Source: a virus
Direction: 5' to 3' (one strand)
DNA: 64,000 nucleotides
IMG/VR virus record: IMGVR_UViG_3300047089_000113
Location: 16,595-80,594 of that record
Within the stretch, counting starts at the first letter, position 1; the number at the start of each line of letters is the position of its first letter. Below the pieces are notes generated by a model. The model saw nothing but the letters and a program-made list of their open reading frames with translations. It had not been told where the DNA came from and did no database searches. A program made the translations under genes and the position numbers. Below, piece after piece: positions 1 to 64,000 of the stretch.

Positions 1-192
1 CATCTTCACCGTGGCACCCGACCTGGCTGCGGCCCGCAGCTCGGCAAGCTGGCTCTCCAGGTCAGCCACCTGGGTTGACAGATCCTCCGCTGGCGCTGCC
101 GGTGCAGGCGCTGCCGGTGCAGTCATGTCCGGTACAGGCGCATCCGGGTCAGCCGGAATAGCGGGGATGACCTCTGTCGGCGCATCTGCCAT
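1..192 (-). CDS. 5' part of a structural or assembly protein, runs off left edge
   Basis: The reading frame starts at ATG 192 and stays open to base 1, so only the first 64 codons are visible. The visible part is acidic and Pro/Ala-rich (repeats of PAAPAP) and then becomes a likely coiled coil (DLSTQVADLESQLAELRAA). A GAGGAAG Shine-Dalgarno lies just upstream, between the start and the stop of the previous gene at 206. It is the next gene downstream of the connector and tail-terminator-like genes in the leftward operon, so an early tail role is expected, but no family is recognised. Confidence 0.6.
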   Translation of the reverse strand, partial: MADAPTEVIPAIPADPDAPVPDMTAPAAPAPAAPAEDLSTQVADLESQLAELRAAARSGATVKM

Positions 193-205
193 CAGTTTCT
201 TCCTC

Positions 206-688
206 TCACGGCTGGACCGGGATGAGCGAGTAGGCGCGCAGCGCTAGCGTGGTCGTCGTGGTGAAGTCCACGACCACGCAGCCCTGCGCGGCGGTGGTGA
301 GCGCCTGGGTGTTGATCGCGCCCGCGTAGGTGACCTGCGCCGGGGCCTGCTGGTTGTAGGTGAGCGGCGACCACGGCCCCAGCCAGCCCACGGTGTTGGC
401 CGCGATCGTCCCGGCGATGGCAGTACCGGCGGCGACCTGGCCGGTGTTGCCGATCAGGTCCCCGACGAGCACCTGGAACGCGCCAGCGGGGGTGGCCCCG
501 CAGGCGAAGCCGAGGATGACCTGGCCGTTGTTCGGGACCTGCACGCCGAGCTGGCCAGCCCACGCGGTGATCGCGCTCGGGCTGCCCAGGTCGTAGCCGG
601 GCGTGGTGGCGACGATGAACAGGCCCGGCCCGGACGGGTTGAGGTTCAGCGGAATCGGCTGAAGGGTAACGCGGGGTCCGGCAGGCAT
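206..688 (-). CDS. hypothetical virion protein (tail-tube candidate by position)
   Basis: 160 aa, rich in Gly, Ala, Thr and beta-prone segments, with almost no charged residues in the C-terminal half (for example TTTTTLALRAYS). No catalytic motif is visible. It starts 4 nt after the stop of the tail-terminator-like gene. By position and composition it could be the major tail protein or another beta-rich tail component. That is an inference from gene order in siphoviruses, not from a recognised signature. Confidence 0.6.
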   Translation of the reverse strand: MPAGPRVTLQPIPLNLNPSGPGLFIVATTPGYDLGSPSAITAWAGQLGVQVPNNGQVILGFACGATPAGAFQVLVGDLIGNTGQVAAGTAIAGTIAANTVGWLGPWSPLTYNQQAPAQVTYAGAINTQALTTAAQGCVVVDFTTTTTLALRAYSLIPVQP

Positions 689-689
689 C

Positions 690-1112
690 TCACACTCCAG
701 CTATCACGATGTAGGAACAGGTGAACTCATGCCGCAGGTCATTCGGGTCGAGCGGCAGCGGCGTCGGCGGGCTCCCGGCCCGGTTCGCGGCCAGCACCCG
801 CACGCCGTCCACGGTCAGCGGGTACGGCGCTCCCAGCAGCATCTGGTCCAGCCGCAGTGCCATGATCTCGGGCTCGTAGGGCTCATCGGTGGGTCCGCGC
901 ACGCGGGCCTGGAAGGACCAGGCGTCGGTGGCCGCTTCCTCGGTGGTGAAGCCCGGCCCGCCGGTAGCGGTGATGAACACCGCCCGGTCAGGCTCGGTCA
1001 GGATCTCGATGCCGGGATACAGCGGGTAACCCAGCTCCTGCGCCCCGTCCCAGCCCATGGCAGTGAGCAGGTCGATCACGACCTTGGTCATGGCGACAGT
1101 CGGCGTGCTCAT
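690..1112 (-). CDS. tail terminator / minor capsid-like protein
   Basis: 140 aa from the ATG at 1112, which overlaps the upstream stop as ATGA; an in-frame ATG further upstream would intrude 57 nt into the neighbour. The pattern of an N-terminal helix (VIDLLTAM), a strand VFITATGGPG, then FQARVRG and a long helix (PEIMALRLDQMLL) resembles the minor capsid / tail-terminator proteins of actinophages. The gene lies just after the gp10-like gene, the usual place. Family assignment is by pattern only. Confidence 0.6.
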   Translation of the reverse strand: MSTPTVAMTKVVIDLLTAMGWDGAQELGYPLYPGIEILTEPDRAVFITATGGPGFTTEEAATDAWSFQARVRGPTDEPYEPEIMALRLDQMLLGAPYPLTVDGVRVLAANRAGSPPTPLPLDPNDLRHEFTCSYIVIAGV

Positions 1113-1615
1113 CCGCGCCTCCCGCCCAGGTGCGGCGGCGGCTCCTGCTTGTGCATCACGTGCCACCAGATCCAGCCGATCAGCTCGGGCGGCAGGTGCC
1201 GCAGCCGGGCCTTGATCCGCAGCTCGCCCTCGGTCAGCCGGTGCTGCTTGGGCTGCCGGTCGTAGACCTGGCGCTGCCCGGAGTAGACCTCGGGGTGCCC
1301 GGAGCGCCGCAGGTCAGCGAACTCCACGGGTGCCTCGATCTCCACCCGGTAGCTCAGGTGGTTCATCGCCTGGGCCATCGCGTCCTGGCCGCCGTTGTCC
1401 AGCACCTCGCGGGCGTAGCCGCCCAGGTACCCGTTGTAGTACTCGTACAGCGGGGACTGGAGGTAGAGCGCGTGCCCGCCGCGCGGGTGCCGGAACTCCA
1501 GGTGCTCGTGCTGGTAGTGGGCGTAGATCTGGTCCACGGTGACCTGCCCGCGCAGCGTATGCGGAGCGCCGGTCATCCGGCGAAGCTCCGCTATCCGCGC
1601 GCTGAAGGTCTCCAT
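1109..1615 (-). CDS. HK97 gp10-like neck protein
   Basis: 168 aa from ATG 1615, placed 1 nt after the upstream stop. A start 20 codons upstream would overlap that gene. The segment with HPRGGHALYLQSPLYEYY resembles a region common in HK97 gp10-like head-tail joining proteins of actinophages. The role would be closing or connecting the neck after packaging. It sits between a gp6/gp36-type adaptor and a tail-terminator-like gene, the standard connector order. Confidence 0.6.
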   Translation of the reverse strand: METFSARIAELRRMTGAPHTLRGQVTVDQIYAHYQHEHLEFRHPRGGHALYLQSPLYEYYNGYLGGYAREVLDNGGQDAMAQAMNHLSYRVEIEAPVEFADLRRSGHPEVYSGQRQVYDRQPKQHRLTEGELRIKARLRHLPPELIGWIWWHVMHKQEPPPHLGGRRG

Positions 1616-1616
1616 G

Positions 1617-2159
1617 TCACCCCTGGCTGCTGCTCCAGCCCATGGCCCGAGGCGACCACAGACCGGCTGGCACATCGACTTCTAGCTGGTTGTTCACGAC
1701 CCGCGTGTTGCTGTCTTCCCCGGTGAAGATGTTCGGGATGCGATTGATGGGATGCGAGGTCTCGCTTGGCCCGACACCGCTCCCGGCCACCATGACGTCC
1801 AGGTCGATCTTGTTCTCGCGGACGTCGTTGAGCATCTGCTGGGCGCTCTGGTAGGCCACGAACACCGGATGGTCGGCGGCCATGACCTTGCCCTTGAGGT
1901 AGGTCCGCCAGGCGAAGAACGCGGCCAGGTCGAGCGTGAGGTCATGGAAGACCGGCGGCGGGGTGGCCGCCGCCGTGCTGCCGTCGTAGATGCCGCCGCC
2001 GTAGACGCTGACCCGGTTGGACGCCGAGTACAGGCACAGCGACAGTTGATCGTCGCTGAGCTGGGCTGGCGTGCCGGTCCCGGAATCAGTACCGCTCACC
2101 CACTCCTTCAGGTCATTGACCGAGGCGTAGAGCGGCCCGGTGGGCAGGGGAGTAGTCAT
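1617..2159 (-). CDS. head-to-tail adaptor (gp6 / DUF1320-like)
   Basis: 180 aa. The N-terminus (YASVNDLKEWV) followed by LSDDQLSLCLYSASNRV and a helical middle (LTLDLAAFFAWRTYLKGK) is the usual layout of small helical adaptor proteins that bind under the portal. The C-terminal third is Gly/Ser/Asn-rich and probably extended. The ATG overlaps the upstream stop as ATGA. The adaptor call rests on pattern and gene order and is fairly sure; the exact Pfam family is not. Confidence 0.6.
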   Translation of the reverse strand: MTTPLPTGPLYASVNDLKEWVSGTDSGTGTPAQLSDDQLSLCLYSASNRVSVYGGGIYDGSTAAATPPPVFHDLTLDLAAFFAWRTYLKGKVMAADHPVFVAYQSAQQMLNDVRENKIDLDVMVAGSGVGPSETSHPINRIPNIFTGEDSNTRVVNNQLEVDVPAGLWSPRAMGWSSSQG

Positions 2160-2356
2160 GGCACCGACCAGGCCAGGAAGAACGCCGAGAGGCCGCCAGC
2201 TCCCCAGGCCCAGCCCATGTCAGCGCCGCCGTGCAGGATGCGGGAGAACTCCAGCGCGGCGATGAACAGGCAGACGGCGGCGACCAGGCACAGCAGCCGG
2301 AACACGAACCACGGCGACCGGCCGGTGTAGGCGGGAGCGGGAGCGGGTGCGGTCAC
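2156..2356 (-). CDS. small two-helix membrane protein
   Basis: 66 aa with GTG start overlapping the upstream stop (GTGA). A Pro/Ala-rich N-terminus precedes two hydrophobic segments, about residues 16-38 (FVFRLLCLVAAVCLFIAAL) and 48-66 (WAWGAGGLSAFFLAW). A membrane protein embedded among head-connector genes is unusual. Function unknown. Confidence 0.6.
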   Translation of the reverse strand: MTAPAPAPAYTGRSPWFVFRLLCLVAAVCLFIAALEFSRILHGGADMGWAWGAGGLSAFFLAWSVP

Positions 2357-2574
2357 AGGTTGCCGCCTCCCGAGTCCCCTACGGGCTCTGTGTCGCCGGA
2401 CACTACCTGGGCGCTGGTCGGCCCGAGCGCGACCAGGTTGCCAGCGCCGCCGTAGGCCGCCTCCAGGGGTCCGCCGGGCGGGATGTCCACGATGGTGCCT
2501 CGCCTGACGAGGGTCGAGACGAGATCCCAGGCCACGATGACGTCATTGGCGACAATGCGCGGGCTGGCGGCCAT
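2353..2574 (-). CDS. small head-region protein, GAGN paralogue family
   Basis: 73 aa from ATG 2574 (TGATG overlap with the preceding gene). It shares the core G-T-I-V-D-I-P plus GGAGNLVALG with the proteins encoded from 3213 and 5882, so it is one of at least three paralogues among the capsid genes. The same codons are also the in-frame end of the longer open frame that begins at 3213. Independent translation from 2574 is favoured by the coupling overlap. Role unknown; small capsid-associated proteins of this kind are common in actinophages. Confidence 0.55.
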   Translation of the reverse strand: MAASPRIVANDVIVAWDLVSTLVRRGTIVDIPPGGPLEAAYGGAGNLVALGPTSAQVVSGDTEPVGDSGGGNL

Positions 2575-3213
2575 CAGTTGCACACCCCCACGCCCCAGCC
2601 GGTGAAGCCGGACAGGGAATGCGCCGCGTACGGCATCGCGGTGATCGGGCTGTATCCAGGCCCCGAGGCACCGGAGTTGTAGGCCGAGTAGCCGGGCGTG
2701 TAGCTGGTGGCGATCGGCGCGGTCCAGGTCCAGGTGGGCGCGACCGTATAGGTCATCGAGATGGTGCCGCCGGGCGGCAGCGAGTAGTTGCCCGCGCCCG
2801 CGCCAGCGGTCACCCCGTTGATGCTCACGTTGGTCATAGTGCCGCCGACGATGGCGACCGAGACATACTGGCCGGTGGTGTTGGTCACCACGACCGTGGT
2901 GAGCGGGACCGCAGGTGTCGAGACAGCCATCATGCCCTCCTAAATTCCCGAGCGCGGCGTGGCCAACATCGTCCTGGCCCTGCACGTAGGCTCGCAGGTT
3001 CCCGGCCCCGATCGCGGTGTACAGCGGGCTCGCCGGGTCGAGCACGATCGCCGTGTTCTTGACGAAAGTCGCCGGGTACAGCGGGCCTCCGGTGGTGCTG
3101 GCGTTGCCGAAGCCAGCCGCGCCGCCGGTTCCGGGCTCCCCGGCGACCAGCGTGGAGGCCGTGCCTGGGGCAACCGTCACGGTGGCGGTCAGGACGTACT
3201 TGTTCAGCGCCAT
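2353..3213 (-). CDS. GAGN-family protein whose frame lacks a stop and reads through two genes
   Basis: The convincing part is the first ~93 codons: MALNKYVLTATVTVAPGTAS, then AIVLDPASPLYTAIGAGNLR, clearly related to the 67-aa protein at 5679-5882. No in-frame stop follows. The frame runs antiphase through the gene at 2574-2933 and then joins the gene at 2353-2574 in frame, for 286 codons. A TAG one base out of frame sits exactly at the AGGAGG of the next gene (2940-2942), where the stop is expected. Either a one-base indel removed the stop or a long product is made. The start overlaps the upstream stop (TGATG). Confidence 0.45.
   Translation of the reverse strand: MALNKYVLTATVTVAPGTASTLVAGEPGTGGAAGFGNASTTGGPLYPATFVKNTAIVLDPASPLYTAIGAGNLRAYVQGQDDVGHAALGNLGGHDGCLDTCGPAHHGRGDQHHRPVCLGRHRRRHYDQREHQRGDRWRGRGQLLAAARRHHLDDLYGRAHLDLDRADRHQLHARLLGLQLRCLGAWIQPDHRDAVRGAFPVRLHRLGRGGVQLMAASPRIVANDVIVAWDLVSTLVRRGTIVDIPPGGPLEAAYGGAGNLVALGPTSAQVVSGDTEPVGDSGGGNL
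2574..2933 (-). CDS. beta-rich minor virion protein
   Basis: 119 aa; two adjacent ATGs (2933 and 2930), with the second better spaced from a strong AGGAGG at 2936-2941. The N-terminal half looks like a beta-sandwich: TTVVVTNTTGQYVSVAIVGG, then NVSINGV, then LPPGGTISMTY. The C-terminal half is Pro/Gly/Tyr-rich. This resembles a decoration-type capsid fold but carries no diagnostic motif. It is nested in another frame inside the longer open frame 2353-3213, which makes that longer frame suspicious. Confidence 0.65.
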   Translation of the reverse strand: MMAVSTPAVPLTTVVVTNTTGQYVSVAIVGGTMTNVSINGVTAGAGAGNYSLPPGGTISMTYTVAPTWTWTAPIATSYTPGYSAYNSGASGPGYSPITAMPYAAHSLSGFTGWGVGVCN

Positions 3214-3620
3214 CAGAAGCCCCAGCCAGCCGCTGGCGGTACCCGCTCGGAGGCGAGCTGCGACGGGGTGAGCAGGAGCTGGCCGAACGCAGCGCCGCCG
3301 CCGTGCGCGCGGTAAAACTTGGCCACCGGGACCGACGTGCCGGTCGGCACGCCGCTGACCCGGACGATCTCGGCGTTAGCCGCCGTGTCGTACAGCAGCG
3401 ACATGCCGTTGGTGAAGGCCGCGCCGCCGCTGGCCACGGTGATCGCGGTCGATGCGGTGGTCACCGCGCCCGTGCCGGTCCCGGTCGGGGCCACCGTGCT
3501 CGCCGTGAACGCCCACTCGCACGCGCCGCACAGGTAGGCCGTGCCGGTGCCGATGAGCGTCCGCAGTATGTTGCAGCGCGGGCACGGGGCGAAGACGTTG
3601 GCTGGCACCAGTGGCGGCAT
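3213..3620 (-). CDS. zinc-ribbon-bearing virion-region protein
   Basis: 135 aa with GGGAGG Shine-Dalgarno 9 nt before ATG 3620. Two CxxC pairs near the N-terminus (PCPRC about residues 13-16 and CGAC about 31-34) form a rubredoxin/zinc-ribbon-like knuckle. A Thr/Ala-rich linker and a beta-rich C-terminal domain (IVRVSGVPTGTSVPVAKFY) follow. Zinc ribbons are uncommon in head proteins. Its place just after the 204-aa gene in the capsid operon suggests a virion or assembly role. No family recognised. Confidence 0.6.
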   Translation of the reverse strand: MPPLVPANVFAPCPRCNILRTLIGTGTAYLCGACEWAFTASTVAPTGTGTGAVTTASTAITVASGGAAFTNGMSLLYDTAANAEIVRVSGVPTGTSVPVAKFYRAHGGGAAFGQLLLTPSQLASERVPPAAGWGF

Positions 3621-3626
3621 GAGCGG

Positions 3627-4241
3627 TTACCTCCCGGCCTGAGCTTGCGCTGCCCTCGCTCGGGTGCGCTCGGGCAGGATGTCCTCGGCGCTGACGTACG
3701 TGCCGCCCGCGCCGGGGTCACCGTCGCTGTTCTCGCTGCCCGGCACCGGCTCACCGGTCTCCGGGACCTCCTGCTGGAGGATCGCGGATGCGCCAGCCGG
3801 GTCGGGCAGCGGCATGCCCGAGCCCGGAGCGGGCGTTGCGGGCTGCCGCAACGCCCCCGAGACCGCGCGTGGGGGGACACGCTGCGGTGCCTCGCTGCTG
3901 GACTTCGGGCCGGTCGCGGGCCGGATAACCGGCACCCTGCGTCCGTCTCCCGGCCCGTGCCGCATGTAGCCAGCCGCTTCCTCGGGCGTGAGATTGACCG
4001 TCTCGCCCGCCATCACCAGGTCCGAGCCGCGCAGCGGGTCAGTCCCGCGCCGGGGCACGTTCAGGTTGATCAGCGCGATGTACGGGTCGCCGGGCCTGGA
4101 GGCAGGCGTCTGCACCTGGCTCTCCCGCGCGAGCAGCTTGTTCATCACCTCGCGCTCGGCCTCGGACAGCGGGGTCATCTCCGATGCCTCGTTGATGACC
4201 GGCATTGGGCGTCCTGCGCCTGGCCGTGTCTGCGGGGGCAT
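3627..4241 (-). CDS. hypothetical capsid-operon protein
   Basis: 204 aa, ATG 4241 overlapping the major capsid stop (TGATG). An N-terminal acidic helix is followed by a small domain around residues 50-105 (YIALINLNVPRRGTD, then GETVNLTPEEAAGYMRHG) that recalls the G-x-x-V-x-L-[TS]-P-E pattern in the GAGN proteins nearby. The C-terminal half is Pro/Gly/Ser-rich and likely disordered. Could be a head-completion or minor capsid protein; function not established. Confidence 0.55.
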   Translation of the reverse strand: MPPQTRPGAGRPMPVINEASEMTPLSEAEREVMNKLLARESQVQTPASRPGDPYIALINLNVPRRGTDPLRGSDLVMAGETVNLTPEEAAGYMRHGPGDGRRVPVIRPATGPKSSSEAPQRVPPRAVSGALRQPATPAPGSGMPLPDPAGASAILQQEVPETGEPVPGSENSDGDPGAGGTYVSAEDILPERTRARAAQAQAGR

Positions 4242-5152
4242 CAGACTCCGCTCAGCAGCACGATGGCCAGCGGCTGGTCCAGGCCGATGGCAGCGGCGCG
4301 CTGCGTGTCCGACCGCCAGGTCTTGCGCGGCTCGTCGCGGTAGAGCGGGCCTGCCATGAACGGCAGCTCGTCCGCGAAGAAGCCCGCCCGCTGGCGCTGC
4401 ATGATGAGCGCGTTGCCCGCCGGGACCTGGCGGGAGACCATCACGTCCAGGTTGAGGATCTGCTGCGGGAGCGTGCCCGTGTACAGCAGGTTCTCGCTGG
4501 CGATGTCACCGATGTACGGCGCGGCGAACGTGGCGCTCTGGAGCAGCGTGTTCTTGGTGCCGTGGTTGATGATCAGCGTGTCGGCCTCGAATCCGAGCCA
4601 CTGCGTCACGCCGCTCGGGGACACGATGTTGGCGTTCTCGATCAGGTAGACCGCCTGCATGATGTCGGCCCGGATGGTCGCAGCCGCGCTGGCCCAGGCG
4701 TTCGCCACGGCGAGTGTCTGGATCGAGGCGTTGGAGACTACCGCCGAGTAGAAGGCGGTGTTCCACGAGTAGACCATCGTGTTCTTGACCTGCAAGAGCT
4801 GGCGGGTCACCGGGTCGATGGCCTGACGGCGGCGCATCTCATCGGAGACCATGATCGCCATCGCGCGCTCGTGGCTGAAGACCACTCGCGGGATTCCGAC
4901 GCTGGTCGGCACGATCGGGACCTCACCGAACTCAGGCCGGATCTCCGGGTAGTCGTCGGCGTACAGAGGCGTGCTCTCGGCGTACCTGACCGCGCCGGAT
5001 GGTGCCGCCCCGCCCGACCGCAGCACCGAGTCCATGACGAACTCGTTGCGCGTGATATCGAGGATGAGCTGGGGGATGACCAGCGGGTCCTTCAGCAGCT
5101 CGTTGACGGTGATCCGTGGTGCATCGCTATAGCTCCTGGCACCAGTCGGCAT
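4241..5152 (-). CDS. major capsid protein (HK97 fold)
   Basis: 303 aa with GAGGGAG upstream of ATG 5152. The N-terminal arm (RITVNELLKDPLVIPQLILD), the P-domain-like long helix region around residues 95-135 (SHERAMAIMVSDEMRRRQ) and the C-terminal strand-rich end with DELPFMAG match the usual actinophage HK97-type capsid pattern. It lies downstream of protease-scaffold and decoration genes as expected. It lacks an obvious long delta domain because the scaffold is fused to the protease instead. Confidence 0.85.
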   Translation of the reverse strand: MPTGARSYSDAPRITVNELLKDPLVIPQLILDITRNEFVMDSVLRSGGAAPSGAVRYAESTPLYADDYPEIRPEFGEVPIVPTSVGIPRVVFSHERAMAIMVSDEMRRRQAIDPVTRQLLQVKNTMVYSWNTAFYSAVVSNASIQTLAVANAWASAAATIRADIMQAVYLIENANIVSPSGVTQWLGFEADTLIINHGTKNTLLQSATFAAPYIGDIASENLLYTGTLPQQILNLDVMVSRQVPAGNALIMQRQRAGFFADELPFMAGPLYRDEPRKTWRSDTQRAAAIGLDQPLAIVLLSGV

Positions 5153-5163
5153 GACTCACTCCC

Positions 5164-5670
5164 TCAAATCTCGACTCGGCAGCGGCCGAAGAAGTAGGAC
5201 GCGCCGCCCTGGCCGCCGATTTGCTGGGTGAGCATCCCGGCTGAGATGCCGCCGGGGTGCGTGCAGCGAGCGACGATGAGGTCAGCCGTGCCAGCCGCGT
5301 AGGCGACCACGGTCCCGGCGTTGCCGCCGACCGCGCTGATCATCAGCGGCTGGCCGACGTAGGCCGCCCCTGAGTACCAGCAGAAGATGTCCACGCCGCC
5401 GTAGTAGACCGCCACGTAGTCAGTCAGCACGGAGATGTCAATCAGCGGCTGGCCGTAGGTGTTCGGCAGGCCGGTCTGGACGGAGATGGGCGCGGCATCA
5501 CTTCCGGCCACGCCGAGCGCGTAGTTGACCGAGGGTGTCGCAAGCGCCACCGTCAGGTCTGTGGTACCCGGCGTGATCGAGTGGTGCATGACCCACTGAC
5601 CGCCGTAGATCAGGCCGAACACCTGGTAGTTGGACGGGCCAACCTTGTAGTGCGGCAGGGCTCCTGCCAT
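5164..5670 (-). CDS. capsid decoration / cement-like protein
   Basis: 168 aa, AGGAGG 4 nt before ATG 5670. Beta-rich, Gly/Ala/Val-rich sequence with repeated short strands, for example GTVVAYAAGTADLIVARCTH, typical of trimeric cement proteins of HK97-like capsids. Immediately upstream of the major capsid gene in transcription order. Decoration role inferred from composition and position. Confidence 0.6.
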   Translation of the reverse strand: MAGALPHYKVGPSNYQVFGLIYGGQWVMHHSITPGTTDLTVALATPSVNYALGVAGSDAAPISVQTGLPNTYGQPLIDISVLTDYVAVYYGGVDIFCWYSGAAYVGQPLMISAVGGNAGTVVAYAAGTADLIVARCTHPGGISAGMLTQQIGGQGGASYFFGRCRVEI

Positions 5671-5678
5671 CGTTCCTC

Positions 5679-5882
5679 CTAAGAGCCGTTCGATACGCCG
5701 ACAGCTTCACCTTGCTGGTCGTGGACGGTGGCGGTGGCGACCGCCCGCATGTTGCCAGCCCCGAGAGCGGTGACCTCGGCTGGCGACAGGTCCACGGTCT
5801 GCCCCTTGACGTGCACACGGCCGGGTTGCAGGTAGTTGACGAACGCCACCTGCGCTGCCGTGGTGAGGATGTACTTGGCCAT
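5679..5882 (-). CDS. GAGN-family small capsid-operon protein
   Basis: 67 aa. The segment VDLSPAEVTALGAGNMRAV matches AIVLDPASPLYTAIGAGNLR in the protein starting at 3213 and the GGAGNLVAL segment of the 2353-2574 protein. This copy terminates normally, which gives the expected size (65-95 aa) for the family. Placed between protease-scaffold and decoration genes. Function unknown; possibly a minor capsid or assembly factor. Confidence 0.6.
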   Translation of the reverse strand: MAKYILTTAAQVAFVNYLQPGRVHVKGQTVDLSPAEVTALGAGNMRAVATATVHDQQGEAVGVSNGS

Positions 5883-5885
5883 CGG

Positions 5886-7088
5886 CTACAGGCCCATCTG
5901 CTGCCTGGCGCGGTCGATGACCTCGCTGCGCGCCGTCTGCTCCGCGCTCGGCTGCGCGCCGGGCGGCTCGTCCATCGGGGTGCCCAGCTCCGCGCCCAGG
6001 TCGAGCATCTGCGCCATCTTGGCGTACTCGCTCAGCACCTTGCGCATGACCTGGCCGACGTCCACCCGCTGGCCGTTGGCCAGGTCGATGGTGTGCCCGG
6101 AGCCCTGGAGCACCGGCCGGGCCAGGTCGGTGATGTAGGGCGGCACGCCGAGATCCGCGAGCTGCCGCTTCTCCACATCGAACGTCTGCGCCTCGAACCG
6201 CGTCTGGAAGACGCCAAGCTGGCGCTCGGTCTCATCCGCGCGGGAGTTGGCGAGGTCGATGGCCATCTGCGCCTCGGCCGTCAGGCCGGTGGTCTGCATG
6301 GCATCGGCGGTGTCGGCGTCAAGCCCGGCCTCGACGGCGGCCAGCTCGTCATCGTCCAGGGCGGCGATCAGGTCGGCCAGCTCGGCGTCGGTCAGCTCGT
6401 CATCGGCTGGCGGTGCGGGCGGCGTGCTGCCGTTACCAGCAGGCGGGGCTTGCTGCTGCCCGAGCAGCCGGTCCAGGGCAGCCGGGTCCATGTTGAGCAG
6501 CTTGCTCAGGTTGGCCTGCTGCTGGGGGTTCATCTGCTCGGGCATGGTCTCCACTTCCTGTCCGGCGTAACTCGATCCGGTGAGGTCTATAACGAGTGAC
6601 GGCGTGTTGGCCGCCTCGATGGTCTGCCAGGCCCCGAGGCCCGGAATGCGCGGGTCCAGTGTCCCGAGCACGTGCTGAACGGCGGCAGGGTAGAACTTCC
6701 CGTCCGCGCGCTGGTACTGCTCGACTATCCGCGCCGATACGCCCAGGTACGGATTCTCCCTCAGCACCTGCTCGCCAGCCGGGGTCGGGTCGAGCGTGAT
6801 ATAGAGCCCGTCCGGCTCGGTCTGCATGTCCACGATCGTGCCGCGATGACGCTCCGGGTCATTGGTATGACTGTTGCCCGCGTCCGCGAGCTGGAAGGAC
6901 ACCTGGTCATACGCCCGGCTGCGGAACGCCTCTGCCAGCCCCGCCAGGTAGCCCGGCGTGAAGTGCAGCGTGCGGCCCTGGTACTGGATGTCCCCGATCG
7001 GCAGCACCCGCTTGCGCCAGAGCTTGTTGCCCAGCTCGATCGCAGTGCCCCGGTCGAACGGGGTCAGCAGCGCGGCGAAAGCGGTCAT
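5886..7088 (-). CDS. capsid maturation protease fused to scaffold
   Basis: 400 aa. Residues 1-160 resemble the Mu I / prohead-protease type: H74 in GNSHTNDPERHRG, S118 in YLGVSARIV and H139 in QHVLGTLDPRIPGLG are candidate catalytic residues. Residues 180-290 are acidic, Gln/Pro-rich and helical, and residues 290-400 are charged helices, as in internal scaffolds removed during maturation. The ATG overlaps the upstream stop (ATGA). The fusion of protease and scaffold is common in actinophages. Confidence 0.75.
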   Translation of the reverse strand: MTAFAALLTPFDRGTAIELGNKLWRKRVLPIGDIQYQGRTLHFTPGYLAGLAEAFRSRAYDQVSFQLADAGNSHTNDPERHRGTIVDMQTEPDGLYITLDPTPAGEQVLRENPYLGVSARIVEQYQRADGKFYPAAVQHVLGTLDPRIPGLGAWQTIEAANTPSLVIDLTGSSYAGQEVETMPEQMNPQQQANLSKLLNMDPAALDRLLGQQQAPPAGNGSTPPAPPADDELTDAELADLIAALDDDELAAVEAGLDADTADAMQTTGLTAEAQMAIDLANSRADETERQLGVFQTRFEAQTFDVEKRQLADLGVPPYITDLARPVLQGSGHTIDLANGQRVDVGQVMRKVLSEYAKMAQMLDLGAELGTPMDEPPGAQPSAEQTARSEVIDRARQQMGL

Positions 7089-7699
7089 GAGGGTGCCCCG
7101 AACGACTGGGCGCGCTTGGCGAACTTGTGCGCCTTGGCGTGGTCCCAGCCCTTGGCCTTCAGCTTCTTCCTGATGCTCAGGCCCTTGGGTGACAACTCGT
7201 TGTCGTCGGCGTCGGGCTCCTTGCCGCCGTTGGCCATGGTGACCCGAGCGCCGTCACCGGCTGAGCGCGCGGGCGTGGCCAGGGCGTTGATAGCGGGCAC
7301 CCCGTACTGCTCCATCAGCGGCGTCTGGACCGGCGGCGGCTGGAGCGCCCCGTCAGCAGGCTGGTCGGTGCCCCGGTTCCACAGGCCCAGCAGCTCGGCC
7401 AGGGCTCCGCGCTGGTGCACATGCGGCCGGGTGGACGTCTTGCCGCCGTAGACCGCCCGCCAGCCGTCCTCGTCCCTGATCTCCCCGATCAGCGTGCCGC
7501 CCCTGCGGTGCCGGATCGACGCGCCGCCGGTTGCGCTGCGGCCGATCAGGACGTCGCCGGGCGACGTGACCGGGTATCGCGGGGTGGCCAGCTCGACCCT
7601 GCTGCCCCTGGTGCGGCTGGCGATGTAGGCGGCTAGATGCTCGGGGTTGCTCACTCCGCGTACGGCTAGTGCTGCGATGGCAGCCTGCCGTGAGGCCAT
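7085..7699 (-). CDS. hypothetical protein with SHxKA-type basic C-terminus
   Basis: 204 aa from ATG 7699, chosen because AGGAGG lies 4 nt upstream; a longer frame exists without a Shine-Dalgarno. An N-terminal helix (AAIAALAVRGVSNPEHLAAY) is followed by a beta-rich middle (PGDVLIGRSATGGASIRHRR). The basic C-terminus IRKKLKAKGWDHAKAHKF matches repeats in the 1068-aa protein at 12351-15557. That shared element suggests a common virion or packaging context. Function unknown. Confidence 0.6.
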   Translation of the reverse strand: MASRQAAIAALAVRGVSNPEHLAAYIASRTRGSRVELATPRYPVTSPGDVLIGRSATGGASIRHRRGGTLIGEIRDEDGWRAVYGGKTSTRPHVHQRGALAELLGLWNRGTDQPADGALQPPPVQTPLMEQYGVPAINALATPARSAGDGARVTMANGGKEPDADDNELSPKGLSIRKKLKAKGWDHAKAHKFAKRAQSFGAPS

Positions 7700-7784
7700 G
7701 ACGCCTCCTAGACTCTCAACGTCTACTTGAAGGCCATCGTAGGCTGCCGCGTCCAGGAACGCATGACCCGGTATGCAGGAATCT

Positions 7785-7928
7785 TCAGGATTGCTGCTGC
7801 GCGATGGCCTGATCCGTAACCTCGGTGGCAAATTCCTCGGCGCGTTCTTCGTCCATGCCCTTGCTCACCAGAAGCTCTGTCCACACGTCGATGAGGTACT
7901 GGCGATCCTCTGGTTTGACGGTCGCCAT
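7785..7928 (-). CDS. small acidic protein
   Basis: 47 aa: starts MATVKPEDRQYLIDVW and ends with QAIAQQQS. ATG 7928 overlaps the stop of the membrane-anchored gene (TGATG), and the codons show the genome's G/C third-position bias. Mostly helical and acidic. Role unknown; too short for most gene callers. Confidence 0.55.
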   Translation of the reverse strand: MATVKPEDRQYLIDVWTELLVSKGMDEERAEEFATEVTDQAIAQQQS

Positions 7929-8797
7929 CACAGCTTCTTAAAGAACTCGATGATGGTCTGGATCAGGAACGGACCCACCGTGGCGATGATCGGCAGGATC
8001 TCGGGAGCGCCCGACTTCACCGCGAGATAGGCCAGGGCACCGCCCGTGACGGCAAGACCGGCCTCGGTGGCGAGCTTCATCTTGGCCTTGCGGCCCGCCC
8101 AGGTGTCTTCTTCCTTCTTGGCCTCTGCCAGCTTCTGGCTTACGAGCTGCTGGGCCTGGGCCACCGCCTGCTGGGCCTTGCTCTCGGCCAGCGGCGCGAC
8201 CTGGGTGGCGATGAGCTGCTGGTGGATAAGCTGCTCGCGCCTGGTCGGCTGCACCTTGCCGCTGACCTGGTAGGCAACCTCGGCCGCCTTGTTCTCGGGC
8301 GCGATGTCCGCCGGGACCTTGATCTGCTTGGCCAGCTCCTGCTGGATGAGCTGGCGCAGGTGCTCGTCGGAGACGTCGCTGCCCGCGCCGAGACTGCCGG
8401 TGCTGCTGGCGTGGCGGGACTGGGCGGCCTGTATCCGCCGCAGCCGTGCCGCCCGCTTGGCTTCCGTGCCGACAGCGCCGCCGGGGCCGACCCACTTCCC
8501 GCCCTTGCCCCGTCGTTCGGTGCGCCAGGCTTCGTTGGCCAGGTCGATGAGCTGGCTGGTGATGGTGTCACCCGCCAACTGCCCCAGGAGCGTGCCTTCT
8601 CCGACCACGGGTCCAGTATCCAGCGTCCCGGCCAATCTGGAAAGCATCACGCCCGCATCCTGGATCTCGCGCAGCTCCGCGCCGGTCGCGGCGATGGCCA
8701 TCTCGCGCACCTGGCTGAGCGCGCTGGCGACCCGGCCCGCCGGGTCTTCCCAGGCCCATTTGGCGATGCTGAGTGCCCGCTGCCCGTCTGGTGTCAT
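7928..8797 (-). CDS. coiled-coil protein with C-terminal hydrophobic segment
   Basis: 289 aa. Residues 1-100 are helical; 105-125 are basic; about 130-235 is Gln/Ala/Lys-rich likely coiled coil (QQAVAQAQQLVSQKLAEAKK). The end contains a hydrophobic stretch (AGLAVTGGALAYLAVKSG and PIIATVGPFLIQTIIEFF). It lies between a giant modular protein and the protease gene and overlaps upstream by ATGA. An internal virion or membrane-interacting ejection protein is possible; this is inference. Confidence 0.6.
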   Translation of the reverse strand: MTPDGQRALSIAKWAWEDPAGRVASALSQVREMAIAATGAELREIQDAGVMLSRLAGTLDTGPVVGEGTLLGQLAGDTITSQLIDLANEAWRTERRGKGGKWVGPGGAVGTEAKRAARLRRIQAAQSRHASSTGSLGAGSDVSDEHLRQLIQQELAKQIKVPADIAPENKAAEVAYQVSGKVQPTRREQLIHQQLIATQVAPLAESKAQQAVAQAQQLVSQKLAEAKKEEDTWAGRKAKMKLATEAGLAVTGGALAYLAVKSGAPEILPIIATVGPFLIQTIIEFFKKL

Positions 8798-11700
8798 GCC
8801 GCTTCCGCCATCTCGCGCTGCTTCTCGACCACCTGCTGGAAGGCCGCGCTCTTGGCTGACCTGAACGCCTGCCTGGCCGCGCCCTCCGGGTTATCGGTGT
8901 TCCACTGCTGAAGGATGCTCTCGGTGATCGTGCTGGCCATCTGGTCCATGAACGCCTTGTCCGCGCGCATCTTCGGCTCGTCGGTGGTCATCGCCAGGGC
9001 GAGTTGCGCCGCCATGGCCTGGACCTTGCCGGATGCTCCCTGGCGGTTCACCTGGTTAGCCAGTTCAACGATCCGCGCCCTGCCCTGCGGGCTGTCCAGG
9101 ATCAGGTTCTCCTGCTGGACCACCTGCTGCACCCAGTCCTGGGCGTCCTTGGTCTGCGACGGGTAGTGCCCCCAGGCGTTGCCGTTGTGGATCTCGTCCG
9201 GGTTGTTGATGGTCTCGGCCATCTCCTTCACGGTGTGACCGGGGAACGTCCGGGCCTGCCGGTCCCCGATGCCCATCTGGTCAAAAAACTCGGGAGCGTG
9301 GTGGATCGCGCCCAGCTCGGTGAAGCCTTCCTCGATCTGGGATACGGCGAAGACCTGGTACGCCTTCTCGTTGGCCTTCGCCGTGCCCGCCGGGACCACG
9401 CCGTGGATCATCTCGTGCGCCAGCACCTCGAACGCATCGGGGTAGCGGACGGGATCGTCCGGGCGGTCGCTGGCGTCCTTGATCGCGGCGGCTACGTTGT
9501 CCGCGATGGACAAGGTGCCGTTCCACTCCATCTCGGCCAGGATGTGCGGCTTGGACTCCTTGCGGTAGAGGCTGGCTTCACCGTCCCATTCCTCGTGACT
9601 GCCGCCGAGCAGGCGCGGGATGATGTTCGCCGCCTTGGTCGTCTCGGCCACGACCGCCGTATCCAGCTCCTGCTCATTCGGGATCGGCGGGCCGACGAAC
9701 GGGACAGCCGCCGCGCGCAGCAGCTTGCCGATGTGCATCTGCTCGGTGCGGCCCCTGGTCCAGCGTCCCCGGAAGTCACGCAGCTCATCGGGATGGAACG
9801 CGAGGTCTAGGAGCGGTGCGTCAATCCCGCCTGGACCTGCTCGGCTATCTTCTCCGCTGCCGCCAGCCGCTCGTCCTCCGGGAGGTCCCAGTAGCCAGGC
9901 GGGATAGGCACGATCACCTTCGGCGTTGGCGTGCTCGATGATGCTTCCGCCACCGGTTCCTCCAGTCTGGATCTCCGCGCCGTTGTTCACGTCCCAGATG
10001 GCGATCTGGTTGCGCTCGGCTGCCGCGCGCACCGCCTCGGACTTGCTGGTGATGTTGTCGCTCGGCTCCAGCCATAGCTTACCGCCGTGTACCCACCCGC
10101 CGAGGAACGTGCTCCGGTCCCTGAAGGCCGACTTCTCGGACATCAGCATGTCGTCAATAGCACGGGTCAGGGCCTTGCGATCGTCCAGGACCGACTCGGG
10201 GAAGACGTGCGTGTGATCGGTCTGCGCCACCATGTAGCCGGTCTTCGGCTCACCGCCGGTATGCAGGCTGACGCTGAAGCCCTCGCGGTTCTGGCGCATG
10301 ATGTCGGCGGCCTCGCCTACCGCGCCGAACTTCGCCCAGCGCCCCCGGTCATCGCGGAGCTGGTCCGGGTTGAACGCCATGTCGATCAGCGGCTCGCTGT
10401 CCGTGTTCGCGCCCTCGACCAGCCTGGCGTTGCCCAGCGCCCGGCCGCCGATGCCCATGCCGACAGCGAAGGAGATGGCGTAGGGGATGGCCAGCCGGGC
10501 TGGCAGGCCGATCCGCTGGACCTCGATCTCCTTCGGCCCGAGCCCGGCGTACGCCAGCGCCTCATCTGACGCCCATCGGTGGTGCCCGTCGATCACGTAG
10601 TTGTCGCTGGTGACCCAGATGGGCTCCTTCAGCATCTTCCGCACGGCCGGGACGTTCTTCTCGGCCGCCGCCGTGATGCCCGCCACCGTCGCGGCGGTGA
10701 GCTGGGTCTGGGTGGCGCGCAGGTTACCGGCCGGTACGCGCTCGTTCTTGACGTCGATGCCGTCGCGCCTGAGCTGGTCACGGAACTCGGGGTCCAGCTC
10801 GATGAACTTGTTGGCCCCGCCCGCCAGCAGCGCCGCCTCGGAGCCGGGCCGGGCCGGGCCGTTGAGCTGCGGCATGTCGGTGCGCGGGATGCCCAGGGTC
10901 TGCTCGTTGAACAGCCGGGTGCCCTTGACGCTGACCAGGCCCAGGTCCCAGGGCGGCTCGTTGTCCCGCGTGTAGCCCTGCGCGCTGGCCTTCGCGTTCA
11001 CCGCGTCGAGCAGCGGCTTGATCTCGGCCGGGCTGCTCAGCCGGACGTGGCTGCCAGCCGCCATCAGGTCCACGGCGCGGCCCATGTCGCCCTGGGCGTC
11101 GATCGGGTCCTCGGGGGTACCGGCACCGTCAGGCCGTCCCGGCAAGTTCAGCGGCTTGCGCTGGTCGGCTGCCTCCATCGACGGGATCTGCGGGTCGTAG
11201 CCCTCGAACCGCCCCCGGTAGCCGTGCCGCTCCAGGCTGGCCGCGTGCGACTCCAGCCCGCCGCCGCCGTGGGTCCACCGGCCGGTGATGTCCCGTTCCT
11301 CGTGCAGCCAGCCGGTGCCCATGTCAAGCACCTGGGCGGACAGCAGGCGTTCAGTTTCCTGAACGTTCGAGAACTGCTCGGTCAGCAGCCCGGTGGTGCC
11401 GGGCACCAGCGTGTAGCCGTGCCGGGCGGCTTCCGCCTGCCACTTGTCCCAGGCGTTGCGCAGCATGGTGGACCGGCCCTTGGACAGCCGCCGTCCGCCC
11501 CGGCTGGCGGCCACCGATGAGGACAGCTCGTGCGCGGCCTCGTCCTCGGCCTCGTTGATCCGCTGCTGGCGCAGCCAGGTGATCGCCTGCACCTGGTGCG
11601 GGCTGACCGGCGTGCCCCGCGCGCTGATCTCCAGGGCGGCGTTGCGGTAGGTGTCGGCCACGTACTGGTAGTAGCGGTCCTTGCCGATCGGGGCCTTGTC

Positions 11701-12354
11701 GGCTTCCTTCTTGGGCAGCCGCTCGTCCATAGCCACGGTCATCGCGTGCCGGTCGATGACCACCTGGCCGAGGTGATCGTCCGGCTCGTCACCGCCCGCG
11801 CGGATCAGCCGGGCGAACGCCTTGGTCTTGGAGCTGTTGTTGGCCTCGTCGGCGTCCATGCCGTCGATGGCTTCCTGGGCGTTGGCCTGCATCGAGCCGG
11901 TGATCATGCCCTCGCCCGGCCCGAGCGCCCGGTTCTCGTCCAGCGACCGGTCGGCGTTGAACATGTTGACCGCCCAGCCGGTCTGCGGGGACAGGGCGGC
12001 GATCACGCCCGCGTTCTTCTCGATGTCTCCCTGGTCCATCTTGGCGGCCAGGTTGTGCGCGTCGGCGTACCAGCGCATCCCCTGGGCGCGCTCCTGGGCA
12101 TCGGAATCGTCGTAGGCGGCGACCACGTTGGCCGCGCTGACCGGGTGCTCCTTGAAGAACGGGTGATCGGCGGGGGTGCGGTAGTAGTAGGACCCGCGCC
12201 GCTTGGCCAGGATCAGCCGGTCGGGGTCCGGCGCGGTGTACGCCTCGCCGCCCTTGGTCCAGCGCCCGCGCTCGTCGCGCTTCTCGAACGGGTCGAACCG
12301 CCAGCCCAGCTCCAGCTCATCCGGGCCGGTGAACCACTCCAGCAGCTCGGTCAT
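8794..12354 (-). CDS. giant modular (polyvalent-type) protein with ParB-like and HExxH domains
   Basis: 1186 aa. Four RGRW tags occur at about residues 20-36 (FDPFEKRDERGRWTKGG), 352-366, 661-677 and 853-868. Module 1 (40-270) has ALSPQTGW, VIDRHAM and HQVQAITWLRQQR, resembling a phage domain likened to HhH-type glycosylases (tentative). Module 2 (400-640) is ParB/sulfiredoxin-like with VIDGHHRW at 587-594. Module 3 (680-800) carries the phage motif FLGGWVHGGKLWLEPS. Module 4 (870-1080) has AHEMIHGV with HExxH at 980-984 and a possible third ligand at E1008 or E1013, a zincin-like metallopeptidase. The protein lies in the head operon, so virion packaging and injection are plausible but inferred. 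Confidence 0.75.
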   Translation of the reverse strand: MTELLEWFTGPDELELGWRFDPFEKRDERGRWTKGGEAYTAPDPDRLILAKRRGSYYYRTPADHPFFKEHPVSAANVVAAYDDSDAQERAQGMRWYADAHNLAAKMDQGDIEKNAGVIAALSPQTGWAVNMFNADRSLDENRALGPGEGMITGSMQANAQEAIDGMDADEANNSSKTKAFARLIRAGGDEPDDHLGQVVIDRHAMTVAMDERLPKKEADKAPIGKDRYYQYVADTYRNAALEISARGTPVSPHQVQAITWLRQQRINEAEDEAAHELSSSVAASRGGRRLSKGRSTMLRNAWDKWQAEAARHGYTLVPGTTGLLTEQFSNVQETERLLSAQVLDMGTGWLHEERDITGRWTHGGGGLESHAASLERHGYRGRFEGYDPQIPSMEAADQRKPLNLPGRPDGAGTPEDPIDAQGDMGRAVDLMAAGSHVRLSSPAEIKPLLDAVNAKASAQGYTRDNEPPWDLGLVSVKGTRLFNEQTLGIPRTDMPQLNGPARPGSEAALLAGGANKFIELDPEFRDQLRRDGIDVKNERVPAGNLRATQTQLTAATVAGITAAAEKNVPAVRKMLKEPIWVTSDNYVIDGHHRWASDEALAYAGLGPKEIEVQRIGLPARLAIPYAISFAVGMGIGGRALGNARLVEGANTDSEPLIDMAFNPDQLRDDRGRWAKFGAVGEAADIMRQNREGFSVSLHTGGEPKTGYMVAQTDHTHVFPESVLDDRKALTRAIDDMLMSEKSAFRDRSTFLGGWVHGGKLWLEPSDNITSKSEAVRAAAERNQIAIWDVNNGAEIQTGGTGGGSIIEHANAEGDRAYPAWLLGPPGGRAAGGSGEDSRAGPGGIDAPLLDLAFHPDELRDFRGRWTRGRTEQMHIGKLLRAAAVPFVGPPIPNEQELDTAVVAETTKAANIIPRLLGGSHEEWDGEASLYRKESKPHILAEMEWNGTLSIADNVAAAIKDASDRPDDPVRYPDAFEVLAHEMIHGVVPAGTAKANEKAYQVFAVSQIEEGFTELGAIHHAPEFFDQMGIGDRQARTFPGHTVKEMAETINNPDEIHNGNAWGHYPSQTKDAQDWVQQVVQQENLILDSPQGRARIVELANQVNRQGASGKVQAMAAQLALAMTTDEPKMRADKAFMDQMASTITESILQQWNTDNPEGAARQAFRSAKSAAFQQVVEKQREMAEAA

Positions 12355-15300
12355 GCTGCCTTCGCCCGTGCCTGCTTCTCCAGCTCACCGGCCTCGGCCT
12401 TGCCAGCCGCAGCCCTGACCTCGGGGTGCACCTTGCCGCCGCCCGCTGCCCAGCGCCGGATTGCCGCTCGGGCAATCGCGTACGCCTTGTCCTCGGACAT
12501 GCCGCGCTTCTCGATCAGTGCCTTGACGATCTGCTGGAGGTACGGGGTGTGACCGAGCCCCTTGACGTCATATAGTCCGGGACCGCCGGGCTTCCCGCGC
12601 GGAGCCGGTGTGACACTGAGCACACCCGTCTGCGCGGACAGCTCGGCGGCGAACTGGCTGACGGATGAGACGGTCTCCATCTGCGGGATGCGCAGCGCGC
12701 CGCGCGTCGGGTTGGACGGCAGGCGGGTGCCGACGTAGTGACCCGGATGCGCTGCCCGGCGCGAGATCGGGCTGTAGGTCCGCTCCCGCCAGCCGGTGGC
12801 CTGCTTCGGCACCCGGTCCAGTTGCTTCTCCAGCTCGGCCAGGTCCCTGGTCCACATGCCGCTGGCCTCGGTGACGTTCGCCTGCTTGGCGACCTCCAGG
12901 TGTATCCGCGCCGACTTCATGTCCCGCCCGGCCAGCGAGTGAGCCAGGTTGTGCAGCGCGGTCTGCAAGGTCGATGACCTGTTGCCCGGCGCGGTGTCGG
13001 AGCTGACCGCCTTCGCGCCCAGATCCTCGATCGCGCGCAGGTGCTCGAACGAGCCGGGCTGGAGCCCGGCCGCGAACTTGGTCGGGTCCACCTTGATCCA
13101 GCCGTGGATGTAGCCCTTCGGCCCGACCAGATCGAGCGGCGTGGCGAGATTCCTGGCCCTGGCCAGCACCGCCTGCGCCTTGCTGTGGGACGCGCCGCCC
13201 TTGCGCAGCTTCGCGTACAGCTTCTGCTTGCGCGCATCACCGCCGAACATCGCGCTGAAGCCCCTGGCCTCCTTGCCGGACAGGTGCCTGCCGAACGGGC
13301 CGGGGATGCCCGCCACGCCGGTTACCGCCTCGTTGCGCATCGCCTGCTTGCTGACGTGCCCGCCGCTGACGTGGCCGCGCCTGGCCCCGAGCATGCTGGC
13401 CATGCCCGCTGCCTCGTGCCGGGAGACGTGCTTGCCGGTCAGGGCCGAGATCGGCATCTGCGCGGGGTCCTTGATCCAGCCGTGCCGGTAGCCCTTCGGG
13501 CCTGCCAGCTCGATGGCGTCGGTCACGTCCTCCCAGGACAGCGCGGCAGCCCGCTTCGTGTAGCTGGCGATCTCCCTCGCGTAGGTGCCGATCTGCCGGT
13601 TGATGGCCGCCGCCTCGGACGCGGCGGACAGCGGCCCGGCCGCCTTCTTGGCTCCCGCCGCCTTCCCGGTCTTGGCCCTGGCACCCGCCGCCGAGATGGC
13701 TGCCGCGCCCCTCTTGGCCGGTGCGCCCTTCTTGGCCGGGGTGGACGTGGCGGCCTTGCCGATCTGGCCCGCCTGGGTGGCCTTGTTCCGGGCGTCCAGC
13801 GCGGTGATCCGGCCGCTGGCGAGCGCCTTCAGTATCCGGCGCAGCGTCTCGATCCTGGCCCGGTCATTGGCGATGGCCGCGAGCAGCGCAGACTTCGCCT
13901 GCTGATTCGCTGACTTCTGCGCGGGCTTCTTCTGGGCTGCCCCGCCGCTGCTGCCCTTGATGAACTGCCCGCCGGTAGCGATACCGGCACCCGCGCGGGC
14001 CTGGCCAGGGTTGCCAGCCGGGTTGAACAGCTCTACAACGCGAAAGGGCGCGGCCCCGGTAGGCGTGGCAAAGCCAGCCGGGGGCACGGCCTTTCCCGCG
14101 TCAAAGCTCTTGCCGATGCTCCGCAGCACGGCCATCGCCCGGCTGTGCGAGTGCCCCCTGGCCCGCAGCGTCTTGTAGGCCCGCTGCTTCCTCGGGCTCA
14201 TGCTCCTGACCCGGCTCTCCAGCGGCAGGCCGGTGCCCGCTGCCGCCGCCTCGGTGGCCGAGCCAGCCTGGAACAGCTTGCCCAGTGACCCGCCGGACGC
14301 CGGGACGAAGTGATGCGTCGGGGTCCTGGGGAAGCGCAGGGACGGCGGGCCTTCCACGAACTTGTACTTCTTGCCCCGGATCGTGATCGGCGGCCCGGCC
14401 CCCCTGGCGGCCTCGGCCTTCTTCTGCGCCTCGATGCCCCCGCCGATCTTGATCCAGCCGTGCCTGAAGCGGAACGCCAGATCGACCTCGTTGGAGAACT
14501 GCGCCGTGGCGAGCTGGCGGGCCTGCTCCCGGTGGTTGGCCTCGGAAGCGAAATCGCCGCGCCTGTGCGCCGCGCCCGCTATCTTCAGGTGCAGCGCCAT
14601 GGACAGCTTGCGCTTCTTCTCGCTGCGCCCGGCCGACTGGCTGGCCCCCAGTGCCCTGATCAGCCCGGCTCGCCGGGCCATCTTCATGCTCGCGGTGCCC
14701 GCCATCATGCCGGGGACACCCTGCCACCGGCCGTGCCGGTCGCGCACCTCATCCGGGTTGTACCGCAGCTCGACCACGAAGCGGTCCTCGATGCCGTACG
14801 CGGCCAGGTTGAACTCGCTGCCCATCGTCTTAGCACCGGGCTCGGCCCAGGTGCCCTTCAGGTGGTGCGCCACGCCCATCCGCTTCGCGTTCTTCTGGAT
14901 GGCACGCTTCAGCACTCCGCGCTTGCCCGGCGCGACCCGGCCGACCGCCTTCAGCGCCTTGTGCAGGTAGCTCACGTTCGGCATCGGGTAGCTGGTGCCG
15001 TACGCGGTCTGTCCCTTCTTCTGGAGCGCCCGCCTGCCAGCCGCCGTCTCATGATGGGGCACGGCGGCCAGCTCGATCGCGCCCAGCACATCGCCCCAGC
15101 TTGCGGCGACGTTCATCGGCGGCGGTGCCGGTGCTGATGATGTGCGCATGGCTCTCTCCTGGGCCTGCTGGTCCCGCTCGTCGCGGCGTTCCTGGCCGAT
15201 AGCCCGGTTGGACCCGTGGATGTCCTCGATGTCCTTGACCAGCAGCAGGTGCCGGTGGGCCTGCTGCATGAACGCCTTGCCGCGCATGTGCCCGGCGTCA

Positions 15301-15557
15301 TCGTGCACGCCGTGGCGTCGGAGCTGGACCGGCTGGAGCCCGAAGATCGCGGCGTTCAGGTGACGCTGGGAGCTATTCGTGCGCCCGGCGTCCAGCTCGC
15401 GCGCCGCGTCCCGCAGGTGGTCGTGCACCGCCATCTCGGGGTAGGCATCGGCCATGTCGGCGGCCAGCTTGCGCAGGCTGGCCGATGTTCGCTGCTTCAT
15501 CGGGCCGGTGGAGATGGCCCGGTGGAACCGGGGAGGTCCCTGCGGCTGCTCGGACAT
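12351..15557 (-). CDS. giant modular virion-region protein with HGWIK and RGRW-type tags
   Basis: 1068 aa, basic. Recurrent elements: WGDVLGAIELA (154-164) and WEDVTDAIELA (675-685); GPKGYRHGWIK (686-696), GPKGYIHGWIK (812-822) and FRFRHGWIK (362-370); an RGRW-like tag DRHGRW (273-278); and a GGQF variant near 510-535. Helical SHxKA repeats occur at 456-485 and 776-805. An Ala/Lys-rich linker lies at 600-650. The C-terminus (1005-1060: ALIEKRGMSEDKAYAIARAA, then VHPEVRAAA) is a recurrent actinophage head-protein ending. No catalytic centre was found. Its overlap with the 1186-aa gene (ATGA) suggests that they act together. Confidence 0.7.
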   Translation of the reverse strand: MSEQPQGPPRFHRAISTGPMKQRTSASLRKLAADMADAYPEMAVHDHLRDAARELDAGRTNSSQRHLNAAIFGLQPVQLRRHGVHDDAGHMRGKAFMQQAHRHLLLVKDIEDIHGSNRAIGQERRDERDQQAQERAMRTSSAPAPPPMNVAASWGDVLGAIELAAVPHHETAAGRRALQKKGQTAYGTSYPMPNVSYLHKALKAVGRVAPGKRGVLKRAIQKNAKRMGVAHHLKGTWAEPGAKTMGSEFNLAAYGIEDRFVVELRYNPDEVRDRHGRWQGVPGMMAGTASMKMARRAGLIRALGASQSAGRSEKKRKLSMALHLKIAGAAHRRGDFASEANHREQARQLATAQFSNEVDLAFRFRHGWIKIGGGIEAQKKAEAARGAGPPITIRGKKYKFVEGPPSLRFPRTPTHHFVPASGGSLGKLFQAGSATEAAAAGTGLPLESRVRSMSPRKQRAYKTLRARGHSHSRAMAVLRSIGKSFDAGKAVPPAGFATPTGAAPFRVVELFNPAGNPGQARAGAGIATGGQFIKGSSGGAAQKKPAQKSANQQAKSALLAAIANDRARIETLRRILKALASGRITALDARNKATQAGQIGKAATSTPAKKGAPAKRGAAAISAAGARAKTGKAAGAKKAAGPLSAASEAAAINRQIGTYAREIASYTKRAAALSWEDVTDAIELAGPKGYRHGWIKDPAQMPISALTGKHVSRHEAAGMASMLGARRGHVSGGHVSKQAMRNEAVTGVAGIPGPFGRHLSGKEARGFSAMFGGDARKQKLYAKLRKGGASHSKAQAVLARARNLATPLDLVGPKGYIHGWIKVDPTKFAAGLQPGSFEHLRAIEDLGAKAVSSDTAPGNRSSTLQTALHNLAHSLAGRDMKSARIHLEVAKQANVTEASGMWTRDLAELEKQLDRVPKQATGWRERTYSPISRRAAHPGHYVGTRLPSNPTRGALRIPQMETVSSVSQFAAELSAQTGVLSVTPAPRGKPGGPGLYDVKGLGHTPYLQQIVKALIEKRGMSEDKAYAIARAAIRRWAAGGGKVHPEVRAAAGKAEAGELEKQARAKAA

Positions 15558-15560
15558 GGC

Positions 15561-16235
15561 TCACACTCCCGCCATAGCTGGCTCGGGACTGGTGCTGGGT
15601 AGCATTCTCGCACCGATGCGCGGCGGCCCCGCGTAGCACCGGCAGTGCGGGTGCACCGAGCCGGGGTAGCCGATCAGCGGCACCGAGCTGGCCCGGAAGT
15701 TCGCGCCGTTCGCGGCCCGGCAGTCGGCGCTGGTCCGGGAGTCGAGCACCGTGTTCCAGCCGAGCATGTCGCCCCAGGTCCACGCGGCCATGTCCACCTG
15801 CATGGCCGCCTGGGCACGCTGCCAGATGGCGTCCCGGTGCTGGCCGAAATAAAGGCGCTCGCGGGCCATCCCAGCCGCGAGCGCCTTTATCACTGCCTCC
15901 CCGCGTGACCGGGCCTCAACCATGTCCCTGGTCAGCCGCCGGGCTGCGGCCAGGGCGAACTGGGCGCGGCGGATCAGGTTGGTGCGGCTGGCGTTCATCG
16001 TGGCCGATCCCGCGACCCCGGTCTGCTCGGGCGGCATCGCCATCACGACCTCCAGCGCGGCCCGCATCGCGCCCCGGCTGACCTTCCAGGTGACCAGCGC
16101 CGCGCCGCCGAGCATGGTCAGCGCGGCGACCGCGCTGGCCGCGCCGACCAGCGCGGTGGCGATGGCCGTCACCGCCGCCGCGTCAGCCGCCGCGTCCTGC
16201 TGCGGCTCCGGTGGCGGCTGCTGCGGGGTGCTCAC
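15561..16235 (-). CDS. MuF-like minor head protein (short form)
   Basis: 224 aa, GTG start overlapping the portal stop (GTGA). The C-terminal half carries the MuF signature: LDSRTSADCRAANG, a Pro/Gly segment and SVHPHCRCYAGPP. The N-terminus is hydrophobic (residues 20-50), which is unusual for MuF. WTWGDMLGW before the signature echoes the WGDVLGAIELA element in the adjacent 1068-aa protein, suggesting the longer modular tail found in other MuF proteins is here split into separate genes. The gene contains a perfect 16-bp inverted repeat (15849-15890). Confidence 0.75.
   Translation of the reverse strand: MSTPQQPPPEPQQDAAADAAAVTAIATALVGAASAVAALTMLGGAALVTWKVSRGAMRAALEVVMAMPPEQTGVAGSATMNASRTNLIRRAQFALAAARRLTRDMVEARSRGEAVIKALAAGMARERLYFGQHRDAIWQRAQAAMQVDMAAWTWGDMLGWNTVLDSRTSADCRAANGANFRASSVPLIGYPGSVHPHCRCYAGPPRIGARMLPSTSPEPAMAGV
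15849..15890. repeat. perfect 16-bp inverted repeat inside the MuF gene
   Basis: Arms 15849-15864 and 15875-15890 are perfect reverse complements around a 10-nt loop. The arms end in ATAAAGG/CCTTTAT, which forces AT-rich codons (ATA, CTT, TAT) that are rare in this genome. Candidate terminator, RNA switch or DNA recognition site within coding sequence. Confidence 0.6.
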
Positions 16236-17809
16236 GCCAGCCGTCCGGGCGGCGGGACACTCGGCGGCTTAGCAGGCGGTGTCCGCTGCTGTGCCGGGGC
16301 CAGCGGCGCTCCGGGCGGCGGTCGCATCTGCGCGCCCTGCGGACGCCCGGCCGCGCGGTTGGCGATGGCAACGCCCGCGCCCGCCAGGCCCTGGAGCCCG
16401 CCGAGCGCCCCGGCGGCCTCGGGCGGCATGCCGGGCGGCGGCTGGGCCTGCAACTGCTCGGCCCGCTGGCTGGAGGTGGACATCAGCGCGGCGTGCACCT
16501 GGTCCACGTCGAGCTGGAGGACCGAGGCCATCCGCTCGGTGATCAGGTCCACCACCTGGATCGGGATGTGCAGCGCGGGTGCCGCCACGATCTGGCCGAA
16601 CAGGGTCAGCAGCGCCTGCTCCTGCTCATCCTGGAGCGGGCCGAACTTGGCCTGCGGGATCGCGGCCTCGGGACCGAAGTTGAGCACGGTCAGCGGCATG
16701 ATGACCTGGTTGGAGTACGCCTGCGCGATCTCGGCAGCCACGCCCTGCCGGGACTTGAGGTAGAAGCTGGACTGGTCCTGGCTCAGTGCGTAGGAGCCCT
16801 TGCCGCCTGTTGCCGAGCTGGTCAGCGCCATGAAACCGGCCAGCACCGAGTGCACCTGCCAGCCCTCCAGGAAGTTCAGCGCCTCCACGAAGAACTTGCC
16901 GCCGTCGCCGCTGTTCTCCATCATCTCGAACGCCTTCTGGCCCGCCTGCGGCTGCTCCATGCCGACCACGCCCGAGGACTTCAGCGAGGCGATCGAGTCG
17001 GCGCGGTTGTTGGCGGACGGCTGGTCCGGCCCGTACACGACCACGCGGGGCAGCGCCTGGGTCTCCAGGAAGTGGTACCAGAGGTAGAGCAGCTTCATCT
17101 TGGTCTGGTAGCACCAGTAGCTGACCTCCATCTCCGACGCGCCGGTCAGCGGCTCGCGGTGCTTGCCGTGCGTGTAGATGAAGCTGCGGACGTGCGGGAT
17201 GTCCACGTAGCCGGGGACCTTCTGCTTGGACGCCGTGCTCATGAGCTGCCCGCCGAACAGCCACACCTGCTGGCGGAAGCCGTGCGGCGCGGCGGTCTTG
17301 GCGTTGTAGCGGGCCTGGCAGGTGGCGCTCGGCCGGAACGCGATCTTGTCGTAGATGATCTTGCCGTCGCTCTCGCGGATCTTCCAGACCTTCTCGAAGA
17401 ACGCGCGCCGGTAGATCTGGCCGGACGTGATCTGGCCGATCAGGTCCACGTTGGGCGTCTTCATGCCGCCGATGTGGTCCGGCGTCAGCAGGACGCTGGT
17501 AGCCAGCTCCAGCTCGCCCTTGTCGCCCTTGGCCCCGGTGATGTCAAAGTCGGCCTCGCGGATCGGCAGGGTCAGCGCGGCCTCGACGGCTGAGCACAGC
17601 CCGTCGCGGCTGAACATCACCTTCATGTCCCGGCTTGACCACTCGCCGTAGTCAAAGACGTCGCCCTCGCCGTAGTAGGCGAATAGCCGCTGGCCCCAGT
17701 CGAACTGCGTGCCGATCTCCGGTCCCAGGAGCTGGCCCTTGGTCGCCTTCAGGTCCGGCAGCTTCAGCACCTGCGCGAGCGTGCCGGTGGCGTTCTGGCG
17801 AGGCGGCAT
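16232..17809 (-). CDS. portal protein
   Basis: 525 aa, the usual size. Features fit the DUF935 / Mu gp29-type portal: WSSRDMKVMFSRDGLCSAVEAALTLP early, then PLTGASEMEVSYWCYQTKMK and LLYLWYHFLETQALPRVVVYG in the central stem and wing region, and a Pro/Gly/Gln-rich C-terminal tail of about 90 aa. It is placed directly after the large terminase and before the MuF gene, the standard order. It forms the dodecameric DNA channel at the unique vertex. Confidence 0.85.
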   Translation of the reverse strand: MPPRQNATGTLAQVLKLPDLKATKGQLLGPEIGTQFDWGQRLFAYYGEGDVFDYGEWSSRDMKVMFSRDGLCSAVEAALTLPIREADFDITGAKGDKGELELATSVLLTPDHIGGMKTPNVDLIGQITSGQIYRRAFFEKVWKIRESDGKIIYDKIAFRPSATCQARYNAKTAAPHGFRQQVWLFGGQLMSTASKQKVPGYVDIPHVRSFIYTHGKHREPLTGASEMEVSYWCYQTKMKLLYLWYHFLETQALPRVVVYGPDQPSANNRADSIASLKSSGVVGMEQPQAGQKAFEMMENSGDGGKFFVEALNFLEGWQVHSVLAGFMALTSSATGGKGSYALSQDQSSFYLKSRQGVAAEIAQAYSNQVIMPLTVLNFGPEAAIPQAKFGPLQDEQEQALLTLFGQIVAAPALHIPIQVVDLITERMASVLQLDVDQVHAALMSTSSQRAEQLQAQPPPGMPPEAAGALGGLQGLAGAGVAIANRAAGRPQGAQMRPPPGAPLAPAQQRTPPAKPPSVPPPGRLA

Positions 17810-17812
17810 CAG

Positions 17813-19468
17813 CTACTTCCATTCCCGCCGGTTGGGGCTCTGCCCGTCCGGGGTGTCATCCTCGGCCGGGGCGAACGTATCCAGGGACCAGTCACTGCCG
17901 CCATCGTAGGCTCCCCCGTGAGCCTCGGCCAGCCTGCGCTGCGCCCTGGTGCCGGTCGGGCTGAACGTCGAGTCGGCCAGGTGACCGGTCACGTCGGTGC
18001 CGGTGTTCAGGTCATCGGCGCGTATCCACTCGCGCTTGCCGCCTGCTACCGGCGGGCCGAACCAGGTGTCCAGGAACGGGTAGCAGCCCCAGACGAGGGA
18101 GTCGAGCCGGTCGGGGGAGCGCTCACCAGCCGCCCCGGTGAAGCTGCACATCTGGTCTTCCAGCTCCACGAAGCGCTCGGTGTCGGTGTGCCAGATCCGC
18201 TCGCTGGTCCTGGCGTCGGTGATCTGGTAGGTGACCTGCCGCTGGCAGTGCCGGACGATCTTGCGCTCGTACAGCGCGCTCACCGGCTCGGCGCGGGTCC
18301 GCTTGGCCTGGCTGGCGTGCACCTCGCGGTACTTGCACCGGCCGGTCTCCTTCATCACCTGCTCGAACGTGGCGCTCAGCCAGCCGCCGCCGTGGTTCTT
18401 CTCCACCACCAGCGTGGCGTCCAGCTCCTGGGCCTTCTTGATCACCCGCTTGGCGAACATGACCGGGCTCTCCTGCCCGCCCCAGCTCTCGATCACGTAC
18501 AGGTGCGGGTCGTCTATCAGCCCGCGCGCCACGATGGTGTACGCCTGCTCGTCGGAGTCCTCCCGGCCGTCGCTCGGGTCCACGCCGATGAAGACCTGGG
18601 TCAGCCAGGGCGGCCCGCCTTCCTCGCCCACGGCCGGGCACTGGCTGGCCTCGATCAGCTCGCGGGTCCACAGCGCGTTGGCGACGTCATCCAGCAGCTC
18701 GCCTTCCAGCTCCTGGCGCTCCAGCCGGGTGCCGCGCGCCGCGCCGACCACGGCGCGGTAGAACGCCTCGGACAGGTTGGCGATGTTGTCGATGGTGCGC
18801 AGCCGCCGGGTGATCACGCCGCCGTGCTCGGGCTCGTCGCGGATCAGCGACCGGATCAGCTTGCGTGCGCTCATCGAGACCTTCGGGGTGCCGGTGGCGA
18901 TGATCTTGGACACGCCCTGCCGGACGGCGAACTTCAGCGACTCGCCCCAGGCCACCTCCCACTTCTTCCACAGCCCGATCTCGTCGCACCAGGCGGCGCG
19001 CAGGTTGCGGCCCTGGATGCGCAGGCCCCCCTCGTCCGCTGAGTCCACGTAGACGATCAGCCCGGAGTGCAGCACCACCTGCCCGTAGGTGCGCCAGGCG
19101 CTGCGCACGATGTGCGACTTGTGGTCCTTGACCTCGGCCATCGAGGTGCCCAGCGCCCGCAGGATGCCGGATTCGCCCTCGACGCACTTGGTCCAGGCGT
19201 CGGCGTAGGTGGGCGCGATGATGCCGTACTCGCCCTCGGTGTCGGTGTCGTCCAGGATGATGTCTGCCAGCCCCTGAGCCCCGGCGCGGGTCTTGCCGCT
19301 GCCCCGGCCGCCCTGGAGATAGAACACGCGCCACGGGTCGGCCAGCGGCGGCAGCACCTGCTCGGGCCGGGCCACCCCGGAGCGCCAGCGGACGCGCGGG
19401 TCCTTGACCGGCTCAGCCAGCCGCTCGTCCCACTCGGCCAGGATGACGTCATCAGCAGTGGCAGTCAT
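17813..19468 (-). CDS. terminase large subunit
   Basis: 551 aa. ATPase: Walker A GGRGSGKT at 53-60, Walker B LRAAWCDE at 156-163, motif III ATGTPK at 191-196. Nuclease (RNase H fold): D297 in IGVDPSDG, E356 in LVVEKNHGG and D456 in SPDRLDSLVWG. All key residues are present. Translocates DNA into the procapsid and cuts the concatemer. The start ATG 19468 has no clear Shine-Dalgarno and abuts an 8-bp hairpin at 19471-19491. Confidence 0.92.
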   Translation of the reverse strand: MTATADDVILAEWDERLAEPVKDPRVRWRSGVARPEQVLPPLADPWRVFYLQGGRGSGKTRAGAQGLADIILDDTDTEGEYGIIAPTYADAWTKCVEGESGILRALGTSMAEVKDHKSHIVRSAWRTYGQVVLHSGLIVYVDSADEGGLRIQGRNLRAAWCDEIGLWKKWEVAWGESLKFAVRQGVSKIIATGTPKVSMSARKLIRSLIRDEPEHGGVITRRLRTIDNIANLSEAFYRAVVGAARGTRLERQELEGELLDDVANALWTRELIEASQCPAVGEEGGPPWLTQVFIGVDPSDGREDSDEQAYTIVARGLIDDPHLYVIESWGGQESPVMFAKRVIKKAQELDATLVVEKNHGGGWLSATFEQVMKETGRCKYREVHASQAKRTRAEPVSALYERKIVRHCQRQVTYQITDARTSERIWHTDTERFVELEDQMCSFTGAAGERSPDRLDSLVWGCYPFLDTWFGPPVAGGKREWIRADDLNTGTDVTGHLADSTFSPTGTRAQRRLAEAHGGAYDGGSDWSLDTFAPAEDDTPDGQSPNRREWK

Positions 19469-19470
19469 AT

Positions 19471-19491
19471 CAAGTGTCCGCTAGACACTTG
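19471..19491 (-). promoter_or_regulatory. hairpin abutting the large terminase start
   Basis: CAAGTGTC and GACACTTG form an 8-bp stem with a 5-nt loop, ending 2 nt before ATG 19468 on the minus strand. The start codon has no Shine-Dalgarno, so the hairpin may control translation. Alternatively a protein-binding palindrome near the packaging genes. Confidence 0.45.
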
Positions 19492-19567
19492 GTCTGGTCA
19501 GTCGCGGCGGTCATCGGTGACCAGCGTCCGGTTGAACAGCCGCCACAGCGCGCCTCTCAGGCCGTGG

Positions 19568-20299
19568 CTATGACGCCATCTTGATGTGCTTGCGGAAGGT
19601 CTCACGTGCCGCTTCCATCTTCTCGGGCGGGACGTTGGCCCTGGTGAACGCCAGGGTCAGCGCCCGGTCGAGCATGTCCAGGGTGTTCTGGCGGATGCCG
19701 ACCAGCCGGGCGTCCAGGTTGAGCTTGGCGATGGCGACCAGCATCGAGCCCAGCCGTTCCATGGCCCGCTCGTACAGCACGATCTCGGCCCGCATCTGCT
19801 CGCCGGTCCTGCCCGCGTAGCGGTACTGGGCTGGCTTCAGGAGCTGCACCCGCCCCCGCAGCAGGTTCTTCCACTCGCGCATCTCCCCGGCCAGCAGCAT
19901 CAGCTCAACGTAGGGGTCCTCGACCGGCCGGGGATTGGCCAGGTCGGCACCGTACTCCGCGATGATCTCGCCAGCCCGCTCGTCCGCCTGGCCGTTGATC
20001 AGCCGCAGCGCCGCGCCCTTGGACGTGTTGGAGCCCTCGTTGGCCCCGTGGTTCTTGCAGCGCGGCGGCTCGGTCCCGGCGACCGCGAAGAAGTGGCAGG
20101 CGGCCGGGGTGCCGTATTCGTGGCGGCAGCGCCGGAAGCCGGTGGCCTGCTCGGCTTCCTCCAGCAGCTCGTCGGGCATGTGGTGCAGGCAGTACTCCAG
20201 GCCCTCGACCTCGACGTTGCCGCACCGGCCGCCGCCGCGCTTGGTTCCGGCGCAGAGCGCGGTGCCGAAACCGGGAGGCGTGGGAGGTGTGCTCGGCAT
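19568..20299 (-). CDS. terminase small subunit-like protein with Cys/His cluster
   Basis: 243 aa from ATG 20299; a GTG at 20317 is also in frame but lies at the edge of the hairpin 20320-20347. Cys/His pairs at the N-terminus (CAGTKRGGGRCGNV, then EYCLHHM, CRHEY and RCKNHGAN) form one or two zinc knuckles. They are followed by DPYVELMLLAGEMREWKNLL and a long helical C-terminus. This is the general layout of actinophage small terminase proteins, which recognise the packaging site. Position next to the large subunit supports the call. Confidence 0.65.
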   Translation of the reverse strand: MPSTPPTPPGFGTALCAGTKRGGGRCGNVEVEGLEYCLHHMPDELLEEAEQATGFRRCRHEYGTPAACHFFAVAGTEPPRCKNHGANEGSNTSKGAALRLINGQADERAGEIIAEYGADLANPRPVEDPYVELMLLAGEMREWKNLLRGRVQLLKPAQYRYAGRTGEQMRAEIVLYERAMERLGSMLVAIAKLNLDARLVGIRQNTLDMLDRALTLAFTRANVPPEKMEAARETFRKHIKMAS

Positions 20300-20319
20300 G
20301 CCCTCATTGTGCAACACGA

Positions 20320-20347
20320 GAGCCCCGCAGCCGTAGCTGCGGGGCTC
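20320..20347 (-). terminator. 11-bp stem-loop between the secreted-protein and terminase genes
   Basis: GAGCCCCGCAG and CTGCGGGGCTC pair around a 6-nt loop. It lies downstream of the 20402 stop and just before the small terminase start. No U-tract, so a rho-type or structural terminator, or a leader element of the packaging operon. Confidence 0.55.
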
Positions 20348-20352
20348 CCAGT

Positions 20353-20395
20353 AACCGCGTTGCCTGCCGCCCTCCGGTGCCGGGCGGCTGCGGTT
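20353..20395 (-). terminator. imperfect GC-rich stem-loop
   Basis: AACCGC...GCCGCCC pairs with GGGCGGC...GCGGTT just after the 20402 stop. Second hairpin of a pair; may assist termination of the secreted-protein transcript. Confidence 0.4.
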
Positions 20396-20401
20396 AGTAC
20401 C

Positions 20402-21148
20402 TCAGCGGCGGGCGAGCCCGGTGGCCCACACCTGGATGTTGGTGTAGCGCGGCGTGATCCGGTTCTGGAGGATCGGGTTGCCGCGCAGGAAGCGCAGCGA
20501 GCAGACGCCCCTGATGGTCGGGAACACCCACTGGCCGGTCAGCAGGAAGGTGCCGTTGCCGACCGCGTTGCGGAACAGCCCGGTGCCACGGTTGAACCTC
20601 CACAGGCCGAGCTGGTTGACCGAGGCCACGCACAGCCGCAGGTCGATGCTCGGGAACGCGAGACCGGTGTGGTCCACGTTGACCGAGCGGAAGAAGCCCG
20701 GCAGGTCGAACACGTCGCGCGTGTTGGTCTGGAGGGACAGGTCATCGGAGCCGGTACCGAAGACGGGGCCGGACGCGATGACGCGGTTCTGGACCACGGT
20801 GCTGCCCAGCGCCGTGATCTGGGCGACGAACTGCTCAGGCGAGCACCGCAGCGGGTTGACCACGGGGCGCTGGTGATCGGTCGGCTTGCCGGTCGGGCTG
20901 ACCGTGCGGAGATCCGGCTGGCTGGACAGGCCGTCAGTCGGGCTGACCTCATCGGTCGGGCTGACCGTGGGTGCGAAGGTGATCGGCCGGGTCGGCGCGC
21001 AGGTCTGCACCGGGCGCGGCGGCGGGGTGAACGTCTCGGTGACGGACGGCTCGGGGGTCGGCGTACCGGCGAATGCGGCAGTCGATCCCAGGCCGACCAT
21101 CATGCAGGATGCGGCAGCTACTGCCAGCACATTGGTCCTGACGGACAT
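20402..21148 (-). CDS. secreted protein of unknown function
   Basis: 248 aa from ATG 21148, chosen because GAAAGGGAC lies upstream and a typical Sec signal peptide follows (SVRTNVLAVAAASCMM, cleavage near AFA-GT). The mature part starts with a Pro/Thr-rich stretch (PTPEPSVTETFTPPPRPV), then a folded region with three to four Cys (CSPEQFVAQ, RLCVASV, GVCSLRF). No enzyme motif. Its own promoter-like region lies at 21264-21310, and hairpins lie downstream. Possibly exported to alter the cell surface. Confidence 0.6.
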   Translation of the reverse strand: MSVRTNVLAVAAASCMMVGLGSTAAFAGTPTPEPSVTETFTPPPRPVQTCAPTRPITFAPTVSPTDEVSPTDGLSSQPDLRTVSPTGKPTDHQRPVVNPLRCSPEQFVAQITALGSTVVQNRVIASGPVFGTGSDDLSLQTNTRDVFDLPGFFRSVNVDHTGLAFPSIDLRLCVASVNQLGLWRFNRGTGLFRNAVGNGTFLLTGQWVFPTIRGVCSLRFLRGNPILQNRITPRYTNIQVWATGLARR

Positions 21149-21263
21149 ACTTGTCCCTTTCGTTGTTTTACCGTGGCTGACCGAGATCCGCCCCCCCTGT
21201 ATCAGCGAGGCTTTCCAGGTCATCGTGATCTCCATCGTGATCGTGGTACCAGGGCACACACCG

Positions 21264-21310
21264 GGTGCCCGCGTTTACACTACACGCCCCCCAGGGGGTG
21301 TTGACACGCT
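21264..21310 (-). promoter_or_regulatory. TGTTTACAC-type elements before the secreted-protein gene
   Basis: CGTTTACAC at 21272-21280 and GGTGTTGACACG at 21297-21308 flank a C/G run. On the minus strand the first reads TAGTGTAAACG, matching the TAGGGTGTAAACACC arrangement seen elsewhere. Upstream, 21312-21336 carries the direct repeat GATCACGAA twice. Confidence 0.45.
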
Positions 21311-21336
21311 TCCGATCACGAAACGATCACGAACGC

Positions 21337-21783
21337 TCATATAAAACGCATAGCCATCGTAGGCTCGTAGCTTCCCGGCCACCACCGTGACCAGCCCACT
21401 GTTGTCCCGCTGTGATGCGCGCCGAAGCTCATGTTCGTCCAGATCGTGGCGAACTCGACGTGCCCGGAGCCGAAGAACAGCAGGTCACCGCGCCGGGCAT
21501 CGGCAAGCGGTATCCGCACCAGGTGAGCGGTGCCGCCGAGCATGGCGTAGGTGGAGTGCGGCAGGCTGATGCCGTGCTGCGCCGCCGCCCAGACCACGAG
21601 CCCGGAGCAGTCGAACGCGCCCGGCCCGGCCGCGCCGTAGGAGTACCAGGCACCGGTACGCGATTCGGCGGTGTCCAGGATCGAGCCGCCGAGGCTGCCG
21701 GTGCTAGCGTGCGCGGCCGGTGCGGTGATCAGGAAGCTGGCCATCAGCGTGATGGCAGCCAGCAACCACGCATAGCGCCGCAT
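21337..21783 (-). CDS. secreted NlpC/P60 peptidoglycan endopeptidase
   Basis: 148 aa. N-terminal signal peptide or SAR-like hydrophobic segment (residues 5-26, ending AHA), then a minimal NlpC/P60 domain: catalytic Cys59 in FDCSGLVVWAAAQHG, His108 in FGSGHVEF and a third polar residue near H123-H124. Cleaves peptide stems of peptidoglycan outside the membrane. The start lies 3 nt after the stop of the transglycosylase gene, so the two enzymes are co-expressed. Confidence 0.75.
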   Translation of the reverse strand: MRRYAWLLAAITLMASFLITAPAAHASTGSLGGSILDTAESRTGAWYSYGAAGPGAFDCSGLVVWAAAQHGISLPHSTYAMLGGTAHLVRIPLADARRGDLLFFGSGHVEFATIWTNMSFGAHHSGTTVGWSRWWPGSYEPTMAMRFI

Positions 21784-21786
21784 GGC

Positions 21787-22671
21787 TCAGCACCCGCCGC
21801 TGGCGGCCCAGGCCGAGTAGCCGGACTGGGCCACCTGCTGGTGGTACGCCTGGTTCTGCTCGGCCACGCTGGCGTTCTGAGCCAGCCCGGAGTGCCCGAG
21901 CCCCTGCCAGGTCGATGGCAGGAACTGGTAGAGACCGCCCGCCCCGCTGGACGGGTTGACCGCGCGGGCGTTGCCGCCGGACTCGTCCGCGATGATGTGC
22001 GACTGGCAGCCGCCCGAGCCCCGGTAGCTGGAGTTGCTGTAGCTCCTGGACCTGCTGCCCCGGTAGACGGTTACCGCGCGGTAGGCGTGGCCGCTGCTGC
22101 GGGGCTGCGCCCACCCGGCTGGCGGGTGGTCCAGGTCGAGCCCGTCGCCGTCGCCGTCGCCCCACAGGAACGGGCCGTGGTGCGCGGGCTGCGCGTGCCA
22201 GGTATAGGCCGCCGTGGTGACCGCTCTCGGCGTCATCGACTGGGCGTACTTCAGCTCGGCTGGCAGGTAGGCGCAGTTGAGCGCCAGTTCCTGGCCGATC
22301 CTCAGCACGTTGGCGTTGCGCGCGGTCAGGTGCGCGGCGCGGCTGGCGGCGTAGATGCCGGTCCACATCCGGGCCTGGCCGTGGCAGGCGTTGACCGCTA
22401 CCGATGAGATCGACTCGCCAGCCCGCACCGTGTGCAGGGCCAGTGCCCGGTCGGCGTGCGCGCGGGCGGCGTGCAGCACCGATCGCACGGCCAGCCGCAT
22501 CACGCTGGCATCCCGGCTAGAGTGCAGGTCAGGGGTGTCCCGTACGCCCGTGGCAGCCGCGTGGGACGGGGCGGCGCTGATCAGGCCGGGCAGCACCGCG
22601 ATGAGAGAGATCCAGGCCCACCGGAGATTACGGCGGATAGCGGCGGGCAGGTGCGCAGATATGCGCTGCAT
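21787..22671 (-). CDS. secreted LysM and transglycosylase-like (Rpf-type) wall hydrolase
   Basis: 294 aa; signal peptide with cleavage near SHA-AA (residues 16-38). LysM-like region at 78-135 (HTVRAGESISSVAV, then NANVLRIGQELAL). A C-terminal lysozyme-like domain resembles Rpf / transglycosylase domains: IIADESGGNARAVNPSSGAG with the probable catalytic Glu in ADESGG, then LYQFLPSTWQGLG. AAAAGGG Shine-Dalgarno before ATG 22671. It pairs with the downstream NlpC/P60 enzyme to attack glycan and peptide bonds. Confidence 0.75.
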   Translation of the reverse strand: MQRISAHLPAAIRRNLRWAWISLIAVLPGLISAAPSHAAATGVRDTPDLHSSRDASVMRLAVRSVLHAARAHADRALALHTVRAGESISSVAVNACHGQARMWTGIYAASRAAHLTARNANVLRIGQELALNCAYLPAELKYAQSMTPRAVTTAAYTWHAQPAHHGPFLWGDGDGDGLDLDHPPAGWAQPRSSGHAYRAVTVYRGSRSRSYSNSSYRGSGGCQSHIIADESGGNARAVNPSSGAGGLYQFLPSTWQGLGHSGLAQNASVAEQNQAYHQQVAQSGYSAWAASGGC

Positions 22672-22798
22672 GTGTACCCTTTTCGCAGAGATGGCCGCTA
22701 CTCGGGGGGATTTCCAGGTCTTGCCCCTTGCAGCGCTGTGTCCTCACCGACGATAACAAGACGGCCTCGCGCTGTCCTGGCTTTGCCGGTGTCACATG

Positions 22799-22840
22799 CG
22801 AGAGCCCAGGACCCGCCGCTAAGGCGGGCCTGGGCTCTCG
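22799..22840 (-). terminator. long stem-loop ending the leftward accessory transcript
   Basis: CGAGAGCCCAGG and CCTGGGCTCTCG (12 bp), plus an inner CCCGCC/GGCGGG stem with a 5-nt loop. Lies between the last accessory gene (22902) and the next gene start (22671). The rest of the 230-nt gap holds only the ribosome site of the downstream gene and no open frame I would support. Confidence 0.65.
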
Positions 22841-22901
22841 TTCAGGCACGAGCTGATTTTGACCGCATGGCCAGCCAGCCTAACCCCGTGTACCCGGCTC
22901 A

Positions 22902-23189
22902 TCAAGCGTGCGGGTACCGGCACAGCGCCTCGATGCACCGCCCGTCGTTGTGGAAGAACAAGCTGACCTGGGACGCGATGTCGCACACCCGGCAGGCCGG
23001 GTCCTCCTTGTCGTGCGCGGGGCAGATGACGTCCACGCAGAGGACCGGCCAGGCGCGACCGCCCGGACACGTTCTCCAGCCGGTGGCGATGTGGTACCAG
23101 TCAGGCACCGTGACCAGCACGTACCCGCTCCGCGCGAAGCCGGTGCAGTCGCGGATGCGCTCGCCGCAGCGGGCGCAGCGCGAGATCAC
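22902..23189 (-). CDS. small Cys-rich protein (zinc-ribbon-like)
   Basis: 95 aa from GTG 23189, overlapping the upstream stop (GTGA). CARC near the N-terminus and a later cluster CPAHDKEDPACRVC plus CRYPHA suggest one or two metal sites. Last gene of the long leftward run; a strong hairpin (22799-22840) follows. Function unknown. Confidence 0.55.
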   Translation of the reverse strand: MISRCARCGERIRDCTGFARSGYVLVTVPDWYHIATGWRTCPGGRAWPVLCVDVICPAHDKEDPACRVCDIASQVSLFFHNDGRCIEALCRYPHA

Positions 23190-23785
23190 TTCAGCTTGAA
23201 GCGGTAGATGACCCCCGCGATCCAGACCAGCAGCCCGATCAGGTGCTGCCCGGCGGCCATCAGCGCGCACCCGGAGAACACGATGGCCATCGCGGTGGCC
23301 CGGTCCCAGTGCCGCTCCCGCCGTGGTGCCGGGACGGGCCTCGGCGGGAGCGGGGCCGGGGCCATGATGCGCAGCTCGTCGCACCACTGGCACAGCTCCG
23401 CGCCAGCCGGTCCCTTGACCTGCTCGTTCTCGGTCCCGCAGCCGGTGCAGGCACCGTCATGCCAGCCCTCGGCCAGCCTGCGGCGGTGCTCGCGCAGCGC
23501 GGCTTCCTCGACCGGCAGCGGGACGCCAAGGCCGTACGATGCCCGCATGTTGGCCTCGTTCGCCCGGATGTGCCAGTGGAACGGGCACTGGCAGTCCGGC
23601 CCGCCGTCGCAGGCCGGGTACGGCGGGTACTTCGGCCGGGCCTCGTTCTCCAGCCGCCTGACCTCAGCGGCCAGCTCCCGGTTATCCCGCATGAGCTGGT
23701 CGGCCGCCTCGGTGTCGAGCTTGCGCATCGCCTCGCGCAGCGCGTTCTCGGCCTGGCGCTCGGGGTGCTCTACCTCGCCGTCCAT
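23186..23785 (-). CDS. coiled-coil, Cys-rich protein with C-terminal membrane helix
   Basis: 199 aa, GAGG before ATG 23785. Residues 10-50 form a likely coiled coil. Cys/His clusters follow (PACDGGPDCQCPFHWH, then CTGCGTENE and CQWCDELR). A single hydrophobic helix at about 165-193 (TAMAIVFSGCALMAAGQHLI) anchors it, followed by a basic end. Probably a tail-anchored membrane protein. Function unknown. Confidence 0.55.
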   Translation of the reverse strand: MDGEVEHPERQAENALREAMRKLDTEAADQLMRDNRELAAEVRRLENEARPKYPPYPACDGGPDCQCPFHWHIRANEANMRASYGLGVPLPVEEAALREHRRRLAEGWHDGACTGCGTENEQVKGPAGAELCQWCDELRIMAPAPLPPRPVPAPRRERHWDRATAMAIVFSGCALMAAGQHLIGLLVWIAGVIYRFKLK

Positions 23786-24048
23786 GTCTGGTCCTCGCCT
23801 AGCACGTAGTCCCGCCGCTGGCCGTCAGTCTCGCGCAACACGGTACCGGGGTCTTCCTCGCGGCAGATCGCCATGGCTTCCTGGATATGGCTGGTCTTGA
23901 CGTGGATCGTGTGGTGGTCGGCCTGCATGTTGTCCATCTCGCCGCGCAGCCGGGCGGTCTCGGCCTCCAGCTCCGCGATGCGCTCGCGCATCCACTGGAG
24001 CCGGGCGACCGGGACCTCCACCATCGGCTCGTCGTCAAGTGCTGTCAT
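23770..24048 (-). CDS. small coiled-coil protein
   Basis: 92 aa; residues 10-45 form a strong heptad-type helix (RIAELEAETARLRGEMDNM). The C-terminal part is polar. Overlaps both neighbours by about 15 nt, as is common here. Function unknown. Confidence 0.5.
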   Translation of the reverse strand: MTALDDEPMVEVPVARLQWMRERIAELEAETARLRGEMDNMQADHHTIHVKTSHIQEAMAICREEDPGTVLRETDGQRRDYVLGEDQTWTAR

Positions 24049-24571
24049 CGTGCACCGCCTCGGGCTCGTCGGCCATGACGTTGGCCGCGTGCGCCATCAG
24101 CGTCAGGAGCTGGTCGGCCCCCTCGATGGCGCTGCGCTTGATCTCCCTCGGCTCGACCGCGCCGGGGTGGGTGTCCGACATCCACCCCGCGAACGCGGCG
24201 AACCGCTCCGGGTCGCTGTGCACCCACTCCGTGGTGAAGGACCCGACCGCCAGCGCCCCGGCGCTCTGCTCCAGGCCGTCATCGTCCGGCGTGTGCGGGA
24301 TCACGACCTGGAACGTCGCCAGCGGCCCCTGGTGGCGCAGCAGCTTCTGCCCGATGATGGTCAGCGCCATCTCGGACATCTCCAGCGCCTTGGCGTCCAC
24401 CCGGTCAGGGTTGAACGGGGTCTTGGCCTTCCTGGCGGCCTGCTGGAGCTGTACGACCAGCACGGGGTCCTCGCGGATCATCTGGAGCGCGATCACCGCG
24501 ATCATGTGCGCGGTGCTGGCGGACGCCGCCGCCTGGCTGGTGCCCATCTTGATGCGGTCTCCCATCGTCAT
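24035..24571 (-). CDS. hypothetical helical protein
   Basis: 178 aa from ATG 24571 (ATGA overlap upstream); the open frame extends further upstream but that part is out-of-frame shadow of the neighbour. Predominantly helical, with TAHMIAVIALQMIREDPVLV and EMALTIIGQKLL, and an acidic C-terminus. No motif recognised. Confidence 0.5.
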   Translation of the reverse strand: MTMGDRIKMGTSQAAASASTAHMIAVIALQMIREDPVLVVQLQQAARKAKTPFNPDRVDAKALEMSEMALTIIGQKLLRHQGPLATFQVVIPHTPDDDGLEQSAGALAVGSFTTEWVHSDPERFAAFAGWMSDTHPGAVEPREIKRSAIEGADQLLTLMAHAANVMADEPEAVHDDST

Positions 24572-24888
24572 CGTGTCTTGGCTTTCCCGGCGGCGGATTC
24601 CAGCCGGGCGACGGCGGCCTTCTCGTACGGCGTCAGCGTGACCTGGTGCTTCACGCGCTCCAGGATCAGCTCGATGTCGCGGACCTGCACGGTGCCGCCC
24701 AGCAGGACGACGTTGTTCGCCCACTCCAGCGGCGGGGATTCCTTGCCGTCGCGCATCAGCGCGTCCAGCTCGGCCCAGGCGCGGGTGAACGCCTCGGCCG
24801 CCTCGTGCTCAGGGCGCGAGCGCGGCTCGGTCTGCTCCCATTCGAGCATCTGGGCGTTGACCTCGTTGCGCAGGTCGTCGGCCTTCAC
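24568..24888 (-). CDS. hypothetical helical protein
   Basis: 106 aa from GTG 24888, which overlaps the preceding stop (GTGA). Contains EHEAAEAFTRAWAELDALM and LLGGTVQVRDIELILERVKH. Charged and helical. Function unknown. Confidence 0.5.
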   Translation of the reverse strand: MKADDLRNEVNAQMLEWEQTEPRSRPEHEAAEAFTRAWAELDALMRDGKESPPLEWANNVVLLGGTVQVRDIELILERVKHQVTLTPYEKAAVARLESAAGKAKTR

Positions 24889-25175
24889 TGTCCCCTCACC
24901 ACGACTTTCGCGGGCCAGGAGTACAGGTGCCACACCAGGCCCTCGCGGGTGCGCGGCGCGGTGCCGACGTACGTCCCGCCCTCGGGGACGGGGTGACCGG
25001 TGCCGATCACCAGGAACTTGAATGCGTACTCGGGCAGGGTGTCGTCGTGCTCGGCCCAGAACTCCACGTCGCGGGGCTCGCCCGGCCCGTTGGCCACCGA
25101 TAGCAGCCTGCCGGTCAGCTTGTGCTCGTGCACCCGGTCATCCACCGGCACCTTGTAGCGGTAGATCGTCCTCAT
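24885..25175 (-). CDS. small conserved actinophage-type protein (VGTGHPVP)
   Basis: 96 aa. The pattern KVPVDDRVHEHKL, then FLVIGTGHPVPEGGTYVGTA and LVWHLY recurs in small actinophage proteins of unknown function that I recognise by motif only. Likely a compact beta fold. Overlaps the next small gene by ATGA. Confidence 0.6.
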   Translation of the reverse strand: MRTIYRYKVPVDDRVHEHKLTGRLLSVANGPGEPRDVEFWAEHDDTLPEYAFKFLVIGTGHPVPEGGTYVGTAPRTREGLVWHLYSWPAKVVVRGQ

Positions 25176-25300
25176 GACTGCGCCGCCGTCTCGTAGGTCT
25201 TGGTCAGCTCGCCGTAGAGCCCGGCCAGCTCGTCGTAGAGCCTGGCCTGCTCCAGGGTCAGGCGCTCGATCTCGCGGTAGATCCTCACGCGCTCGTTCAC
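25172..25300 (-). CDS. 42-aa coiled-coil peptide
   Basis: GTG 25300 preceded by GAGGGAGAA. The product is a single helix (RIYREIERLTLEQARLYDEL). A TAGGGTGTAAACACC promoter-like element (minus strand, 25348-25353 for the hexamer) lies about 40 nt upstream, so this gene likely starts a transcript. The longer open frame above it lacks a ribosome site. Confidence 0.55.
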   Translation of the reverse strand: MNERVRIYREIERLTLEQARLYDELAGLYGELTKTYETAAQS

Positions 25301-25337
25301 GGTATGTTCTCCCTCATCGTTGCCGCCGGGTCTCGGC

Positions 25338-25355
25338 GGGTGTTTACACCCTACA
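25338..25355. promoter_or_regulatory. shared palindromic element between divergent genes
   Basis: GGGTGTTTACACCC is an inverted repeat with a TT/AA centre. On the minus strand TAGGGT (25353-25348) precedes TGTAAACACC, giving a -10-like hexamer for the gene at 25300; on the plus strand the lone gene starts 21 nt downstream. Confidence 0.55.
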
Positions 25356-25370
25356 GCGTATCGTGGGCTT

Positions 25371-25622
25371 GTGACATTCCCGGCTAGCCCCGTCCTGATG
25401 AAGGCCCTGCGTCCTCTCAAGCGCTGGTCGCAGGCCGGGCCGTGCCCGCCGGTCCCGACTAACGGGATCTTCTGGGCGACCGCGAAGCAGGCCCCGCTGC
25501 TGGCCGCCGGGAACCTGGCGATCTACGCGCCGGACGGCACCCCGGTCCCGCCAGCCGAGCCCCCGCTGACCGTCAACATGGTGCCGGGCCTGGCAGCGGG
25601 CGTGAGCAACGCCAGCCGGTAG
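25371..25622 (+). CDS. lone plus-strand small protein in the leftward block
   Basis: 83 aa from GTG 25371. Its start lies only 21 nt after the TGTTTACACC element shared with the divergent gene at 25300, and its stop is followed at once by an intrinsic terminator (25623-25645). Sequence: MKALRPLKRWSQAGPCPPVP, then NGIFWATAKQAPLLAAGNLA. It is proline-rich with no motif. The tailored promoter and terminator are the main evidence for a real gene. Function unknown. Confidence 0.5.
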   Translation: MTFPASPVLMKALRPLKRWSQAGPCPPVPTNGIFWATAKQAPLLAAGNLAIYAPDGTPVPPAEPPLTVNMVPGLAAGVSNASR

Positions 25623-25645
25623 TTGTCGAGCGATCGACAATTATT
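25623..25645 (+). terminator. intrinsic terminator of the lone plus-strand gene
   Basis: TTGTCGA/TCGACAA 7-bp stem with GCGA tetraloop followed by TTATT, immediately after the TAG at 25620-25622. Confidence 0.65.
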
Positions 25646-25691
25646 GCCGGTCGGGCTGGTCCTGGCGGCTAGTAGGTAGGGAGATCCCTAC

Positions 25692-25958
25692 TTACCGCCC
25701 TGGCAGGCCCGGCGGCGGCGCTCCCCCTTCCGGCGGCTGCACCGGGGCCAGGTCCGGGCGGTGCGTGTGCGGCGAGAAGTAGGCGGCTACCGCGCCGAGC
25801 AGCCAGGCGATGATGACCGGCAGGTTCTGCTTCTGGTCGGCGGTCAGGTTGTCCCGCAGCCACGGCACGATCTCGACCAGTAGCCCGGACAGGTACCCGG
25901 CGGCCAGGTACGTGACGCTGCCAGCCGCTACCTTGGTCTCGATCCCGCCGCCGCTCAT
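25692..25958 (-). CDS. holin-like membrane protein
   Basis: 88 aa from ATG 25958 (TGATG overlap). Two hydrophobic segments at about residues 12-34 (GSVTYLAAGYLSGLLVEIV) and 46-62 (LPVIIAWLLGAVAAYF), separated by a short polar loop (LRDNLTADQKQ), and a Pro-rich C-terminal tail. Size, topology and placement in the cassette with the GH25 endolysin fit a phage holin. Confidence 0.65.
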   Translation of the reverse strand: MSGGGIETKVAAGSVTYLAAGYLSGLLVEIVPWLRDNLTADQKQNLPVIIAWLLGAVAAYFSPHTHRPDLAPVQPPEGGAPPPGLPGR

Positions 25959-26287
25959 CAGCCGGGCGGCTTGTTCTCGGTCACCTGGGAGAGCTGCTGC
26001 CGCAGCAGGTAACCTTCCAGCTCCCAGATCTTGTCGCGGGCCTCGGTGTAGGCGATGGACCGGCCCAGCTCGGCGTCGAAGTTCTCCTGGCTGGCGGCGG
26101 CGCTGTGCCCGACCGTGGTGAACCCGTTGGCCAGGGTCAGCGCGCAGACGGTGACCGTGGTGCCGGGGAAGACGTGGTAGTCCTCGCGCACGATCTTGCC
26201 GGTGACCTGCTCGGGCGTGACGCGCGGCGCGGTCAGGCCCTTGTCCTGCACGGCCTGCTCGATCGCGGCCTCGTTGGATGTGATCAC
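25958..26287 (-). CDS. N4 gp49 / Sf6 gp66-family protein
   Basis: 109 aa from GTG 26287 (GTGA overlap). The core APRVTPEQVTGKIVREDYHV, then FPGTTVTVCALTLANGF, ENFDAELGRSIAYTEARDKI and WELEGYLLRQQL closely follows the Phage_gp49_66 family, widespread in phages and of unknown function. Confidence in the family is high; no activity is assigned. Confidence 0.8.
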   Translation of the reverse strand: MITSNEAAIEQAVQDKGLTAPRVTPEQVTGKIVREDYHVFPGTTVTVCALTLANGFTTVGHSAAASQENFDAELGRSIAYTEARDKIWELEGYLLRQQLSQVTENKPPG

Positions 26288-26649
26288 TGCTTCCTCCGGG
26301 AGTTGAGCTGGGCGGCCTGGCCGAACATGGCCGCTTCCTGCGGGCTGGCGGGAGCAACGCCGCCGGGCATCAGCTCCAGCCCCAGCGAATGGCTCCAGCA
26401 GACCGGCAGCGCGCCGAACTGCGGCACGACGGTGCTGATCGCGTGGGTGACGGCGGGCTTCAGCTCGGTCCCGGCCAGGTCCCGCGCCATGTTCACCCGC
26501 ACCGCCGGGGCGTCTTCCGCCGACCGGCTGGCCAGGGAGACCATCGCCTGCTGCTCGTGCACCACGTGCTGCTTGGCCAGCATCACGCAGACCGCGCACC
26601 ACTCCTTGCCCTCGGGCGGTTCCGGGCCGTCGAAATACAGGTCAGCCAT
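26284..26649 (-). CDS. hypothetical protein with CxxC pair
   Basis: 121 aa. N-terminal WCAVCVMLAKQHVVHEQQ is a single Cys pair with a nearby His; the rest is mixed helix and loop with WSHSLGLELMPGG. Located in the lysis region between membrane proteins and the gp49-like gene. Function unknown. Confidence 0.5.
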   Translation of the reverse strand: MADLYFDGPEPPEGKEWCAVCVMLAKQHVVHEQQAMVSLASRSAEDAPAVRVNMARDLAGTELKPAVTHAISTVVPQFGALPVCWSHSLGLELMPGGVAPASPQEAAMFGQAAQLNSRRKQ

Positions 26650-26679
26650 CTGCTCTCCTTGCTCGTGTCCGCACCTACT

Positions 26680-26907
26680 CTAGCCACCGGGCGGCGGACA
26701 TGGCATCAGGGCCGTGCCGGGGATCGCGGGCAGCCCGTGGGCGATGAGCTGCATCTCCAGCTCGACGGCTGCCTGCTGGTACAGGCACACCGTGCCGGAC
26801 AGGCGCGCGACCTGGGCCTGGAGCTGGGCGTTCTCGTTGTGCAGCGACCAGATCAGCCAGAACTGCCAGCCCAGGAAGCACCCGAGCAGCACCGCCAGGC
26901 CGATCAC
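26680..26907 (-). CDS. small single-pass membrane protein with coiled coil
   Basis: 75 aa from GTG 26907; an ATG at 27012 is in frame but overlaps the next gene by 88 nt, so the start is uncertain. Hydrophobic helix at the N-terminus (IGLAVLLGCFLGWQFWLIW), then a heptad-rich helix (LHNENAQLQAQVARL). Adjacent to another membrane/coiled-coil gene and the endolysin. A spanin-like or holin-accessory role is possible but unproven. Confidence 0.5.
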   Translation of the reverse strand: MIGLAVLLGCFLGWQFWLIWSLHNENAQLQAQVARLSGTVCLYQQAAVELEMQLIAHGLPAIPGTALMPCPPPGG

Positions 26908-26924
26908 GGCGTACTGCCAGCCGG

Positions 26925-27239
26925 TTATCCGTGCCGGTGGAAGAACACCGTCACCGATGTCAGCAGCAGGGGCAGCGCCAGGCCCGTCAGGATTATCGTG
27001 ACCAGGGTCCATATCCGCTGCTTCCGCTCATCGACCTGCTTGCGCAGCAGGTCAACCCGCTCGGACAGGCTGCGCCGGTTTTCCTCGGCGGTGGCCAGCG
27101 AGTCGCCGTACCGTTCGAGCAGGATGGACTGGGCCTGGTTCTGGTCCCGGAGCGCGGCCAGCCGGTCATCGAACGCCTCCATCTCGGCGGAATAGCGTCC
27201 CCAGGTGACCGGTGAGTCATCCGGGTGGCTGTTCGGCAC
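26925..27239 (-). CDS. coiled-coil protein with C-terminal membrane anchor (lysis region)
   Basis: 104 aa. Central coiled coil (ENRRSLSERVDLLRKQVDER) and a C-terminal transmembrane helix (IWTLVTIILTGLALPLLLTS) ending RHG. This architecture is frequent directly downstream of actinophage endolysins. Tail-anchored membrane protein; probably contributes to lysis. Confidence 0.6.
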   Translation of the reverse strand: MPNSHPDDSPVTWGRYSAEMEAFDDRLAALRDQNQAQSILLERYGDSLATAEENRRSLSERVDLLRKQVDERKQRIWTLVTIILTGLALPLLLTSVTVFFHRHG

Positions 27240-27242
27240 GGC

Positions 27243-28262
27243 TCACAGCGCGCCGAGAGCTGCCCACGTGGCCGGGCCGATCACGCTGTCCGCCGTCAGC
27301 TTGTGGCTGGCCTGGAAGGTGTGCACGGCGGCACTGGTGGCCGGGCCGAATCCGCCGTCCGTGGCGATGCCCGCGCTGGTCTTGTTCAGGTCGTGCTGGG
27401 CCAGGCGCACCCACCCGCTGGCATCGCCCTGGCGCAGCAGCGGGCCGTCGCCCGCGATGATGGTGACCGTCGTGCCGGGCTTGACGTCGGAGCCGATCAC
27501 GGGGGCCAGGCCCGAGCAGATCTGGCTGGCCTTCTGCCCGGTGGCCGCCGCCGGGATCATGTGCGCGGCCACCAGCCGGTTGTGCGCGTTCCCGGCGGTC
27601 TTGCCCGCGCAGTCCGGCACGGTGAGCATGCCCGCCGGGGCGGGGTGCGGCGGCTGCGGGCCGGGCGCTGCGGCATGCCCGCCGACCATGGCGGCGAGCT
27701 GGGCGAAGGTGCCCTTGTAGGCGTTGCAGTCCACCTGGCCGAACCCGCCGGTCCTCATCGTGGACGTGTACTGCCACACGTCCGGCCGCATCCCGCCGTA
27801 GGGAGCCCAGCCGCCGCCGTGGTCGGAGTAGGCGCTGTACGCGGAGCTGACCAGGTGCAGGTGCCGGTTGATGAACGGCGTGAGGGACGGCGACCCGATC
27901 TGCTGCCAGTACCAGTGCGGCAGGTAGACCATGTTCACGATGCCGCCGCGAGCCCGCAGCCGGTCGCAGAAGGAGATCGCGTCCCCCATGCCGGGCCGGG
28001 TGTTGCTCGGCTCGAAGTCGATCATGGCGGGCAGCCTTCCGGCCCTGGACCAGTAGTAGTCGGCCTGGCCAGCGCCGTTGCCTGCGGTCAGGAAGTGGTA
28101 GCCGAAGAAGTACGCGCCGACGTTGGCGGCGCTGCCCTTGAAGCGGGTCCAGTAGGGGTTGGTGTAGCCGGTGCCCTGGGAGATCTTGGCGCAGACGGTG
28201 TGCCAGCCAGCGAGGTTGATCCCGGCCTGGTACGAGCTGATGTCGATGTAGAAGACGGTCAC
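27243..28262 (-). CDS. lysA: endolysin: GH25 lysozyme with PASTA-like and peptidoglycan-binding domains
   Basis: 339 aa, GTG start behind AAGGAGG. Residues 1-205 fit GH25 (FYIDISSYQAGIN, then GAYFFGYHFLT, AMIDFEPS with catalytic-type Asp/Glu, and DVWQYTS). Residues 212-270 are PASTA-like (LTVPDCAGKTAGNAHNRL). Residues 275-339 form a PG_binding_1 domain (DGGFGPATSAAVHTFQ, then VIGPATWAAL). No signal peptide, so holin-dependent release is expected, matching the neighbouring membrane genes. Confidence 0.85.
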   Translation of the reverse strand: MTVFYIDISSYQAGINLAGWHTVCAKISQGTGYTNPYWTRFKGSAANVGAYFFGYHFLTAGNGAGQADYYWSRAGRLPAMIDFEPSNTRPGMGDAISFCDRLRARGGIVNMVYLPHWYWQQIGSPSLTPFINRHLHLVSSAYSAYSDHGGGWAPYGGMRPDVWQYTSTMRTGGFGQVDCNAYKGTFAQLAAMVGGHAAAPGPQPPHPAPAGMLTVPDCAGKTAGNAHNRLVAAHMIPAAATGQKASQICSGLAPVIGSDVKPGTTVTIIAGDGPLLRQGDASGWVRLAQHDLNKTSAGIATDGGFGPATSAAVHTFQASHKLTADSVIGPATWAALGAL

Positions 28263-28311
28263 CTGGGTCCTCCTTCAGCGGCGGATAACCCCATGGTGCC
28301 ATCGCCCAGTG

Positions 28312-28593
28312 TCAACAGCCAGCGCTGTCCCAGGGCCGCACCCCGCCCGAGCGCTCATACCAGCGGTCGCACATCGGGGTGCGCGGCGGCCGGGCTATCG
28401 CCGCGATGTCATCCTTGATGCCCGTGTACCCAGGATCTGCCCACGGGCTGTCCGCGTAAATGCAGCCGCACTCGGGACATGGGCAGTGCCCGATGAAGGA
28501 CAGCGTGCCCTCATCGGCGGTGGACCGGATGCCGCAGTGATGGCCGCAGGCGGGAGACAGGTGCTCCCCCGGCAGCGCCTGCCGGGTGCTCAT
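28312..28593 (-). CDS. small Cys/His-rich protein
   Basis: 93 aa from ATG 28593 (ATGA overlap). Zinc-ribbon-like: ACGHHCG, then HCPCPECGCIY. C-terminal half basic and aromatic (MCDRWYERSGGVRPW). Function unknown. Confidence 0.5.
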   Translation of the reverse strand: MSTRQALPGEHLSPACGHHCGIRSTADEGTLSFIGHCPCPECGCIYADSPWADPGYTGIKDDIAAIARPPRTPMCDRWYERSGGVRPWDSAGC

Positions 28594-28760
28594 GCGTGGC
28601 ACCGCTCCCGCAGCCAGCAGGTGACCGCCTGCGGGTGCTCCCGCCAGCCGCAGTGCTCCGGGCTCGGCCAGGGCGTGGTCCAGGTGCACGCCACGAAGGC
28701 GTGATCAGCCGCGAGCTGGCGGCACTTCAGCCCGAGCTTGTGCCGCAGCCAGTCGGTCAT
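28590..28760 (-). CDS. 56-aa Cys/Trp-rich protein
   Basis: From ATG 28760 (ATGA overlap with the gene before) to a stop that overlaps the gene after (ATGA). Sequence pieces MTDWLRHKLGLKCRQLAA and PSPEHCGWREHPQAVTCWL show four Cys, three His and several Trp. The double coupling and codon bias support it despite its length. Function unknown. Confidence 0.5.
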   Translation of the reverse strand: MTDWLRHKLGLKCRQLAADHAFVACTWTTPWPSPEHCGWREHPQAVTCWLRERCHA

Positions 28761-29020
28761 GACGCCGGGTAGAACGGCTCGGGCACCACCTGGGCCAGGG
28801 CCGTGTCCTGCGGTCCCTGGTCATAGTGGTGCACGACCAGCGCATCGCCCAGGAACGCGCGGATCTCGTCAATGCAGCCGCCGCACAGGTCGAACGGCTT
28901 GTAGTCATCCTGGCTGACCACCTCGCCGCCCGCCCTGGCGTGCATCTCGGCCAGGTGCAGGTGCCCGGTCCTGTACGCGCACTCGGCCCCGCACCGGTCG
29001 CAGTAGGTCTTGCGGCTCAC
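28757..29020 (-). CDS. zinc-ribbon-like protein
   Basis: 87 aa. CDRCGAEC near the N-terminus and FDLCGGCIDEIRAFLG about 40 residues later form a CxxC...CxxC ribbon as in many small phage zinc proteins. Function unknown. Confidence 0.55.
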   Translation of the reverse strand: MSRKTYCDRCGAECAYRTGHLHLAEMHARAGGEVVSQDDYKPFDLCGGCIDEIRAFLGDALVVHHYDQGPQDTALAQVVPEPFYPAS

Positions 29021-29403
29021 AGGATTCCGCCTCCCCCGATGTTCGTGATCGCCTTCGGGTCGTTGATGTTCATGCCCGCGATGGCGTGCTGCCGCAGCCG
29101 CTCGACCCGCGCCTGCTCGGCCGCGTCCTCGCGCGCCCAGCGCTCCAGCACCCAGCCGATCGCCTGCGCTGCGGTGTCCGCGTCGTAGATCAGGACGCTG
29201 CGCATCGTGGTCTCCAGGTGCCAGTGCACCTCGCTGCCGGACTCGACGGTGCGCTGGCCCCAGCCAGCCCCCGGCAGGTCACGGCTCGCGTACAGCCGGA
29301 TCTTCCCGTCCGGCTTGCGTACCCAGGTCAGGATGCACTCGGGCTCGGCGTTGCTCGCCTGGACCTGGATCTCGTTGCTGGCCAGGTTCTGGTAGTAGTC
29401 CAC
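29017..29403 (-). CDS. hypothetical protein
   Basis: 128 aa, GTG start with AGAAGGGA upstream. N-terminal half is beta-rich (ECILTWVRKPDGKIRLYA), the C-terminal half helical (AIGWVLERWAREDAAEQARV). No motif recognised. Confidence 0.5.
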   Translation of the reverse strand: MDYYQNLASNEIQVQASNAEPECILTWVRKPDGKIRLYASRDLPGAGWGQRTVESGSEVHWHLETTMRSVLIYDADTAAQAIGWVLERWAREDAAEQARVERLRQHAIAGMNINDPKAITNIGGGGIL

Positions 29404-29572
29404 TGCGGGCGTCCCTTCTCAGTTGTGCCGCGCCGATCCGCAGCATCTCGCGGGTGGCGTGCGCGGTCGGGTCCATCATCACCTGGGCGTAGAACCGCCG
29501 TTCGAGCACGCCGATCGCGCGCTCCAAGATGATGGCGTCGGCTTCCATTCGCTGGTGATCTGCGCAGGTCAT
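29279..29572 (-). CDS. hypothetical helical protein with long 3' overlap
   Basis: 97 aa. The first ~52 residues look genuine (EADAIILERAIGVLERRFYA, then REMLRIGAAQLRRDA); the remainder overlaps the next gene by 125 nt in another frame and is Gly/Arg-rich with no sign of selection. The real product may have lost its stop, as in the other long-overlap genes here. Confidence 0.45.
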   Translation of the reverse strand: MTCADHQRMEADAIILERAIGVLERRFYAQVMMDPTAHATREMLRIGAAQLRRDARSGLLPEPGQQRDPGPGEQRRARVHPDLGTQAGREDPAVREP

Positions 29573-29574
29573 TC

Positions 29575-30021
29575 CTAGAATCCCCCCTGACTCGGGCTAG
29601 ACGGTGACGGAGACGGGGCCGTCACGCCAGGGGTCGGGTTATCCGTGCTAGGCGGCGGTGGCTCACCTCCGGTGGTGCTCGGCGGGATGTACCCCGGCAC
29701 GCCGGGGATGTTCGCAGAGCCGGATGACGGCCGGGTCAGGCTCGGCTGCGGCCGGGCGGCTGGCTGCTGATGGCTAGGTCGCACAATGACAGGCGGCTCA
29801 GTGACATACCGCGTGCTGGCGTGCGGCGCTGGCGCGCGGATAGTGGAGTGGATGACCTGCGGCGGCGGGGTGATCACCTCAACCGGGGCGGGCCGGACAG
29901 CGTAGTAGTAGGCGGTGACGCCTCCCATCCCGAGCAGGGCCGAGGTGATCAGCACAGCCAGCAGCAGCGGCCAGCCGCCAGCCGGTCGCCACTTCCTGCT
30001 CCACCTCACCGGCTTAGCCAC
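29575..30021 (-). CDS. membrane-anchored proline-rich protein
   Basis: 148 aa. Basic N-terminus, transmembrane helix about residues 17-40 (WPLLLAVLITSALLGMGGVT), then a ~105-aa Pro/Ser/Thr-rich outer segment. Type II topology expected. Could be a wall-spanning surface or lysis-linked protein. Function unknown. Confidence 0.55.
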   Translation of the reverse strand: MAKPVRWSRKWRPAGGWPLLLAVLITSALLGMGGVTAYYYAVRPAPVEVITPPPQVIHSTIRAPAPHASTRYVTEPPVIVRPSHQQPAARPQPSLTRPSSGSANIPGVPGYIPPSTTGGEPPPPSTDNPTPGVTAPSPSPSSPSQGGF

Positions 30022-30176
30022 GAGATCACGGACGGGTGCGCCCTGGCCTTCTCCGCGTGCCTGCGGACGTAGTGCCGCCGGTACCGGGCCAGCGTCCTGC
30101 CCCTGCGCCGCCTGCTCCAGTCGCAGCGCGGGCAGCTCAGGTGGCCGCCGCCCAGGACGGGCGGCTCGGACTTCAC
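30006..30176 (-). CDS. small C2H2-like basic protein
   Basis: 56 aa from GTG 30176 overlapping the stop of the next upstream gene (GTGA). LSCPRCDWSRRRRGRTLARY then RRHYVRRHAEKA forms CxxC...HxxxxH spacing like a zinc finger on a strongly basic helix. Probably nucleic-acid binding; inference. Confidence 0.5.
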   Translation of the reverse strand: MKSEPPVLGGGHLSCPRCDWSRRRRGRTLARYRRHYVRRHAEKARAHPSVISWLSR

Positions 30177-30313
30177 AGCTTCCCGGCCAGCCAGGTCATC
30201 CAGCGCGGCGGCGCGTACCGCCTGCCGTGGCAGCTCGTGCACGAGCAGCAGTAGCCGTACCGGTCGCGCGCAGATACCGGGCGGCAGTGCGGGCCGCAGT
30301 CAGGGGTGCTCAT
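30173..30313 (-). CDS. 45-aa Cys-rich peptide
   Basis: ATG 30313. Pieces MSTPDCGPHCRPVSARDRYG and YCCSCTSCHGRRYAPPRW give six Cys and two His. It is coupled by GTGA to the following zinc-finger gene and overlaps the preceding one by 14 nt. Likely a metal-binding mini-protein. Confidence 0.5.
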   Translation of the reverse strand: MSTPDCGPHCRPVSARDRYGYCCSCTSCHGRRYAPPRWMTWLAGKL

Positions 30314-30713
30314 CGGCGGTGATCTTCTCCTTCTTGATGAAGCGGGCCAGCACGACCCCGCCGCCCCTGTCCCAGCACAGCGAGCACCGCCAGCCGAACT
30401 CGGCCTGCTCGACCTCGGTTATGTGCCTGTCGCAGACCCCGGACGGCGCGATGTGCTCGTGCGGGCAGCCGATCCAGGCTTTCCATGCCTCGGGCTGGTC
30501 ACAGCGCCGGGTGCCGTGGTAGACCACGCAGCCGCTGTCGGTATGGCGGCGGGCCGCGCGGTTGTCCCAGTGCGGGTAGAGCCCGCCGCCGGTAGCACGG
30601 TCCAGGGCCTGCTGAATAGGGTCACCGGGATCGCCCATGGTGAGCATGCCCGGCGGCGGGCCTAGCAGCTCGTCGTCACGATCGCGTTGATCGGACACCG
30701 TTGATCCGCTCAT
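30300..30713 (-). CDS. Cys-rich hypothetical protein
   Basis: 137 aa from ATG 30713 (GTG 30698 also possible). Residues 60-125 hold several Cys/His (CVVYHGTRRCDQPEAW, WIGCPHEHI, GVCDRHI, WRCSLCWDRG) consistent with one or two zinc sites; basic C-terminus. Function unknown. Confidence 0.5.
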   Translation of the reverse strand: MSGSTVSDQRDRDDELLGPPPGMLTMGDPGDPIQQALDRATGGGLYPHWDNRAARRHTDSGCVVYHGTRRCDQPEAWKAWIGCPHEHIAPSGVCDRHITEVEQAEFGWRCSLCWDRGGGVVLARFIKKEKITADEHP

Positions 30714-30825
30714 CAGTCACCTTGCCCAGCAGGCAGATCACGAAGTCGGCGTACCGGGGCAGGTTCAGGAACGCATTGAGCACGTCCAGCCGCTCGGCCT
30801 CGCTGGTGGTAGACACGGTGATCAT
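30676..30825 (-). CDS. 49-aa hypothetical protein
   Basis: ATG 30825 directly after the TAG of the membrane gene. MITVSTTSEAERLDVLNAFL then NLPRYADFVICLLGKVTDE with G/C-ending codons. Overlaps the next gene by 38 nt. Function unknown. Confidence 0.45.
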   Translation of the reverse strand: MITVSTTSEAERLDVLNAFLNLPRYADFVICLLGKVTDERINGVRSTRS

Positions 30826-31017
30826 CTACAGCGCCTTGATCAGGACGCCGAGCTGGGTGAACGTCCACTTGATGCCGGTCCCGACGCCGCTCATGAACGG
30901 GGCACCGCTGGTGCCGGGCGTGCTGATGATGCCGATGATCCAGAACACGATCAGCACCGCCGCGATGGTCAGCGCCGCGCCGAAGACCTTGATCGCGCCT
31001 TCCAGGATGCTGCTCAT
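30826..31017 (-). CDS. 63-aa membrane protein
   Basis: One strong hydrophobic helix, about residues 9-33 (VFGAALTIAAVLIVFWIIGI), and a second amphipathic C-terminal segment (WTFTQLGVLIKAL). ATGA overlap with the gene before. Function unknown; holin-like size, but outside the lysis cassette. Confidence 0.55.
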   Translation of the reverse strand: MSSILEGAIKVFGAALTIAAVLIVFWIIGIISTPGTSGAPFMSGVGTGIKWTFTQLGVLIKAL

Positions 31018-31160
31018 GACGGCTCGGCGCTCACGTCGATGTTGTCCCCCAGCTCGCCCAGGCGGTCGCAGATGATGTTGTAACCGTCCGAGGTGATGCC
31101 CATCTCGTGCCCGGCGTCCTCATACTCGGGGTCGATCGTCATCGTGATGCGGATCTTCAC
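31014..31160 (-). CDS. 48-aa acidic protein
   Basis: GTG 31160 overlapping the upstream stop (GTGA). IRITMTIDPEYEDAGHEMGI then CDRLGELGDNIDV; acidic, mixed alpha/beta. Coupled on both sides. Function unknown. Confidence 0.5.
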   Translation of the reverse strand: MKIRITMTIDPEYEDAGHEMGITSDGYNIICDRLGELGDNIDVSAEPS

Positions 31161-31294
31161 GACCGCCCCCAGAACCAGTCAGCGCGGCAGGAGACCTGCT
31201 CGTGCCGGGAGTCGCCCGGCGCGACGGGCAGGACGCTCTGCCAGTAGTAGGTGCCGCCAGCCTGGCCGGTGAACCGGTACCGCGTTCTCGCCAT
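31157..31294 (-). CDS. 45-aa hypothetical protein
   Basis: Two adjacent ATGs (31297, 31294); the second is better spaced from GATGAGGAAC. RYRFTGQAGGTYYWQSVLPV then SCRADWFWGRS. Aromatic-rich, single Cys. Coupled by GTGA to the next gene. Confidence 0.5.
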   Translation of the reverse strand: MARTRYRFTGQAGGTYYWQSVLPVAPGDSRHEQVSCRADWFWGRS

Positions 31295-31344
31295 CATCGT
31301 TCCTCATCGTTGCCGTCTCGGAGCAGGGTATCAGGCCGGTGTCC

Positions 31345-31569
31345 TCACTTCTTGCCCTTCTTCGCCCCGCCGCCTCGCCCGCCCCTGCCCTTGGCGTGCT
31401 GTTCCCTGCGGGCCTTGCTGATCTTCGCCCGGTAGGCCGGGTCCTTCCAGGTGGCCGCCGCACCCTGGGACTGGCGCTTGCGAAATTCCTCATCCTCGTA
31501 GTGCTTCTTCATCGCCGCCGCCTTCTTGGCGGCTATCTCGGCCTTCTTGGCTTCGTCATCGTCGGCCAC
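31345..31569 (-). CDS. basic NUMOD3-like DNA-binding protein
   Basis: 74 aa, about one third Lys/Arg. Residues 20-55 (MKKHYEDEEFRKRQSQGA then TWKDPAYRAKISKARREQ) recall the NUMOD3 repeat that DNA-reading proteins such as GIY-YIG homing endonucleases use; here it stands alone with a Gly/Lys tail. Likely binds DNA; the nuclease part is absent. Confidence 0.55.
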   Translation of the reverse strand: MADDDEAKKAEIAAKKAAAMKKHYEDEEFRKRQSQGAAATWKDPAYRAKISKARREQHAKGRGGRGGGAKKGKK

Positions 31570-31573
31570 TGGC

Positions 31574-32335
31574 CTATGACCGCAGCCAGTCCTCGACGCC
31601 CGGCGTCATGCTGCCGAAGTCCGGGCCGGGCACCAGCCCGATCGACTCGGACGTGATGACGCCCGCGTGGATCAGCACCACGATCACGCGCGCCAGCTTG
31701 GAGACGTTCAGCACTTCCACCTGGTGCGGCTGCTGGGCCATGTACAGGTCGGGGAACTCCCGCTCGTTGCGCTCGGCGTCGGCTGTCGCCCAGGCGGGCG
31801 GCTCCGGGACGGGCTGCGGCCGGTCATCGCCCAGCACCTGCCGCATCACCTCGGCTTGCGCCTCGGTCGGCGTGGTCTGCCCCCTGCGCACCCGCTCGCG
31901 GAGCTGGCTGATGTCGTAGCCAGCCTCGGCCTCGGCCGCCCATCGCTCGATCATCGCCTCGGTGATGATCTTGCCGCTCTTGGTGCGGTACAGCGGCGGG
32001 GGCAGCCAGCCCTCGGCCTCGGCCTGGGTCTGCGCCATGGCAGTATCCAGGCGCTGCTGCTCGGGCGGCGTCAGCTCGTGCTCGCTGCCGACATAGCGGA
32101 ACCGCAGCACCGGACGCCCGGCTACCGGGTACTCCATGCCGGTGAGGGTCATCCGGTACTCGCCAGCCGGTAGCTGGCCGGGCAGCCCGTCGATCCTGAT
32201 CTCGCAGTGCCGGGCGCTGGCCAGGTCGGTCGGCTCGTCGCCGTGCCGCTCGCGGTATGTCTCGTCGCTCTCACCGGGCTGCGGGCCGTCCGGGTCAGGG
32301 GCCAGGCCCTCGCAGCCCGCGTCGTTGCTCATCAT
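31574..32335 (-). CDS. hypothetical protein
   Basis: 253 aa, ATG 32335 overlapping the preceding stop (TGATG). Acidic N-terminus, a beta-rich segment (LPAGEYRMTLTGMEYPVAG), a helical centre (ISQLRERVRRGQTTPTEAQA) and a hydrophobic C-terminal helix (KLARVIVVLIHAGVI). No family recognised. Confidence 0.5.
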   Translation of the reverse strand: MMSNDAGCEGLAPDPDGPQPGESDETYRERHGDEPTDLASARHCEIRIDGLPGQLPAGEYRMTLTGMEYPVAGRPVLRFRYVGSEHELTPPEQQRLDTAMAQTQAEAEGWLPPPLYRTKSGKIITEAMIERWAAEAEAGYDISQLRERVRRGQTTPTEAQAEVMRQVLGDDRPQPVPEPPAWATADAERNEREFPDLYMAQQPHQVEVLNVSKLARVIVVLIHAGVITSESIGLVPGPDFGSMTPGVEDWLRS

Positions 32336-32430
32336 CAGGTCCAGTGCCTCCAGACGTGGGCGACGGTGATCACGAAGATCGCCGCCAGCAGGACGATGAC
32401 GGTCGTCAGGTCGGTGCCGATGCTCATCAT
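32335..32430 (-). CDS. 31-aa single-pass membrane peptide
   Basis: Two adjacent ATGs (32430, 32427). One hydrophobic helix (DLTTVIVLLAAIFVITVAHV) ending WRHWT. GGAGAG precedes it, and both ends are coupled to neighbours. Membrane miniprotein of unknown role. Confidence 0.45.
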   Translation of the reverse strand: MMSIGTDLTTVIVLLAAIFVITVAHVWRHWT

Positions 32431-32564
32431 CGCTGCGTCTCTCCGTTTTTGTGCTCGCGCTTCCAGCGGTGCCGGTCAGCGATCCTGAACAGGACCGGCC
32501 GGGCCGCGAGGATCGCCAGGATCGCCAGCGTGACCAGCACGCCCGTCCACAGAGCCGGGCTCAT
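32427..32564 (-). CDS. 45-aa membrane protein with basic tail
   Basis: ATG 32564 (ATGA overlap). N-terminal helix LWTGVLVTLAILAILAARPV then a Lys/Arg/His-rich cytoplasmic tail. Sits directly before the 31-aa membrane peptide, so the two may act as a pair. Unknown role. Confidence 0.5.
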   Translation of the reverse strand: MSPALWTGVLVTLAILAILAARPVLFRIADRHRWKREHKNGETQR

Positions 32565-32812
32565 GAGTCATCCTCCGGGAGGAACACCCAGGCTTGGGGC
32601 ACGGTTTTCAGCGCCTCATCGCCCAGGAAGTAGACGTTGGACCGGAAGACCTCGATGCCCTTGGTGATCTGCTCGTGGCCGCCTTCCACGATGGCCAGCG
32701 CCGTAGCGCGCGGCATCGGGGTGCCCTCAGTGTCGGCGTAGTTCTCCATCAGGTAGCGGACCACCTGGCTGAAGCTGGTGCAGGGCTCGGTGCCCTCGTA
32801 CCGCTCGCTCAT
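32561..32812 (-). CDS. hypothetical protein under internal SigR-like promoter
   Basis: 83 aa. VVRYLMENYADTEGTPMPRA then GIEVFRSNVYFLGDEALKTV; small alpha/beta. A GGAAT-N18-GTTTACACC element on the minus strand (32854-32886) lies about 45 nt before the ATG, inside the end of the preceding gene. Function unknown. Confidence 0.55.
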   Translation of the reverse strand: MSERYEGTEPCTSFSQVVRYLMENYADTEGTPMPRATALAIVEGGHEQITKGIEVFRSNVYFLGDEALKTVPQAWVFLPEDDS

Positions 32813-33150
32813 CGTTTATCCTCATCGTCGTGCGGGTGCGTCTCACCCGCTTCCGGTGTAAACATAGCAGGCTGCACGGGCATTCCTGGCAGGACCGGCT
32901 GGCCGGTGTAGGGGTGGCTCATCATCATGCCGTGGATCGGGCAGTGGATCTGCGGCGGGTAGGGGTCCTCGCGGTCGTACGCCATCGCGCAGTTGCACAG
33001 GATCGGCGCGAAGAACTGGACCAGCTCGATCCGCTTCAGCATCTCGGAGCGTTCATACTCCTGAACGCGCTCCATGTGCTCGCGCTGAGCGCGGGTCAGC
33101 CGCTGCTGCGGCTGGCCGAACAGCTCGCTCAGGTCGTTGATCTCCGTCAT
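32809..33150 (-). CDS. hypothetical protein
   Basis: 113 aa from ATG 33150 (ATGA overlap). N-terminal helix (RAQREHMERVQEYERSEMLK), a Cys/His segment (LCNCAMAYDREDPYPPQIHC then PIHG) and a Met/Pro-rich C-terminus. Possible zinc site. The same frame is also the tail of the long open frame from 33516. Confidence 0.5.
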   Translation of the reverse strand: MTEINDLSELFGQPQQRLTRAQREHMERVQEYERSEMLKRIELVQFFAPILCNCAMAYDREDPYPPQIHCPIHGMMMSHPYTGQPVLPGMPVQPAMFTPEAGETHPHDDEDKR

Positions 33151-33516
33151 GCCGCCCGCCGGGCCGCGCGGCCGATCTTGCGCCGGATGCGCCCGCGCTG
33201 GGCGGGCGTCTGGTGGCCGGTGACCGCTCCTGTCTCCAGGTCGCGCAGCCCGTAACTGGCCAGCCGCCGCTCGTAGCTCATCGGCACCGTGTCCGGGGTG
33301 CCCTTCTTGCCGAGCCGGGTGCCCCGCCTGCGCCCGCGCACCCTGCGCCTGCTCGTGCTCATCGTGTATCACTCCCTCATCGTAGAGATGCTGCCGCCAG
33401 GCGGCGACAGCATCTGCGGCCTTCAAGCGTACCCCCGCGATCAGCGCAGATCCGCAGGTACAGCCGATCTCGGCCCGCCAGCCGTACCCGTGGATCGTGA
33501 TCGCGTGACCGCGCAT
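32809..33516 (-). CDS. small CxCG protein whose frame lacks a stop and overruns two genes
   Basis: Only the first ~47 codons look coding: HAITIHGYGWRAEIGCTCGS then AADAVAAWRQHLYDEGV. The frame then passes antiphase through the basic gene 33147-33362 and joins the gene 32809-33150 in frame. This repeats the situation at 2353-3213: a small gene without its expected stop. The likely true end is near 33375, where a TGA lies one base out of frame. Confidence 0.4.
   Translation of the reverse strand: MRGHAITIHGYGWRAEIGCTCGSALIAGVRLKAADAVAAWRQHLYDEGVIHDEHEQAQGARAQAGHPARQEGHPGHGADELRAAAGQLRAARPGDRSGHRPPDARPARAHPAQDRPRGPAGGMTEINDLSELFGQPQQRLTRAQREHMERVQEYERSEMLKRIELVQFFAPILCNCAMAYDREDPYPPQIHCPIHGMMMSHPYTGQPVLPGMPVQPAMFTPEAGETHPHDDEDKR
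32854..32886 (-). promoter_or_regulatory. SigR-like promoter inside coding sequence
   Basis: On the minus strand GGAAT (32886-32882), exactly 18 nt, then GTTTACACC (from 32863). It lies in the 3' end of the gene 32809-33150, about 45 nt before the next start at 32812. Confidence 0.55.
33147..33362 (-). CDS. small very basic protein
   Basis: 71 aa, start preceded by GATGAGGGAG. Arg-rich throughout (MSTSRRRVRGRRRGTRLGKK, then RGRIRRKIGRAARRAA). Probably binds nucleic acid. Coupled by ATGA to the next gene. Confidence 0.55.
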   Translation of the reverse strand: MSTSRRRVRGRRRGTRLGKKGTPDTVPMSYERRLASYGLRDLETGAVTGHQTPAQRGRIRRKIGRAARRAA

Positions 33517-33519
33517 GGA

Positions 33520-33669
33520 TCAGGTCCGCCGCCGTCCCCGCGTCCGCGCCCGGATGGCGCGCAGCCCCGGCATGTTCTTCTGCAAGATCCGGTTCTCGAC
33601 AACGTGTATGCCTATCCGGTTTGACCTGGCCCTTCGCAGCAGGAAATCCTGCTTGGCCTTGCCTCTCAC
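33520..33669 (-). CDS. 49-aa basic protein
   Basis: GTG 33669 with a perfect AGGAGG 4 nt upstream. VRGKAKQDFLLRRARSNRIG then ALRA-type Arg-rich end (RARTRGRRRT). Predicted nucleic-acid binder. Below usual length cut-offs, but the ribosome site is among the best in the region. Confidence 0.55.
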   Translation of the reverse strand: MRGKAKQDFLLRRARSNRIGIHVVENRILQKNMPGLRAIRARTRGRRRT

Positions 33670-33724
33670 CGCGCCTCCTAGTGTTGGATCGTGTTGATTC
33701 TCACCCTGCGTAGATAACCGCAGC

Positions 33725-34015
33725 TCACCCTAGCCGCAGGTCGTAGATGCCGAGCACGCCGCCATCGGCGGGCACGGTGCCGAGGCTCGGCACGCGGTTG
33801 TGCTCGAACGTGGACGCCTGCCAGGCGTCGGCGGCGGCCTGGTCGCGGTAGACGTACCCGGCCACCTGCGCCGGATCGACATCCTGCCGCCCGAGGTCCG
33901 CCAGCGCCTGGATCACCACCCCGGCGGGGGCTCGCACCGGCCTGCCGTGCGTCCGCTCCAGCTCGGCGCGGCGGCGGTTCCGCCCGGTCTCCCGCTGGTA
34001 ATCGTCCCAGGTCAT
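33725..34015 (-). CDS. hypothetical protein
   Basis: 96 aa from ATG 34015 (ATGA overlap). MTWDDYQRETGRNRRRAELE, then VDPAQVAGYVYRDQAAADAW and a beta end LGTVPADGGVLGIYDLRLG. No motif recognised. Confidence 0.5.
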   Translation of the reverse strand: MTWDDYQRETGRNRRRAELERTHGRPVRAPAGVVIQALADLGRQDVDPAQVAGYVYRDQAAADAWQASTFEHNRVPSLGTVPADGGVLGIYDLRLG

Positions 34016-34311
34016 GGCGCATCTGAGCACCGGTCACGCCCCAGGAACTTCTCCATGCAGCGCTGCATCGCGCCGGGCTTGCCGCAGCGGTCCATCCCGC
34101 GCAGCGGGGCCTGGCACGTCTTCGGCTCGGGCAGCGGCGGCGCTTCGGCGTACGTTTCCGAGCGCCTGAGAGCCGCTGAGAGCCGCGCCCGCTCGCCGGG
34201 GTCCAGGGCTGCGGTTGCGTCCCCCAGGGGGCCGTCAGCGGCTCTCAGGGCCTCGCGCAGGGCCGTCCGCGCCATGGCCGCGTCGGTCTGCTCGGCGCTG
34301 GTCGCGCTCAC
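34012..34311 (-). CDS. hypothetical protein
   Basis: 99 aa. Helical N-terminus (MARTALREALRAADGPLGDA) and a Cys-containing C-terminus (KTCQAPLRGMDRCGKPGAMQ, RCMEKFLGRDRC) that could bind metal. Coupled by ATGA on both sides. Confidence 0.5.
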   Translation of the reverse strand: MSATSAEQTDAAMARTALREALRAADGPLGDATAALDPGERARLSAALRRSETYAEAPPLPEPKTCQAPLRGMDRCGKPGAMQRCMEKFLGRDRCSDAP

Positions 34312-34529
34312 GACGGGATCACCCGCTCGGGCAGCGCGGCGGTGATCTTCCGCAGCCGCCCGCCCTGGCCCTCGGTCATGACCACCGGCTCGACCGCGAC
34401 GGAGCGGGCATCGCCAGCCGCCATCGTGTCCACGGCAAGATCCCAGACGCGCACGAATGTCCGCAGGTCAGCCATGGTGAGCCAGCCCTGCTTGGTCTCG
34501 GTGACGACTTGCACGGACGTCGTGCTCAC
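34308..34529 (-). CDS. hypothetical protein
   Basis: 73 aa from GTG 34529 (GTGA overlap). TKQGWLTMADLRTFVRVWDL then ARSVAVEPVVMTEGQGGRLR. Small alpha/beta. Unknown function. Confidence 0.5.
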   Translation of the reverse strand: MSTTSVQVVTETKQGWLTMADLRTFVRVWDLAVDTMAAGDARSVAVEPVVMTEGQGGRLRKITAALPERVIPS

Positions 34530-35035
34530 TCGGCCACGGCTTCGTGGTCGGCCGCGTCCCAGGCCGCCTGCCAGTCGATCGGCTCGAACGGCGTCTCGAC
34601 CGGCATGACCGGCTGCGCGATGCCCAGGTGCGCCAGGATCGCGTTCAGCTTGGCGTCCAGGCCCGCCAGGCTCACGCCGGGGCTCGGCACCCGCGCCCCC
34701 GCCAGGACACCCGCCTGGGTGGCGCTGGCGACGATCTCGCCGGGGCTCGGCATGCCGGGCAGCGGGTCGGGCTGCGCGAGCTGTTCCGGGGTGATCCCGG
34801 CATCGCGCGCCGAGGCCACGATCCGCTGCTGGCGGTACTCGGTCATGGTCACTTCCCACGCCTCTGCCAGCCCTTCCTGTGACTCGAACAGCCCTCTGTC
34901 GCGCATGTGGCGCTCGATGTTTCCGGGGTTGCTGAGCTTCGGCGTATCGGCCAGGTCCCGCCAGTACTTCGCAGCCCATCCCACCTGGTCAGACCGGTCG
35001 CGCTGCTCCTTGAGCCAGCCGCTAAAAGTTACCAC
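34526..35035 (-). CDS. hypothetical protein with YozE-like N-terminus
   Basis: 169 aa from GTG 35035. Residues 4-70 (FSGWLKEQRDRSDQVGWAAK, then FESQEGLAEAWEVTMTEYRQ) resemble the YozE/SAM-like helical domain found in small actinophage proteins. Pro-rich centre, acidic helical C-terminus. First gene after the iteron region, so possibly replication-linked; inference. Confidence 0.5.
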   Translation of the reverse strand: MVTFSGWLKEQRDRSDQVGWAAKYWRDLADTPKLSNPGNIERHMRDRGLFESQEGLAEAWEVTMTEYRQQRIVASARDAGITPEQLAQPDPLPGMPSPGEIVASATQAGVLAGARVPSPGVSLAGLDAKLNAILAHLGIAQPVMPVETPFEPIDWQAAWDAADHEAVAE

Positions 35036-35384
35036 CTGTAATCATCTGCTCCCTCATCGTTGCCGAGCGTGCTGCATGCCCGTCCCAGGCTGTCCCAGGA
35101 TGTCTCGCGCCGGTCACGGGCTCACGGGCTGAGGCCCGCGACCGGCACTCCCGATCCTACCGCCTGAGTACACCGCTCGCATCTCATCCTCTCAAGTTCT
35201 ACATGAATCCTCGGAATCCTCGCTGCGGGTGTGTGCGCAGTTTTCCTTACTTACTACCCCCTTAAATTCTCCGGTCCATAAAGGTAAGAGAAAAGATGCC
35301 CGCACCCCCGCATACACCCGCACACACCCGCACCGAACTTCTACTTACAACACCCGCACACCCGCATTCCTGTGTTTACACGCT
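35036..35384. other. intergenic iteron region, candidate replication origin
   Basis: The 350-nt gap contains an imperfect 14-bp hairpin (about 35112-35146), a TGAGTACACC element (35165-35174), an AT-richer stretch (about 35234-35296) and a cluster of ACACCCGCA-like units: TGCGGGTG at 35224, then forward copies near 35299, 35303, 35314, 35324, 35350 and 35358. Further copies continue into the helicase gene end (reverse at 35391-35400, forward at 35410-35419). TGTTTACAC sits at 35373. Confidence 0.55.
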
Positions 35385-36866
35385 TCAGGATTGCGGGTGT
35401 TGGTTTTGTACACCCGCAACGTAGATTCCGCTCAATCCTGGAGGCGGAACCAGCATGATCCGGCGTGATTTCTTGTGACCGTCAAGCGGCCTGGAGACCA
35501 TCCAGCCGCTGTCCCTCAGCGCCGCCGTGCACCGGTCCAGCCGGGCACTGACAAGCCTCGGCGTCCACTCCCGCCCGCTCATCAGCGGGAGCTGGAGCTT
35601 GATCAGCAGGTCCCGCGCGGTGCCTTCCCACGGCTGCGTGATCTTCTCCGTGATGTACCAGGACACCGGGTCATCATCGAGCTGATCGGTGTAGCTGATC
35701 GCCTGCCCGGCCTTCCACGTGCCCAGCGCCTGCGTGCCCCACATCGCGTCACACGCCATCAGCACCCGCGCGAAGTCGGGCATGGTCTCGCCCTGCGGCG
35801 CATTAATCCTCGGCAGCATGGCCATCACCGTGCACAGCGTGTCGAACAGCCAGCCCAGGGCTTCCGGGTGCGCCCGCTCCCACGCCGCCGCCAGCTCGAC
35901 GTCCCCGAGGAAGGTCCCCGGCGGCATCAGCTCGTGCACAGCCGCGCGCCGCACCAGGTCCCCGCGAATGCTCATCTCGATGGTGTTGATGATCACCGAC
36001 ACCGGGTCGAACTGGACGGCGAACAGCTCGGCGTCCTTGTAGAGCTTGCGCGCGGTGAAGCTGTCCCCGCTGGCCGCCTTGCAGATCAGGTCCGACTGGT
36101 AGCCGCTCAGCCCGCTCACGTTGTCATGGCCGATGCAGTGCGTGTTGGACGCCAGCGCCGCCCAGTCCTTCGGGTCCTTGCCGAGCTGGGCCATGTAGCC
36201 GCCCAGCCAGCCGACCGTCATCCTCGTAGTGCCTGTCTTGGCGGTTCCCGGCTGGCCGGTGAAGATCTCGACCGGCAGCGTGCAGCCGGGCATGCACGCC
36301 ATCAGGCGGCAGGCCGAGTAGACCGCCTTGGCATCCCAGTCCCGCAGGTTGACCAGGGAAAGCGCGGGCACTCCGCTGCCGCCTGGCACCGGCACGGGCA
36401 GCGGAGCGGTGAAGGAGTTGCGCCGGAACAGCGCGTTTCCGCGCGTGCTGATCTCCCAGCCGTATGGCCCGGCGAGCACGGCGGCACCGTCATCGCGCCC
36501 GAGGTCGATGGCGATCCGGCCGTCACTGAGCCGGGCGGTGCGCAGGTGGGGCTTGACCTTCGGGGCGTCCCCGGCCTCGCCCTTGATGATGCTCATGACC
36601 GCGCCCAGCGCCTCGGAGCTGGTGGTCATGCCGAGCAGTTTGTACAGGTGAGCGGACAGCAGGTCTTTCAGGCCGATCGTGCCGTCCAGCGGGATCGCCA
36701 CGCCGGGCACGGCCTGGTTCACCACGTAGGGATCACCGCCGGTTGACGCGCCGATCCGGTAGTTGTCCTTGAAGATGGCCAGCAGTGCCCGCTGCGGCGG
36801 GATCTTGGCACCGGTCGGCGCGGCGGCGGCGACCTCGGCCGCCCAGGCGTCCCCCAGCCTGGCCAT
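35385..36866 (-). CDS. replicative helicase-like P-loop ATPase
   Basis: 493 aa. Walker A GQPGTAKT at 204-211 following LPVEIFT; a probable Walker B-like CIGHDNVSG near 244-252; a conserved lead-in SLVNLRDWDAKAVYSACRLM. The whole resembles the ATPase partner of actinophage primase-polymerases (D5/SF3- or DnaB-like class not decided). C-terminal winged-helix-like end (TAALRDSGWMVSRPLDGHKK). Translationally coupled to an 18-codon leader peptide and flanked downstream by iterons. Confidence 0.65.
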   Translation of the reverse strand: MARLGDAWAAEVAAAAPTGAKIPPQRALLAIFKDNYRIGASTGGDPYVVNQAVPGVAIPLDGTIGLKDLLSAHLYKLLGMTTSSEALGAVMSIIKGEAGDAPKVKPHLRTARLSDGRIAIDLGRDDGAAVLAGPYGWEISTRGNALFRRNSFTAPLPVPVPGGSGVPALSLVNLRDWDAKAVYSACRLMACMPGCTLPVEIFTGQPGTAKTGTTRMTVGWLGGYMAQLGKDPKDWAALASNTHCIGHDNVSGLSGYQSDLICKAASGDSFTARKLYKDAELFAVQFDPVSVIINTIEMSIRGDLVRRAAVHELMPPGTFLGDVELAAAWERAHPEALGWLFDTLCTVMAMLPRINAPQGETMPDFARVLMACDAMWGTQALGTWKAGQAISYTDQLDDDPVSWYITEKITQPWEGTARDLLIKLQLPLMSGREWTPRLVSARLDRCTAALRDSGWMVSRPLDGHKKSRRIMLVPPPGLSGIYVAGVQNQHPQS

Positions 36867-36922
36867 CAGACTGTAACCGCTGAGTACACGACAAATCGGC
36901 GCTGGTCAGCTAGGATCGTCAT
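36866..36922 (-). CDS. 18-aa leader peptide coupled to the helicase gene
   Basis: ATG 36922 with AGGAGA Shine-Dalgarno; product MTILADQRRFVVYSAVTV; its TGA overlaps the helicase ATG (TGATG). The helicase has no good ribosome site of its own, so its translation probably depends on this short frame. A 10-bp inverted repeat lies upstream at 37000-37037. Confidence 0.5.
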   Translation of the reverse strand: MTILADQRRFVVYSAVTV

Positions 36923-36999
36923 CGTCAGTGTCTCCTGTTCTCGGCATGGAGTGCTGGCCTCGCGGGTGCTTCTGCCAGGAAGCGCCCGAAGGCGTAGGC

Positions 37000-37037
37000 G
37001 CGGGCTGATAGCCAATGCGACTCGGGGATCAGCCCGC
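37000..37037 (-). repeat. inverted repeat in the helicase leader
   Basis: GCGGGCTGAT and ATCAGCCCGC (10 bp, perfect) around an 18-nt loop, between the zinc-ribbon gene and the 18-codon leader peptide. The rest of the ~170-nt gap (36923-37092) has no supported gene. Confidence 0.5.
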
Positions 37038-37092
37038 CCGGCCCACACTAGTCCGCGACCGGCCGGTAGGGCAGGCCCGGCACCGGGTGATT

Positions 37093-37299
37093 TCACGGGT
37101 CCACCCCGCAGCACTCGGCCAGCCAGCCCATCTCGCCGTCATACCACCGGATCAGCTCCCCGGCTCCGAACCGCGCGCCGCAGCCCCGGCAGAAGCCGTC
37201 ATACAGGGACAGCCGCCAGGAGCCCAGGCCGGTGGCCCGCTGGGACATCCGCCACAGTGACTCCCAGTCATAGCTGTGCGGCGTGCCGCGCGACGGCAT
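37093..37299 (-). CDS. Cys-rich hypothetical protein
   Basis: 68 aa from ATG 37299, overlapping the preceding gene by 32 nt. YDWESLWRMSQRATGLGSWR then FCRGCGARFGAGELIRWYDG and LAECCG: CxxC...CC zinc-ribbon-like. Between the primase and helicase genes. Confidence 0.5.
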   Translation of the reverse strand: MPSRGTPHSYDWESLWRMSQRATGLGSWRLSLYDGFCRGCGARFGAGELIRWYDGEMGWLAECCGVDP

Positions 37300-37474
37300 G
37301 GGCGTCCATCCAGTCGTACCAGCGGGCTCCGTGCACGTCGGGGCTGGGCGTGCCGTTGACGGTGCCGTTGCGCCCGGTATAGGAGACGCACATCTCGCCC
37401 TTGGCCGCGCCGCAGGCCCGGCACGCGATGGCCGCCCTGATCCGGGTGCGGATGCCCGGATGCCTACTGCCCAC
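37268..37474 (-). CDS. small zinc-ribbon protein
   Basis: 68 aa from GTG 37474 overlapping the primase stop. IACRACGAAKGEMCVSY then VHGARWYDWMDAHAVARHAA; C-x2-C-x7-C with later His residues, a layout common in small actinophage metal-binding proteins located next to replication genes. Confidence 0.55.
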   Translation of the reverse strand: MGSRHPGIRTRIRAAIACRACGAAKGEMCVSYTGRNGTVNGTPSPDVHGARWYDWMDAHAVARHAAQL

Positions 37475-38348
37475 TGCCCCGCCAGGACGCGAAGGCCATG
37501 TGCTCCTGCTGCCGCTGGCGGCTGATGAACTTGCGTGCACTCTCCACGCACACCAGCACCTCCCGCCACGTGAAGTCCCGTTGATCACTGGCTTCCCAGA
37601 TCTCGCGGATGATGCCGACCACGATCGACGCGACGTCCGGCTCAGTCCCGTACCGGCGGTAGAGAGAGCACGCGACCCGGTAGACCGTGTGGTTGCGCTC
37701 CCCCACCGGGACACCGGTCTTGCGCAGCTCGCCCACGTCCGGCGGCGGATTAGCAGTGCTTCCCTGCTGCTGCTGCTGCGGCGCGGACATCGCCCACGCA
37801 GGCAGCCAGGCCGGTGCCCACGGTGCTCCCGCCATGCACGGGCAGCCGTGCTCCCAGGCGTACGGCACCGGGACCGGCTCGACCCGCTCGCCGTCCCTCC
37901 CGTCCGGCATGATCAGCCGCGCGGACGGGGCCGCGAGCACGTAGCCGCCGTCCCCCTTCAGGTCCACGCCGGGCAGGATGCCGGGACGCTCGGGGACGGC
38001 CAGGCCGGGCGGCAGCCGCATCCACAGGTGCACGCCACCGCTAGGCGTCCGCGCTACCGGGTGACCGGCCATGGTGCTGATGGGGCTGCCGTGCAGAAAT
38101 TCAACCAGCGAGTCCATGCCGTTGGCCGTGCCCTTGACGTCGCAGTCGATCACGGCGAGCGCGGAGACCTGCCCCGTCGCAACCCCGATGCCCGCCGCCG
38201 GGTCGTTGCTCCACCAGCGGCGTATCTGTGCCGGGTCAGTGCTGGCCCAGTGCACCCCGCCTTCCGGCGGGAGCATCCGGTGCGGCTTCTTGCCTCCGCG
38301 CTCGCACGGAAGGACAGCGTATCCCCAGGACGCATAGCGCAGGGCCAT
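37464..38348 (-). CDS. primase-polymerase (AEP / PrimPol family)
   Basis: 294 aa from ATG 38348; GTG 38414 is an alternative start. Prim-pol core: ALRYASWGYAVLPCERGGKK, then GIGVATGQVSALAVIDCDVK with catalytic D68 and D70, TPSGGVHLWMR with H107, and GVDLKGDGGYVLAAPS with D129. The C-terminus is helical (TVYRVACSLYRRYG). Makes primers and possibly extends them; acts with the downstream helicase-like ATPase in origin opening and priming. Confidence 0.75.
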   Translation of the reverse strand: MALRYASWGYAVLPCERGGKKPHRMLPPEGGVHWASTDPAQIRRWWSNDPAAGIGVATGQVSALAVIDCDVKGTANGMDSLVEFLHGSPISTMAGHPVARTPSGGVHLWMRLPPGLAVPERPGILPGVDLKGDGGYVLAAPSARLIMPDGRDGERVEPVPVPYAWEHGCPCMAGAPWAPAWLPAWAMSAPQQQQQGSTANPPPDVGELRKTGVPVGERNHTVYRVACSLYRRYGTEPDVASIVVGIIREIWEASDQRDFTWREVLVCVESARKFISRQRQQEHMAFASWRGSGQ

Positions 38349-38397
38349 AACGCCGAAGCCGATCTGGCCGACCTCCCCGCCAGCCGGTACCGCCCAG

Positions 38398-38700
38398 CTA
38401 TGCCCGCAGTTCACGGCTCGCCGCCTGCCACAGAGTCTCCCAGTCAATCGGCGGCGGTGTCCCGGTCAGCGACCAGTGTCTGAGGATGTCTCCTTGAGGT
38501 GGCTCCATCCTGTCGGCCAGGCGGTTGATGGCGGTAGCCAGCCCGTCGATCGACTCAGCCACCGTGCTGAGCCCTTCGTATGCTGCCGAGCCCGCGCCTT
38601 CTATCGCCGGGCCGACAGGACTGCGCAGGCCCTGGCCGCCAAGCGCCATGGCCACGCCTTCCAGCATCTCGGCTATGTCGTGCGGGTTGACGCCGGTCAC
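38398..38700 (-). CDS. hypothetical protein
   Basis: 100 aa from GTG 38700 (GTGA overlap). Helical: HDIAEMLEGVAMALGGQGLR then AESIDGLATAINRLADRM; aromatic C-terminus (PPIDWETLWQAASRELRA) resembling the YDWESLW segment of the 37093-37299 protein. Function unknown. Confidence 0.5.
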   Translation of the reverse strand: MTGVNPHDIAEMLEGVAMALGGQGLRSPVGPAIEGAGSAAYEGLSTVAESIDGLATAINRLADRMEPPQGDILRHWSLTGTPPPIDWETLWQAASRELRA

Positions 38701-38933
38701 TGCGCCGCCTGCTGGGCCTCGGCGGTGAGCAGCCGGGCGAACAGGGTGCCGAAGTCCACGATGCCGGTCTGCACCGACGCGATCACCAGCCGCCGCTGGA
38801 AGACCTCGACCAGCGCGAACGTGTAGATATCCTCGGTGCCGGGCACCTGGTACATCCCCTGCTCGACCGCGCCGGGCGAGACCTCGTGCACCTTGCCCGC
38901 GAACGGGCCGTCCATCCATACCGGGCTGACCAT
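38697..38933 (-). CDS. hypothetical protein, first gene of the leftward replication transcript
   Basis: 78 aa from ATG 38933 with GATGAGGGAG upstream. VWMDGPFAGKVHEVSPGAVE then FALVEVFQRRLVIASV. Small beta-rich protein. Divergent from the plus-strand gene at 39064, sharing a 130-bp regulatory region. Confidence 0.5.
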   Translation of the reverse strand: MVSPVWMDGPFAGKVHEVSPGAVEQGMYQVPGTEDIYTFALVEVFQRRLVIASVQTGIVDFGTLFARLLTAEAQQAAQ

Positions 38934-38981
38934 GTTCTCTCCCTCATCGTGATCGGCGTACTCAGGCACCACTGTACCGGC

Positions 38982-39014
38982 GGAATCGCTAGGATGTCCT
39001 TGGTGTTTACACCA
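38982..39014 (+). promoter_or_regulatory. SigR-like promoter of the rightward operon
   Basis: GGAAT 38982-38986, 18 nt, GTT 39005-39007 within TGTTTACACC. A TAGGAT also lies in the spacer (38990-38995). A 7-bp hairpin with ATCCC loop follows at 39019-39038, then AAAGGAGAG and ATG 39064. Confidence 0.65.
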
Positions 39015-39063
39015 GTGACCGGCGCATCCCGCGACCGGGGATGACGTTAAAGGAGAGAGTCAA

Positions 39064-40011
39064 ATGGGAGAGCGCCCGAGAGGCCCGCTGCCCGGCTGGC
39101 AGCCGCAGCCCGGCTTCCAGGCCGCGCTGCTGGCCGACATCATGGACCGGCTGAACCAGCACGACCGCGAGGGAACGCTGCCGCGCTCCCCGCGCGGGCT
39201 GTTCTACGACCTGCGCCCGTCCGGCTACGGCCGGGGCATCACCTACACCAAGTACCCGGCGATGCACCGGGTGGGCACCCAGCAGCGCAAGGTCAACCCG
39301 ATGGACGCCTCCGTATCTCACGTGCAGGAAGTCCTGGCCCTGGCCCGGCGAGCCGGGCTCGTGCGCGAGAGCTGGATAGAGGACACCCGCGCCCCGCTCC
39401 CGGCGGTGCCGTCCTACGACACCGAGACCGCCGAGCAGGTGGCCGGGCAGCTAGCCGATATGGTCCGCAACCCGGCCCTGGAGTACAGCCCGCAGGAGGA
39501 CCAGGAGACCTACCTGGAGGTGCTGGTGGAGGCCGCCGGGCTGATCAGCCGCCTGGAGCGGATCGCCGCGCCGTACGGCGTGCCGGTCTACTCCGGTGGC
39601 GGGTACGGCGGCATCAAGGGCAAGCGGGCGGCAGGTGGCCGCGCCGCGCGCCGCGAGGTGCCGACCGTGGTGCTCCAGGTCACCGACTACGACGACCACG
39701 GGCTGAGGATCGCCCGCGCGTCAACGGAGGACAGCACCGCCTGGGCCGAGCAGTACTACGACGCGGAGCCGGGCTGGCTGACGTTCGAGCGGATCGCGCT
39801 GACCGAGGACCAGGCCGCCAGCGCCGACCTGCTCGACCAGTTCGGCAAGGCCGAGGCGGACGGGCTGCCGGTGCCGGTCATGGACCAGATCCTGCGCGAT
39901 GCGATCGAGGGCTACCAGGACCCGGCCCTGCGCGAGCAGACCATCGCCCGCGCCGCCGGGGAGCGCGAGCGCGTCCCGGATCTGGTCCGGGAGCTGCTGG
40001 CCCAGGACTAG
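39064..40011 (+). CDS. Top6A/Spo11-like TOPRIM domain protein
   Basis: 315 aa. N-terminal PRSPRGLFYDLRPSG, HVQEVLALARRAGLV and ESWIEDTR, then a TOPRIM-like region: E156 in YLEVLVEAAGL, VVLQVTDYDDHGLRIA with the DxD D208/D210, and FERIALTEDQ. The pattern is shared with phage proteins related to the topoisomerase VI A subunit. DNA-cleaving or topology role possible. AAAGGAGAG before ATG 39064 and a clear GGAAT-N18-GTT promoter upstream. First gene of the rightward block. Confidence 0.6.
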   Translation: MGERPRGPLPGWQPQPGFQAALLADIMDRLNQHDREGTLPRSPRGLFYDLRPSGYGRGITYTKYPAMHRVGTQQRKVNPMDASVSHVQEVLALARRAGLVRESWIEDTRAPLPAVPSYDTETAEQVAGQLADMVRNPALEYSPQEDQETYLEVLVEAAGLISRLERIAAPYGVPVYSGGGYGGIKGKRAAGGRAARREVPTVVLQVTDYDDHGLRIARASTEDSTAWAEQYYDAEPGWLTFERIALTEDQAASADLLDQFGKAEADGLPVPVMDQILRDAIEGYQDPALREQTIARAAGERERVPDLVRELLAQD

Positions 40012-40024
40012 TGATAGCCTCCGG

Positions 40025-40076
40025 GGAATGCCTGGTGTACGCAGGGTGTTGACACCAACTGCGGCCACCAGGCCGC
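40025..40076 (+). promoter_or_regulatory. SigR-like promoter and hairpin before the ParB-like gene
   Basis: GGAAT 40025-40029, 18 nt, GTT 40048-40050 (TGTTGACACC variant). Hairpin GCGGCC-ACCA-GGCCGC at 40061-40076. Confidence 0.6.
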
Positions 40077-40158
40077 CAAGGTCACGATCAAGATCAAGAT
40101 GATCCTGGCCAGTCTCTATGCCCCGTCCTGGGGCTGACTAGCAAAGGAAGTACCACAA

Positions 40159-41079
40159 GTGGAAAACGAGGACTTCAAGGTCCCGTGCAAGGCCGCGTTC
40201 GAGTTCATCACGCCCGAGAAGGCGAAGCAGATGCTCGACACCGGCATCAACCGGCGCAACCGGAAGGTGACGGAGCCCGCCAAGAAGCGGCTCCAGGGCA
40301 TCATCGAGCGCGGCGAGTGGATGTTCGACTCCACCGACGCGATCGGCACGGCCAAGGACGGCTCTGTCGTCAACGGCCAGCACCGCCTCACCGCGATCTC
40401 CGAGGGCAGCAAGGGAGTCTGGGCACTGGTTGTCCGGGGCGTCCGGCCCGAGATCATCAAGGTGATCGACCAGCCGACGATGCGGACGATCCAGCAGGCG
40501 CTGGAAATCGACGGCCGGTTCCCCGAGCCGGGTCCGCTGGCATCTGCGCTGAAGGACACCCACAAGTACCTGATCCACGGGTTCAAGAAGACCCTGCCGA
40601 CCGAGTACAAGCCCACCATCCCGCAGCTCCTGGAGCTGCTGGCTGAGCACCCGCACCTGGTAGACAGCCTCGGCCTGGCCGGGAAGGTCTACCGCAACCC
40701 CTACAAGGCGCTCCCCAAGGGAGCCTGGACCGCCCTGCACTACGCCTTTAGCTGCGCCGACGCGGAGCTGGCTGACCAGTTCCTCACGGCCATCGCTACC
40801 GGCGAGGACATCAACGACGGCGATCCCGCCTACCTGCTCCGGGAGCGGTTCTTCATCACCGAGCCCAGCAAGGCCAACGACACGCGCAAGCGGACCCTGG
40901 AGGTTCACGAGGCCGTGTCCCTGGCCATCATGGCGTGGGAGGCAACCCGCGCTGGCGGGCTGACCGTCAAGGAGACCAAGGTGCTCCGCACCGGCTTCCC
41001 GCTGGCGGCTGCCCCGATGCCGGTCGTGACCGGCGTGCCGTGGCTGGCCCGCGACGACAACGGGAAGGCGGCTGCCTGA
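40159..41079 (+). CDS. ParB-like domain protein
   Basis: 306 aa from GTG 40159 behind AAGGAAG. ITPEKAKQMLDTGINRRNRK, then the ParB-type signature DGSVVNGQHRLTAISEG and VIDQPTMRTIQQALE. The C-terminal two thirds are helical. Such proteins are common in actinophages as ParB-like or Srx-like nucleic-acid enzymes; a partition role is not implied because no ParA is seen. Confidence 0.65.
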   Translation: MENEDFKVPCKAAFEFITPEKAKQMLDTGINRRNRKVTEPAKKRLQGIIERGEWMFDSTDAIGTAKDGSVVNGQHRLTAISEGSKGVWALVVRGVRPEIIKVIDQPTMRTIQQALEIDGRFPEPGPLASALKDTHKYLIHGFKKTLPTEYKPTIPQLLELLAEHPHLVDSLGLAGKVYRNPYKALPKGAWTALHYAFSCADAELADQFLTAIATGEDINDGDPAYLLRERFFITEPSKANDTRKRTLEVHEAVSLAIMAWEATRAGGLTVKETKVLRTGFPLAAAPMPVVTGVPWLARDDNGKAAA

Positions 41080-41080
41080 G

Positions 41081-41998
41081 ATGAACACCCGCCACCTCGC
41101 GGTGGTGGACTCGGCGGGCCGGGGCGATTCAGCCCCGGCCCTGCCGGGCTCTGGCCGCGAATATGACAGGATCGTGGCCGCCGCGCTCGATGAAGACGAG
41201 AAGAAGGGCAGCTACTTCAAGTTCCGCACAGCCGAAGCCCTGGCGCTGGATATCCCGGAAATAGGCGGCGGCAACCGGCGGCCTGAGAAGGACATCCCCG
41301 CGAGGCTTGCCGAAGCTCGCCAGGCCATCATCGACGCTGGCGGGAAAGCACGGTCAGCGGGGACACTAAAGGACTACCGCCTGGCCGCTCTGTGGGTCAT
41401 AGATAGGGATCTCCCTACTTATGCTTTCCGGTGGGTAACCGGGGCGGCGATCAACACGCACGCCGAGGCTCGCAAGTATGGCATGTCCTATGAGGACTTT
41501 GCCACCTTGCCCCCGGAAGACCGGAAGGTGGACAGGATACGCGAGATGCACGGTGCCGCGACAACTCACGGCAGCCCGAGCGGCAGGAAGCCCGCCAAGG
41601 TGGCTAAGGCCGAGGTCAGCGCTCGCAAAGAGAAGCGCAAGGCTGAGCTAGCTGAAAGCGCGAAGTCCAGGGACGCCATCCGCGAGAACGCCTACAACAC
41701 GATGCGCAACGCCCCGCCCGGAGCGCAGAATAACCCGATGTTCTGGCGCGCGTCCAAGGTGGAAGCGCTGATCAACGAGCTGCGCTCGATCGAGCCCGAG
41801 GTTGCGGCCAGTAATCTCGTCCCGCCCGCGTTCCGCTTCTTCACCGCCGAGAACCGCGACTGGTGGGACCGGTTTGTCACGGCCTGCGAGAAGCGGCTGG
41901 CGGATGAGATGCCAGGTGAGAAGCCGCTGAAGCGGCACCCGGCACGGGCTCCGTGGGCCGAGTCGGGCCTGGACACCGGGCGGGAGTCACCGTCATGA
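41081..41998 (+). CDS. hypothetical DNA-metabolism protein
   Basis: 305 aa. N-terminal half includes RIVAAALDEDEKKGSYFKFR and TLKDYRLAALWVIDRDLPTY; a Lys/Ala/Glu-rich helical linker around 165-200; C-terminal segment with FRFFTAENRDWWDRFV. The ATG lies 1 nt after the ParB-like stop. Looks DNA-binding by charge, but no family recognised. Confidence 0.5.
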   Translation: MNTRHLAVVDSAGRGDSAPALPGSGREYDRIVAAALDEDEKKGSYFKFRTAEALALDIPEIGGGNRRPEKDIPARLAEARQAIIDAGGKARSAGTLKDYRLAALWVIDRDLPTYAFRWVTGAAINTHAEARKYGMSYEDFATLPPEDRKVDRIREMHGAATTHGSPSGRKPAKVAKAEVSARKEKRKAELAESAKSRDAIRENAYNTMRNAPPGAQNNPMFWRASKVEALINELRSIEPEVAASNLVPPAFRFFTAENRDWWDRFVTACEKRLADEMPGEKPLKRHPARAPWAESGLDTGRESPS

Positions 41999-42267
41999 AC
42001 AGCGAGCTGGTCAAGCGGCTGCTGGACATCGGGGACACCATGATGGAGCCCGAGCAGCAGCGTGTCCTGCACGGCAGCATGATCATGGAGATGCTGGCCG
42101 AGGCGCAGCAGGCCCGCGATGACTACCTGGCCGACATCCAGATGCTGCGCGAGCGCGGCCACGATTTCGAGCCCGACCAGAAGCTGCTGACCGCCCTGTC
42201 CGATGTGATCACCGCACTTGCCGAGCACGCGACGGCCCTGTTCGAGGGCGGCGAGGACGGTGAGTAA
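41995..42267 (+). CDS. small helical protein
   Basis: 90 aa from ATG 41995 (ATGA overlap). MNSELVKRLLDIGDTMMEPE then EMLAEAQQARDDYLADIQML. All-helical, acidic. Unknown function. Confidence 0.5.
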   Translation: MNSELVKRLLDIGDTMMEPEQQRVLHGSMIMEMLAEAQQARDDYLADIQMLRERGHDFEPDQKLLTALSDVITALAEHATALFEGGEDGE

Positions 42268-42472
42268 GCGCCGGTTCCAGAACAAGGCGGCGAAGGAGCT
42301 GGCTGACCAGATCCGGGCGGCCGACCCGTCTGCGGTGATCGAGTTCAACCGGCTCGGACATCTCAAGGTCACCGGCCCGGCCGGGACCGCCGTGATCCCC
42401 GGCAAGCCGAAGTTCCCGGCCAAGTCGCGGGTGCGGCTGGCCCGTTACGCTGGCATCTACCTGGCCGCCTGA
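42260..42472 (+). CDS. HicA-like small protein (tentative)
   Basis: 70 aa from GTG 42260, overlapping the previous stop. KAAKELADQIRAADPSAVIE then RLGHLKVTGPAGTAVIPGKP has the helix-strand-strand run and an His in GHLKV seen in HicA-type small RNases; no HicB partner is adjacent. Tentative. A hairpin-rich gap with terminator-like repeats follows (42480-42541). Confidence 0.45.
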   Translation: MSKRRFQNKAAKELADQIRAADPSAVIEFNRLGHLKVTGPAGTAVIPGKPKFPAKSRVRLARYAGIYLAA

Positions 42473-42479
42473 GCACCGA

Positions 42480-42541
42480 GCGCCCGTCACTTTCAGGTCC
42501 CCCAGTGGCGGGCGTTCGGCATTCCCGCAGGCCAGCGGGAA
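42480..42541 (+). terminator. two hairpins in the gap before 42598
   Basis: CGCCCGTCACT pairs with AGTGGCGGGCG (one mismatch) and TTCCCGC-AGGCCA-GCGGGAA forms a second stem at 42522-42541. Likely termination of the upstream transcript; the second stem overlaps the -35-like GGAAG of the next promoter. Confidence 0.5.
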
Positions 42542-42570
42542 GACCGGCGTCAGTTACCCTGTTTACAGGA
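42538..42570 (+). promoter_or_regulatory. SigR-like promoter (GGAAG variant)
   Basis: GGAAG 42538-42542, 18 nt, GTT 42561-42563 inside the palindrome CCTGTTTACAGG. Gene start at 42598. Confidence 0.5.
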
Positions 42571-42597
42571 AGATGACGATGAGGAATAGGTGCTGAG

Positions 42598-43101
42598 ATG
42601 GCTGTTACCGTTGCCGGTCGCGTGATCGAGGGCCACCTGGCGTGCCCGCCGGTCAGCACCGAGCTGGACGAGGAAACCGGGCGCAAGCGCGAGCGCTTCG
42701 TGACCATGGAGCTGTACGCCCTGGATGACGGCGGCTGGCTGGCGCACCGTACCGGCTGGTCGGTGATCTACCACCGCCGCGATACCTTCTGCACCACGCG
42801 CGGGGGCCGCAAGAGCGGGGACCTGGCCAGCGTCGATGACCTGCCCGACGACGCGATGCCGTGCCCGCAGTGCCAGCCCCCCGCTCCCCGCAGGCTGCCC
42901 GATGGGCCGGGCGTGGTCCGGTTCGAGTTCCCCCGGCATAGCTGGGACCAGTGCCCGACGCCTGAGCTGATCAAGATGCGGCTGACCACGGTGCGGTCCC
43001 GCGACGGCGGGATCAGCGAGTTCATGAGCGAGCCGGTGGCCGAGCTGCTGCGCAACGCCGCCGCGATCTACCCTGAGTTTGCGCCGCTGCTCGCGGCGTG
43101 A
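42598..43101 (+). CDS. hypothetical protein
   Basis: 167 aa, GAGGAATAGG upstream. Beta-rich N-terminus (AVTVAGRVIEGHLACPPV, LYALDDGGWLAHRTGWSVIY) with a Cys cluster later (DTFCTT, PCPQCQ). No family. A GGAAG-N18-GTT element sits upstream at 42538-42563. Confidence 0.5.
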   Translation: MAVTVAGRVIEGHLACPPVSTELDEETGRKRERFVTMELYALDDGGWLAHRTGWSVIYHRRDTFCTTRGGRKSGDLASVDDLPDDAMPCPQCQPPAPRRLPDGPGVVRFEFPRHSWDQCPTPELIKMRLTTVRSRDGGISEFMSEPVAELLRNAAAIYPEFAPLLAA

Positions 43102-43103
43102 CG

Positions 43104-43151
43104 TAGGGTGTAAACACCTGGCTCGCGCTCTCCCCCCCAGGCGCGGGCCAG
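43104..43151 (+). promoter_or_regulatory. TAGGGTGTAAACACC element and 12-bp hairpin
   Basis: TAGGGT 43104-43109 runs into TGTAAACACC 43109-43118; 43117-43128 pairs with 43140-43151 (12 bp including one G-U) around a C-rich loop. Leader of the YiiX-like gene. Confidence 0.55.
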
Positions 43152-43180
43152 GTCTGATAACGATGAGGAAGGCCGCAGCC

Positions 43181-43759
43181 GTGAACACCGATATCGACAA
43201 GCTGGAGCCCGGCACGTTCGGCGTCAGCCACGGCGGCGGCACCGCCGGGGAGCTGATCCGGCACGCTACCGGCTCCTGGGCCGGGCACGCCTTCCTGTAC
43301 CTGGGCGGCGGGCTGATCGTGCAGGGCCAGCCCCCGCAGGCGGCCACCGCGCCCGCAGCCAGCCACGGTGACGCCATCTGGGCCTGGCGGATGTGGGACT
43401 ACCTGCGCGAGAACGGCTGGACCGCCGACCAGGCCGCCGCCGCCCAGGCCAAGGTGGTCGAGCGCGGCAGGCAGCTCATCGGGTGCAGCTACGATTTCGA
43501 GGCGTACGGCGCGTTCACCCTGATGGTGCTGAAGCTGCGCACCGCCGGGCAGCTCTCCCCGCTGTTCCGCCGGGACGCCTGGCGGGTGTGCTCGGCGCTG
43601 GTGGCCGATGCCGTGGAGTACGGCGGGGTGCCGCTGCACTTTGAGTCCGGCGACGGGCCGGGCCTGGCGCAGCAGGAAGACCTGAAGGTGATCATGCCGC
43701 CCAACCTGGTGGCCCCCGGCATGCTGCTGGGCCTGTCCCAGCGGCTCGGCTGGTCCTGA
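43181..43759 (+). CDS. YiiX-like (permuted NlpC/P60) cysteine peptidase
   Basis: 192 aa from GTG 43181 (GGAAGG 8 nt upstream; ATG 43163 is an alternative). EPGTFGVSHGGGTAGELIRH, then SWAGHAFLYLGGGLIVQGQP with the candidate His, and WRVCSALVADAVEYGGVP with the candidate Cys match the circularly permuted papain-like layout of YiiX/NlpC-type proteins. No signal peptide, so the substrate may be intracellular or lipid-linked. Preceded by promoter and a 12-bp hairpin. Confidence 0.65.
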   Translation: MNTDIDKLEPGTFGVSHGGGTAGELIRHATGSWAGHAFLYLGGGLIVQGQPPQAATAPAASHGDAIWAWRMWDYLRENGWTADQAAAAQAKVVERGRQLIGCSYDFEAYGAFTLMVLKLRTAGQLSPLFRRDAWRVCSALVADAVEYGGVPLHFESGDGPGLAQQEDLKVIMPPNLVAPGMLLGLSQRLGWS

Positions 43760-43902
43760 TGGCCGACGATGATCCTCGGGCGCACTACGCCGTCAGGGTG
43801 ACCGATCTCCCGCCCACCGAGATCGTCTGCAAGTGCGGCGAGACGTTCACCGGAGACGACACGATCGGCCAGGTCAAGGCCCACATGGACGCGCTCAACT
43901 GA
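43759..43902 (+). CDS. 47-aa zinc-finger-like protein
   Basis: ATG overlaps the previous stop (TGATG), and its own stop overlaps the polymerase start (TGATG). RAHYAVRVTDLPPTEIVCKC then GETFTGDDTIGQVKAHMDAL; one CxC pair and a later His. The double coupling ties its translation to the DNA polymerase. Confidence 0.6.
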   Translation: MADDDPRAHYAVRVTDLPPTEIVCKCGETFTGDDTIGQVKAHMDALN

Positions 43903-45659
43903 TGCCCGGAGCCCTGGACTCGGTGCGGCTTCACCTCGTTTCCAGCCTGGACGAGCTGGAAGCCTGCCGCCGCTGGGCTGGCGAGCGCCGCGACGTGCCG
44001 CTGTTCGCGGACACCGAGTCCGCCGGGCTCAATCCCCATCATGACCGGATGCGGATGGTGCAACTGGGGGACCTGAACCACGGCTGGGCGTTCCCGCGCG
44101 GCTGGTGGGGAGGCGCGATCGAGCTGCTGACCCGGTACGCCGGGGCCATCGGCTTCCACAACTCCCCGTACGACTGGCGGGTGCTGGCCGTCCACGAGCA
44201 GGTTGAGCCGCAGTGGCACAAGACCGAGGACACGCTGCTGCTCGGGCACATCGCGGACTCACTGCGGCTGGCCGGGCTGAAGCCGAGGGCCACCCAGGAA
44301 GTGGACCCTCGGGCGCTGCGCGGCGAGCAGGTACTGAGCGAGGGCATGAAGGCCCGGCACTGGACCTGGGATGACGTGCCGGATACCTGGGCTCCCTACT
44401 GGATGTACGCCGCCCTGGACCCGGTGCTGGCCGCGCACCTGTGGGCCGCGCCGTCCTTCACCCGCGCCCGGACCATCTACCGCGAGGCGTACGACCTGGA
44501 GCGCGCGACCGCGCGGATCTGCGCCCGGATGATGCTCACCGGGATGAGGCTCGACGTCCCCTACATCACCGAGCGGATCTCCGAGATCCAGGACTACACG
44601 CACCGCGCCGGGAGCTGGCTGAGCGGCACGTTCGGGATCAATAATCCGGGGTCAACGAAGCAGGTCACGGCGGCGATGGCCGAGTGGGGCATCCCGGTCT
44701 CGGTGTACACCGAGAAGGGCAACCCGAGCCTGAACAAAGAGGCGCTGGGCTATTACGCGCTGGCGTACCCGCAGCACAAGGAGCTGTTCGACGCCGTTCG
44801 CTGGTGCCGCAAGGGCAACTCGATGGTGAACAACTACCTGGGCAAGTTCCTGACCTTGCGCAATGACGACATCCTGCACTACAACATCCACTCCTGCCGC
44901 GCCCGCACGACGCGGATGAGCATTACCGACCCGGCCATGCAGACCTTTGACCGCGACGTCCCGGCTATCCGGGGCGGCTTCCAGCCGCGTGAGGGCTACG
45001 CGCTGATCACCATTGACGCCGATCAGATAGAGGCACGGCTTACTGCTCATTACGCCAATGACCCGCGCATGATCGCGGACTTCCGCTATGCCGATGAGCA
45101 CAAGCTGAAGTTCTTCATCGAGATGGCCAGCCGCATTTACGCCGAGCGGATATCCAAGCGCGACCCCCGGTACACCTGGACCAAGAACGCCACCTACGGC
45201 CAGATTTACGGTGCCGGGCTGGCGAAGGCGGCGGTAACCGCCGGGGTGCCGGTGGAGGTCATGAGGCCCGCTTACGAGGGCCTGAGCCAGATGTACCCGA
45301 ACGTCGCCCGGTACATGAACTACCTGATCCGCACCGGCAAGAGCGGTCGGCCGAAAGTGCAGACCATCGACGGCCGGTGGCTGTACACCAACCGGGGGCA
45401 TGAGTACGCGCTGCTCAACACGCAGATCCAGGCCAACGCCGCGATCGTGCTGAAGCGCGGCATCATCAACCTGGACGCGGGCGGCCTGGGCGAGTTCCTG
45501 CGGCTGCCGGTGCACGACGAGCTGTTGCTTGAGGCCCCGGTCGCCATGGCGGCCGACGTGCTGCGCGAGGCCGAGCGCATCCTGACCGACCGCGAGAGCT
45601 TCAGAGTTCCAATTACTTGGAGCGGCAGCATCCTCACCGAGAGATGGGTGAAAACCTGA
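43902..45659 (+). CDS. family A DNA polymerase with 3'-5' exonuclease
   Basis: 585 aa. Exonuclease: D37-T-E39 in FADTESAG, N87 and D91 in FHNSPYDW, Y169/D173 in YAALDP. Polymerase: motif A LITIDADQIEARL with D372, motif B TWTKNATYGQIYG with K428, Y432 and Y436, motif C LPVHDELLLE with D539. All catalytic positions are present. At the Pol I F762 position it has Tyr, as in T7 polymerase. The start is TGATG-coupled to the 47-aa zinc protein. Confidence 0.9.
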   Translation: MPGALDSVRLHLVSSLDELEACRRWAGERRDVPLFADTESAGLNPHHDRMRMVQLGDLNHGWAFPRGWWGGAIELLTRYAGAIGFHNSPYDWRVLAVHEQVEPQWHKTEDTLLLGHIADSLRLAGLKPRATQEVDPRALRGEQVLSEGMKARHWTWDDVPDTWAPYWMYAALDPVLAAHLWAAPSFTRARTIYREAYDLERATARICARMMLTGMRLDVPYITERISEIQDYTHRAGSWLSGTFGINNPGSTKQVTAAMAEWGIPVSVYTEKGNPSLNKEALGYYALAYPQHKELFDAVRWCRKGNSMVNNYLGKFLTLRNDDILHYNIHSCRARTTRMSITDPAMQTFDRDVPAIRGGFQPREGYALITIDADQIEARLTAHYANDPRMIADFRYADEHKLKFFIEMASRIYAERISKRDPRYTWTKNATYGQIYGAGLAKAAVTAGVPVEVMRPAYEGLSQMYPNVARYMNYLIRTGKSGRPKVQTIDGRWLYTNRGHEYALLNTQIQANAAIVLKRGIINLDAGGLGEFLRLPVHDELLLEAPVAMAADVLREAERILTDRESFRVPITWSGSILTERWVKT

Positions 45660-45904
45660 TGACTGACTACTACACCAAGCGCCCCGTCAAGGGAACCGGC
45701 ACTGGCGGCCAGGCAACCGTGACGCAGCCGAAGGTCCAGGAAGTTCTCAGGTGGATCAGGGCGCTACCGATGGGGGCAGGGCCGAGACGCGCCGACTACC
45801 CGTCTTCGCATCATGTGGCGGATCTTGCCCGCCAGGTTGCCGTGGCGGACGGGCTCATGGTGCATACGGGGGGCCGCTACGTCCGCACCAGCAAGCTGGC
45901 CTAG
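45659..45904 (+). CDS. hypothetical protein
   Basis: 81 aa from ATG 45659 (TGATG). KRPVKGTGTGGQATVTQPKV then VQEVLRWIRALPMGAG and a C-terminal winged-like segment (VAVADGLMVHTGGRYVRTSK). May bind DNA; not recognised. Confidence 0.5.
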   Translation: MTDYYTKRPVKGTGTGGQATVTQPKVQEVLRWIRALPMGAGPRRADYPSSHHVADLARQVAVADGLMVHTGGRYVRTSKLA

Positions 45905-46216
45905 ATGATCGGCTACCTGCACATCGGCAAGGTCCGCACCGAGATCGAGAGCATCACCTTCAACGAGGACTGCATGGTGGTGCGGGCCACGCTCGGGCCG
46001 GAAGTCGCGGCCGAGCTGAGAGGCCACGTGAAGATCGAGGGCCTGGACGGCACGGTCTGCTGGCGCGGCACCAAATGGCACGACTACGGCGTCAAGACAG
46101 CCGGGGGCGCGTTCGGGCCGAGCACCTGGACGATCGTGCTCAACGCCGACCTGTTCGACCGGACCAGCGCCACGATCACGGCCAGGTACGAGAACGGGCC
46201 GCTGGAGATCCCGTGA
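45905..46216 (+). CDS. hypothetical protein
   Basis: 103 aa starting right after the previous stop. Beta-rich: GYLHIGKVRTEIESITFNED, then TWTIVLNADLFDRTSATITA. Resembles small beta-sandwich proteins with no active site. Ends 3 nt from the convergent minus-strand gene. Confidence 0.5.
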   Translation: MIGYLHIGKVRTEIESITFNEDCMVVRATLGPEVAAELRGHVKIEGLDGTVCWRGTKWHDYGVKTAGGAFGPSTWTIVLNADLFDRTSATITARYENGPLEIP

Positions 46217-46218
46217 CG

Positions 46219-46593
46219 TCAGACGGCGGGCGGGGCGTCGGGAGGCGCGGCTGGCGGGGTCACCAGCCCGCTGACGCCCTGCGTAGCCGTGTCGAGCGAT
46301 GTCTGCACGCTCTGGGCTCGGGCCGCGAGCGCGTCGAGCTGGGTGGTGTCCACGGGGGTACCGGCGGCTACCTGGGTAGCGAGGGCCTGGGTATCGGTGA
46401 CGAGCTGGGCTGCGTCCGCCGCGACTGCATCCATCATCGAGCTGATGGCTGCGACGTCGGCCTGGATCTGCTGTTCTGACATGAGGATCTGGTTTACCTT
46501 CCCGTGCATACGGTCAACGGAGGTCTGGAGGTTGGACAGTGCCGTGGTCACCTGGACGTACCAGGCTTGCGACGGGGCACGAGACGGGAACAC
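46219..46593 (-). CDS. coiled-coil protein in a minus-strand island
   Basis: 124 aa from GTG 46593. Long helix: VTTALSNLQTSVDRMHGKVN, then AAISSMMDAVAADAAQLVTD and LAARAQSVQTSLDTATQGV; Pro/Ala-rich tail. Looks like a structural coiled coil. It runs against the surrounding rightward genes together with the next small gene. Confidence 0.55.
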   Translation of the reverse strand: MFPSRAPSQAWYVQVTTALSNLQTSVDRMHGKVNQILMSEQQIQADVAAISSMMDAVAADAAQLVTDTQALATQVAAGTPVDTTQLDALAARAQSVQTSLDTATQGVSGLVTPPAAPPDAPPAV

Positions 46594-46606
46594 GGCGGCG
46601 AGCCGC

Positions 46607-46786
46607 CTACGCAGGCGGTGCTGGCGGGACACTCTCGGCAGCCGGTGCAGTCTCGGCAACCTCATCGGCGCTGGCGCTGGCCTCGGCCACGACAGGCGTC
46701 TCCTGCGCGGCAGTGGCTTCCTCATCCCTGGCGCGCTGCTCCGCGATCTCGGCAGCTACGGCCTCGCGGTCTTGCGGCATGGTCAT
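46607..46786 (-). CDS. acidic Ala/Glu-rich protein in a minus-strand island
   Basis: 59 aa from ATG 46786 with GGGAGG 5 nt upstream. QDREAVAAEIAEQRARDEEA then Ala/Pro/Val-rich. Composition recalls the partial protein at 1-192 (acidic, Pro/Ala). Divergent from the resolvase-like gene at 46838. Confidence 0.55.
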   Translation of the reverse strand: MTMPQDREAVAAEIAEQRARDEEATAAQETPVVAEASASADEVAETAPAAESVPPAPPA

Positions 46787-46837
46787 GATGACCTCCCTTC
46801 GCCCTGAGCATTGCACCTACCCCTGAAGGAGGCAAAT

Positions 46838-47284
46838 ATGCCAGCCCCGCCGCCGGTCACGCTCTGGATAGACCCCGGTGGTCAGACCGGCTTCGCCTGC
46901 CTGGAGTTCAGCACGTTCTGGGCCGAGGAACACCCGTGGGACCGTGCCTGCGACAAGCTCACCGGCATGGCCAGCTACTACCGCACCGCGCTCTACATCG
47001 GCTGGGAGACGTTCACCATCCTGCCGAGCACGCACAAGCTGAGCCCGCAGCCCGAGGCGTACGAGTTCCCCGGCGTGATCAAGTACGTCGCCCGGACGTG
47101 GGGGTGCCGCCTGCTGCCGCCAGCCCGGCCGTCTGAGCGGAATGTGGCCACGCCCGAGATGCTGAAGCGGGTCGGCTGGTGGGTGCCCGGCAAGGATGAC
47201 GCCCAGTCCGCCAGCCAGCATCTGCTGGCCTTCTGCCTCCGCGAGAATTGCGTGCCGCACGCCATTGCGCCGATGATACGGTAG
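46838..47284 (+). CDS. RNase H-fold protein, RuvC-like resolvase candidate
   Basis: 148 aa from ATG 46838 with AAGGAGG upstream. VTLWIDPGGQTGFACLEF gives the first Asp of an RNase H-fold (IDPG). TFTILPSTHKLSPQPEAYEF supplies the middle acidic, and DDAQSASQHLLAFCL the final Asp pair. This matches phage RuvC-type Holliday junction resolvases. Consistent with the recombination genes downstream. Confidence 0.65.
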   Translation: MPAPPPVTLWIDPGGQTGFACLEFSTFWAEEHPWDRACDKLTGMASYYRTALYIGWETFTILPSTHKLSPQPEAYEFPGVIKYVARTWGCRLLPPARPSERNVATPEMLKRVGWWVPGKDDAQSASQHLLAFCLRENCVPHAIAPMIR

Positions 47285-47296
47285 GCTGTTTACACC
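47282..47296 (+). promoter_or_regulatory. TAGGCTGTTTACACC promoter-like element
   Basis: TAGGCT, a typical actinobacterial -10, overlaps TGTTTACACC by one base, 33 nt before ATG 47329. Confidence 0.55.
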
Positions 47297-47328
47297 GTCC
47301 GACCAACGATCACGATAAGGGACAGAAG

Positions 47329-47757
47329 ATGGCATCAAAGTCATCGCTTGCCGAGCGCCCGCGCATGCCCAAAGGCACGCCCGCTCAGCGCAAGCGCAAG
47401 GCGACCAAGATCAGCGAGATCCCGGTAACCCAGCGGGCCTGCCGAGCCGGACGCCACCCGTGGCCGTCCGACGAGCTGGAGACCGGCAAGGTGCTGCCGA
47501 AGGGCCTATCCGCCTTCTCCACCGAGACGTCCGGTGTCTACCAGCTCATCGACCAGTGCCAGCGGTGCGGCAAGGTCCGCTGGAAGCTGACGCTACCGGG
47601 CCACATCTACGACCCCGGCGCGAGCTGGCGCTACATCGACCCGCGCAACCAGCCCGGTTACGAGGACTGGGTGACGCTGGATGAATCCCTGGAAGTCACC
47701 AAGGGGGACCTGAAGGCGTACGCCATCGCGGAGCACGCGGAGGCGCTGTTCTCATGA
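47329..47757 (+). CDS. hypothetical protein with Cys motifs
   Basis: 142 aa from ATG 47329 (AAGGGACAG upstream). Basic N-terminus (KGTPAQRKRKATKISEIP), then RACRAGRHPWPSDEL and DQCQRCGKVRWKLTLPGHIY: two Cys knuckles around a folded region. Probably DNA- or RNA-binding. A TAGGCTGTTTACACC promoter-like element precedes it. Confidence 0.55.
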   Translation: MASKSSLAERPRMPKGTPAQRKRKATKISEIPVTQRACRAGRHPWPSDELETGKVLPKGLSAFSTETSGVYQLIDQCQRCGKVRWKLTLPGHIYDPGASWRYIDPRNQPGYEDWVTLDESLEVTKGDLKAYAIAEHAEALFS

Positions 47758-47891
47758 GCACGCAGCAGATCATGCTGGTCATCCCGAAGGATCTGGCCGA
47801 TCGCATCCTGAAAGACCTGTCCATCCTGGACAGCCTGGCCCCGAAGTCCTTCGCCATCCTCGGTGACTACATCCGGGCTGAGATCTCATGA
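47754..47891 (+). CDS. 45-aa hypothetical protein
   Basis: ATG 47754 (ATGA overlap both sides). QQIMLVIPKDLADRILKDLS then AILGDYIRAEIS. Ribbon-helix-helix-like layout (short strand then two helices), so a small DNA-binding dimer is possible. Too short for usual callers. Confidence 0.5.
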   Translation: MSTQQIMLVIPKDLADRILKDLSILDSLAPKSFAILGDYIRAEIS

Positions 47892-48352
47892 AGAAGATCG
47901 TCGCCATAGACGACCTGGCCTACTACCGCAGCCAGGCCGAGATCGAGGCACCGCACGAGTTCACCTTCACCTGGGAGGGCACCACCTACGTGCTCGACCT
48001 GGGCGAGGGCAACCACGCCGACGTCACCAAGTACTTCACCGAACTGGCCAACGCGGCGACCATCCTGCGGAACAGGCCGGGAGCCAAGAACCCCGGCGGC
48101 AGCGGTCCCGGCACGTCCAACGGCGGCAGGAGCCGGAAGGAAAACGGGGAGCTGCGCGTCTGGGTCCGCGCAAACAACATAATGGCCAGGGAGGGCAAGC
48201 CACGGCTGGCGTTCCTGACCCCCGAGGGCAAGCACCGCTATCCCGAATGGCTATGGAGCGCTTACGACATGCGGGAGGCAGTCAATGGCCTGGGCGGCGA
48301 TCGACCCGAACAGCGGGCGGCCGATGCTGGCAATCGGGGCAGCAAAGGCTGA
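47888..48352 (+). CDS. Lsr2-like nucleoid protein
   Basis: 154 aa. N-terminal HEFTFTWEGTTYVLDLGEGN then DVTKYFTELANAATI fits the Lsr2 dimerisation half. Gly/Arg linker (GGSGPGTSNGGRSRKENG). C-terminal LRVWVRANNIMAREGKPRLA then YPEWLWSAYDM resembles the Lsr2 DNA-binding half. Lsr2 bridges AT-rich DNA; a phage copy may compact phage DNA or counter host silencing. Confidence 0.65.
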   Translation: MKKIVAIDDLAYYRSQAEIEAPHEFTFTWEGTTYVLDLGEGNHADVTKYFTELANAATILRNRPGAKNPGGSGPGTSNGGRSRKENGELRVWVRANNIMAREGKPRLAFLTPEGKHRYPEWLWSAYDMREAVNGLGGDRPEQRAADAGNRGSKG

Positions 48353-50141
48353 GCACCACCTGTGCCTGGCAATACCCGGCTGTAATTACAGCAAGGCCGA
48401 CCGGATCTGGCGGCTGCCGCTGAGCTGGCCGGGCTACGTCTGCTTCCGCACCGCCTGGGCGTCGATGCCCGTCTTCATCTACCCGGACCTGCTGGCCTAC
48501 GGCGAGAGCGCCTGGCTGGCTACCCAGCAGCGGTTCGCTGACCGGGTGCGGATCGACGCCACGATCGAGTACGGCGCGCTGATCCGGGACGCCGAGGCCG
48601 ACAACGCGATGGAGCTGCGGCCGGACCAGCGGGGAGCGGTCGAGTGGCTGGTCAAGTACGGCCGGGTCGGCATCGAGGACCCGACCGGCAACGGCAAGAC
48701 GCCGATCGTGATCCGGGCTCTCCAGGTTCAGCAGCAGGTGACCGGTACTGCCCTGCCAGCCCTGTACATCGGCAACGGGTCGGCTCTCTACCCGATCCGG
48801 GACAAGTTCCGCGACTGGGCACCGGAGCTGCGCGTCTCGGTGGTCACCGGCACCGCCAAGATGCGCGAGACCGCGCTGGCGCGCGAGGCCGACGTCTACC
48901 TGATCGCCTGGGACAACCTGCGGATGCACACCCGGCTGGCCAAGTACGGATCACAGAAGCTGGTGCGGTGCAGCGCCTGCGCGGGCACCGAGACCAAGAC
49001 CACGCCGGGCCGGTGCGAGGCGCACGAGAAGGAGCTGAACATCAACCCGGACGGCTCGCCCCGGCGCTGGGGCACCGTGATCCCCGATGAGGCGCACAAG
49101 ATGCGCGACCCGAACACCAAGCAGACCCGCGCCGCCTGGTGGCTGATGCACCACAGCGAGTTCTGCTGGCCGATGACCGGCACGCTGGTGGCTTCCAACG
49201 TGGCCGATCCGTGGGGGCCGCTGCACGGGCTCGATCCGAGGGCGTGGCCGAGCCGCAGCCGCTATATCGACATGTTCGCGCAGAAGGAGTACGCCTGGAA
49301 CCGGGGCGCTGAGATCCTGGGCTTCCGGCCCGAGCACGCCTACCAGGCGCAGACGATCATCCAGCCGTACTGGCGGCGCATCCCGCGCGAGATCGCCAGG
49401 CCCGGCCAGCCGATGCGCGGCGAGCCCGAGTTCCGCTACCCGGAGATGACCCCGGCGCACCGCAAGGTGTACGACCAGCTCACCAAGGAGGCGCTGGCCG
49501 ACCTGGAGGGCGCGTCGATGGTCACCGGTAATGACCTGGTGAAGTACACCCGGCTCTGCCAGCTCGCCAGCTCGATGGTCGAGCAGTACGACGGCGAGGA
49601 CGCGGCCGGATTCACCGTGCCGCGCTACCGGCTGGCGCTGCCCTGCCCGAAGGCCGATGACCTGATCGAGTTCCTGGACGGCATAGACGGCCAGGTGGTG
49701 GTCGCGGCCATCAGCCCCGAGCTGATCGCGCTGGCCGAGCGCAAGCTGCACGACAAGGGGGTCACCTACGCGCACATCATCGGCGGGATGAGCCGCGAGG
49801 CCCAGTACGAGGCCAACATGGCGTTCCTGAACGGCCAGGTCCGGGTGATGTTCATCAATGAGGCCGGGGCCGAGTCGATCGACCTCCAGAGCGCGTCCGT
49901 GATCTACTTCCTGGAGCCCGACACGTCGTTCCTGGCCCGCGAGCAGAAGACCGGCCGGGTGGACCGGTACGGCCAGCTCTACCCGGTGCGGCAGGTCTAC
50001 GCGCTGTGCAAGGGCACCGTGGACGAGCACCGCTACCAGCTCGGCACCGAGAAGAACGAGCGGCACGATTCCGTGGCCCGCGACCCCGACCTGCTGCGCT
50101 GGATACTGACCGGCGAGCACGTGGACTGGAGCACACGATGA
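48285..50141 (+). CDS. SNF2-type DEAH helicase
   Basis: 618 aa from ATG 48285 (CGGGAGG upstream; 68-nt overlap with the Lsr2-like gene). Walker A DPTGNGKT at 132-139, DEAH at 268-271, motif VI-like QKTGRVDRYGQ near 565-575. A Cys cluster (CSACAGTETKTTPGRCEAHE) forms a zinc insert at 229-248 just before motif II. ATP-dependent translocase for replication or recombination. The N-terminal 90 aa resemble the HARP-like lead-in (RIWRLPLSWPGYVCFRTA). Confidence 0.8.
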   Translation: MAWAAIDPNSGRPMLAIGAAKAEHHLCLAIPGCNYSKADRIWRLPLSWPGYVCFRTAWASMPVFIYPDLLAYGESAWLATQQRFADRVRIDATIEYGALIRDAEADNAMELRPDQRGAVEWLVKYGRVGIEDPTGNGKTPIVIRALQVQQQVTGTALPALYIGNGSALYPIRDKFRDWAPELRVSVVTGTAKMRETALAREADVYLIAWDNLRMHTRLAKYGSQKLVRCSACAGTETKTTPGRCEAHEKELNINPDGSPRRWGTVIPDEAHKMRDPNTKQTRAAWWLMHHSEFCWPMTGTLVASNVADPWGPLHGLDPRAWPSRSRYIDMFAQKEYAWNRGAEILGFRPEHAYQAQTIIQPYWRRIPREIARPGQPMRGEPEFRYPEMTPAHRKVYDQLTKEALADLEGASMVTGNDLVKYTRLCQLASSMVEQYDGEDAAGFTVPRYRLALPCPKADDLIEFLDGIDGQVVVAAISPELIALAERKLHDKGVTYAHIIGGMSREAQYEANMAFLNGQVRVMFINEAGAESIDLQSASVIYFLEPDTSFLAREQKTGRVDRYGQLYPVRQVYALCKGTVDEHRYQLGTEKNERHDSVARDPDLLRWILTGEHVDWSTR

Positions 50142-51121
50142 CGATACAGATTTCAAACAGCGAGCTGTTCACCTTCCAGCGCTGCCTGCGGATGTGGATG
50201 CTGAAGTACTACCTGGGCTACGTGCCCGACGCCGAGGAAGTGACCGGCAGCCGTATCCTGGGCATCCGCGTCCACTGCGCCCTGGAGGGCTACTACGGCT
50301 ACGGCCTGGACCCGCTGGTGGTGCTGCACCTGCTCTACAAGATCGCGCTGGAAGCCTTCCCTGACTACGAGGCCGCGCTGATCACCGAGCGGGACCTGTC
50401 CAGCGCCATGGTGGAGGGCTACATCGAGTGGCTGGCCGAGACCGGCAAGGACGCCGGGCTGTCCGTGGTGGGCACCGAGACCGAGGTCACCGTGCCGCTG
50501 CCCGGCGTGGAGGGCGTCATCCTGCGCGCCAAGCTGGACCGGGTGCAGCTCGATGAGGCCACCGGCCTGCTGAGCTTCGTGGACGACAAGACCGCCGCGT
50601 CGTTCGAGCGGCACGAGATCCTGGCGATCAACCCGCAGTTCCGGTTCTACTCGCTGGTGCAGAAGCTGGCCGCGCGGGAGGTGCCCGGAGCGCCGCGCGT
50701 GCTCGGCGGCGTGGTCAACACGCTGCGCCGGGTCAAGCGCACCGACCGGTCCAAGCCGCCCTACTACCAGCGCGACCCGTTCCGCTACAACGAGACCGAC
50801 ATCAACTCCACCTTGCTGAAGGTCACCGGGCTGGCGAAGAAGATCGTCGCCGCCCGCCAGGCGCTGGACTGGATCTACACCGAGGGCAAGGGCGACCTGG
50901 CGCTGCTGAACAGCTTCCAGGCGCTGAACCTGCCGCCCACGGTGATCGAGACGGACTGTAGCTGGCGGTGCCCGTTCCTGACGCTCTGCCCGATGCTCGA
51001 TGACGGGTCTGACTGGGTGGGATCATTGGTACGATCCGGCCACTACCGGCAAGAGGACCCCTACTCCTACTACGACCGCGACCCGCTGGGCCGGGTCCGC
51101 CAGATGCTGGCGGCGCAGTAA
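50138..51121 (+). CDS. Cas4/RecB-like nuclease with Fe-S cysteines
   Basis: 327 aa from ATG 50138 (ATGA overlap). ISNSELFTFQRCLRMWMLKY with C16; H46; nuclease core AKLDRVQL (D134) and SFVDDKTA (D149, K151); C-terminal C274, C278 and C284 in ETDCSWRCPFLTLCPM. Four Cys in this order fit a 4Fe-4S Cas4-type exonuclease. It joins the Sak4-like ATPase and SSB-like protein as a recombination module; no CRISPR array is present. Confidence 0.75.
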   Translation: MTIQISNSELFTFQRCLRMWMLKYYLGYVPDAEEVTGSRILGIRVHCALEGYYGYGLDPLVVLHLLYKIALEAFPDYEAALITERDLSSAMVEGYIEWLAETGKDAGLSVVGTETEVTVPLPGVEGVILRAKLDRVQLDEATGLLSFVDDKTAASFERHEILAINPQFRFYSLVQKLAAREVPGAPRVLGGVVNTLRRVKRTDRSKPPYYQRDPFRYNETDINSTLLKVTGLAKKIVAARQALDWIYTEGKGDLALLNSFQALNLPPTVIETDCSWRCPFLTLCPMLDDGSDWVGSLVRSGHYRQEDPYSYYDRDPLGRVRQMLAAQ

Positions 51122-51567
51122 TGCCCGGCAGGGGACCGCTGAACTACACCACGTCGGTCCCTGCGGACAAGTCCGCGATGGAGTGCATCGCCATCCTGGT
51201 CAAGCACGGGGCCAGGAACGTCGGCCTGTCGATAAGCGAGGCCAGGGTGCCGGACGGCCTGGACTTCATCGTCACCACGCCGTGGGGGCCGCAGCAGTTC
51301 TCGCTGCCGGTCAACATATCCGGCACCGAGAAGGCGCTGAAGCAAGCCTGGCGTGAGCACCGGATCGAGCCCCGGTTCGCCACCCCCGAGCAGGCCCGGC
51401 GGGTAGCCTGGCGGGTGATCAAGGACTGGCTGGAATCGCAGCTCGCGCTGGTGGAGGCCGGGGTCGCTGACCTGCCGCAAGTCATGCTCTCGTTCATGAA
51501 GGTGGGCGTGGACAAGACCATGTACCAGGCCGTGGTCGAGAACCAGATGCAGGCGCTGGAAGCGTAA
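51121..51567 (+). CDS. hypothetical recombination-module protein
   Basis: 148 aa, overlapping the nuclease stop (TAATG). MECIAILVKHGARNVGLSIS, then DGLDFIVTTPWGPQQFSLPV and RVIKDWLESQLALVEAG. Such proteins commonly sit beside phage Cas4-like genes; function unknown. Confidence 0.5.
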   Translation: MPGRGPLNYTTSVPADKSAMECIAILVKHGARNVGLSISEARVPDGLDFIVTTPWGPQQFSLPVNISGTEKALKQAWREHRIEPRFATPEQARRVAWRVIKDWLESQLALVEAGVADLPQVMLSFMKVGVDKTMYQAVVENQMQALEA

Positions 51568-51588
51568 TGTCAGACCCCTGTGCTCTGA

Positions 51589-51603
51589 TAGGGTGAGTAC
51601 ACC
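51589..51603 (+). promoter_or_regulatory. TAGGGTGAGTACACC promoter-like element
   Basis: Same phase as the elements at 43104 and 47282, with the degenerate core GAGTACACC. Lies 19 nt before the ATG of the Sak4-like gene (51622). Confidence 0.5.
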
Positions 51604-51621
51604 CGCAAGGGAAAGGTCACG

Positions 51622-52413
51622 ATGACGATACAGACGTACACGCCCGCGCAAGTGCAGCAGTACCGCCAGCCGCAGCCGCAGCGCCGGGTCCAGGGCATCA
51701 GCGCGCTGGTCTACGGCTTCGCCAAGGCGGGCAAGTCATCACTGGCCGATAGCGGGCCGGTACCCCGGCTGATCGTGGACATCGAGGGCACGAGCTTCTG
51801 GACACCGAGCCGGAAGGTCTACTGGAATCCGATGACCGAGATGATCCCCCGGCCGGACGGCACCTGGGACACCTGCGTGGTCCTGACCAGGGACGTGAAC
51901 ACGATCGACCTGGTGTACCGCATCCTGGCCAGCGGCAACCACCCGTTCAACTCGGTCAGCCTGGACTCGGTGACCGAGATGCAGCAGCGCATCATTGACG
52001 AGCAGGTCGGCTGGAAGAAGGTCGAGCGCGACCACTGGGGCATGCTGCTGCGCCGGGTGAGCTGGGTGACCAGGCAATGGCGTGATCTGGTCACGCACCC
52101 GGTTCACCCGATCTGGACGCTCACGTTCGTGGCCGGGGTGCACATGGACGGTCGCACCGGCCGGTGGCGTCCGCTCGTGCAGGGCCAGGTGGGCGACTTC
52201 CTGCCCTACTACGTTGACGTGCTCGGCTACCTCGGCGCGATGCCCGACCAGAGCAGGCACCTGCTAGTCGGCCCGCACCCGCAGTACGAGACCGGCGAGC
52301 GCGTCGGCGGTCGGCTGCCCTACTCGCTGCCGATCGCCTACAAGACAGACCAGGGCACCTGGCCTGGCTTCACGATGGAATCCATGCTCAGCCAGGTGCT
52401 GGCAGGAAGGTAG
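51622..52413 (+). CDS. Sak4-like RecA-fold ATPase
   Basis: 263 aa, GGGAAAGG upstream. Walker A GFAKAGKSS at 32-40, Walker B-like SVSLDSVTEM with D115, and a short RecA core with DHWGMLLRRVSWVTRQWRD. This fits the AAA_24 / Sak4 single-strand annealing ATPases, which work with an SSB, here probably the next gene. A TAGGGTGAGTACACC promoter-like element lies upstream. Confidence 0.7.
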   Translation: MTIQTYTPAQVQQYRQPQPQRRVQGISALVYGFAKAGKSSLADSGPVPRLIVDIEGTSFWTPSRKVYWNPMTEMIPRPDGTWDTCVVLTRDVNTIDLVYRILASGNHPFNSVSLDSVTEMQQRIIDEQVGWKKVERDHWGMLLRRVSWVTRQWRDLVTHPVHPIWTLTFVAGVHMDGRTGRWRPLVQGQVGDFLPYYVDVLGYLGAMPDQSRHLLVGPHPQYETGERVGGRLPYSLPIAYKTDQGTWPGFTMESMLSQVLAGR

Positions 52414-52419
52414 AGAACG

Positions 52420-53724
52420 ATGGGATACCCGCAGGGACCGCCGCCGCAGCAAGGCCCGCCGCAGGGCCAGCCGGGGCCGTACGGACAGCAGCAGGGCGGC
52501 TGGCAGCAGCAGGGTCCGCCGCCGCAGCAAGGCGGCTGGCAGCAGCAGGGGCCGCCCCAGGGCCAGGGCTTTGACCCGTACGCCCAGCAGGGCCAGGGCG
52601 GCTACGCGCCGTTCCAGGGCGGCCAGCCGATGGGCGGCGGCGCTGGCAGCTATGACTGGGGCACGATGTACGGCATGGCCGACCACACCGTTGGCCAGCT
52701 CATCGACAAGGGCCTGTACACCGCGATCGTCAAGTCAGCGGACTGGGACCGGACCAAGGACGGCAGCAAGTCCGCCTGGACCATCGTGTTCGGGCTGACC
52801 AGCGGGCCGAAGCCCGGCATGAAGATGACGATGACGATGGCGGTCAGCCCTAAGAAGCTCGACGGCACCGACAATGAGCAGGGGATGGGCATCCTGTTCC
52901 GCCAGCTCGCCTCGATGGGCATCCCGGTGCCGCCGCCGTACGGCCAGCAGGGCTGGTGGCAGATGGGGTGGAACGAGCAGCAGGTGGGCCAGGCCATGGT
53001 CGGCAAGCCGGTGCTGCTCCAGGTGGTCCAGGACGAGTACGACGGCGTGACCCGGAACAAGGTGCGCGACATCCAGCCGCCGCCGCCCGGTGCCCCGACC
53101 CAGCTCCCGAACCTCACCCAGCAGCAGGCCCCGCAGCCGTACGGCCAGCAGCAGGGACCGCCCCAGGGATACCAGCAGGGTCCGCCGCAGCAGCAGCCCG
53201 GCCAGGCCCCGGCACCGTGGCAGCCGCCGCAGCAAGGCCCGCCGCAGCAGCAGCCGCAGTTCGAGGGCCAGGGCTACGGCCAGGGCTTCGGCCAGCAGCA
53301 GCAGGGTCCGCCGCAGGGCCAGGGGTATGCCCAGGGTCCGCCGCCGCAGCAGTGGCAGCAGCAGCAGGGACCGCCTCCCGGCCAGTACCCGCAGGGCTAC
53401 CAGCAGCAGCAGCAGGGACCACCCCAGGGCTACCAGGGTCCGCCCCAGGGCTATGACCCGAGCGTGCCGCCGCACGCCCAGCAGGCCAATCCCGGCGCAC
53501 CGGGCACCGGCCAGTTCACCGGCCAGGGCCAGGCGTGGCAGCCCGGCGTCAACCAGCAGCAGGAGCAGCAGGCCGCGCAGCAGATGGGCCAGCAGCCGTG
53601 GGCCAACCCGAACGGGATGCCGGGCCAGCAGCAGCAGCAGCAGCCGCCGCAGCAGCAGCCGCAGCAGCAGGGCGAGCAGGGTCCGCCGCAGGCTCCGGGA
53701 TGGGCAGGCGGCCAGCCGCAGTAG
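52420..53724 (+). CDS. low-complexity (Gln/Pro/Gly/Tyr) protein with central SSB-like domain
   Basis: 434 aa. Residues 1-75 and about 230-434 are built from GQQQGP, PPQQ and GYQQ units. Residues ~76-222 form a folded domain: VGQLIDKGLYTAIVKSADWD, then WTIVFGLTSGPKPGMKMTM and GITR-type strands (VLLQVVQDEYDGVTRNKVRD), resembling OB-fold SSB/DUF669-like proteins. Starts 6 nt after the Sak4-like gene. Low-complexity tails of this type drive phase separation in other SSBs. Confidence 0.6.
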   Translation: MGYPQGPPPQQGPPQGQPGPYGQQQGGWQQQGPPPQQGGWQQQGPPQGQGFDPYAQQGQGGYAPFQGGQPMGGGAGSYDWGTMYGMADHTVGQLIDKGLYTAIVKSADWDRTKDGSKSAWTIVFGLTSGPKPGMKMTMTMAVSPKKLDGTDNEQGMGILFRQLASMGIPVPPPYGQQGWWQMGWNEQQVGQAMVGKPVLLQVVQDEYDGVTRNKVRDIQPPPPGAPTQLPNLTQQQAPQPYGQQQGPPQGYQQGPPQQQPGQAPAPWQPPQQGPPQQQPQFEGQGYGQGFGQQQQGPPQGQGYAQGPPPQQWQQQQGPPPGQYPQGYQQQQQGPPQGYQGPPQGYDPSVPPHAQQANPGAPGTGQFTGQGQAWQPGVNQQQEQQAAQQMGQQPWANPNGMPGQQQQQQPPQQQPQQQGEQGPPQAPGWAGGQPQ

Positions 53725-53726
53725 AC

Positions 53727-53845
53727 GTGACCGGCTGCACCCCGGCCTGGCGGTAGAAAACCGTTCTCGTGCTACCGGCGCTTGCACCACGGGGAGCGCA
53801 CACACACGGTATGCGGTAGTCACGCGACAGAGGGCAGCCGGTCAC
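53727..53845 (+). ncRNA. structured intergenic region (candidate RNA or leader)
   Basis: GTGACCGGCTGC (53727-53738) pairs perfectly with GCAGCCGGTCAC (53834-53845). Inside, CGGTAG pairs with CTACCG and CCCCG with CGGGG. No open frame with a ribosome site. Sits between the SSB-like gene and the gene at 53898. Confidence 0.4.
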
Positions 53846-53897
53846 CCCTGGCTAGCCGAGACCCGGCTGGCCGACGACACCACACAGAAGGAAGACG

Positions 53898-54686
53898 ATG
53901 CAGATAACCCGAACCGAGACATCGACGGGCACCGAGGACCGGACGCGGCGCGAGGAAATCGTGCCGCTGAACACCGGCACCCGCGAGGTCGAGCCCGAGA
54001 TGTACCTGGACTGCTCCGAGTCCGAGGGCTGGCCCTGGAGCAGCCAGCCCAGCCTCAACACCTGGGGCATCCAGATCGAGGCCGTGCGCGGCTTCATCGT
54101 CCCGTTCGAGGCGCTGGACAGCCAGGCCGCCGCCGAGCAGGCCGGTGGCGACGATGAGAAGGGCGGCGTCTACGCCTACCCCTTCAGCAACGCCTTCCTG
54201 CCGATCGGGAAGGGCGACGATGACGGCGACCTGAACAGCTCCAACTTCACCGAGAAGCTGGCCGCGTTCATGGCCAAGTACTTCCGGGACGGCCTGCCGC
54301 GCGGCGGCACCGAGGCGATGACCGCGATCCGCGCCGGGGATGAGCACTTCATGGGCGAGTTCCGCTCCGACCCGCGTGACGAGCGGCCGGTGCGCGCCCG
54401 CGTGATGTGGACGGACGGCATGCTCAACGATGCCAGCCAGTTCCAGAGGTACCTGGCCCAGGCCACCCTGACGCCCGAGGGCTACGGCGCTCACGGCGAC
54501 TGGGACGAGGTGTGGGCGGTCGCTATCCTGGGCGAGCCCGGCGGCGGCGGCAAGGCTGCCTACGAGCAGTACGTGGCCCTGGCCAAGGACCACCCGTGGA
54601 TACACGCCTACTACTTTGAGGGCGTGACCAACCCGGCCGAGGTCGCGGAGGACATGGCCGTCGCGGTGGTCCCCACCGCCGCGTAG
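53898..54686 (+). CDS. hypothetical acidic protein
   Basis: 262 aa, AGAAGGAAG upstream. VARIABLE start region then PEMYLDCSESEGWPWSSQPS, RVMWTDGMLNDASQFQRYLA, WDEVWAVAILGEPGGGG and YYFEGVTNPAEVAEDMAVAV. Contains a WTDG-type turn as in some vWFA-like proteins, but the metal site is not convincing. Flanked on both sides by structured non-coding DNA. Function unknown. Confidence 0.5.
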   Translation: MQITRTETSTGTEDRTRREEIVPLNTGTREVEPEMYLDCSESEGWPWSSQPSLNTWGIQIEAVRGFIVPFEALDSQAAAEQAGGDDEKGGVYAYPFSNAFLPIGKGDDDGDLNSSNFTEKLAAFMAKYFRDGLPRGGTEAMTAIRAGDEHFMGEFRSDPRDERPVRARVMWTDGMLNDASQFQRYLAQATLTPEGYGAHGDWDEVWAVAILGEPGGGGKAAYEQYVALAKDHPWIHAYYFEGVTNPAEVAEDMAVAVVPTAA

Positions 54687-54695
54687 CCGCAGATC

Positions 54696-54846
54696 GTGCC
54701 CGCGCCAGCCGGGCTCTCAGCAGTGCACGGGACTGCGGGAGTTTACGGACGATCGGCTGGCGCGGGCACACCCGCAGCCCCGCAGGCTCTCTGAATGCGC
54801 GCGGGTGCGAGAGCACCCCGACCTGGCACAACCTGCGGGGCTGCGG
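54696..54846 (+). ncRNA. two tandem long stem-loops (candidate structured RNA)
   Basis: Stem 1: 54696-54711 with 54754-54769, 16 bp perfect; inner GCAGT/ACTGC. Stem 2: 54772-54786 with 54832-54846, 15 bp perfect; inner GGGTGC-GAGA-GCACCC with a GNRA tetraloop. They lie back to back, followed directly by the next promoter. No coding potential seen. Confidence 0.5.
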
Positions 54847-54849
54847 CCT

Positions 54850-54900
54850 GGAATAGATCACGGGCCTGGGGTGTTTACACCATCGAAGGGCAAAGAGCCC
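54850..54900 (+). promoter_or_regulatory. SigR-like promoter of the DUF932 gene
   Basis: GGAAT 54850-54854, 18 nt, GTT 54873-54875 in GGTGTTTACACC. A 4-bp GGGC/GCCC hairpin lies at 54888-54900. Confidence 0.6.
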
Positions 54901-54933
54901 GGAATGTCAGACCCGAAGGACACGATACAGATC

Positions 54934-55956
54934 ATGAGTCAGGAAACGAGCGAGTGGCTGAACAACTACACGTTGATCGGCTTCACCGACAAGCGCGGCA
55001 AAGCGTGGCACTACCGCGAGAGCGCGCAGGGCGCTGAGCCCAACCACTACCCCCAGGAGATCCCGGTGCCGGACATCAAGCGCCGCCTGTTCGACTGGGA
55101 GCCCGCCATCGGCACGTCGCAGTCCACCTGGACCGACGCTGACGGCAAGACCCGCACCAGCACGTGGCAGGACCGGATCACCCTGATCCACCCGCACACC
55201 GGCTTCCGCCTCGGTGAGTTCACCGATGGCTTCACGCCGCACAGCTTCAGCCAGTGGCTGGTGGACCTGAGCCAGGACGTCATGGACTCCGACGTCGGGG
55301 CCAGCTCGGCAGGACTGCTGAAGGGCGGCAAGCTCGCCTGGGTGCAGTTCGAGCTGCCCGAGACGCTGGACACGCCCGAGGGCATCAGCTACCGGCCGTT
55401 CTTCCTGGCCGCAGACAGCCTCGACGGCTCGCTGAGCACCACGCACCAGCGTGGCGTGCAGCTCGTGGTGTGCGACAACACGCTGGCGGCAGGGCTGTCC
55501 GAGGGCAACGCCCTGAAGGTCAAGACCCGGCACAGCAAGTACTCCAACGCCAACATCGGTGACGTCCGCGCCAAGCTGGACATCATCTACCAGGCGGGCG
55601 ACGACTTCGCCGCCGAGGTGGCCAAGCTCTCCGCGACACAGGTCAGCGACCCGCAGTGGGACGCCTTCCTGAAGGCCCACCTGGGCGACCGCCCGGAGGA
55701 CAAGGGCCGTGGGCAGACCAACTACGACAACCACCGTGACGGTCTCCAGAACCTCTGGGACAACGACATGCGGGTTGCCCCGTGGTCCAACACCGCGATG
55801 GGGGTCGTGCAGGCGGTCAACACCTACGCGCACCACATCCAGACCGTGAAGGGCGCAGAGCGCGCCGAGCGGAACATGACCAAGATGGTGACCGGCGAGT
55901 TCGAGAAGCTGGACGCCGCCACCCTGGACCAGCTCAACCTGGTGCTGGCGGCCTGA
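54934..55956 (+). CDS. DUF932-family protein
   Basis: 340 aa from ATG 54934, chosen because GAAGGACACGATACAG matches the leader of neighbouring genes; ATG 54904 is also in frame. STTHQRGVQLVVCDNTLAAG then KVKTRHSKYSNANIGDVRAK matches DUF932 (phage/plasmid-like protein family) of unknown role. Own SigR-like promoter at 54850-54882. Confidence 0.7.
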   Translation: MSQETSEWLNNYTLIGFTDKRGKAWHYRESAQGAEPNHYPQEIPVPDIKRRLFDWEPAIGTSQSTWTDADGKTRTSTWQDRITLIHPHTGFRLGEFTDGFTPHSFSQWLVDLSQDVMDSDVGASSAGLLKGGKLAWVQFELPETLDTPEGISYRPFFLAADSLDGSLSTTHQRGVQLVVCDNTLAAGLSEGNALKVKTRHSKYSNANIGDVRAKLDIIYQAGDDFAAEVAKLSATQVSDPQWDAFLKAHLGDRPEDKGRGQTNYDNHRDGLQNLWDNDMRVAPWSNTAMGVVQAVNTYAHHIQTVKGAERAERNMTKMVTGEFEKLDAATLDQLNLVLAA

Positions 55957-55971
55957 CCCGGTTGCGACCGG

Positions 55972-56026
55972 TAGGCTGATTACACCAGACTGAGGGGGCC
56001 AGGCAGCGCGAGAGCGCCGCCTGGCC
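55972..56026 (+). promoter_or_regulatory. TAGGCTGATTACACC element and GNRA hairpin
   Basis: TAGGCT 55972-55977 then GATTACACC; leader hairpin GGCCAGGC-A-GCGC-GAGA-GCGC-C-GCCTGGCC (55997-56026). Leader of the HTH gene at 56049. Confidence 0.55.
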
Positions 56027-56048
56027 TCTGGTCGTTAGGGAGGCAACC

Positions 56049-56354
56049 ATGCAGCAGGCCGAGGTCAGGCACGATGAGGCGTGGCGCTCGGCTGTCTCGT
56101 TTTCCAAGCTAGCGGAGCTGCTGAGTGCTCATTACGGCGAGACGATCACCCGTCAGCGGGTGTACGAATGGTGGAAACGGGAGACGAAGAACGCAGCCGG
56201 GCAGCCGTTCCCGCGCGAGGCGGGGATCATCCCGCACGCGCCGGTCAACCGCCCGAGCCGCAATTTCGACTACCGGGCCGTGCTGACCTGGACCACGCAC
56301 GGGGTGCCAGCCCGCTACGGCAACGGCTGGCGGCAGCTAGGGAGCCAGGAATAG
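56049..56354 (+). CDS. helix-turn-helix DNA-binding protein
   Basis: 101 aa, GGGAGG 5 nt before ATG 56049. SFSKLAELLSAHYGETITRQ then RVYEWWKRETKNAAGQPFPR is a winged-helix/HTH arrangement; RNFDYRAVLTWTTHGVP follows. A small transcription regulator or excisionase-type protein; no integrase is seen. Its leader contains a GNRA-type hairpin (55997-56026). Confidence 0.6.
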   Translation: MQQAEVRHDEAWRSAVSFSKLAELLSAHYGETITRQRVYEWWKRETKNAAGQPFPREAGIIPHAPVNRPSRNFDYRAVLTWTTHGVPARYGNGWRQLGSQE

Positions 56355-56403
56355 ATCAGCCACCTGGAGTGTTTACACCAGAGTAAGGCCCCACCAGGGG
56401 GCC
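56348..56403 (+). promoter_or_regulatory. SigR-like promoter and hairpin
   Basis: GGAAT 56348-56352 (overlapping the preceding stop codon), 18 nt, GTT 56371-56373 in GTGTTTACACCA; hairpin GGCCCC-ACCA-GGGGGCC at 56387-56403. Gene start 56430. Confidence 0.6.
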
Positions 56404-56429
56404 GAGCAAACAGAAGGACAACGATACAG

Positions 56430-56807
56430 ATGACGATCACCGGATACCCGTACGACGATTACGACGGGACCGACGAAGCGTTCGAGCGGCTGCTGGCCAG
56501 CGATCCCGCGTACGAGGCCGACGCCAGGAACTACCTGGCTACCGGCAAGTGCCGAGGGCACCAGTTCCCGAGCGAGATATCCGCTCGCGCCGACGCCGAG
56601 GCCGACTTCACCGCAGCATCCGAGCGGACAGTAGCACCCGGACGGTGCACCGGCTGTGAGGCCGACGCCGCCGAGCTGCTGCCCTGGACCTCCAGGGAGC
56701 GGCTGTGCTGGCGCTGCGTAGACCTCCAGCTCGACCTGCTGGCCGGGGCGATCAGCGAGGGCAACGCCCTGGCGATCAACACCAGCCCGAAGGTGGTGTG
56801 GGCATGA
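56430..56807 (+). CDS. zinc-ribbon hypothetical protein
   Basis: 125 aa, AGAAGGACAACG leader. YDDYDGTDEAFERLLASDPA, then RCTGCEADAAELLPWTSRER and LCWRCVDLQLDLLAG: CxxC...CxxC ribbon. Own SigR-like promoter upstream (56348-56380). Confidence 0.55.
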   Translation: MTITGYPYDDYDGTDEAFERLLASDPAYEADARNYLATGKCRGHQFPSEISARADAEADFTAASERTVAPGRCTGCEADAAELLPWTSRERLCWRCVDLQLDLLAGAISEGNALAINTSPKVVWA

Positions 56808-57217
56808 GGGCCGACGATGCGGTCAGGTTCGTGAACGGCCTGGCCTTCAAGCCCGGCTGGCGGCCGGTAGCCGAGGTCTACACGACCGGCTACATCCAGA
56901 TCAGCTTCCTGATCGAGACCGTGGACACCAGCTACCCGGACGGCGACGGCATCTGCCGCAAGCCCATCCGCATCTTCGGCCAGGACAAGCTGGTCAACGT
57001 GACCAGCCTGGACGATGAGGGCCTGCTGGCCGAGGTGCTGAAGTGCGCGGCCGAGAACGACGAGCACGAAAACCGCGAGTTCCTGAAGGTCCGCCAGCCC
57101 GATGGGTCCTGGCAGGCCCCGCTGCACCCCCACACCGACGCGGGCAACCGCGCGTGGAGGCGGCACCAGCGGCCAGCAACCGGCGCAGCCGGGCTGCTCC
57201 AGTACCTGGAGTCGTAA
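56804..57217 (+). CDS. hypothetical protein
   Basis: 137 aa from ATG 56804 (ATGA overlap). AVRFVNGLAFKPGWRPVAEV, then YIQISFLIETVDTSYPDGDG: a beta-rich start common in small actinophage proteins. Helical and acidic centre. Unknown function. Confidence 0.5.
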   Translation: MRADDAVRFVNGLAFKPGWRPVAEVYTTGYIQISFLIETVDTSYPDGDGICRKPIRIFGQDKLVNVTSLDDEGLLAEVLKCAAENDEHENREFLKVRQPDGSWQAPLHPHTDAGNRAWRRHQRPATGAAGLLQYLES

Positions 57218-57516
57218 TGAGCCAGCCTGTCTTTGACGGGCCGGACAACTTGGAGGTGCAGGCCATCGGACTCGATGGCCGCACCGCCGAGTGGCGGGTC
57301 CGGCGGCACGGGATCTGGATGCCCTACACCGCGCCCTACTACCAAGGCCCGGATGCGCGCAACCCGCGCACCATTGCCGAGCTGGCCACCCTGGTCGATC
57401 TCGGCACCCTGAAGGAGAGAGAGCATGCTGACGCCGACCGAGCGCCGCACCCTGACCCGAACCGTGGTCAAGTCGATGCGGGCGCACCAGGTCTGGATGA
57501 CGCCCGAGCTGCGTGA
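57217..57516 (+). CDS. hypothetical protein, long 3' overlap
   Basis: 99 aa from ATG 57217 (TAATG). First ~68 residues look real (LEVQAIGLDGRTAEWRVRRH, WMPYTAPYYQGPDAR); the last 30 overlap the next gene by 92 nt in another frame. Stop may have been lost, as elsewhere here. Confidence 0.45.
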   Translation: MSQPVFDGPDNLEVQAIGLDGRTAEWRVRRHGIWMPYTAPYYQGPDARNPRTIAELATLVDLGTLKEREHADADRAPHPDPNRGQVDAGAPGLDDARAA

Positions 57517-57673
57517 CCGCCCGGACGCCCTGCGCGAGCGCGATGAGGCGCTGCACCAGGCCCGTAAGGCACTGGTCGCGCTGATCAATGACCACACCGA
57601 TGAAGTCAAGGCCCGGCTGCGAGCCCGGCCGCAAGAAGGAGACCGAGATGACCACCGCGCAGCAAGCGCCTGA
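57425..57673 (+). CDS. small helical protein
   Basis: 82 aa, GGAGAGAG upstream. LTPTERRTLTRTVVKSMRAH then ERDEALHQARKALVALINDH. Helical, basic. Overlaps the following gene by 26 nt. Confidence 0.5.
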   Translation: MLTPTERRTLTRTVVKSMRAHQVWMTPELRDRPDALRERDEALHQARKALVALINDHTDEVKARLRARPQEGDRDDHRAASA

Positions 57674-58292
57674 GCAACTGACCTGGAAGCGCCAGCCGAT
57701 GGGCGAGTACGTCGCCCGGCACGGCTTCTGGGTGTACACCGTGTTCCGCAACACCCAGGCCGCGAAAGGCCGTCAGTGGGTCCTGGAGGCATACCCCGAG
57801 GGCAACATGGACGACTCCCATGCGCGCACCGGCTTTGACACCGCCCGGACGGCCAAGACTGCGGCACTGGGCACCCACTGCTTTATCTGCGGCCGGACCA
57901 GGCCGTTCGGCACGCTGAAGCGCCAGCCCGGCCGCAGCCAGCTCTCCTACCCGACCTGGGTGTGCCGTGACGAGAAGCCGTGCCGCGCCGAGCGCGACCG
58001 GCTGACCGCCGAGCGCGAGCGGAAACTTGCCCCCGGCAACTACGCCAGCGCGCTCCAGGAGGTCGTGAGCCTCAAGGCCCGCGTCCGCAAGATGGAGACC
58101 GACGCGCTGACGCTGCGGACCAGGGCGATCGAGGTCGGCGTTCCCGAGGACGAGATCCGCCAGATCGAGTCGGCGCACTCGACCTCGGCCAAGGTGTGCA
58201 TAGCCTGCGAGCAGCCCCAGAGCGAGCCGCACCTGAGCTGGTGCCCGGTAGTCACCGGCAAGCTCAGCACGCTTCCCACAGACTGGAAATAA
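57648..58292 (+). CDS. hypothetical protein with two Cys clusters and coiled coil
   Basis: 214 aa from ATG 57648 with GAAGGAG. N-terminal domain (YVARHGFWVYTVFRNTQAAK), HCFICGRTRPFG and CRDEKPC, a coiled coil (ALQEVVSLKARVRKMETDAL), then CIACEQPQSEPHLSWC. Two probable zinc sites separated by a helix. The stop codon region doubles as part of the next promoter (58286-58311). Confidence 0.55.
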   Translation: MTTAQQAPEQLTWKRQPMGEYVARHGFWVYTVFRNTQAAKGRQWVLEAYPEGNMDDSHARTGFDTARTAKTAALGTHCFICGRTRPFGTLKRQPGRSQLSYPTWVCRDEKPCRAERDRLTAERERKLAPGNYASALQEVVSLKARVRKMETDALTLRTRAIEVGVPEDEIRQIESAHSTSAKVCIACEQPQSEPHLSWCPVVTGKLSTLPTDWK

Positions 58293-58363
58293 AACCCTGG
58301 CCTGCGGTGTTTACACCATTGAAAGGAACGCTTGAGTCACCGGGGCCGGACAGCCCGGCCCCG
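58286..58363 (+). promoter_or_regulatory. SigR-like promoter (GAAAT variant) and hairpin
   Basis: GAAAT 58286-58290, 18 nt, GTT 58309-58311 in GGTGTTTACACC; hairpin CGGGGCCGG-ACAGC-CCGGCCCCG at 58341-58363. Gene start 58378. Confidence 0.5.
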
Positions 58364-58377
58364 TATCAAGCCCGACG

Positions 58378-58563
58378 ATGACTGAGAATAACGTCCCGGT
58401 TGAGGACATCATGACCTACGAGCAGGGCGACCTGCCCGAGGACGAGACGGTCGCCATGTTCCAGAAGCTGGTCAACAGCGGGATGGCCTGGCGGCTCCAG
58501 GGTCACTACGGCCGGACAGCCGCAGCCCTGATAGAGGCCGGGCTAGTCCAGCCAGCCGAGTAA
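58378..58563 (+). CDS. small conserved actinophage-type protein
   Basis: 61 aa. AMFQKLVNSGMAWRLQGHYG then RTAAALIEAGLVQ is a pattern I know from many small actinophage proteins of unknown role. Leader carries a 9-bp GC hairpin (58341-58363). Confidence 0.6.
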   Translation: MTENNVPVEDIMTYEQGDLPEDETVAMFQKLVNSGMAWRLQGHYGRTAAALIEAGLVQPAE

Positions 58564-58578
58564 GAGAGAAGGACAACG

Positions 58579-58998
58579 ATGCAGATCGAGATCACCAAGG
58601 AAGACCTGATCCACGCCCGCGATGAGGGCACGATCATCGTCTTCACCGGCACCGACGATGAGACCGGTGACCGGGTGACGTTCGGAGCGGACCACCGCCC
58701 CGCCACCGCGCTGTACGAGGCGGCGCTGGAGCAGTCCGAGCCGGTCGCGGCCGAGGTCGAGCCCTACCAGGTGCTCAGCCGTATCCCGCTGCGGCGGGGC
58801 CGGATCGCCCGGACCAGGGGCGGCAACCCGGTCTCGGAGACCGCAGCGGCCTACCTGCCGCGCAACTACCAGGTGACCGGTGAGGATGACGAGTTCGTCT
58901 ACTTCGCGGGCCACGACAACGCCGGGTGGACGCTGGATGACTACGTGATCCCGCGCCTGGCCAGCGGCCTGATCTGGGCCGAGGAAGTGACGGCATGA
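58579..58998 (+). CDS. hypothetical protein
   Basis: 139 aa, AGAAGGACAACG leader. EITKEDLIHARDEGTIIVFT, then NYQVTGEDDEFVYFAGHDNA and a C-terminal DDYVIPRLASGL. Mixed alpha/beta. Unknown function. Confidence 0.5.
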   Translation: MQIEITKEDLIHARDEGTIIVFTGTDDETGDRVTFGADHRPATALYEAALEQSEPVAAEVEPYQVLSRIPLRRGRIARTRGGNPVSETAAAYLPRNYQVTGEDDEFVYFAGHDNAGWTLDDYVIPRLASGLIWAEEVTA

Positions 58999-59093
58999 CG
59001 ATGAGCGAGAAGCCCGGCCAGTGGGGGTCGGGCCAGGTGTCCGGCCCCGCACCGAGTGGAGGACCACCATGCCCCCCGCCCCCCGGCACCTGA
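58995..59093 (+). CDS. 32-aa Pro/Gly-rich peptide (doubtful)
   Basis: ATG 58995 (ATGA overlap). MTMSEKPGQWGSGQVSGPAP then Pro/Gly/Cys-rich end. Fills the gap before the next gene and carries its AGTGGAGG ribosome site. Could be a coupling frame rather than a functional protein. Confidence 0.35.
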   Translation: MTMSEKPGQWGSGQVSGPAPSGGPPCPPPPGT

Positions 59094-59269
59094 CCGCCTC
59101 CGAGAACGGCATCATCACCAAGGCCCTGGCTGAGTACGCCCTGAAGATGGCACGCCTGGCCGCCAGCCGCAAGAACGCCGGGTCAGACAAGATCGAGCAC
59201 CGCGCCCGGCTCCGTGAGCTGTCCCGCAAGGCGGGCAACCTGGCCCGAGAGTTCGAGAAGGAGATATGA
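59069..59269 (+). CDS. small basic helical protein
   Basis: 66 aa from ATG 59069 with GTGGAGG. IITKALAEYALKMARLAASR then ARLRELSRKAGNLAREFEKE. All-helical. Unknown function. Confidence 0.5.
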   Translation: MPPAPRHLTASENGIITKALAEYALKMARLAASRKNAGSDKIEHRARLRELSRKAGNLAREFEKEI

Positions 59270-59538
59270 CGATGGACTGCTCGCAGTGCCACGCCGACGT
59301 GCCCCGGCTCAGTGACCGGGAGGGCCACAAGATGGACTGCACCCGGCACGCCGTCACCGTGCACCTGAGCACCGGCCAGGACGGCAACATATTTGCGATC
59401 ATCGGGGCCGTCCGGCGCGCGATGCGCCAGGCGGGCCTGGAGCCCGCCGAGCTGGATGCGTTCACCAAGGCAGTGATGCTCACCGGCTCCTACGACGAAG
59501 CCCTACAGACCGTCATGAAGTGGGTGCACGTCACGTGA
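59266..59538 (+). CDS. hypothetical protein with Cys pair
   Basis: 90 aa from ATG 59266 (ATGA). MTMDCSQCHADVPRLSDREG then MDCTRHAVTVH gives CxxC...CxxH, a zinc-finger-like N-terminus; the rest is helical (IIGAVRRAMRQAGLEPAELD). Confidence 0.5.
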   Translation: MTMDCSQCHADVPRLSDREGHKMDCTRHAVTVHLSTGQDGNIFAIIGAVRRAMRQAGLEPAELDAFTKAVMLTGSYDEALQTVMKWVHVT

Positions 59539-59747
59539 GCATCAGCCCGATCGACCGGAGCCTGGCCTTCACCGCGCTGCTCGACCAGGGCCAGTTCGCT
59601 GGCATCAGCGGGGAGCGCGGCACCGAGATGATCACCGTCTTCCTGCACGACTACTACCGGTCCTGCGACCGCTACCAGGCGGCCGGGCAGCAGTTCCCGA
59701 CCATGTACGAGTTCGCCCGGTCCTGGGAGATGCACGATGCTCCCTGA
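59535..59747 (+). CDS. hypothetical protein
   Basis: 70 aa from GTG 59535 (GTGA). SLAFTALLDQGQFAGISGER then ITVFLHDYYRSCDRYQAAGQ. Helical. Unknown function. Confidence 0.5.
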   Translation: MSISPIDRSLAFTALLDQGQFAGISGERGTEMITVFLHDYYRSCDRYQAAGQQFPTMYEFARSWEMHDAP

Positions 59748-59862
59748 GACCGAGGACGTGCTGACCGACTGGGACCGGCTGGCTGACGCCGAGCTGACCC
59801 ACGACAAGCCGCTGGCCGACACCGAGCTGGCGCACATAGGAGCACACGATGAGCAAGCCTGA
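59737..59862 (+). CDS. 41-aa acidic protein
   Basis: ATG 59737, overlapping both neighbours by 11-14 nt. LPETEDVLTDWDRLADAELT then HDKPLADTELAHIGAHDE; contains two similar D-x-E-L-[TA]-H repeats. Very acidic. Unknown function. Confidence 0.45.
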   Translation: MLPETEDVLTDWDRLADAELTHDKPLADTELAHIGAHDEQA

Positions 59863-60229
59863 GTGGACCGAGGACCAGCTACGGGACTGGATCACGCACC
59901 AGGGCGAGGATGACGCCGCCTGGACGGCCAGCGCGCTGGACCTGACCGGGCGCTGGCTGGCCCGTGGCGACGGCGCAGCCGTTTACGAGAACCACGACAT
60001 GGGTCACCGCGACCTGGGCCTGGGCAGGCTGATCTCCTTCGGGTCGCCAGCCGCCCAGATCGAGACGGAGTACCCGCCCGACCGGCTGCCGGACTTCCCC
60101 GGCGAGATCAACTGGCGGTACGTGCTGATCGCCACCTGCAAGCGGGTGCCCGCCGAGACCGTGCCGGTGGACGTGGACCTCACGCCCGCTAAGCCAGGCC
60201 CGGACTGGGTGTGGCCCGATGAGCAATGA
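59849..60229 (+). CDS. hypothetical protein
   Basis: 126 aa, ATAGGAG before ATG 59849. WTEDQLRDWITHQGEDDAAW, then INWRYVLIATCKRVPAETVP. Mixed fold. Unknown function. Confidence 0.5.
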   Translation: MSKPEWTEDQLRDWITHQGEDDAAWTASALDLTGRWLARGDGAAVYENHDMGHRDLGLGRLISFGSPAAQIETEYPPDRLPDFPGEINWRYVLIATCKRVPAETVPVDVDLTPAKPGPDWVWPDEQ

Positions 60230-61256
60230 GCAGTACCAGGTGGCGCGGCGGGAAGACCTGGATGCCTTCGGCCAGGTCTGCCCGCGCACGCTGAGCGCCC
60301 GCGACGTGCTGGACCTGCACGCCGACCTCCAGCGCGAGCTGGCCAGGCCGGAAATCTGGTACCGGGAGGGCCTGCTGGACTACGCGGTCAGGGACGTGGG
60401 CGACAAGCCCCAGTGGATGGCCAGTCACCTGCACCCGTCCACCTCCATGAAGAACCTGGAGCCGTGGCTGGCCTCCCTCGGCACCGACCTGTTCGGCGCG
60501 ACCACTTACCAGGTCACCGCCGAGATGATCGACCTGGCTGAGGCGCTGGCTGAGGCCAACCCGAGTATCGGCGCGATCCAGAAGGAAGACCTGCCGTCCG
60601 ACTACGGGTTCATGTGGCTGGACAAGCCGATCCCGCGTCCCTCACTTGAGGACGGGGACCGCGATCCGCTGCTGATGCACGCGGTGAGCTGGGCTCTGGT
60701 ACCCGCGATGCCCGTACGGATCGGTGACTCTGAGTCCGGCAGGCTCCACGACCGCCACGGCCTGATCGGGTTTACCGGCGTCATGCCAGCCATCCGGGTC
60801 CGCGAGTGGGGCTACAACAACAGCCCCGACGTCCGGCCCCGGCCGCTGCACCTGATGGGCCAGGCCACCATCCCGATCACGGGCGGGGTTTACACGAACC
60901 TGAAGGAGCACTGGCACGTCCACATGCTGTGGATATTGATGGGGATGGAGATCACCGCCATCCGCACCGAGCTGCCCGGTCGGCAGGGCGCGAAGCGCGC
61001 CGCCAGCCTCAAGCACAAGCTGATCCGCGTGGTCACGCTGCGCCGTCCCGAGCATAAGGACAGCGGCAAGTCCAGCGCCACGCCCCGGCACATCGACTGG
61101 AGCTGCACCTGGCTGGTACGCGGCCACTACCGCAAGGCCCCGCACGGCGGGACGTTCGCGGACGGCCGGGACGAGACCTGGGTCCGGCCGCACATCAAGG
61201 GGCCGGACGGCCTGCCGCTGCGAGCCCGCGACATCCTCTACCGGCTGGCACGCTAG
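60219..61256 (+). CDS. hypothetical phage/plasmid protein
   Basis: 345 aa from ATG 60219 (11-nt overlap). N-terminal helical region (ARDVLDLHADLQRELARPEI), a beta-rich core (HLMGQATIPITGGVYTNLKE) and a conserved ending DWSCTWLVRGHYRKAPHGG, WVRPHIKGPDGLPL and LYRLAR. The C-terminal pattern recurs in actinobacterial plasmid and phage proteins of unknown function. Confidence 0.5.
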   Translation: MSNEQYQVARREDLDAFGQVCPRTLSARDVLDLHADLQRELARPEIWYREGLLDYAVRDVGDKPQWMASHLHPSTSMKNLEPWLASLGTDLFGATTYQVTAEMIDLAEALAEANPSIGAIQKEDLPSDYGFMWLDKPIPRPSLEDGDRDPLLMHAVSWALVPAMPVRIGDSESGRLHDRHGLIGFTGVMPAIRVREWGYNNSPDVRPRPLHLMGQATIPITGGVYTNLKEHWHVHMLWILMGMEITAIRTELPGRQGAKRAASLKHKLIRVVTLRRPEHKDSGKSSATPRHIDWSCTWLVRGHYRKAPHGGTFADGRDETWVRPHIKGPDGLPLRARDILYRLAR

Positions 61257-61290
61257 GAATAAACGCCTGACCTGCGGTGTTTACACTAGT
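61256..61290 (+). promoter_or_regulatory. SigR-like promoter of the lipoprotein gene
   Basis: GGAAT 61256-61260, 18 nt, GTT 61279-61281, then GTG start at 61291. No room for a leader, so transcription probably starts at or next to the start codon. Confidence 0.65.
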
Positions 61291-61842
61291 GTGAGCAACA
61301 ACGACAAGTACCTGATCCCCCTGGCGGGAGCCGCCCTGGCGATAGCGCTGGCTGGCTGCTCGTCTGCCAGGCCGAGCCCGGCCCCCGCGCCGACCGTCAC
61401 CGTGACGGCACCCGCGAGCCCGCGCCCGTCGCAGAGCCCGGCCCCGCCGGTTCAGCAGCCCGCACCGGTTACTACTCCTACTCAGCAGCCTGCACCGGCT
61501 AGTGATCCGGTGAGCATCCTGAAGGGGATGGGAGCGGTCCCGCTGACCGGCAACACCCGCGATGACTACGGCGACCGGATGGCCAGCGGGGTCTTCCTCG
61601 GCGCGTCCGGCTGGTCCGGCAAGATCGTCCAGCAGACCGTGAACGTCTACACCGGCAAGGACACCGCCGCCTACGCCGGGCTCACCGAGCGCCTGAATCC
61701 GGGCGACCAGGGAGCCGAGACCGGTGTCATCGAGATCCCGGCGAGCCGGGCAGTGATCATCACCTGGGCGACGGCCAGCAAGCCCGCCTGGGTGATCACG
61801 CCGCAGGCCATCGCCCAGCGAGTGCACGGCCAGCTCGCATGA
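61291..61842 (+). CDS. lipoprotein, probably leaderless
   Basis: 183 aa from GTG 61291. Signal peptide with lipobox LAGC (C23; LIPLAGAALAIALAGCSS), a Pro/Thr/Gln-rich linker of ~50 aa and a folded domain (GVFLGASGWSGKIVQQTVNV, then VIITWATASKPAWVITPQAI). The GTG lies only 10 nt after the GTT of a GGAAT-N18-GTT element, so the transcript is likely leaderless. A surface lipoprotein from a phage suggests superinfection exclusion; inference. Confidence 0.65.
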   Translation: MSNNDKYLIPLAGAALAIALAGCSSARPSPAPAPTVTVTAPASPRPSQSPAPPVQQPAPVTTPTQQPAPASDPVSILKGMGAVPLTGNTRDDYGDRMASGVFLGASGWSGKIVQQTVNVYTGKDTAAYAGLTERLNPGDQGAETGVIEIPASRAVIITWATASKPAWVITPQAIAQRVHGQLA

Positions 61843-61852
61843 AACTTGGCGG

Positions 61853-61906
61853 GGAATAACCCCGTCACGTGTGGTGTTTACACCACGTAGGGCTCATCCC
61901 GAGCCC
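61853..61906 (+). promoter_or_regulatory. SigR-like promoter and hairpin of the secreted-protein gene
   Basis: GGAAT 61853-61857, 18 nt, GTT 61876-61878, embedded in an extended palindrome around GGTGTTTACACC; hairpin GGGCTC-ATCCC-GAGCCC at 61890-61906. Confidence 0.65.
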
Positions 61907-61935
61907 GACCACGATAGAAGATGAGGAAAACCGAT

Positions 61936-62661
61936 ATGCGCGTCAAGAGCGCCCTCGGCTGGGCCACTGCTGCGGTCATCGCAGCCGGTGTCCCCGCCAC
62001 CCTGCTCGCTGGCTCTGCCAGCGCGGCAGTCCATCACCCGGTCACCTCCGTGACCCACATCGTCAACCGGCTCGACGGCGGGGGCAACGGCCCCTGGGCG
62101 TACGACACGTTCAACCGCACCCTGACCGTCAACTACCTGGGCAAGGTCACCCCGGCGCAGATCGCCGCGAACCCCGCCCTGGCGACCACGCCGTACATCT
62201 ACAACGCGGGCATCAGCGACCAGGGCAGCTTCCGGGACATCCCCGGTGCCTACACCCCTGACCAGGGCGGCCGGGACCTCGGCAAGGTGCTGAAGCCGGT
62301 TCAGGTCTCCGGTCCCATGTCCGGCTACGGCCAGTTCGGCGTGTTCTATGCGTCGGCCAAGGCCCACAACGGGCTGGTCCCGACCTCGCTGCGCGGCGCA
62401 GCCGTCAACGCGCTCTATCCGTCGAGCACCTTCCCCGAGCTGGCGTTCCCGGCCGGGACCACGTTCAGCGGAGTCAACGAGGCCGCGTACGACTACAACT
62501 ACCAGGCGGTGCCGTTCACCAAGCACGTCGCCAGGTTCGTCAACGGCAAGTGGGTCATCCAGACGATCCACGGCTTCAAGCAGCACTGGGAGGACAGCGC
62601 CTGGAACGGCGATGGCCAGCTCCCCCGGTTCGACGGCAACATCACCGGGCTCAACCACTGA
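61936..62661 (+). CDS. secreted protein of unknown function
   Basis: 241 aa from ATG 61936 (GAGGAAA 9 nt upstream; ATG 61921 is in frame but overlaps that ribosome site). Sec signal peptide (ALGWATAAVIAAGVPATLLA, cleavage ASA-AV). Mature protein: WAYDTFNRTLTVNYLGKVTP, FRDIPGAYTPDQGGRDLGKV, FVNGKWVIQTIHGFKQHWED. Resembles secreted actinobacterial proteins without known activity. Own SigR-like promoter and a strong terminator follow. Confidence 0.6.
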   Translation: MRVKSALGWATAAVIAAGVPATLLAGSASAAVHHPVTSVTHIVNRLDGGGNGPWAYDTFNRTLTVNYLGKVTPAQIAANPALATTPYIYNAGISDQGSFRDIPGAYTPDQGGRDLGKVLKPVQVSGPMSGYGQFGVFYASAKAHNGLVPTSLRGAAVNALYPSSTFPELAFPAGTTFSGVNEAAYDYNYQAVPFTKHVARFVNGKWVIQTIHGFKQHWEDSAWNGDGQLPRFDGNITGLNH

Positions 62662-62684
62662 GGTAAGCCCGGCAGTAACCGAGG

Positions 62685-62710
62685 CCCGCCAGCCTAGCTG
62701 GCGGGTCTTT
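62685..62710 (+). terminator. intrinsic terminator ending the rightward block
   Basis: CCCGCCAGC/GCTGGCGGG, 9-bp stem with CTA loop, followed by TCTTT. Closes the plus-strand region before convergent minus-strand virion genes. Confidence 0.7.
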
Positions 62711-62975
62711 GGCGTGCAGCGACGGACTTGCAGCCGGTGATCGGGTCCAGGTCGGCGGTGTCTTCCGCGCCCACCTGCGCCATCGGCTCGGTGGCCTGGT
62801 CGATGTAGCGCCACATCCCCCTCGGGTTGAGCAGGTCGAGCACCTTGGCCGAGCTGACCATGATCGTCCGGCCGTGCATGGCCTGGATCTGCTCCAGCTC
62901 GACCTGGACGCGGGCAACGGCTTCGCGGTACTCGCACGTGTGCGGCGGCGCTGGCAGGCGCAATCTGCGGGGCAT
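62694..62975 (-). CDS. hypothetical helical protein
   Basis: 93 aa from ATG 62975. REAVARVQVELEQIQAMHGR then MVSSAKVLDLLNPRGMWRYI. No clear ribosome site; it ends inside the terminator hairpin that closes the rightward operon. Moderately supported by codon usage and by following the virion genes in the same strand. Confidence 0.45.
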   Translation of the reverse strand: MPRRLRLPAPPHTCEYREAVARVQVELEQIQAMHGRTIMVSSAKVLDLLNPRGMWRYIDQATEPMAQVGAEDTADLDPITGCKSVAARQRPAS

Positions 62976-62991
62976 GGGCTCAGCCTACGGC

Positions 62992-63264
62992 TCAGCAGCC
63001 CAGGACGAGCAGGTACCCGGTGCTCCTGTTCAGCCCGGCTGGCATGGTCACGACGGTGCCCGCGAAGTTGGCGGCGATCTCCACGAAGTCCGACTCGCCC
63101 ATCACCACGGCGCTCTTGATCACCATGAAGCTCGCGTTCTCCCCGATGGTAGCCAGGTCAATGGTGTCGTTCAGGGTGACATCGGCCAGCGCGTACAGCG
63201 CCGCCTTGTTAGCCTGCCCGGCCTGCCACTGCGGCTTGACGTTGACCCCGGTCAGGACGGCCAT
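62992..63264 (-). CDS. hypothetical virion protein
   Basis: 90 aa, AGGAGG before ATG 63264. KPQWQAGQANKAALYALADV, then DLATIGENASFMVIKSAVVM and GTVVTMPAGLNRSTGYLLVL. Beta-rich, uncharged, like small tail or decoration components. Directly downstream of a fibre-like gene. Confidence 0.55.
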   Translation of the reverse strand: MAVLTGVNVKPQWQAGQANKAALYALADVTLNDTIDLATIGENASFMVIKSAVVMGESDFVEIAANFAGTVVTMPAGLNRSTGYLLVLGC

Positions 63265-63275
63265 TTGGGTACCTC

Positions 63276-63983
63276 CTAGTGCGAGTACTTGACGATGAGC
63301 TGCGGCATGGAGTCGGTCGAGCCGCCGCCGCCGTAGAAATAGCCGTAGCGGTCCAGCGACGTGCTGCCCGCCTTCAGCACCGTCCACCGCCCGGCCGTCT
63401 TCCACGCCGCCCAGTCCGCCGATCCGATCGTGTGCGTGAGCTTCTGGCCCTCGTTGATGTGCCAGCTCGTCAGCTCGGCGCTGATATTCGACGGGCTGCC
63501 GGGCGACCCGGCGTTCCCGTAGCGCAGCGAGACGGTCATCCCGGAGTTGTACCAGGAGTGCAGGTTGAGCAGCCGCAGCGTGACGGACTGGACCGTGTAG
63601 TTCAGCACCGTGGACAGGCCGTTGCCCCGGTTGCCGTTGGCCCACACGATCCAGGAGTGCTGGTCGTAGCTCGACCCGGAGTAGGCCCCCTGGTACATCG
63701 ACCCGTTGTGGTTCTTCTGCCCCCACTGGTCGTAGGTGTAGGTGTTCGCCGGGTAGAAGGTCTCGGTGTAGGACTGGACAGTGGTGCCGCCGCCCGAGCC
63801 GGTGCCCAGGGACAGGCCGTTGTTGACGAACTGCTGGCTGATCCAGTTGCCCAGATCCTCGATGCGCAGCTCCAGCGAGCCCTGGTACTGGAAGGTGCCA
63901 GCCTGGACGTTGGCCGTCACCAGCAGCCGGTACAGCGTGTCGGACGTCAGGTTGCCGGGGATGTACTCGCAGATCGGGGTCAT
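63276..63983 (-). CDS. minor tail / fibre-like protein
   Basis: 235 aa from ATG 63983. Ser/Gly/Tyr/Asn/Trp-rich beta sequence: SYTETFYPANTYTYDQWGQK, SSYDQHSWIVWANGNRGNG, SVTLRLLNLHSWYNSGMTVS, SLDRYGYFYGGGGSTDSM. Composition is typical of receptor-binding or baseplate-tip carbohydrate modules. A preceding gene ends at 63989-63991 and continues off the right edge. Confidence 0.55.
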   Translation of the reverse strand: MTPICEYIPGNLTSDTLYRLLVTANVQAGTFQYQGSLELRIEDLGNWISQQFVNNGLSLGTGSGGGTTVQSYTETFYPANTYTYDQWGQKNHNGSMYQGAYSGSSYDQHSWIVWANGNRGNGLSTVLNYTVQSVTLRLLNLHSWYNSGMTVSLRYGNAGSPGSPSNISAELTSWHINEGQKLTHTIGSADWAAWKTAGRWTVLKAGSTSLDRYGYFYGGGGSTDSMPQLIVKYSH

Positions 63984-64000
63984 GTGGTTCAGGTTGGCGT

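Follow-up and report, generated by a model that had tools for sequence, protein, structure and literature searches.

Conserved stem-loops between replication-region genes of a metagenomic phage as candidate structured RNAs

What are the long perfect stem-loops that surround the gene of an acidic protein in the replication and recombination region of this phage, and could they act as RNA? The stretch analyzed here, called the window, is 64,000 nucleotides long and spans positions 16595-80594 of a virus record of 80.6 kb; the phage is known from metagenomes only. Its host appears to be of actinobacterial type, in view of a G+C content near 68% and of the mostly actinobacterial-phage relatives of its DUF932 protein and exonuclease. 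The region encodes, in this order, a helicase (48285), a PD-(D/E)XK exonuclease (50006), a Sak4-like protein (51622), a Gln/Pro-rich protein (52420-53724, + strand), then, after a first gap, the acidic protein of 262 residues (53898-54686, + strand) and, after a second gap, a DUF932 protein (Pfam PF06067, phrog_1221; 54904-55956, + strand). The relatives of the latter align from residue 11, so that its true start may be the ATG at 54934. The Gln/Pro-rich protein is likely a single-stranded DNA-binding protein, since its DNA matches annotated genes of this function in Microbacterium phages.

The acidic protein has no family match. Its relatives, with 70-88% identity, come from metagenomic phages only, and those of L008-L011 have no adjoining DUF932 gene; a search of isolated phages gave no match. 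It carries a DxSxS motif (YLDCSES) and a TDG motif, a MIDAS-like combination typical of VWA domains, and is thus possibly a VWA domain protein, which is to be taken as a lead only; its structure prediction has a mean pLDDT of 37. As a separate observation, made from its sequence only, Streptomyces phage Yara shows apparent tRNA-like genes (L053 5992-6110 and 6821-6885) in the gaps 3' of its recombination genes, which correspond to the positions of SL1 and of SL2/SL3, described below, in the window.

An earlier note on this DNA had described three perfect outer stems of 12, 16 and 15 bp; all are exact in the sequence, and their coordinates place them in the two gaps on either side of the open reading frame 53898-54686. 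SL1 (53727-53845, + strand) has a 12-bp outer stem (53727-53738/53834-53845) with nested helices, a conserved CCACGGG loop and a CACAC segment. A simple 10-bp hairpin (53849-53873, + strand) lies between it and the gene of the 262-residue protein. In the second gap, the 16-bp stem (54696-54711/54754-54769) of SL2 (54696-54769, + strand) is followed inward by the stems CTCTC/GGGAG and GCAGT/ACTGC, and the 15-bp outer stem (54772-54786/54832-54846) of SL3 (54772-54846, + strand) surrounds a conserved core. The nested GAGA tetraloop that had also been noticed is present at 54809-54812, closed by GGGTGC/GCACCC.

Such stems are improbable by chance. Perfect inverted repeats of at least 14 bp with a loop of at most 150 nt occur five times in the 64-kb window, as compared with about 0.2 times per dinucleotide-shuffled window, and two of the five, SL2 and SL3, fall inside 151 nt. 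Stems of 12 bp are found 1.4 times per shuffled window and are weak evidence alone; SL1 therefore owes most of its support to conservation in relatives. The predicted folds are also more stable than expected, with a z-score of -6.9 for the second gap (54690-54904; none of 200 shuffles equally stable) and of -3.05 for the first (53720-53897). Taken singly, the values are -6.3 for SL2, -5.8 for SL3, -3.0 for SL1 and -4.8 for the hairpin at 53849-53873.

Further long stems are found elsewhere in the window, at 15849, 20320, 34165 and 35224. The first is a perfect 16-bp inverted repeat, ATAAAGGCGCTCGCGG, that encloses a loop of 10 nt (15849-15890), within a leftward gene block, and the one at 34165-34249 is a 15-bp inverted repeat, CCTGAGAGCCGCTGA, enclosing a folded 55-nt loop. 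The segment 35224-35418 contains seven copies of ACACCCGCA, in both orientations over about 200 nt, together with a 14-bp inverted repeat, and separates mostly leftward from mostly rightward gene blocks; three copies are also present in G001, a relative of the phage (L026 11151-11220). This iteron-like array is a candidate origin or control region. What sets the SL locus apart within the window is not its long stems as such but its conserved core.

This core (54784-54834, + strand) reads AGG-CTCTCTGAATGCGCG-N-GGG, followed by a variable hairpin (here TGC-GAGA-GCA) and by CCCCGAC-N3-GCACAA-CCT. As RNA, it forms an asymmetric internal loop, AGG-CUCUCUGAAUGCGCG-N-GGG...CCCCGAC-N3-GCACAA-CCU, which is near-invariant in five metagenomic phages: 38 columns of the alignment are the same in all five, and the small departures are confined to the variable letters. 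G001 (81.7 kb) and G002 (34.9 kb), which are close relatives, were retrieved through their DUF932 and 262-residue proteins, and their neighboring genes are 86-90% identical in DNA to those of the window. Two other carriers, L016 (3300047315_000289) and L031 (3300021475_000010), were found by a scan with the 19-mer CTCTCTGAATGCGCGCGGG, and then with gapped forms of it. A 22-bp piece of the SL3 core is the sole DNA match of these two with the window. At the protein level, the 70-kb L031 phage shares with the window phage an exonuclease at 24% and a helicase at 22% identity, as well as fragments of a 1,300-residue protein, the one exception to this remoteness being a gene of the gp49_66 family, at 70% identity. 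The five sequences amount to effectively three independent ones. Each phage has a single copy of SL3, which is in the sense orientation relative to transcription in all five.

The stems around this loop behave quite differently. The outer stems are unrelated in sequence and yet unbroken, namely CCGCAGCCCCGCAGG/CCTGCGGGGCTGCGG (window), GAACCCCTGCCTGG/CCAGGCAGGGGTTC (L016) and GGAACCCCGTCTGG/CCAGGCGGGGTTCC (L031); the inner stems also differ and still pair, around an inner hairpin of 10, 19, 33 or 34 nt. When the outer stems of L016 and L031 are compared from the inside out, four of 14 pairs differ (three double changes and one G-U pair) and none is broken, part of which could be accounted for by the deletion of a single base pair, also a change on both strands. 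The covariation score of SL3 is 0.178, as compared with 0.048 in shuffled alignments (the observed value was reached in none of 500) and with a maximum of 0.106 in slid controls; it tests the outer helix only, helices 2 and 3 of the core being nearly invariant. In the model-fitted alignment, 91% of the cells pair, and core position 54802, which falls at a bulge of the model, varies freely as a bulge would (C, C, A, C and U across the phages). When folded freely, the sequences of the relatives L007 and L006 reach an energy minimum 10 and 6 kcal/mol, respectively, below that of the common core model, in a structure that pairs CUCUCUGA elsewhere. Transfer, instead of long constraint, could explain why two phage groups share the core; the replacement of the stems argues for constraint since any such transfer.

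A covariance model built from these same five sequences scores them at 71-101 bits, the next best match having 16 bits. The core was also searched for more widely. By DNA comparison, isolated phages gave one 18-nt chance match only, and the covariance model found nothing in 13 related isolated phage records. Among about 85,000 prokaryote genomes, the strict pattern had no match and the relaxed pattern three, two of which were scored with the model, at 16 bits or less, as expected by chance; nothing relevant was found in plasmids. Rfam 15 gave no match at the gathering threshold in the window, L016, L031 or L017, and a permissive search returned chance-level matches only (best E-value 0.89). 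No antisense complement of at least 11 nt to the tested loop segments was present in the phage genomes, which does not fit a c4-like RNA.

SL1 shows conservation of a similar kind on a smaller scale. Its outer stem GTGACCGGCTG/CAGCCGGTCAC and nested fold are kept in three sequences, two of them close, effectively two independent ones, and three pairs are changed on both sides. The SL1 model matches once in each of three related phages, and gave no match in G003 and G004. Two apparent carriers of the SL1 loop, L033 and L034, were discarded as chance matches: a pattern with 18 specified bases should give about this many, and neither was recovered with the SL1 model. The suggestion that the gaps contain one or more structured RNAs is thus supported by an invariant loop on replaced, pairing stems for SL3 (five phages) and by a fold with compensatory changes for SL1 (three phages). 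Covariation in homologues, on which this suggestion had been made to depend, is present, and the suggestion survives. For SL2, no clear homologue is apparent; a loosely similar hairpin of G001/G002 (L007 7043-7083) has only some letters in common with it.

The arrangement of these elements relative to the genes is variable. In G001 and G002, the gap before the gene of the 262-residue protein is short and without stem-loop, whereas the gap after it holds the homologues of SL1 and SL3 and two more hairpins. The order is thus SL1, gene, SL2, SL3, DUF932 in the window, as compared with gene, SL1, SL3, hairpin, hairpin, DUF932 in G001. SL1 lies before this gene in the window and after it in L006/L007, and SL3 lies 5' of the DUF932 gene in one phage group and 5' of an unrelated small gene in the other. 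Neither keeps the constant position upstream of the same gene that is expected of a cis-acting leader or riboswitch. The earlier idea of leaders controlling the acidic protein and DUF932 is therefore not supported, and the hairpins appear to behave as movable modules rather than as leaders of particular genes.

The space between SL3 and the DUF932 gene also speaks against a leader of the latter. It contains a promoter-like element, GGAAT-N18-GTT, within GGAATA-N14-GGTGTTTACACC (54850-54881, + strand), which begins 4 nt past SL3, and a DUF932 message initiated from it would start after SL3 and omit it. The window contains seven copies of GGAAT-N18-GTT, at 38982, 40025, 54850, 56348, 61256 and 61853 on the + strand and at 32886 on the - strand, as compared with a mean of 0.36 and a maximum of 3 in 200 shuffles; G001 has eight and G002 six. 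Most are of the form GGAATA-N14-[AG]GTGTTTACACC. GGAATN18GTT is the published consensus of SigR, a Streptomyces host sigma factor of the oxidative stress response (PMC2375139). A search of the phage record for Sigma70 region 2 or 4 domains found none, so that the phage may use a host SigR-type factor. The palindrome-like GGTGTTTACACC motif itself has 28 matches with at most three mismatches, as compared with 5.6 expected (25339, 39002, 54870, 58306, 61873 and others); some copies have no upstream GGAAT box, and the motif may thus also be an operator.

Among the other explanations of the locus, the simplest is that the stems are transcription terminators or insulators, which stop upstream transcription ahead of the next promoter, their elaborate loops being incidental. 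SL2 begins 9 nt past the stop codon of the 262-residue protein gene, L016 and L031 have simple 14-bp hairpins a short distance past stop codons, a promoter-like element lies downstream of SL3, and, in the Streptomyces phages PHTowN and phiRKBJ001, the gene next downstream of the RecA-like gene is itself followed by plain strong hairpins. However, the 12 nt after each stem contain no U-tract (the longest T run, of three, being that of L016/L031), so that the classical combination of a G+C-rich stem and a U-tract is lacking, and terminator prediction made no call on the + strand. A terminator has no need of an invariant asymmetric loop of more than 30 nt, and SL3 of L016 and L031 immediately adjoins the ribosome-binding site of the following gene, no SigR-like promoter separating the two. 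Termination as the general explanation is therefore considered unlikely, and the statement that the structures are too elaborate for terminators seems fair for SL1 and SL3; it holds less well for SL2, possibly a stem of the terminator type. Should SL3 not be a terminator, this role may still well apply to SL2 and to the plain hairpins. Host RNase III could instead cut the stems and separate the messages, as at the intercistronic processing sites of phage T7. The folds and positions do show the features of such sites, namely an irregular hairpin with a long lower stem, an asymmetric internal loop and an upper stem, placed between genes in the sense orientation and independently of the neighboring genes. 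RNase III is not known to need much fixed sequence, and a loop that is near-invariant across phages with proteins of 22-24% identity exceeds this requirement, which makes processing alone a distinctly unlikely explanation.

The locus might also act as DNA, for example as a single-stranded hairpin recognized by a replication, recombination or packaging protein. Its single copy per genome and its location in the replication and recombination region, close to the exonuclease, Sak4-like and likely single-stranded DNA-binding protein genes, would fit, and compensation in the stems is likewise expected of such an element, apart from the few G-U pairs. One of these replaces a Watson-Crick pair in the L031 stem and two more are found in the inner stem of L031, as tolerated in RNA. 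The constant sense orientation, a position with respect to the recombination genes that differs between the phage groups, and the absence of a GC-skew switch at the locus also go against a DNA element, which thus looks improbable. A cis-acting leader, or a start codon within the hairpin that controls or encodes a small peptide, is suggested by the invariant AGG-N8-ATG of the core and by a frame running through MR(A/V)G...PR(L/P)xTT in four of the five phages. This frame is broken by a frameshift in L006, the codons of L016 and L031 differ by one synonymous and ten nonsynonymous changes, and no protein similarity extends past the core; the conservation of the core is therefore not that of a protein-coding sequence, and a small coding gene was rejected. 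With different downstream genes in the two groups and the promoter-like motif parting SL3 from DUF932 in the window, control in cis or through a peptide seems scarcely probable. An RNA-based prophage replication origin of the kind found in cluster A mycobacteriophages would be non-coding and intergenic, as here, and such RNAs exist in phages of this actinobacterial type (PMC7157519). They adjoin parABS, whereas no ParA-type ATPase (AAA_31), tyrosine integrase or serine recombinase/resolvase was found in G000, G001 and G004; there is thus no sign of a prophage state, and this origin is a very remote prospect.

We tentatively prefer to see SL3 as a structured RNA of an undescribed phage family, carried in or cut from the messages of the replication region and recognized by a host factor, a reading to which we give slightly less than even weight; SL1 is probably a second phage RNA of this kind. 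Such a small RNA module would consist of long, freely changing stems holding an invariant asymmetric loop in shape, the loop being the recognized part. An invariant loop on replaceable stems is what selection would produce if recognition by a partner constrains the loop and the stems serve only as its support, and modules that are sense-oriented, intergenic and independent of their neighbors fit an RNA acting as a unit. The modules would travel in messages of the replication and recombination region and act independently of the adjoining gene, each most likely being transcribed by read-through from the gene upstream. The stems of 15-16 bp may stabilize the module or allow its excision, for example by RNase III. 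The partner specifically bound by the loop would probably be a protein or ribonucleoprotein of the host; no phage gene is clearly common to both groups and otherwise rare, which makes a host partner more likely.

The literal conservation of the core between phages whose replication proteins are less than 25% identical points to a strongly selected interaction. In a bolder and rather doubtful version, SL3, and perhaps SL1, would be a trans-acting phage RNA, the loop of which sequesters or diverts a factor conserved in actinobacterial hosts; this factor could be an RNase, part of the ribosome or of the polymerase, or a protein of host defense. If true, this would define a new class of decoy or effector RNA in phages that otherwise share almost nothing, and few non-coding RNAs of actinobacterial phages have been described. 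The short length of the core, its single copy and its separability from the stems should make its partner accessible to RNA pull-down and allow the RNA to be deleted while sparing the genes.

Comparison with known systems helps to place SL3. The RNase III sites of T7 are intergenic irregular hairpins with asymmetric internal loops, in the sense orientation and not tied to one gene. SL3 resembles them in its intergenic location, fold and orientation, and differs in that its loop sequence hardly changes between very distant phages, the stems being replaced. The put antitermination RNAs of HK022 are strong stem-loops of about 70 nt with conserved unpaired bases, paired just downstream of early promoters, and act on RNA polymerase. 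SL3 shares their size, strong stem-loops and conserved unpaired bases, but it lies before a promoter-like motif. Like c4 antisense RNA and further RNA motifs that comparative genomics has uncovered in phages through covariation (PMC2864571), SL3 is a conserved structured phage element revealed by covariation; unlike them, it has neither an Rfam match at the gathering score nor an antisense target of at least 11 nt in the phage genomes. The prophage RNA origins of cluster A mycobacteriophages are transcribed regions of a few hundred bp beside parABS (PMC7157519), whereas SL3 is a compact hairpin core in phages where no ParA or integrase gene was found. Finally, the extended start-associated sequences of cluster K mycobacteriophages, which are repeated intergenic inverted repeats near gene starts (PMC3203893), may be compared with the GGAATA-N14-GGTGTTTACACC repeats of the window; SL1-SL3 are, in contrast, single-copy and long-stemmed, with a different conserved core.
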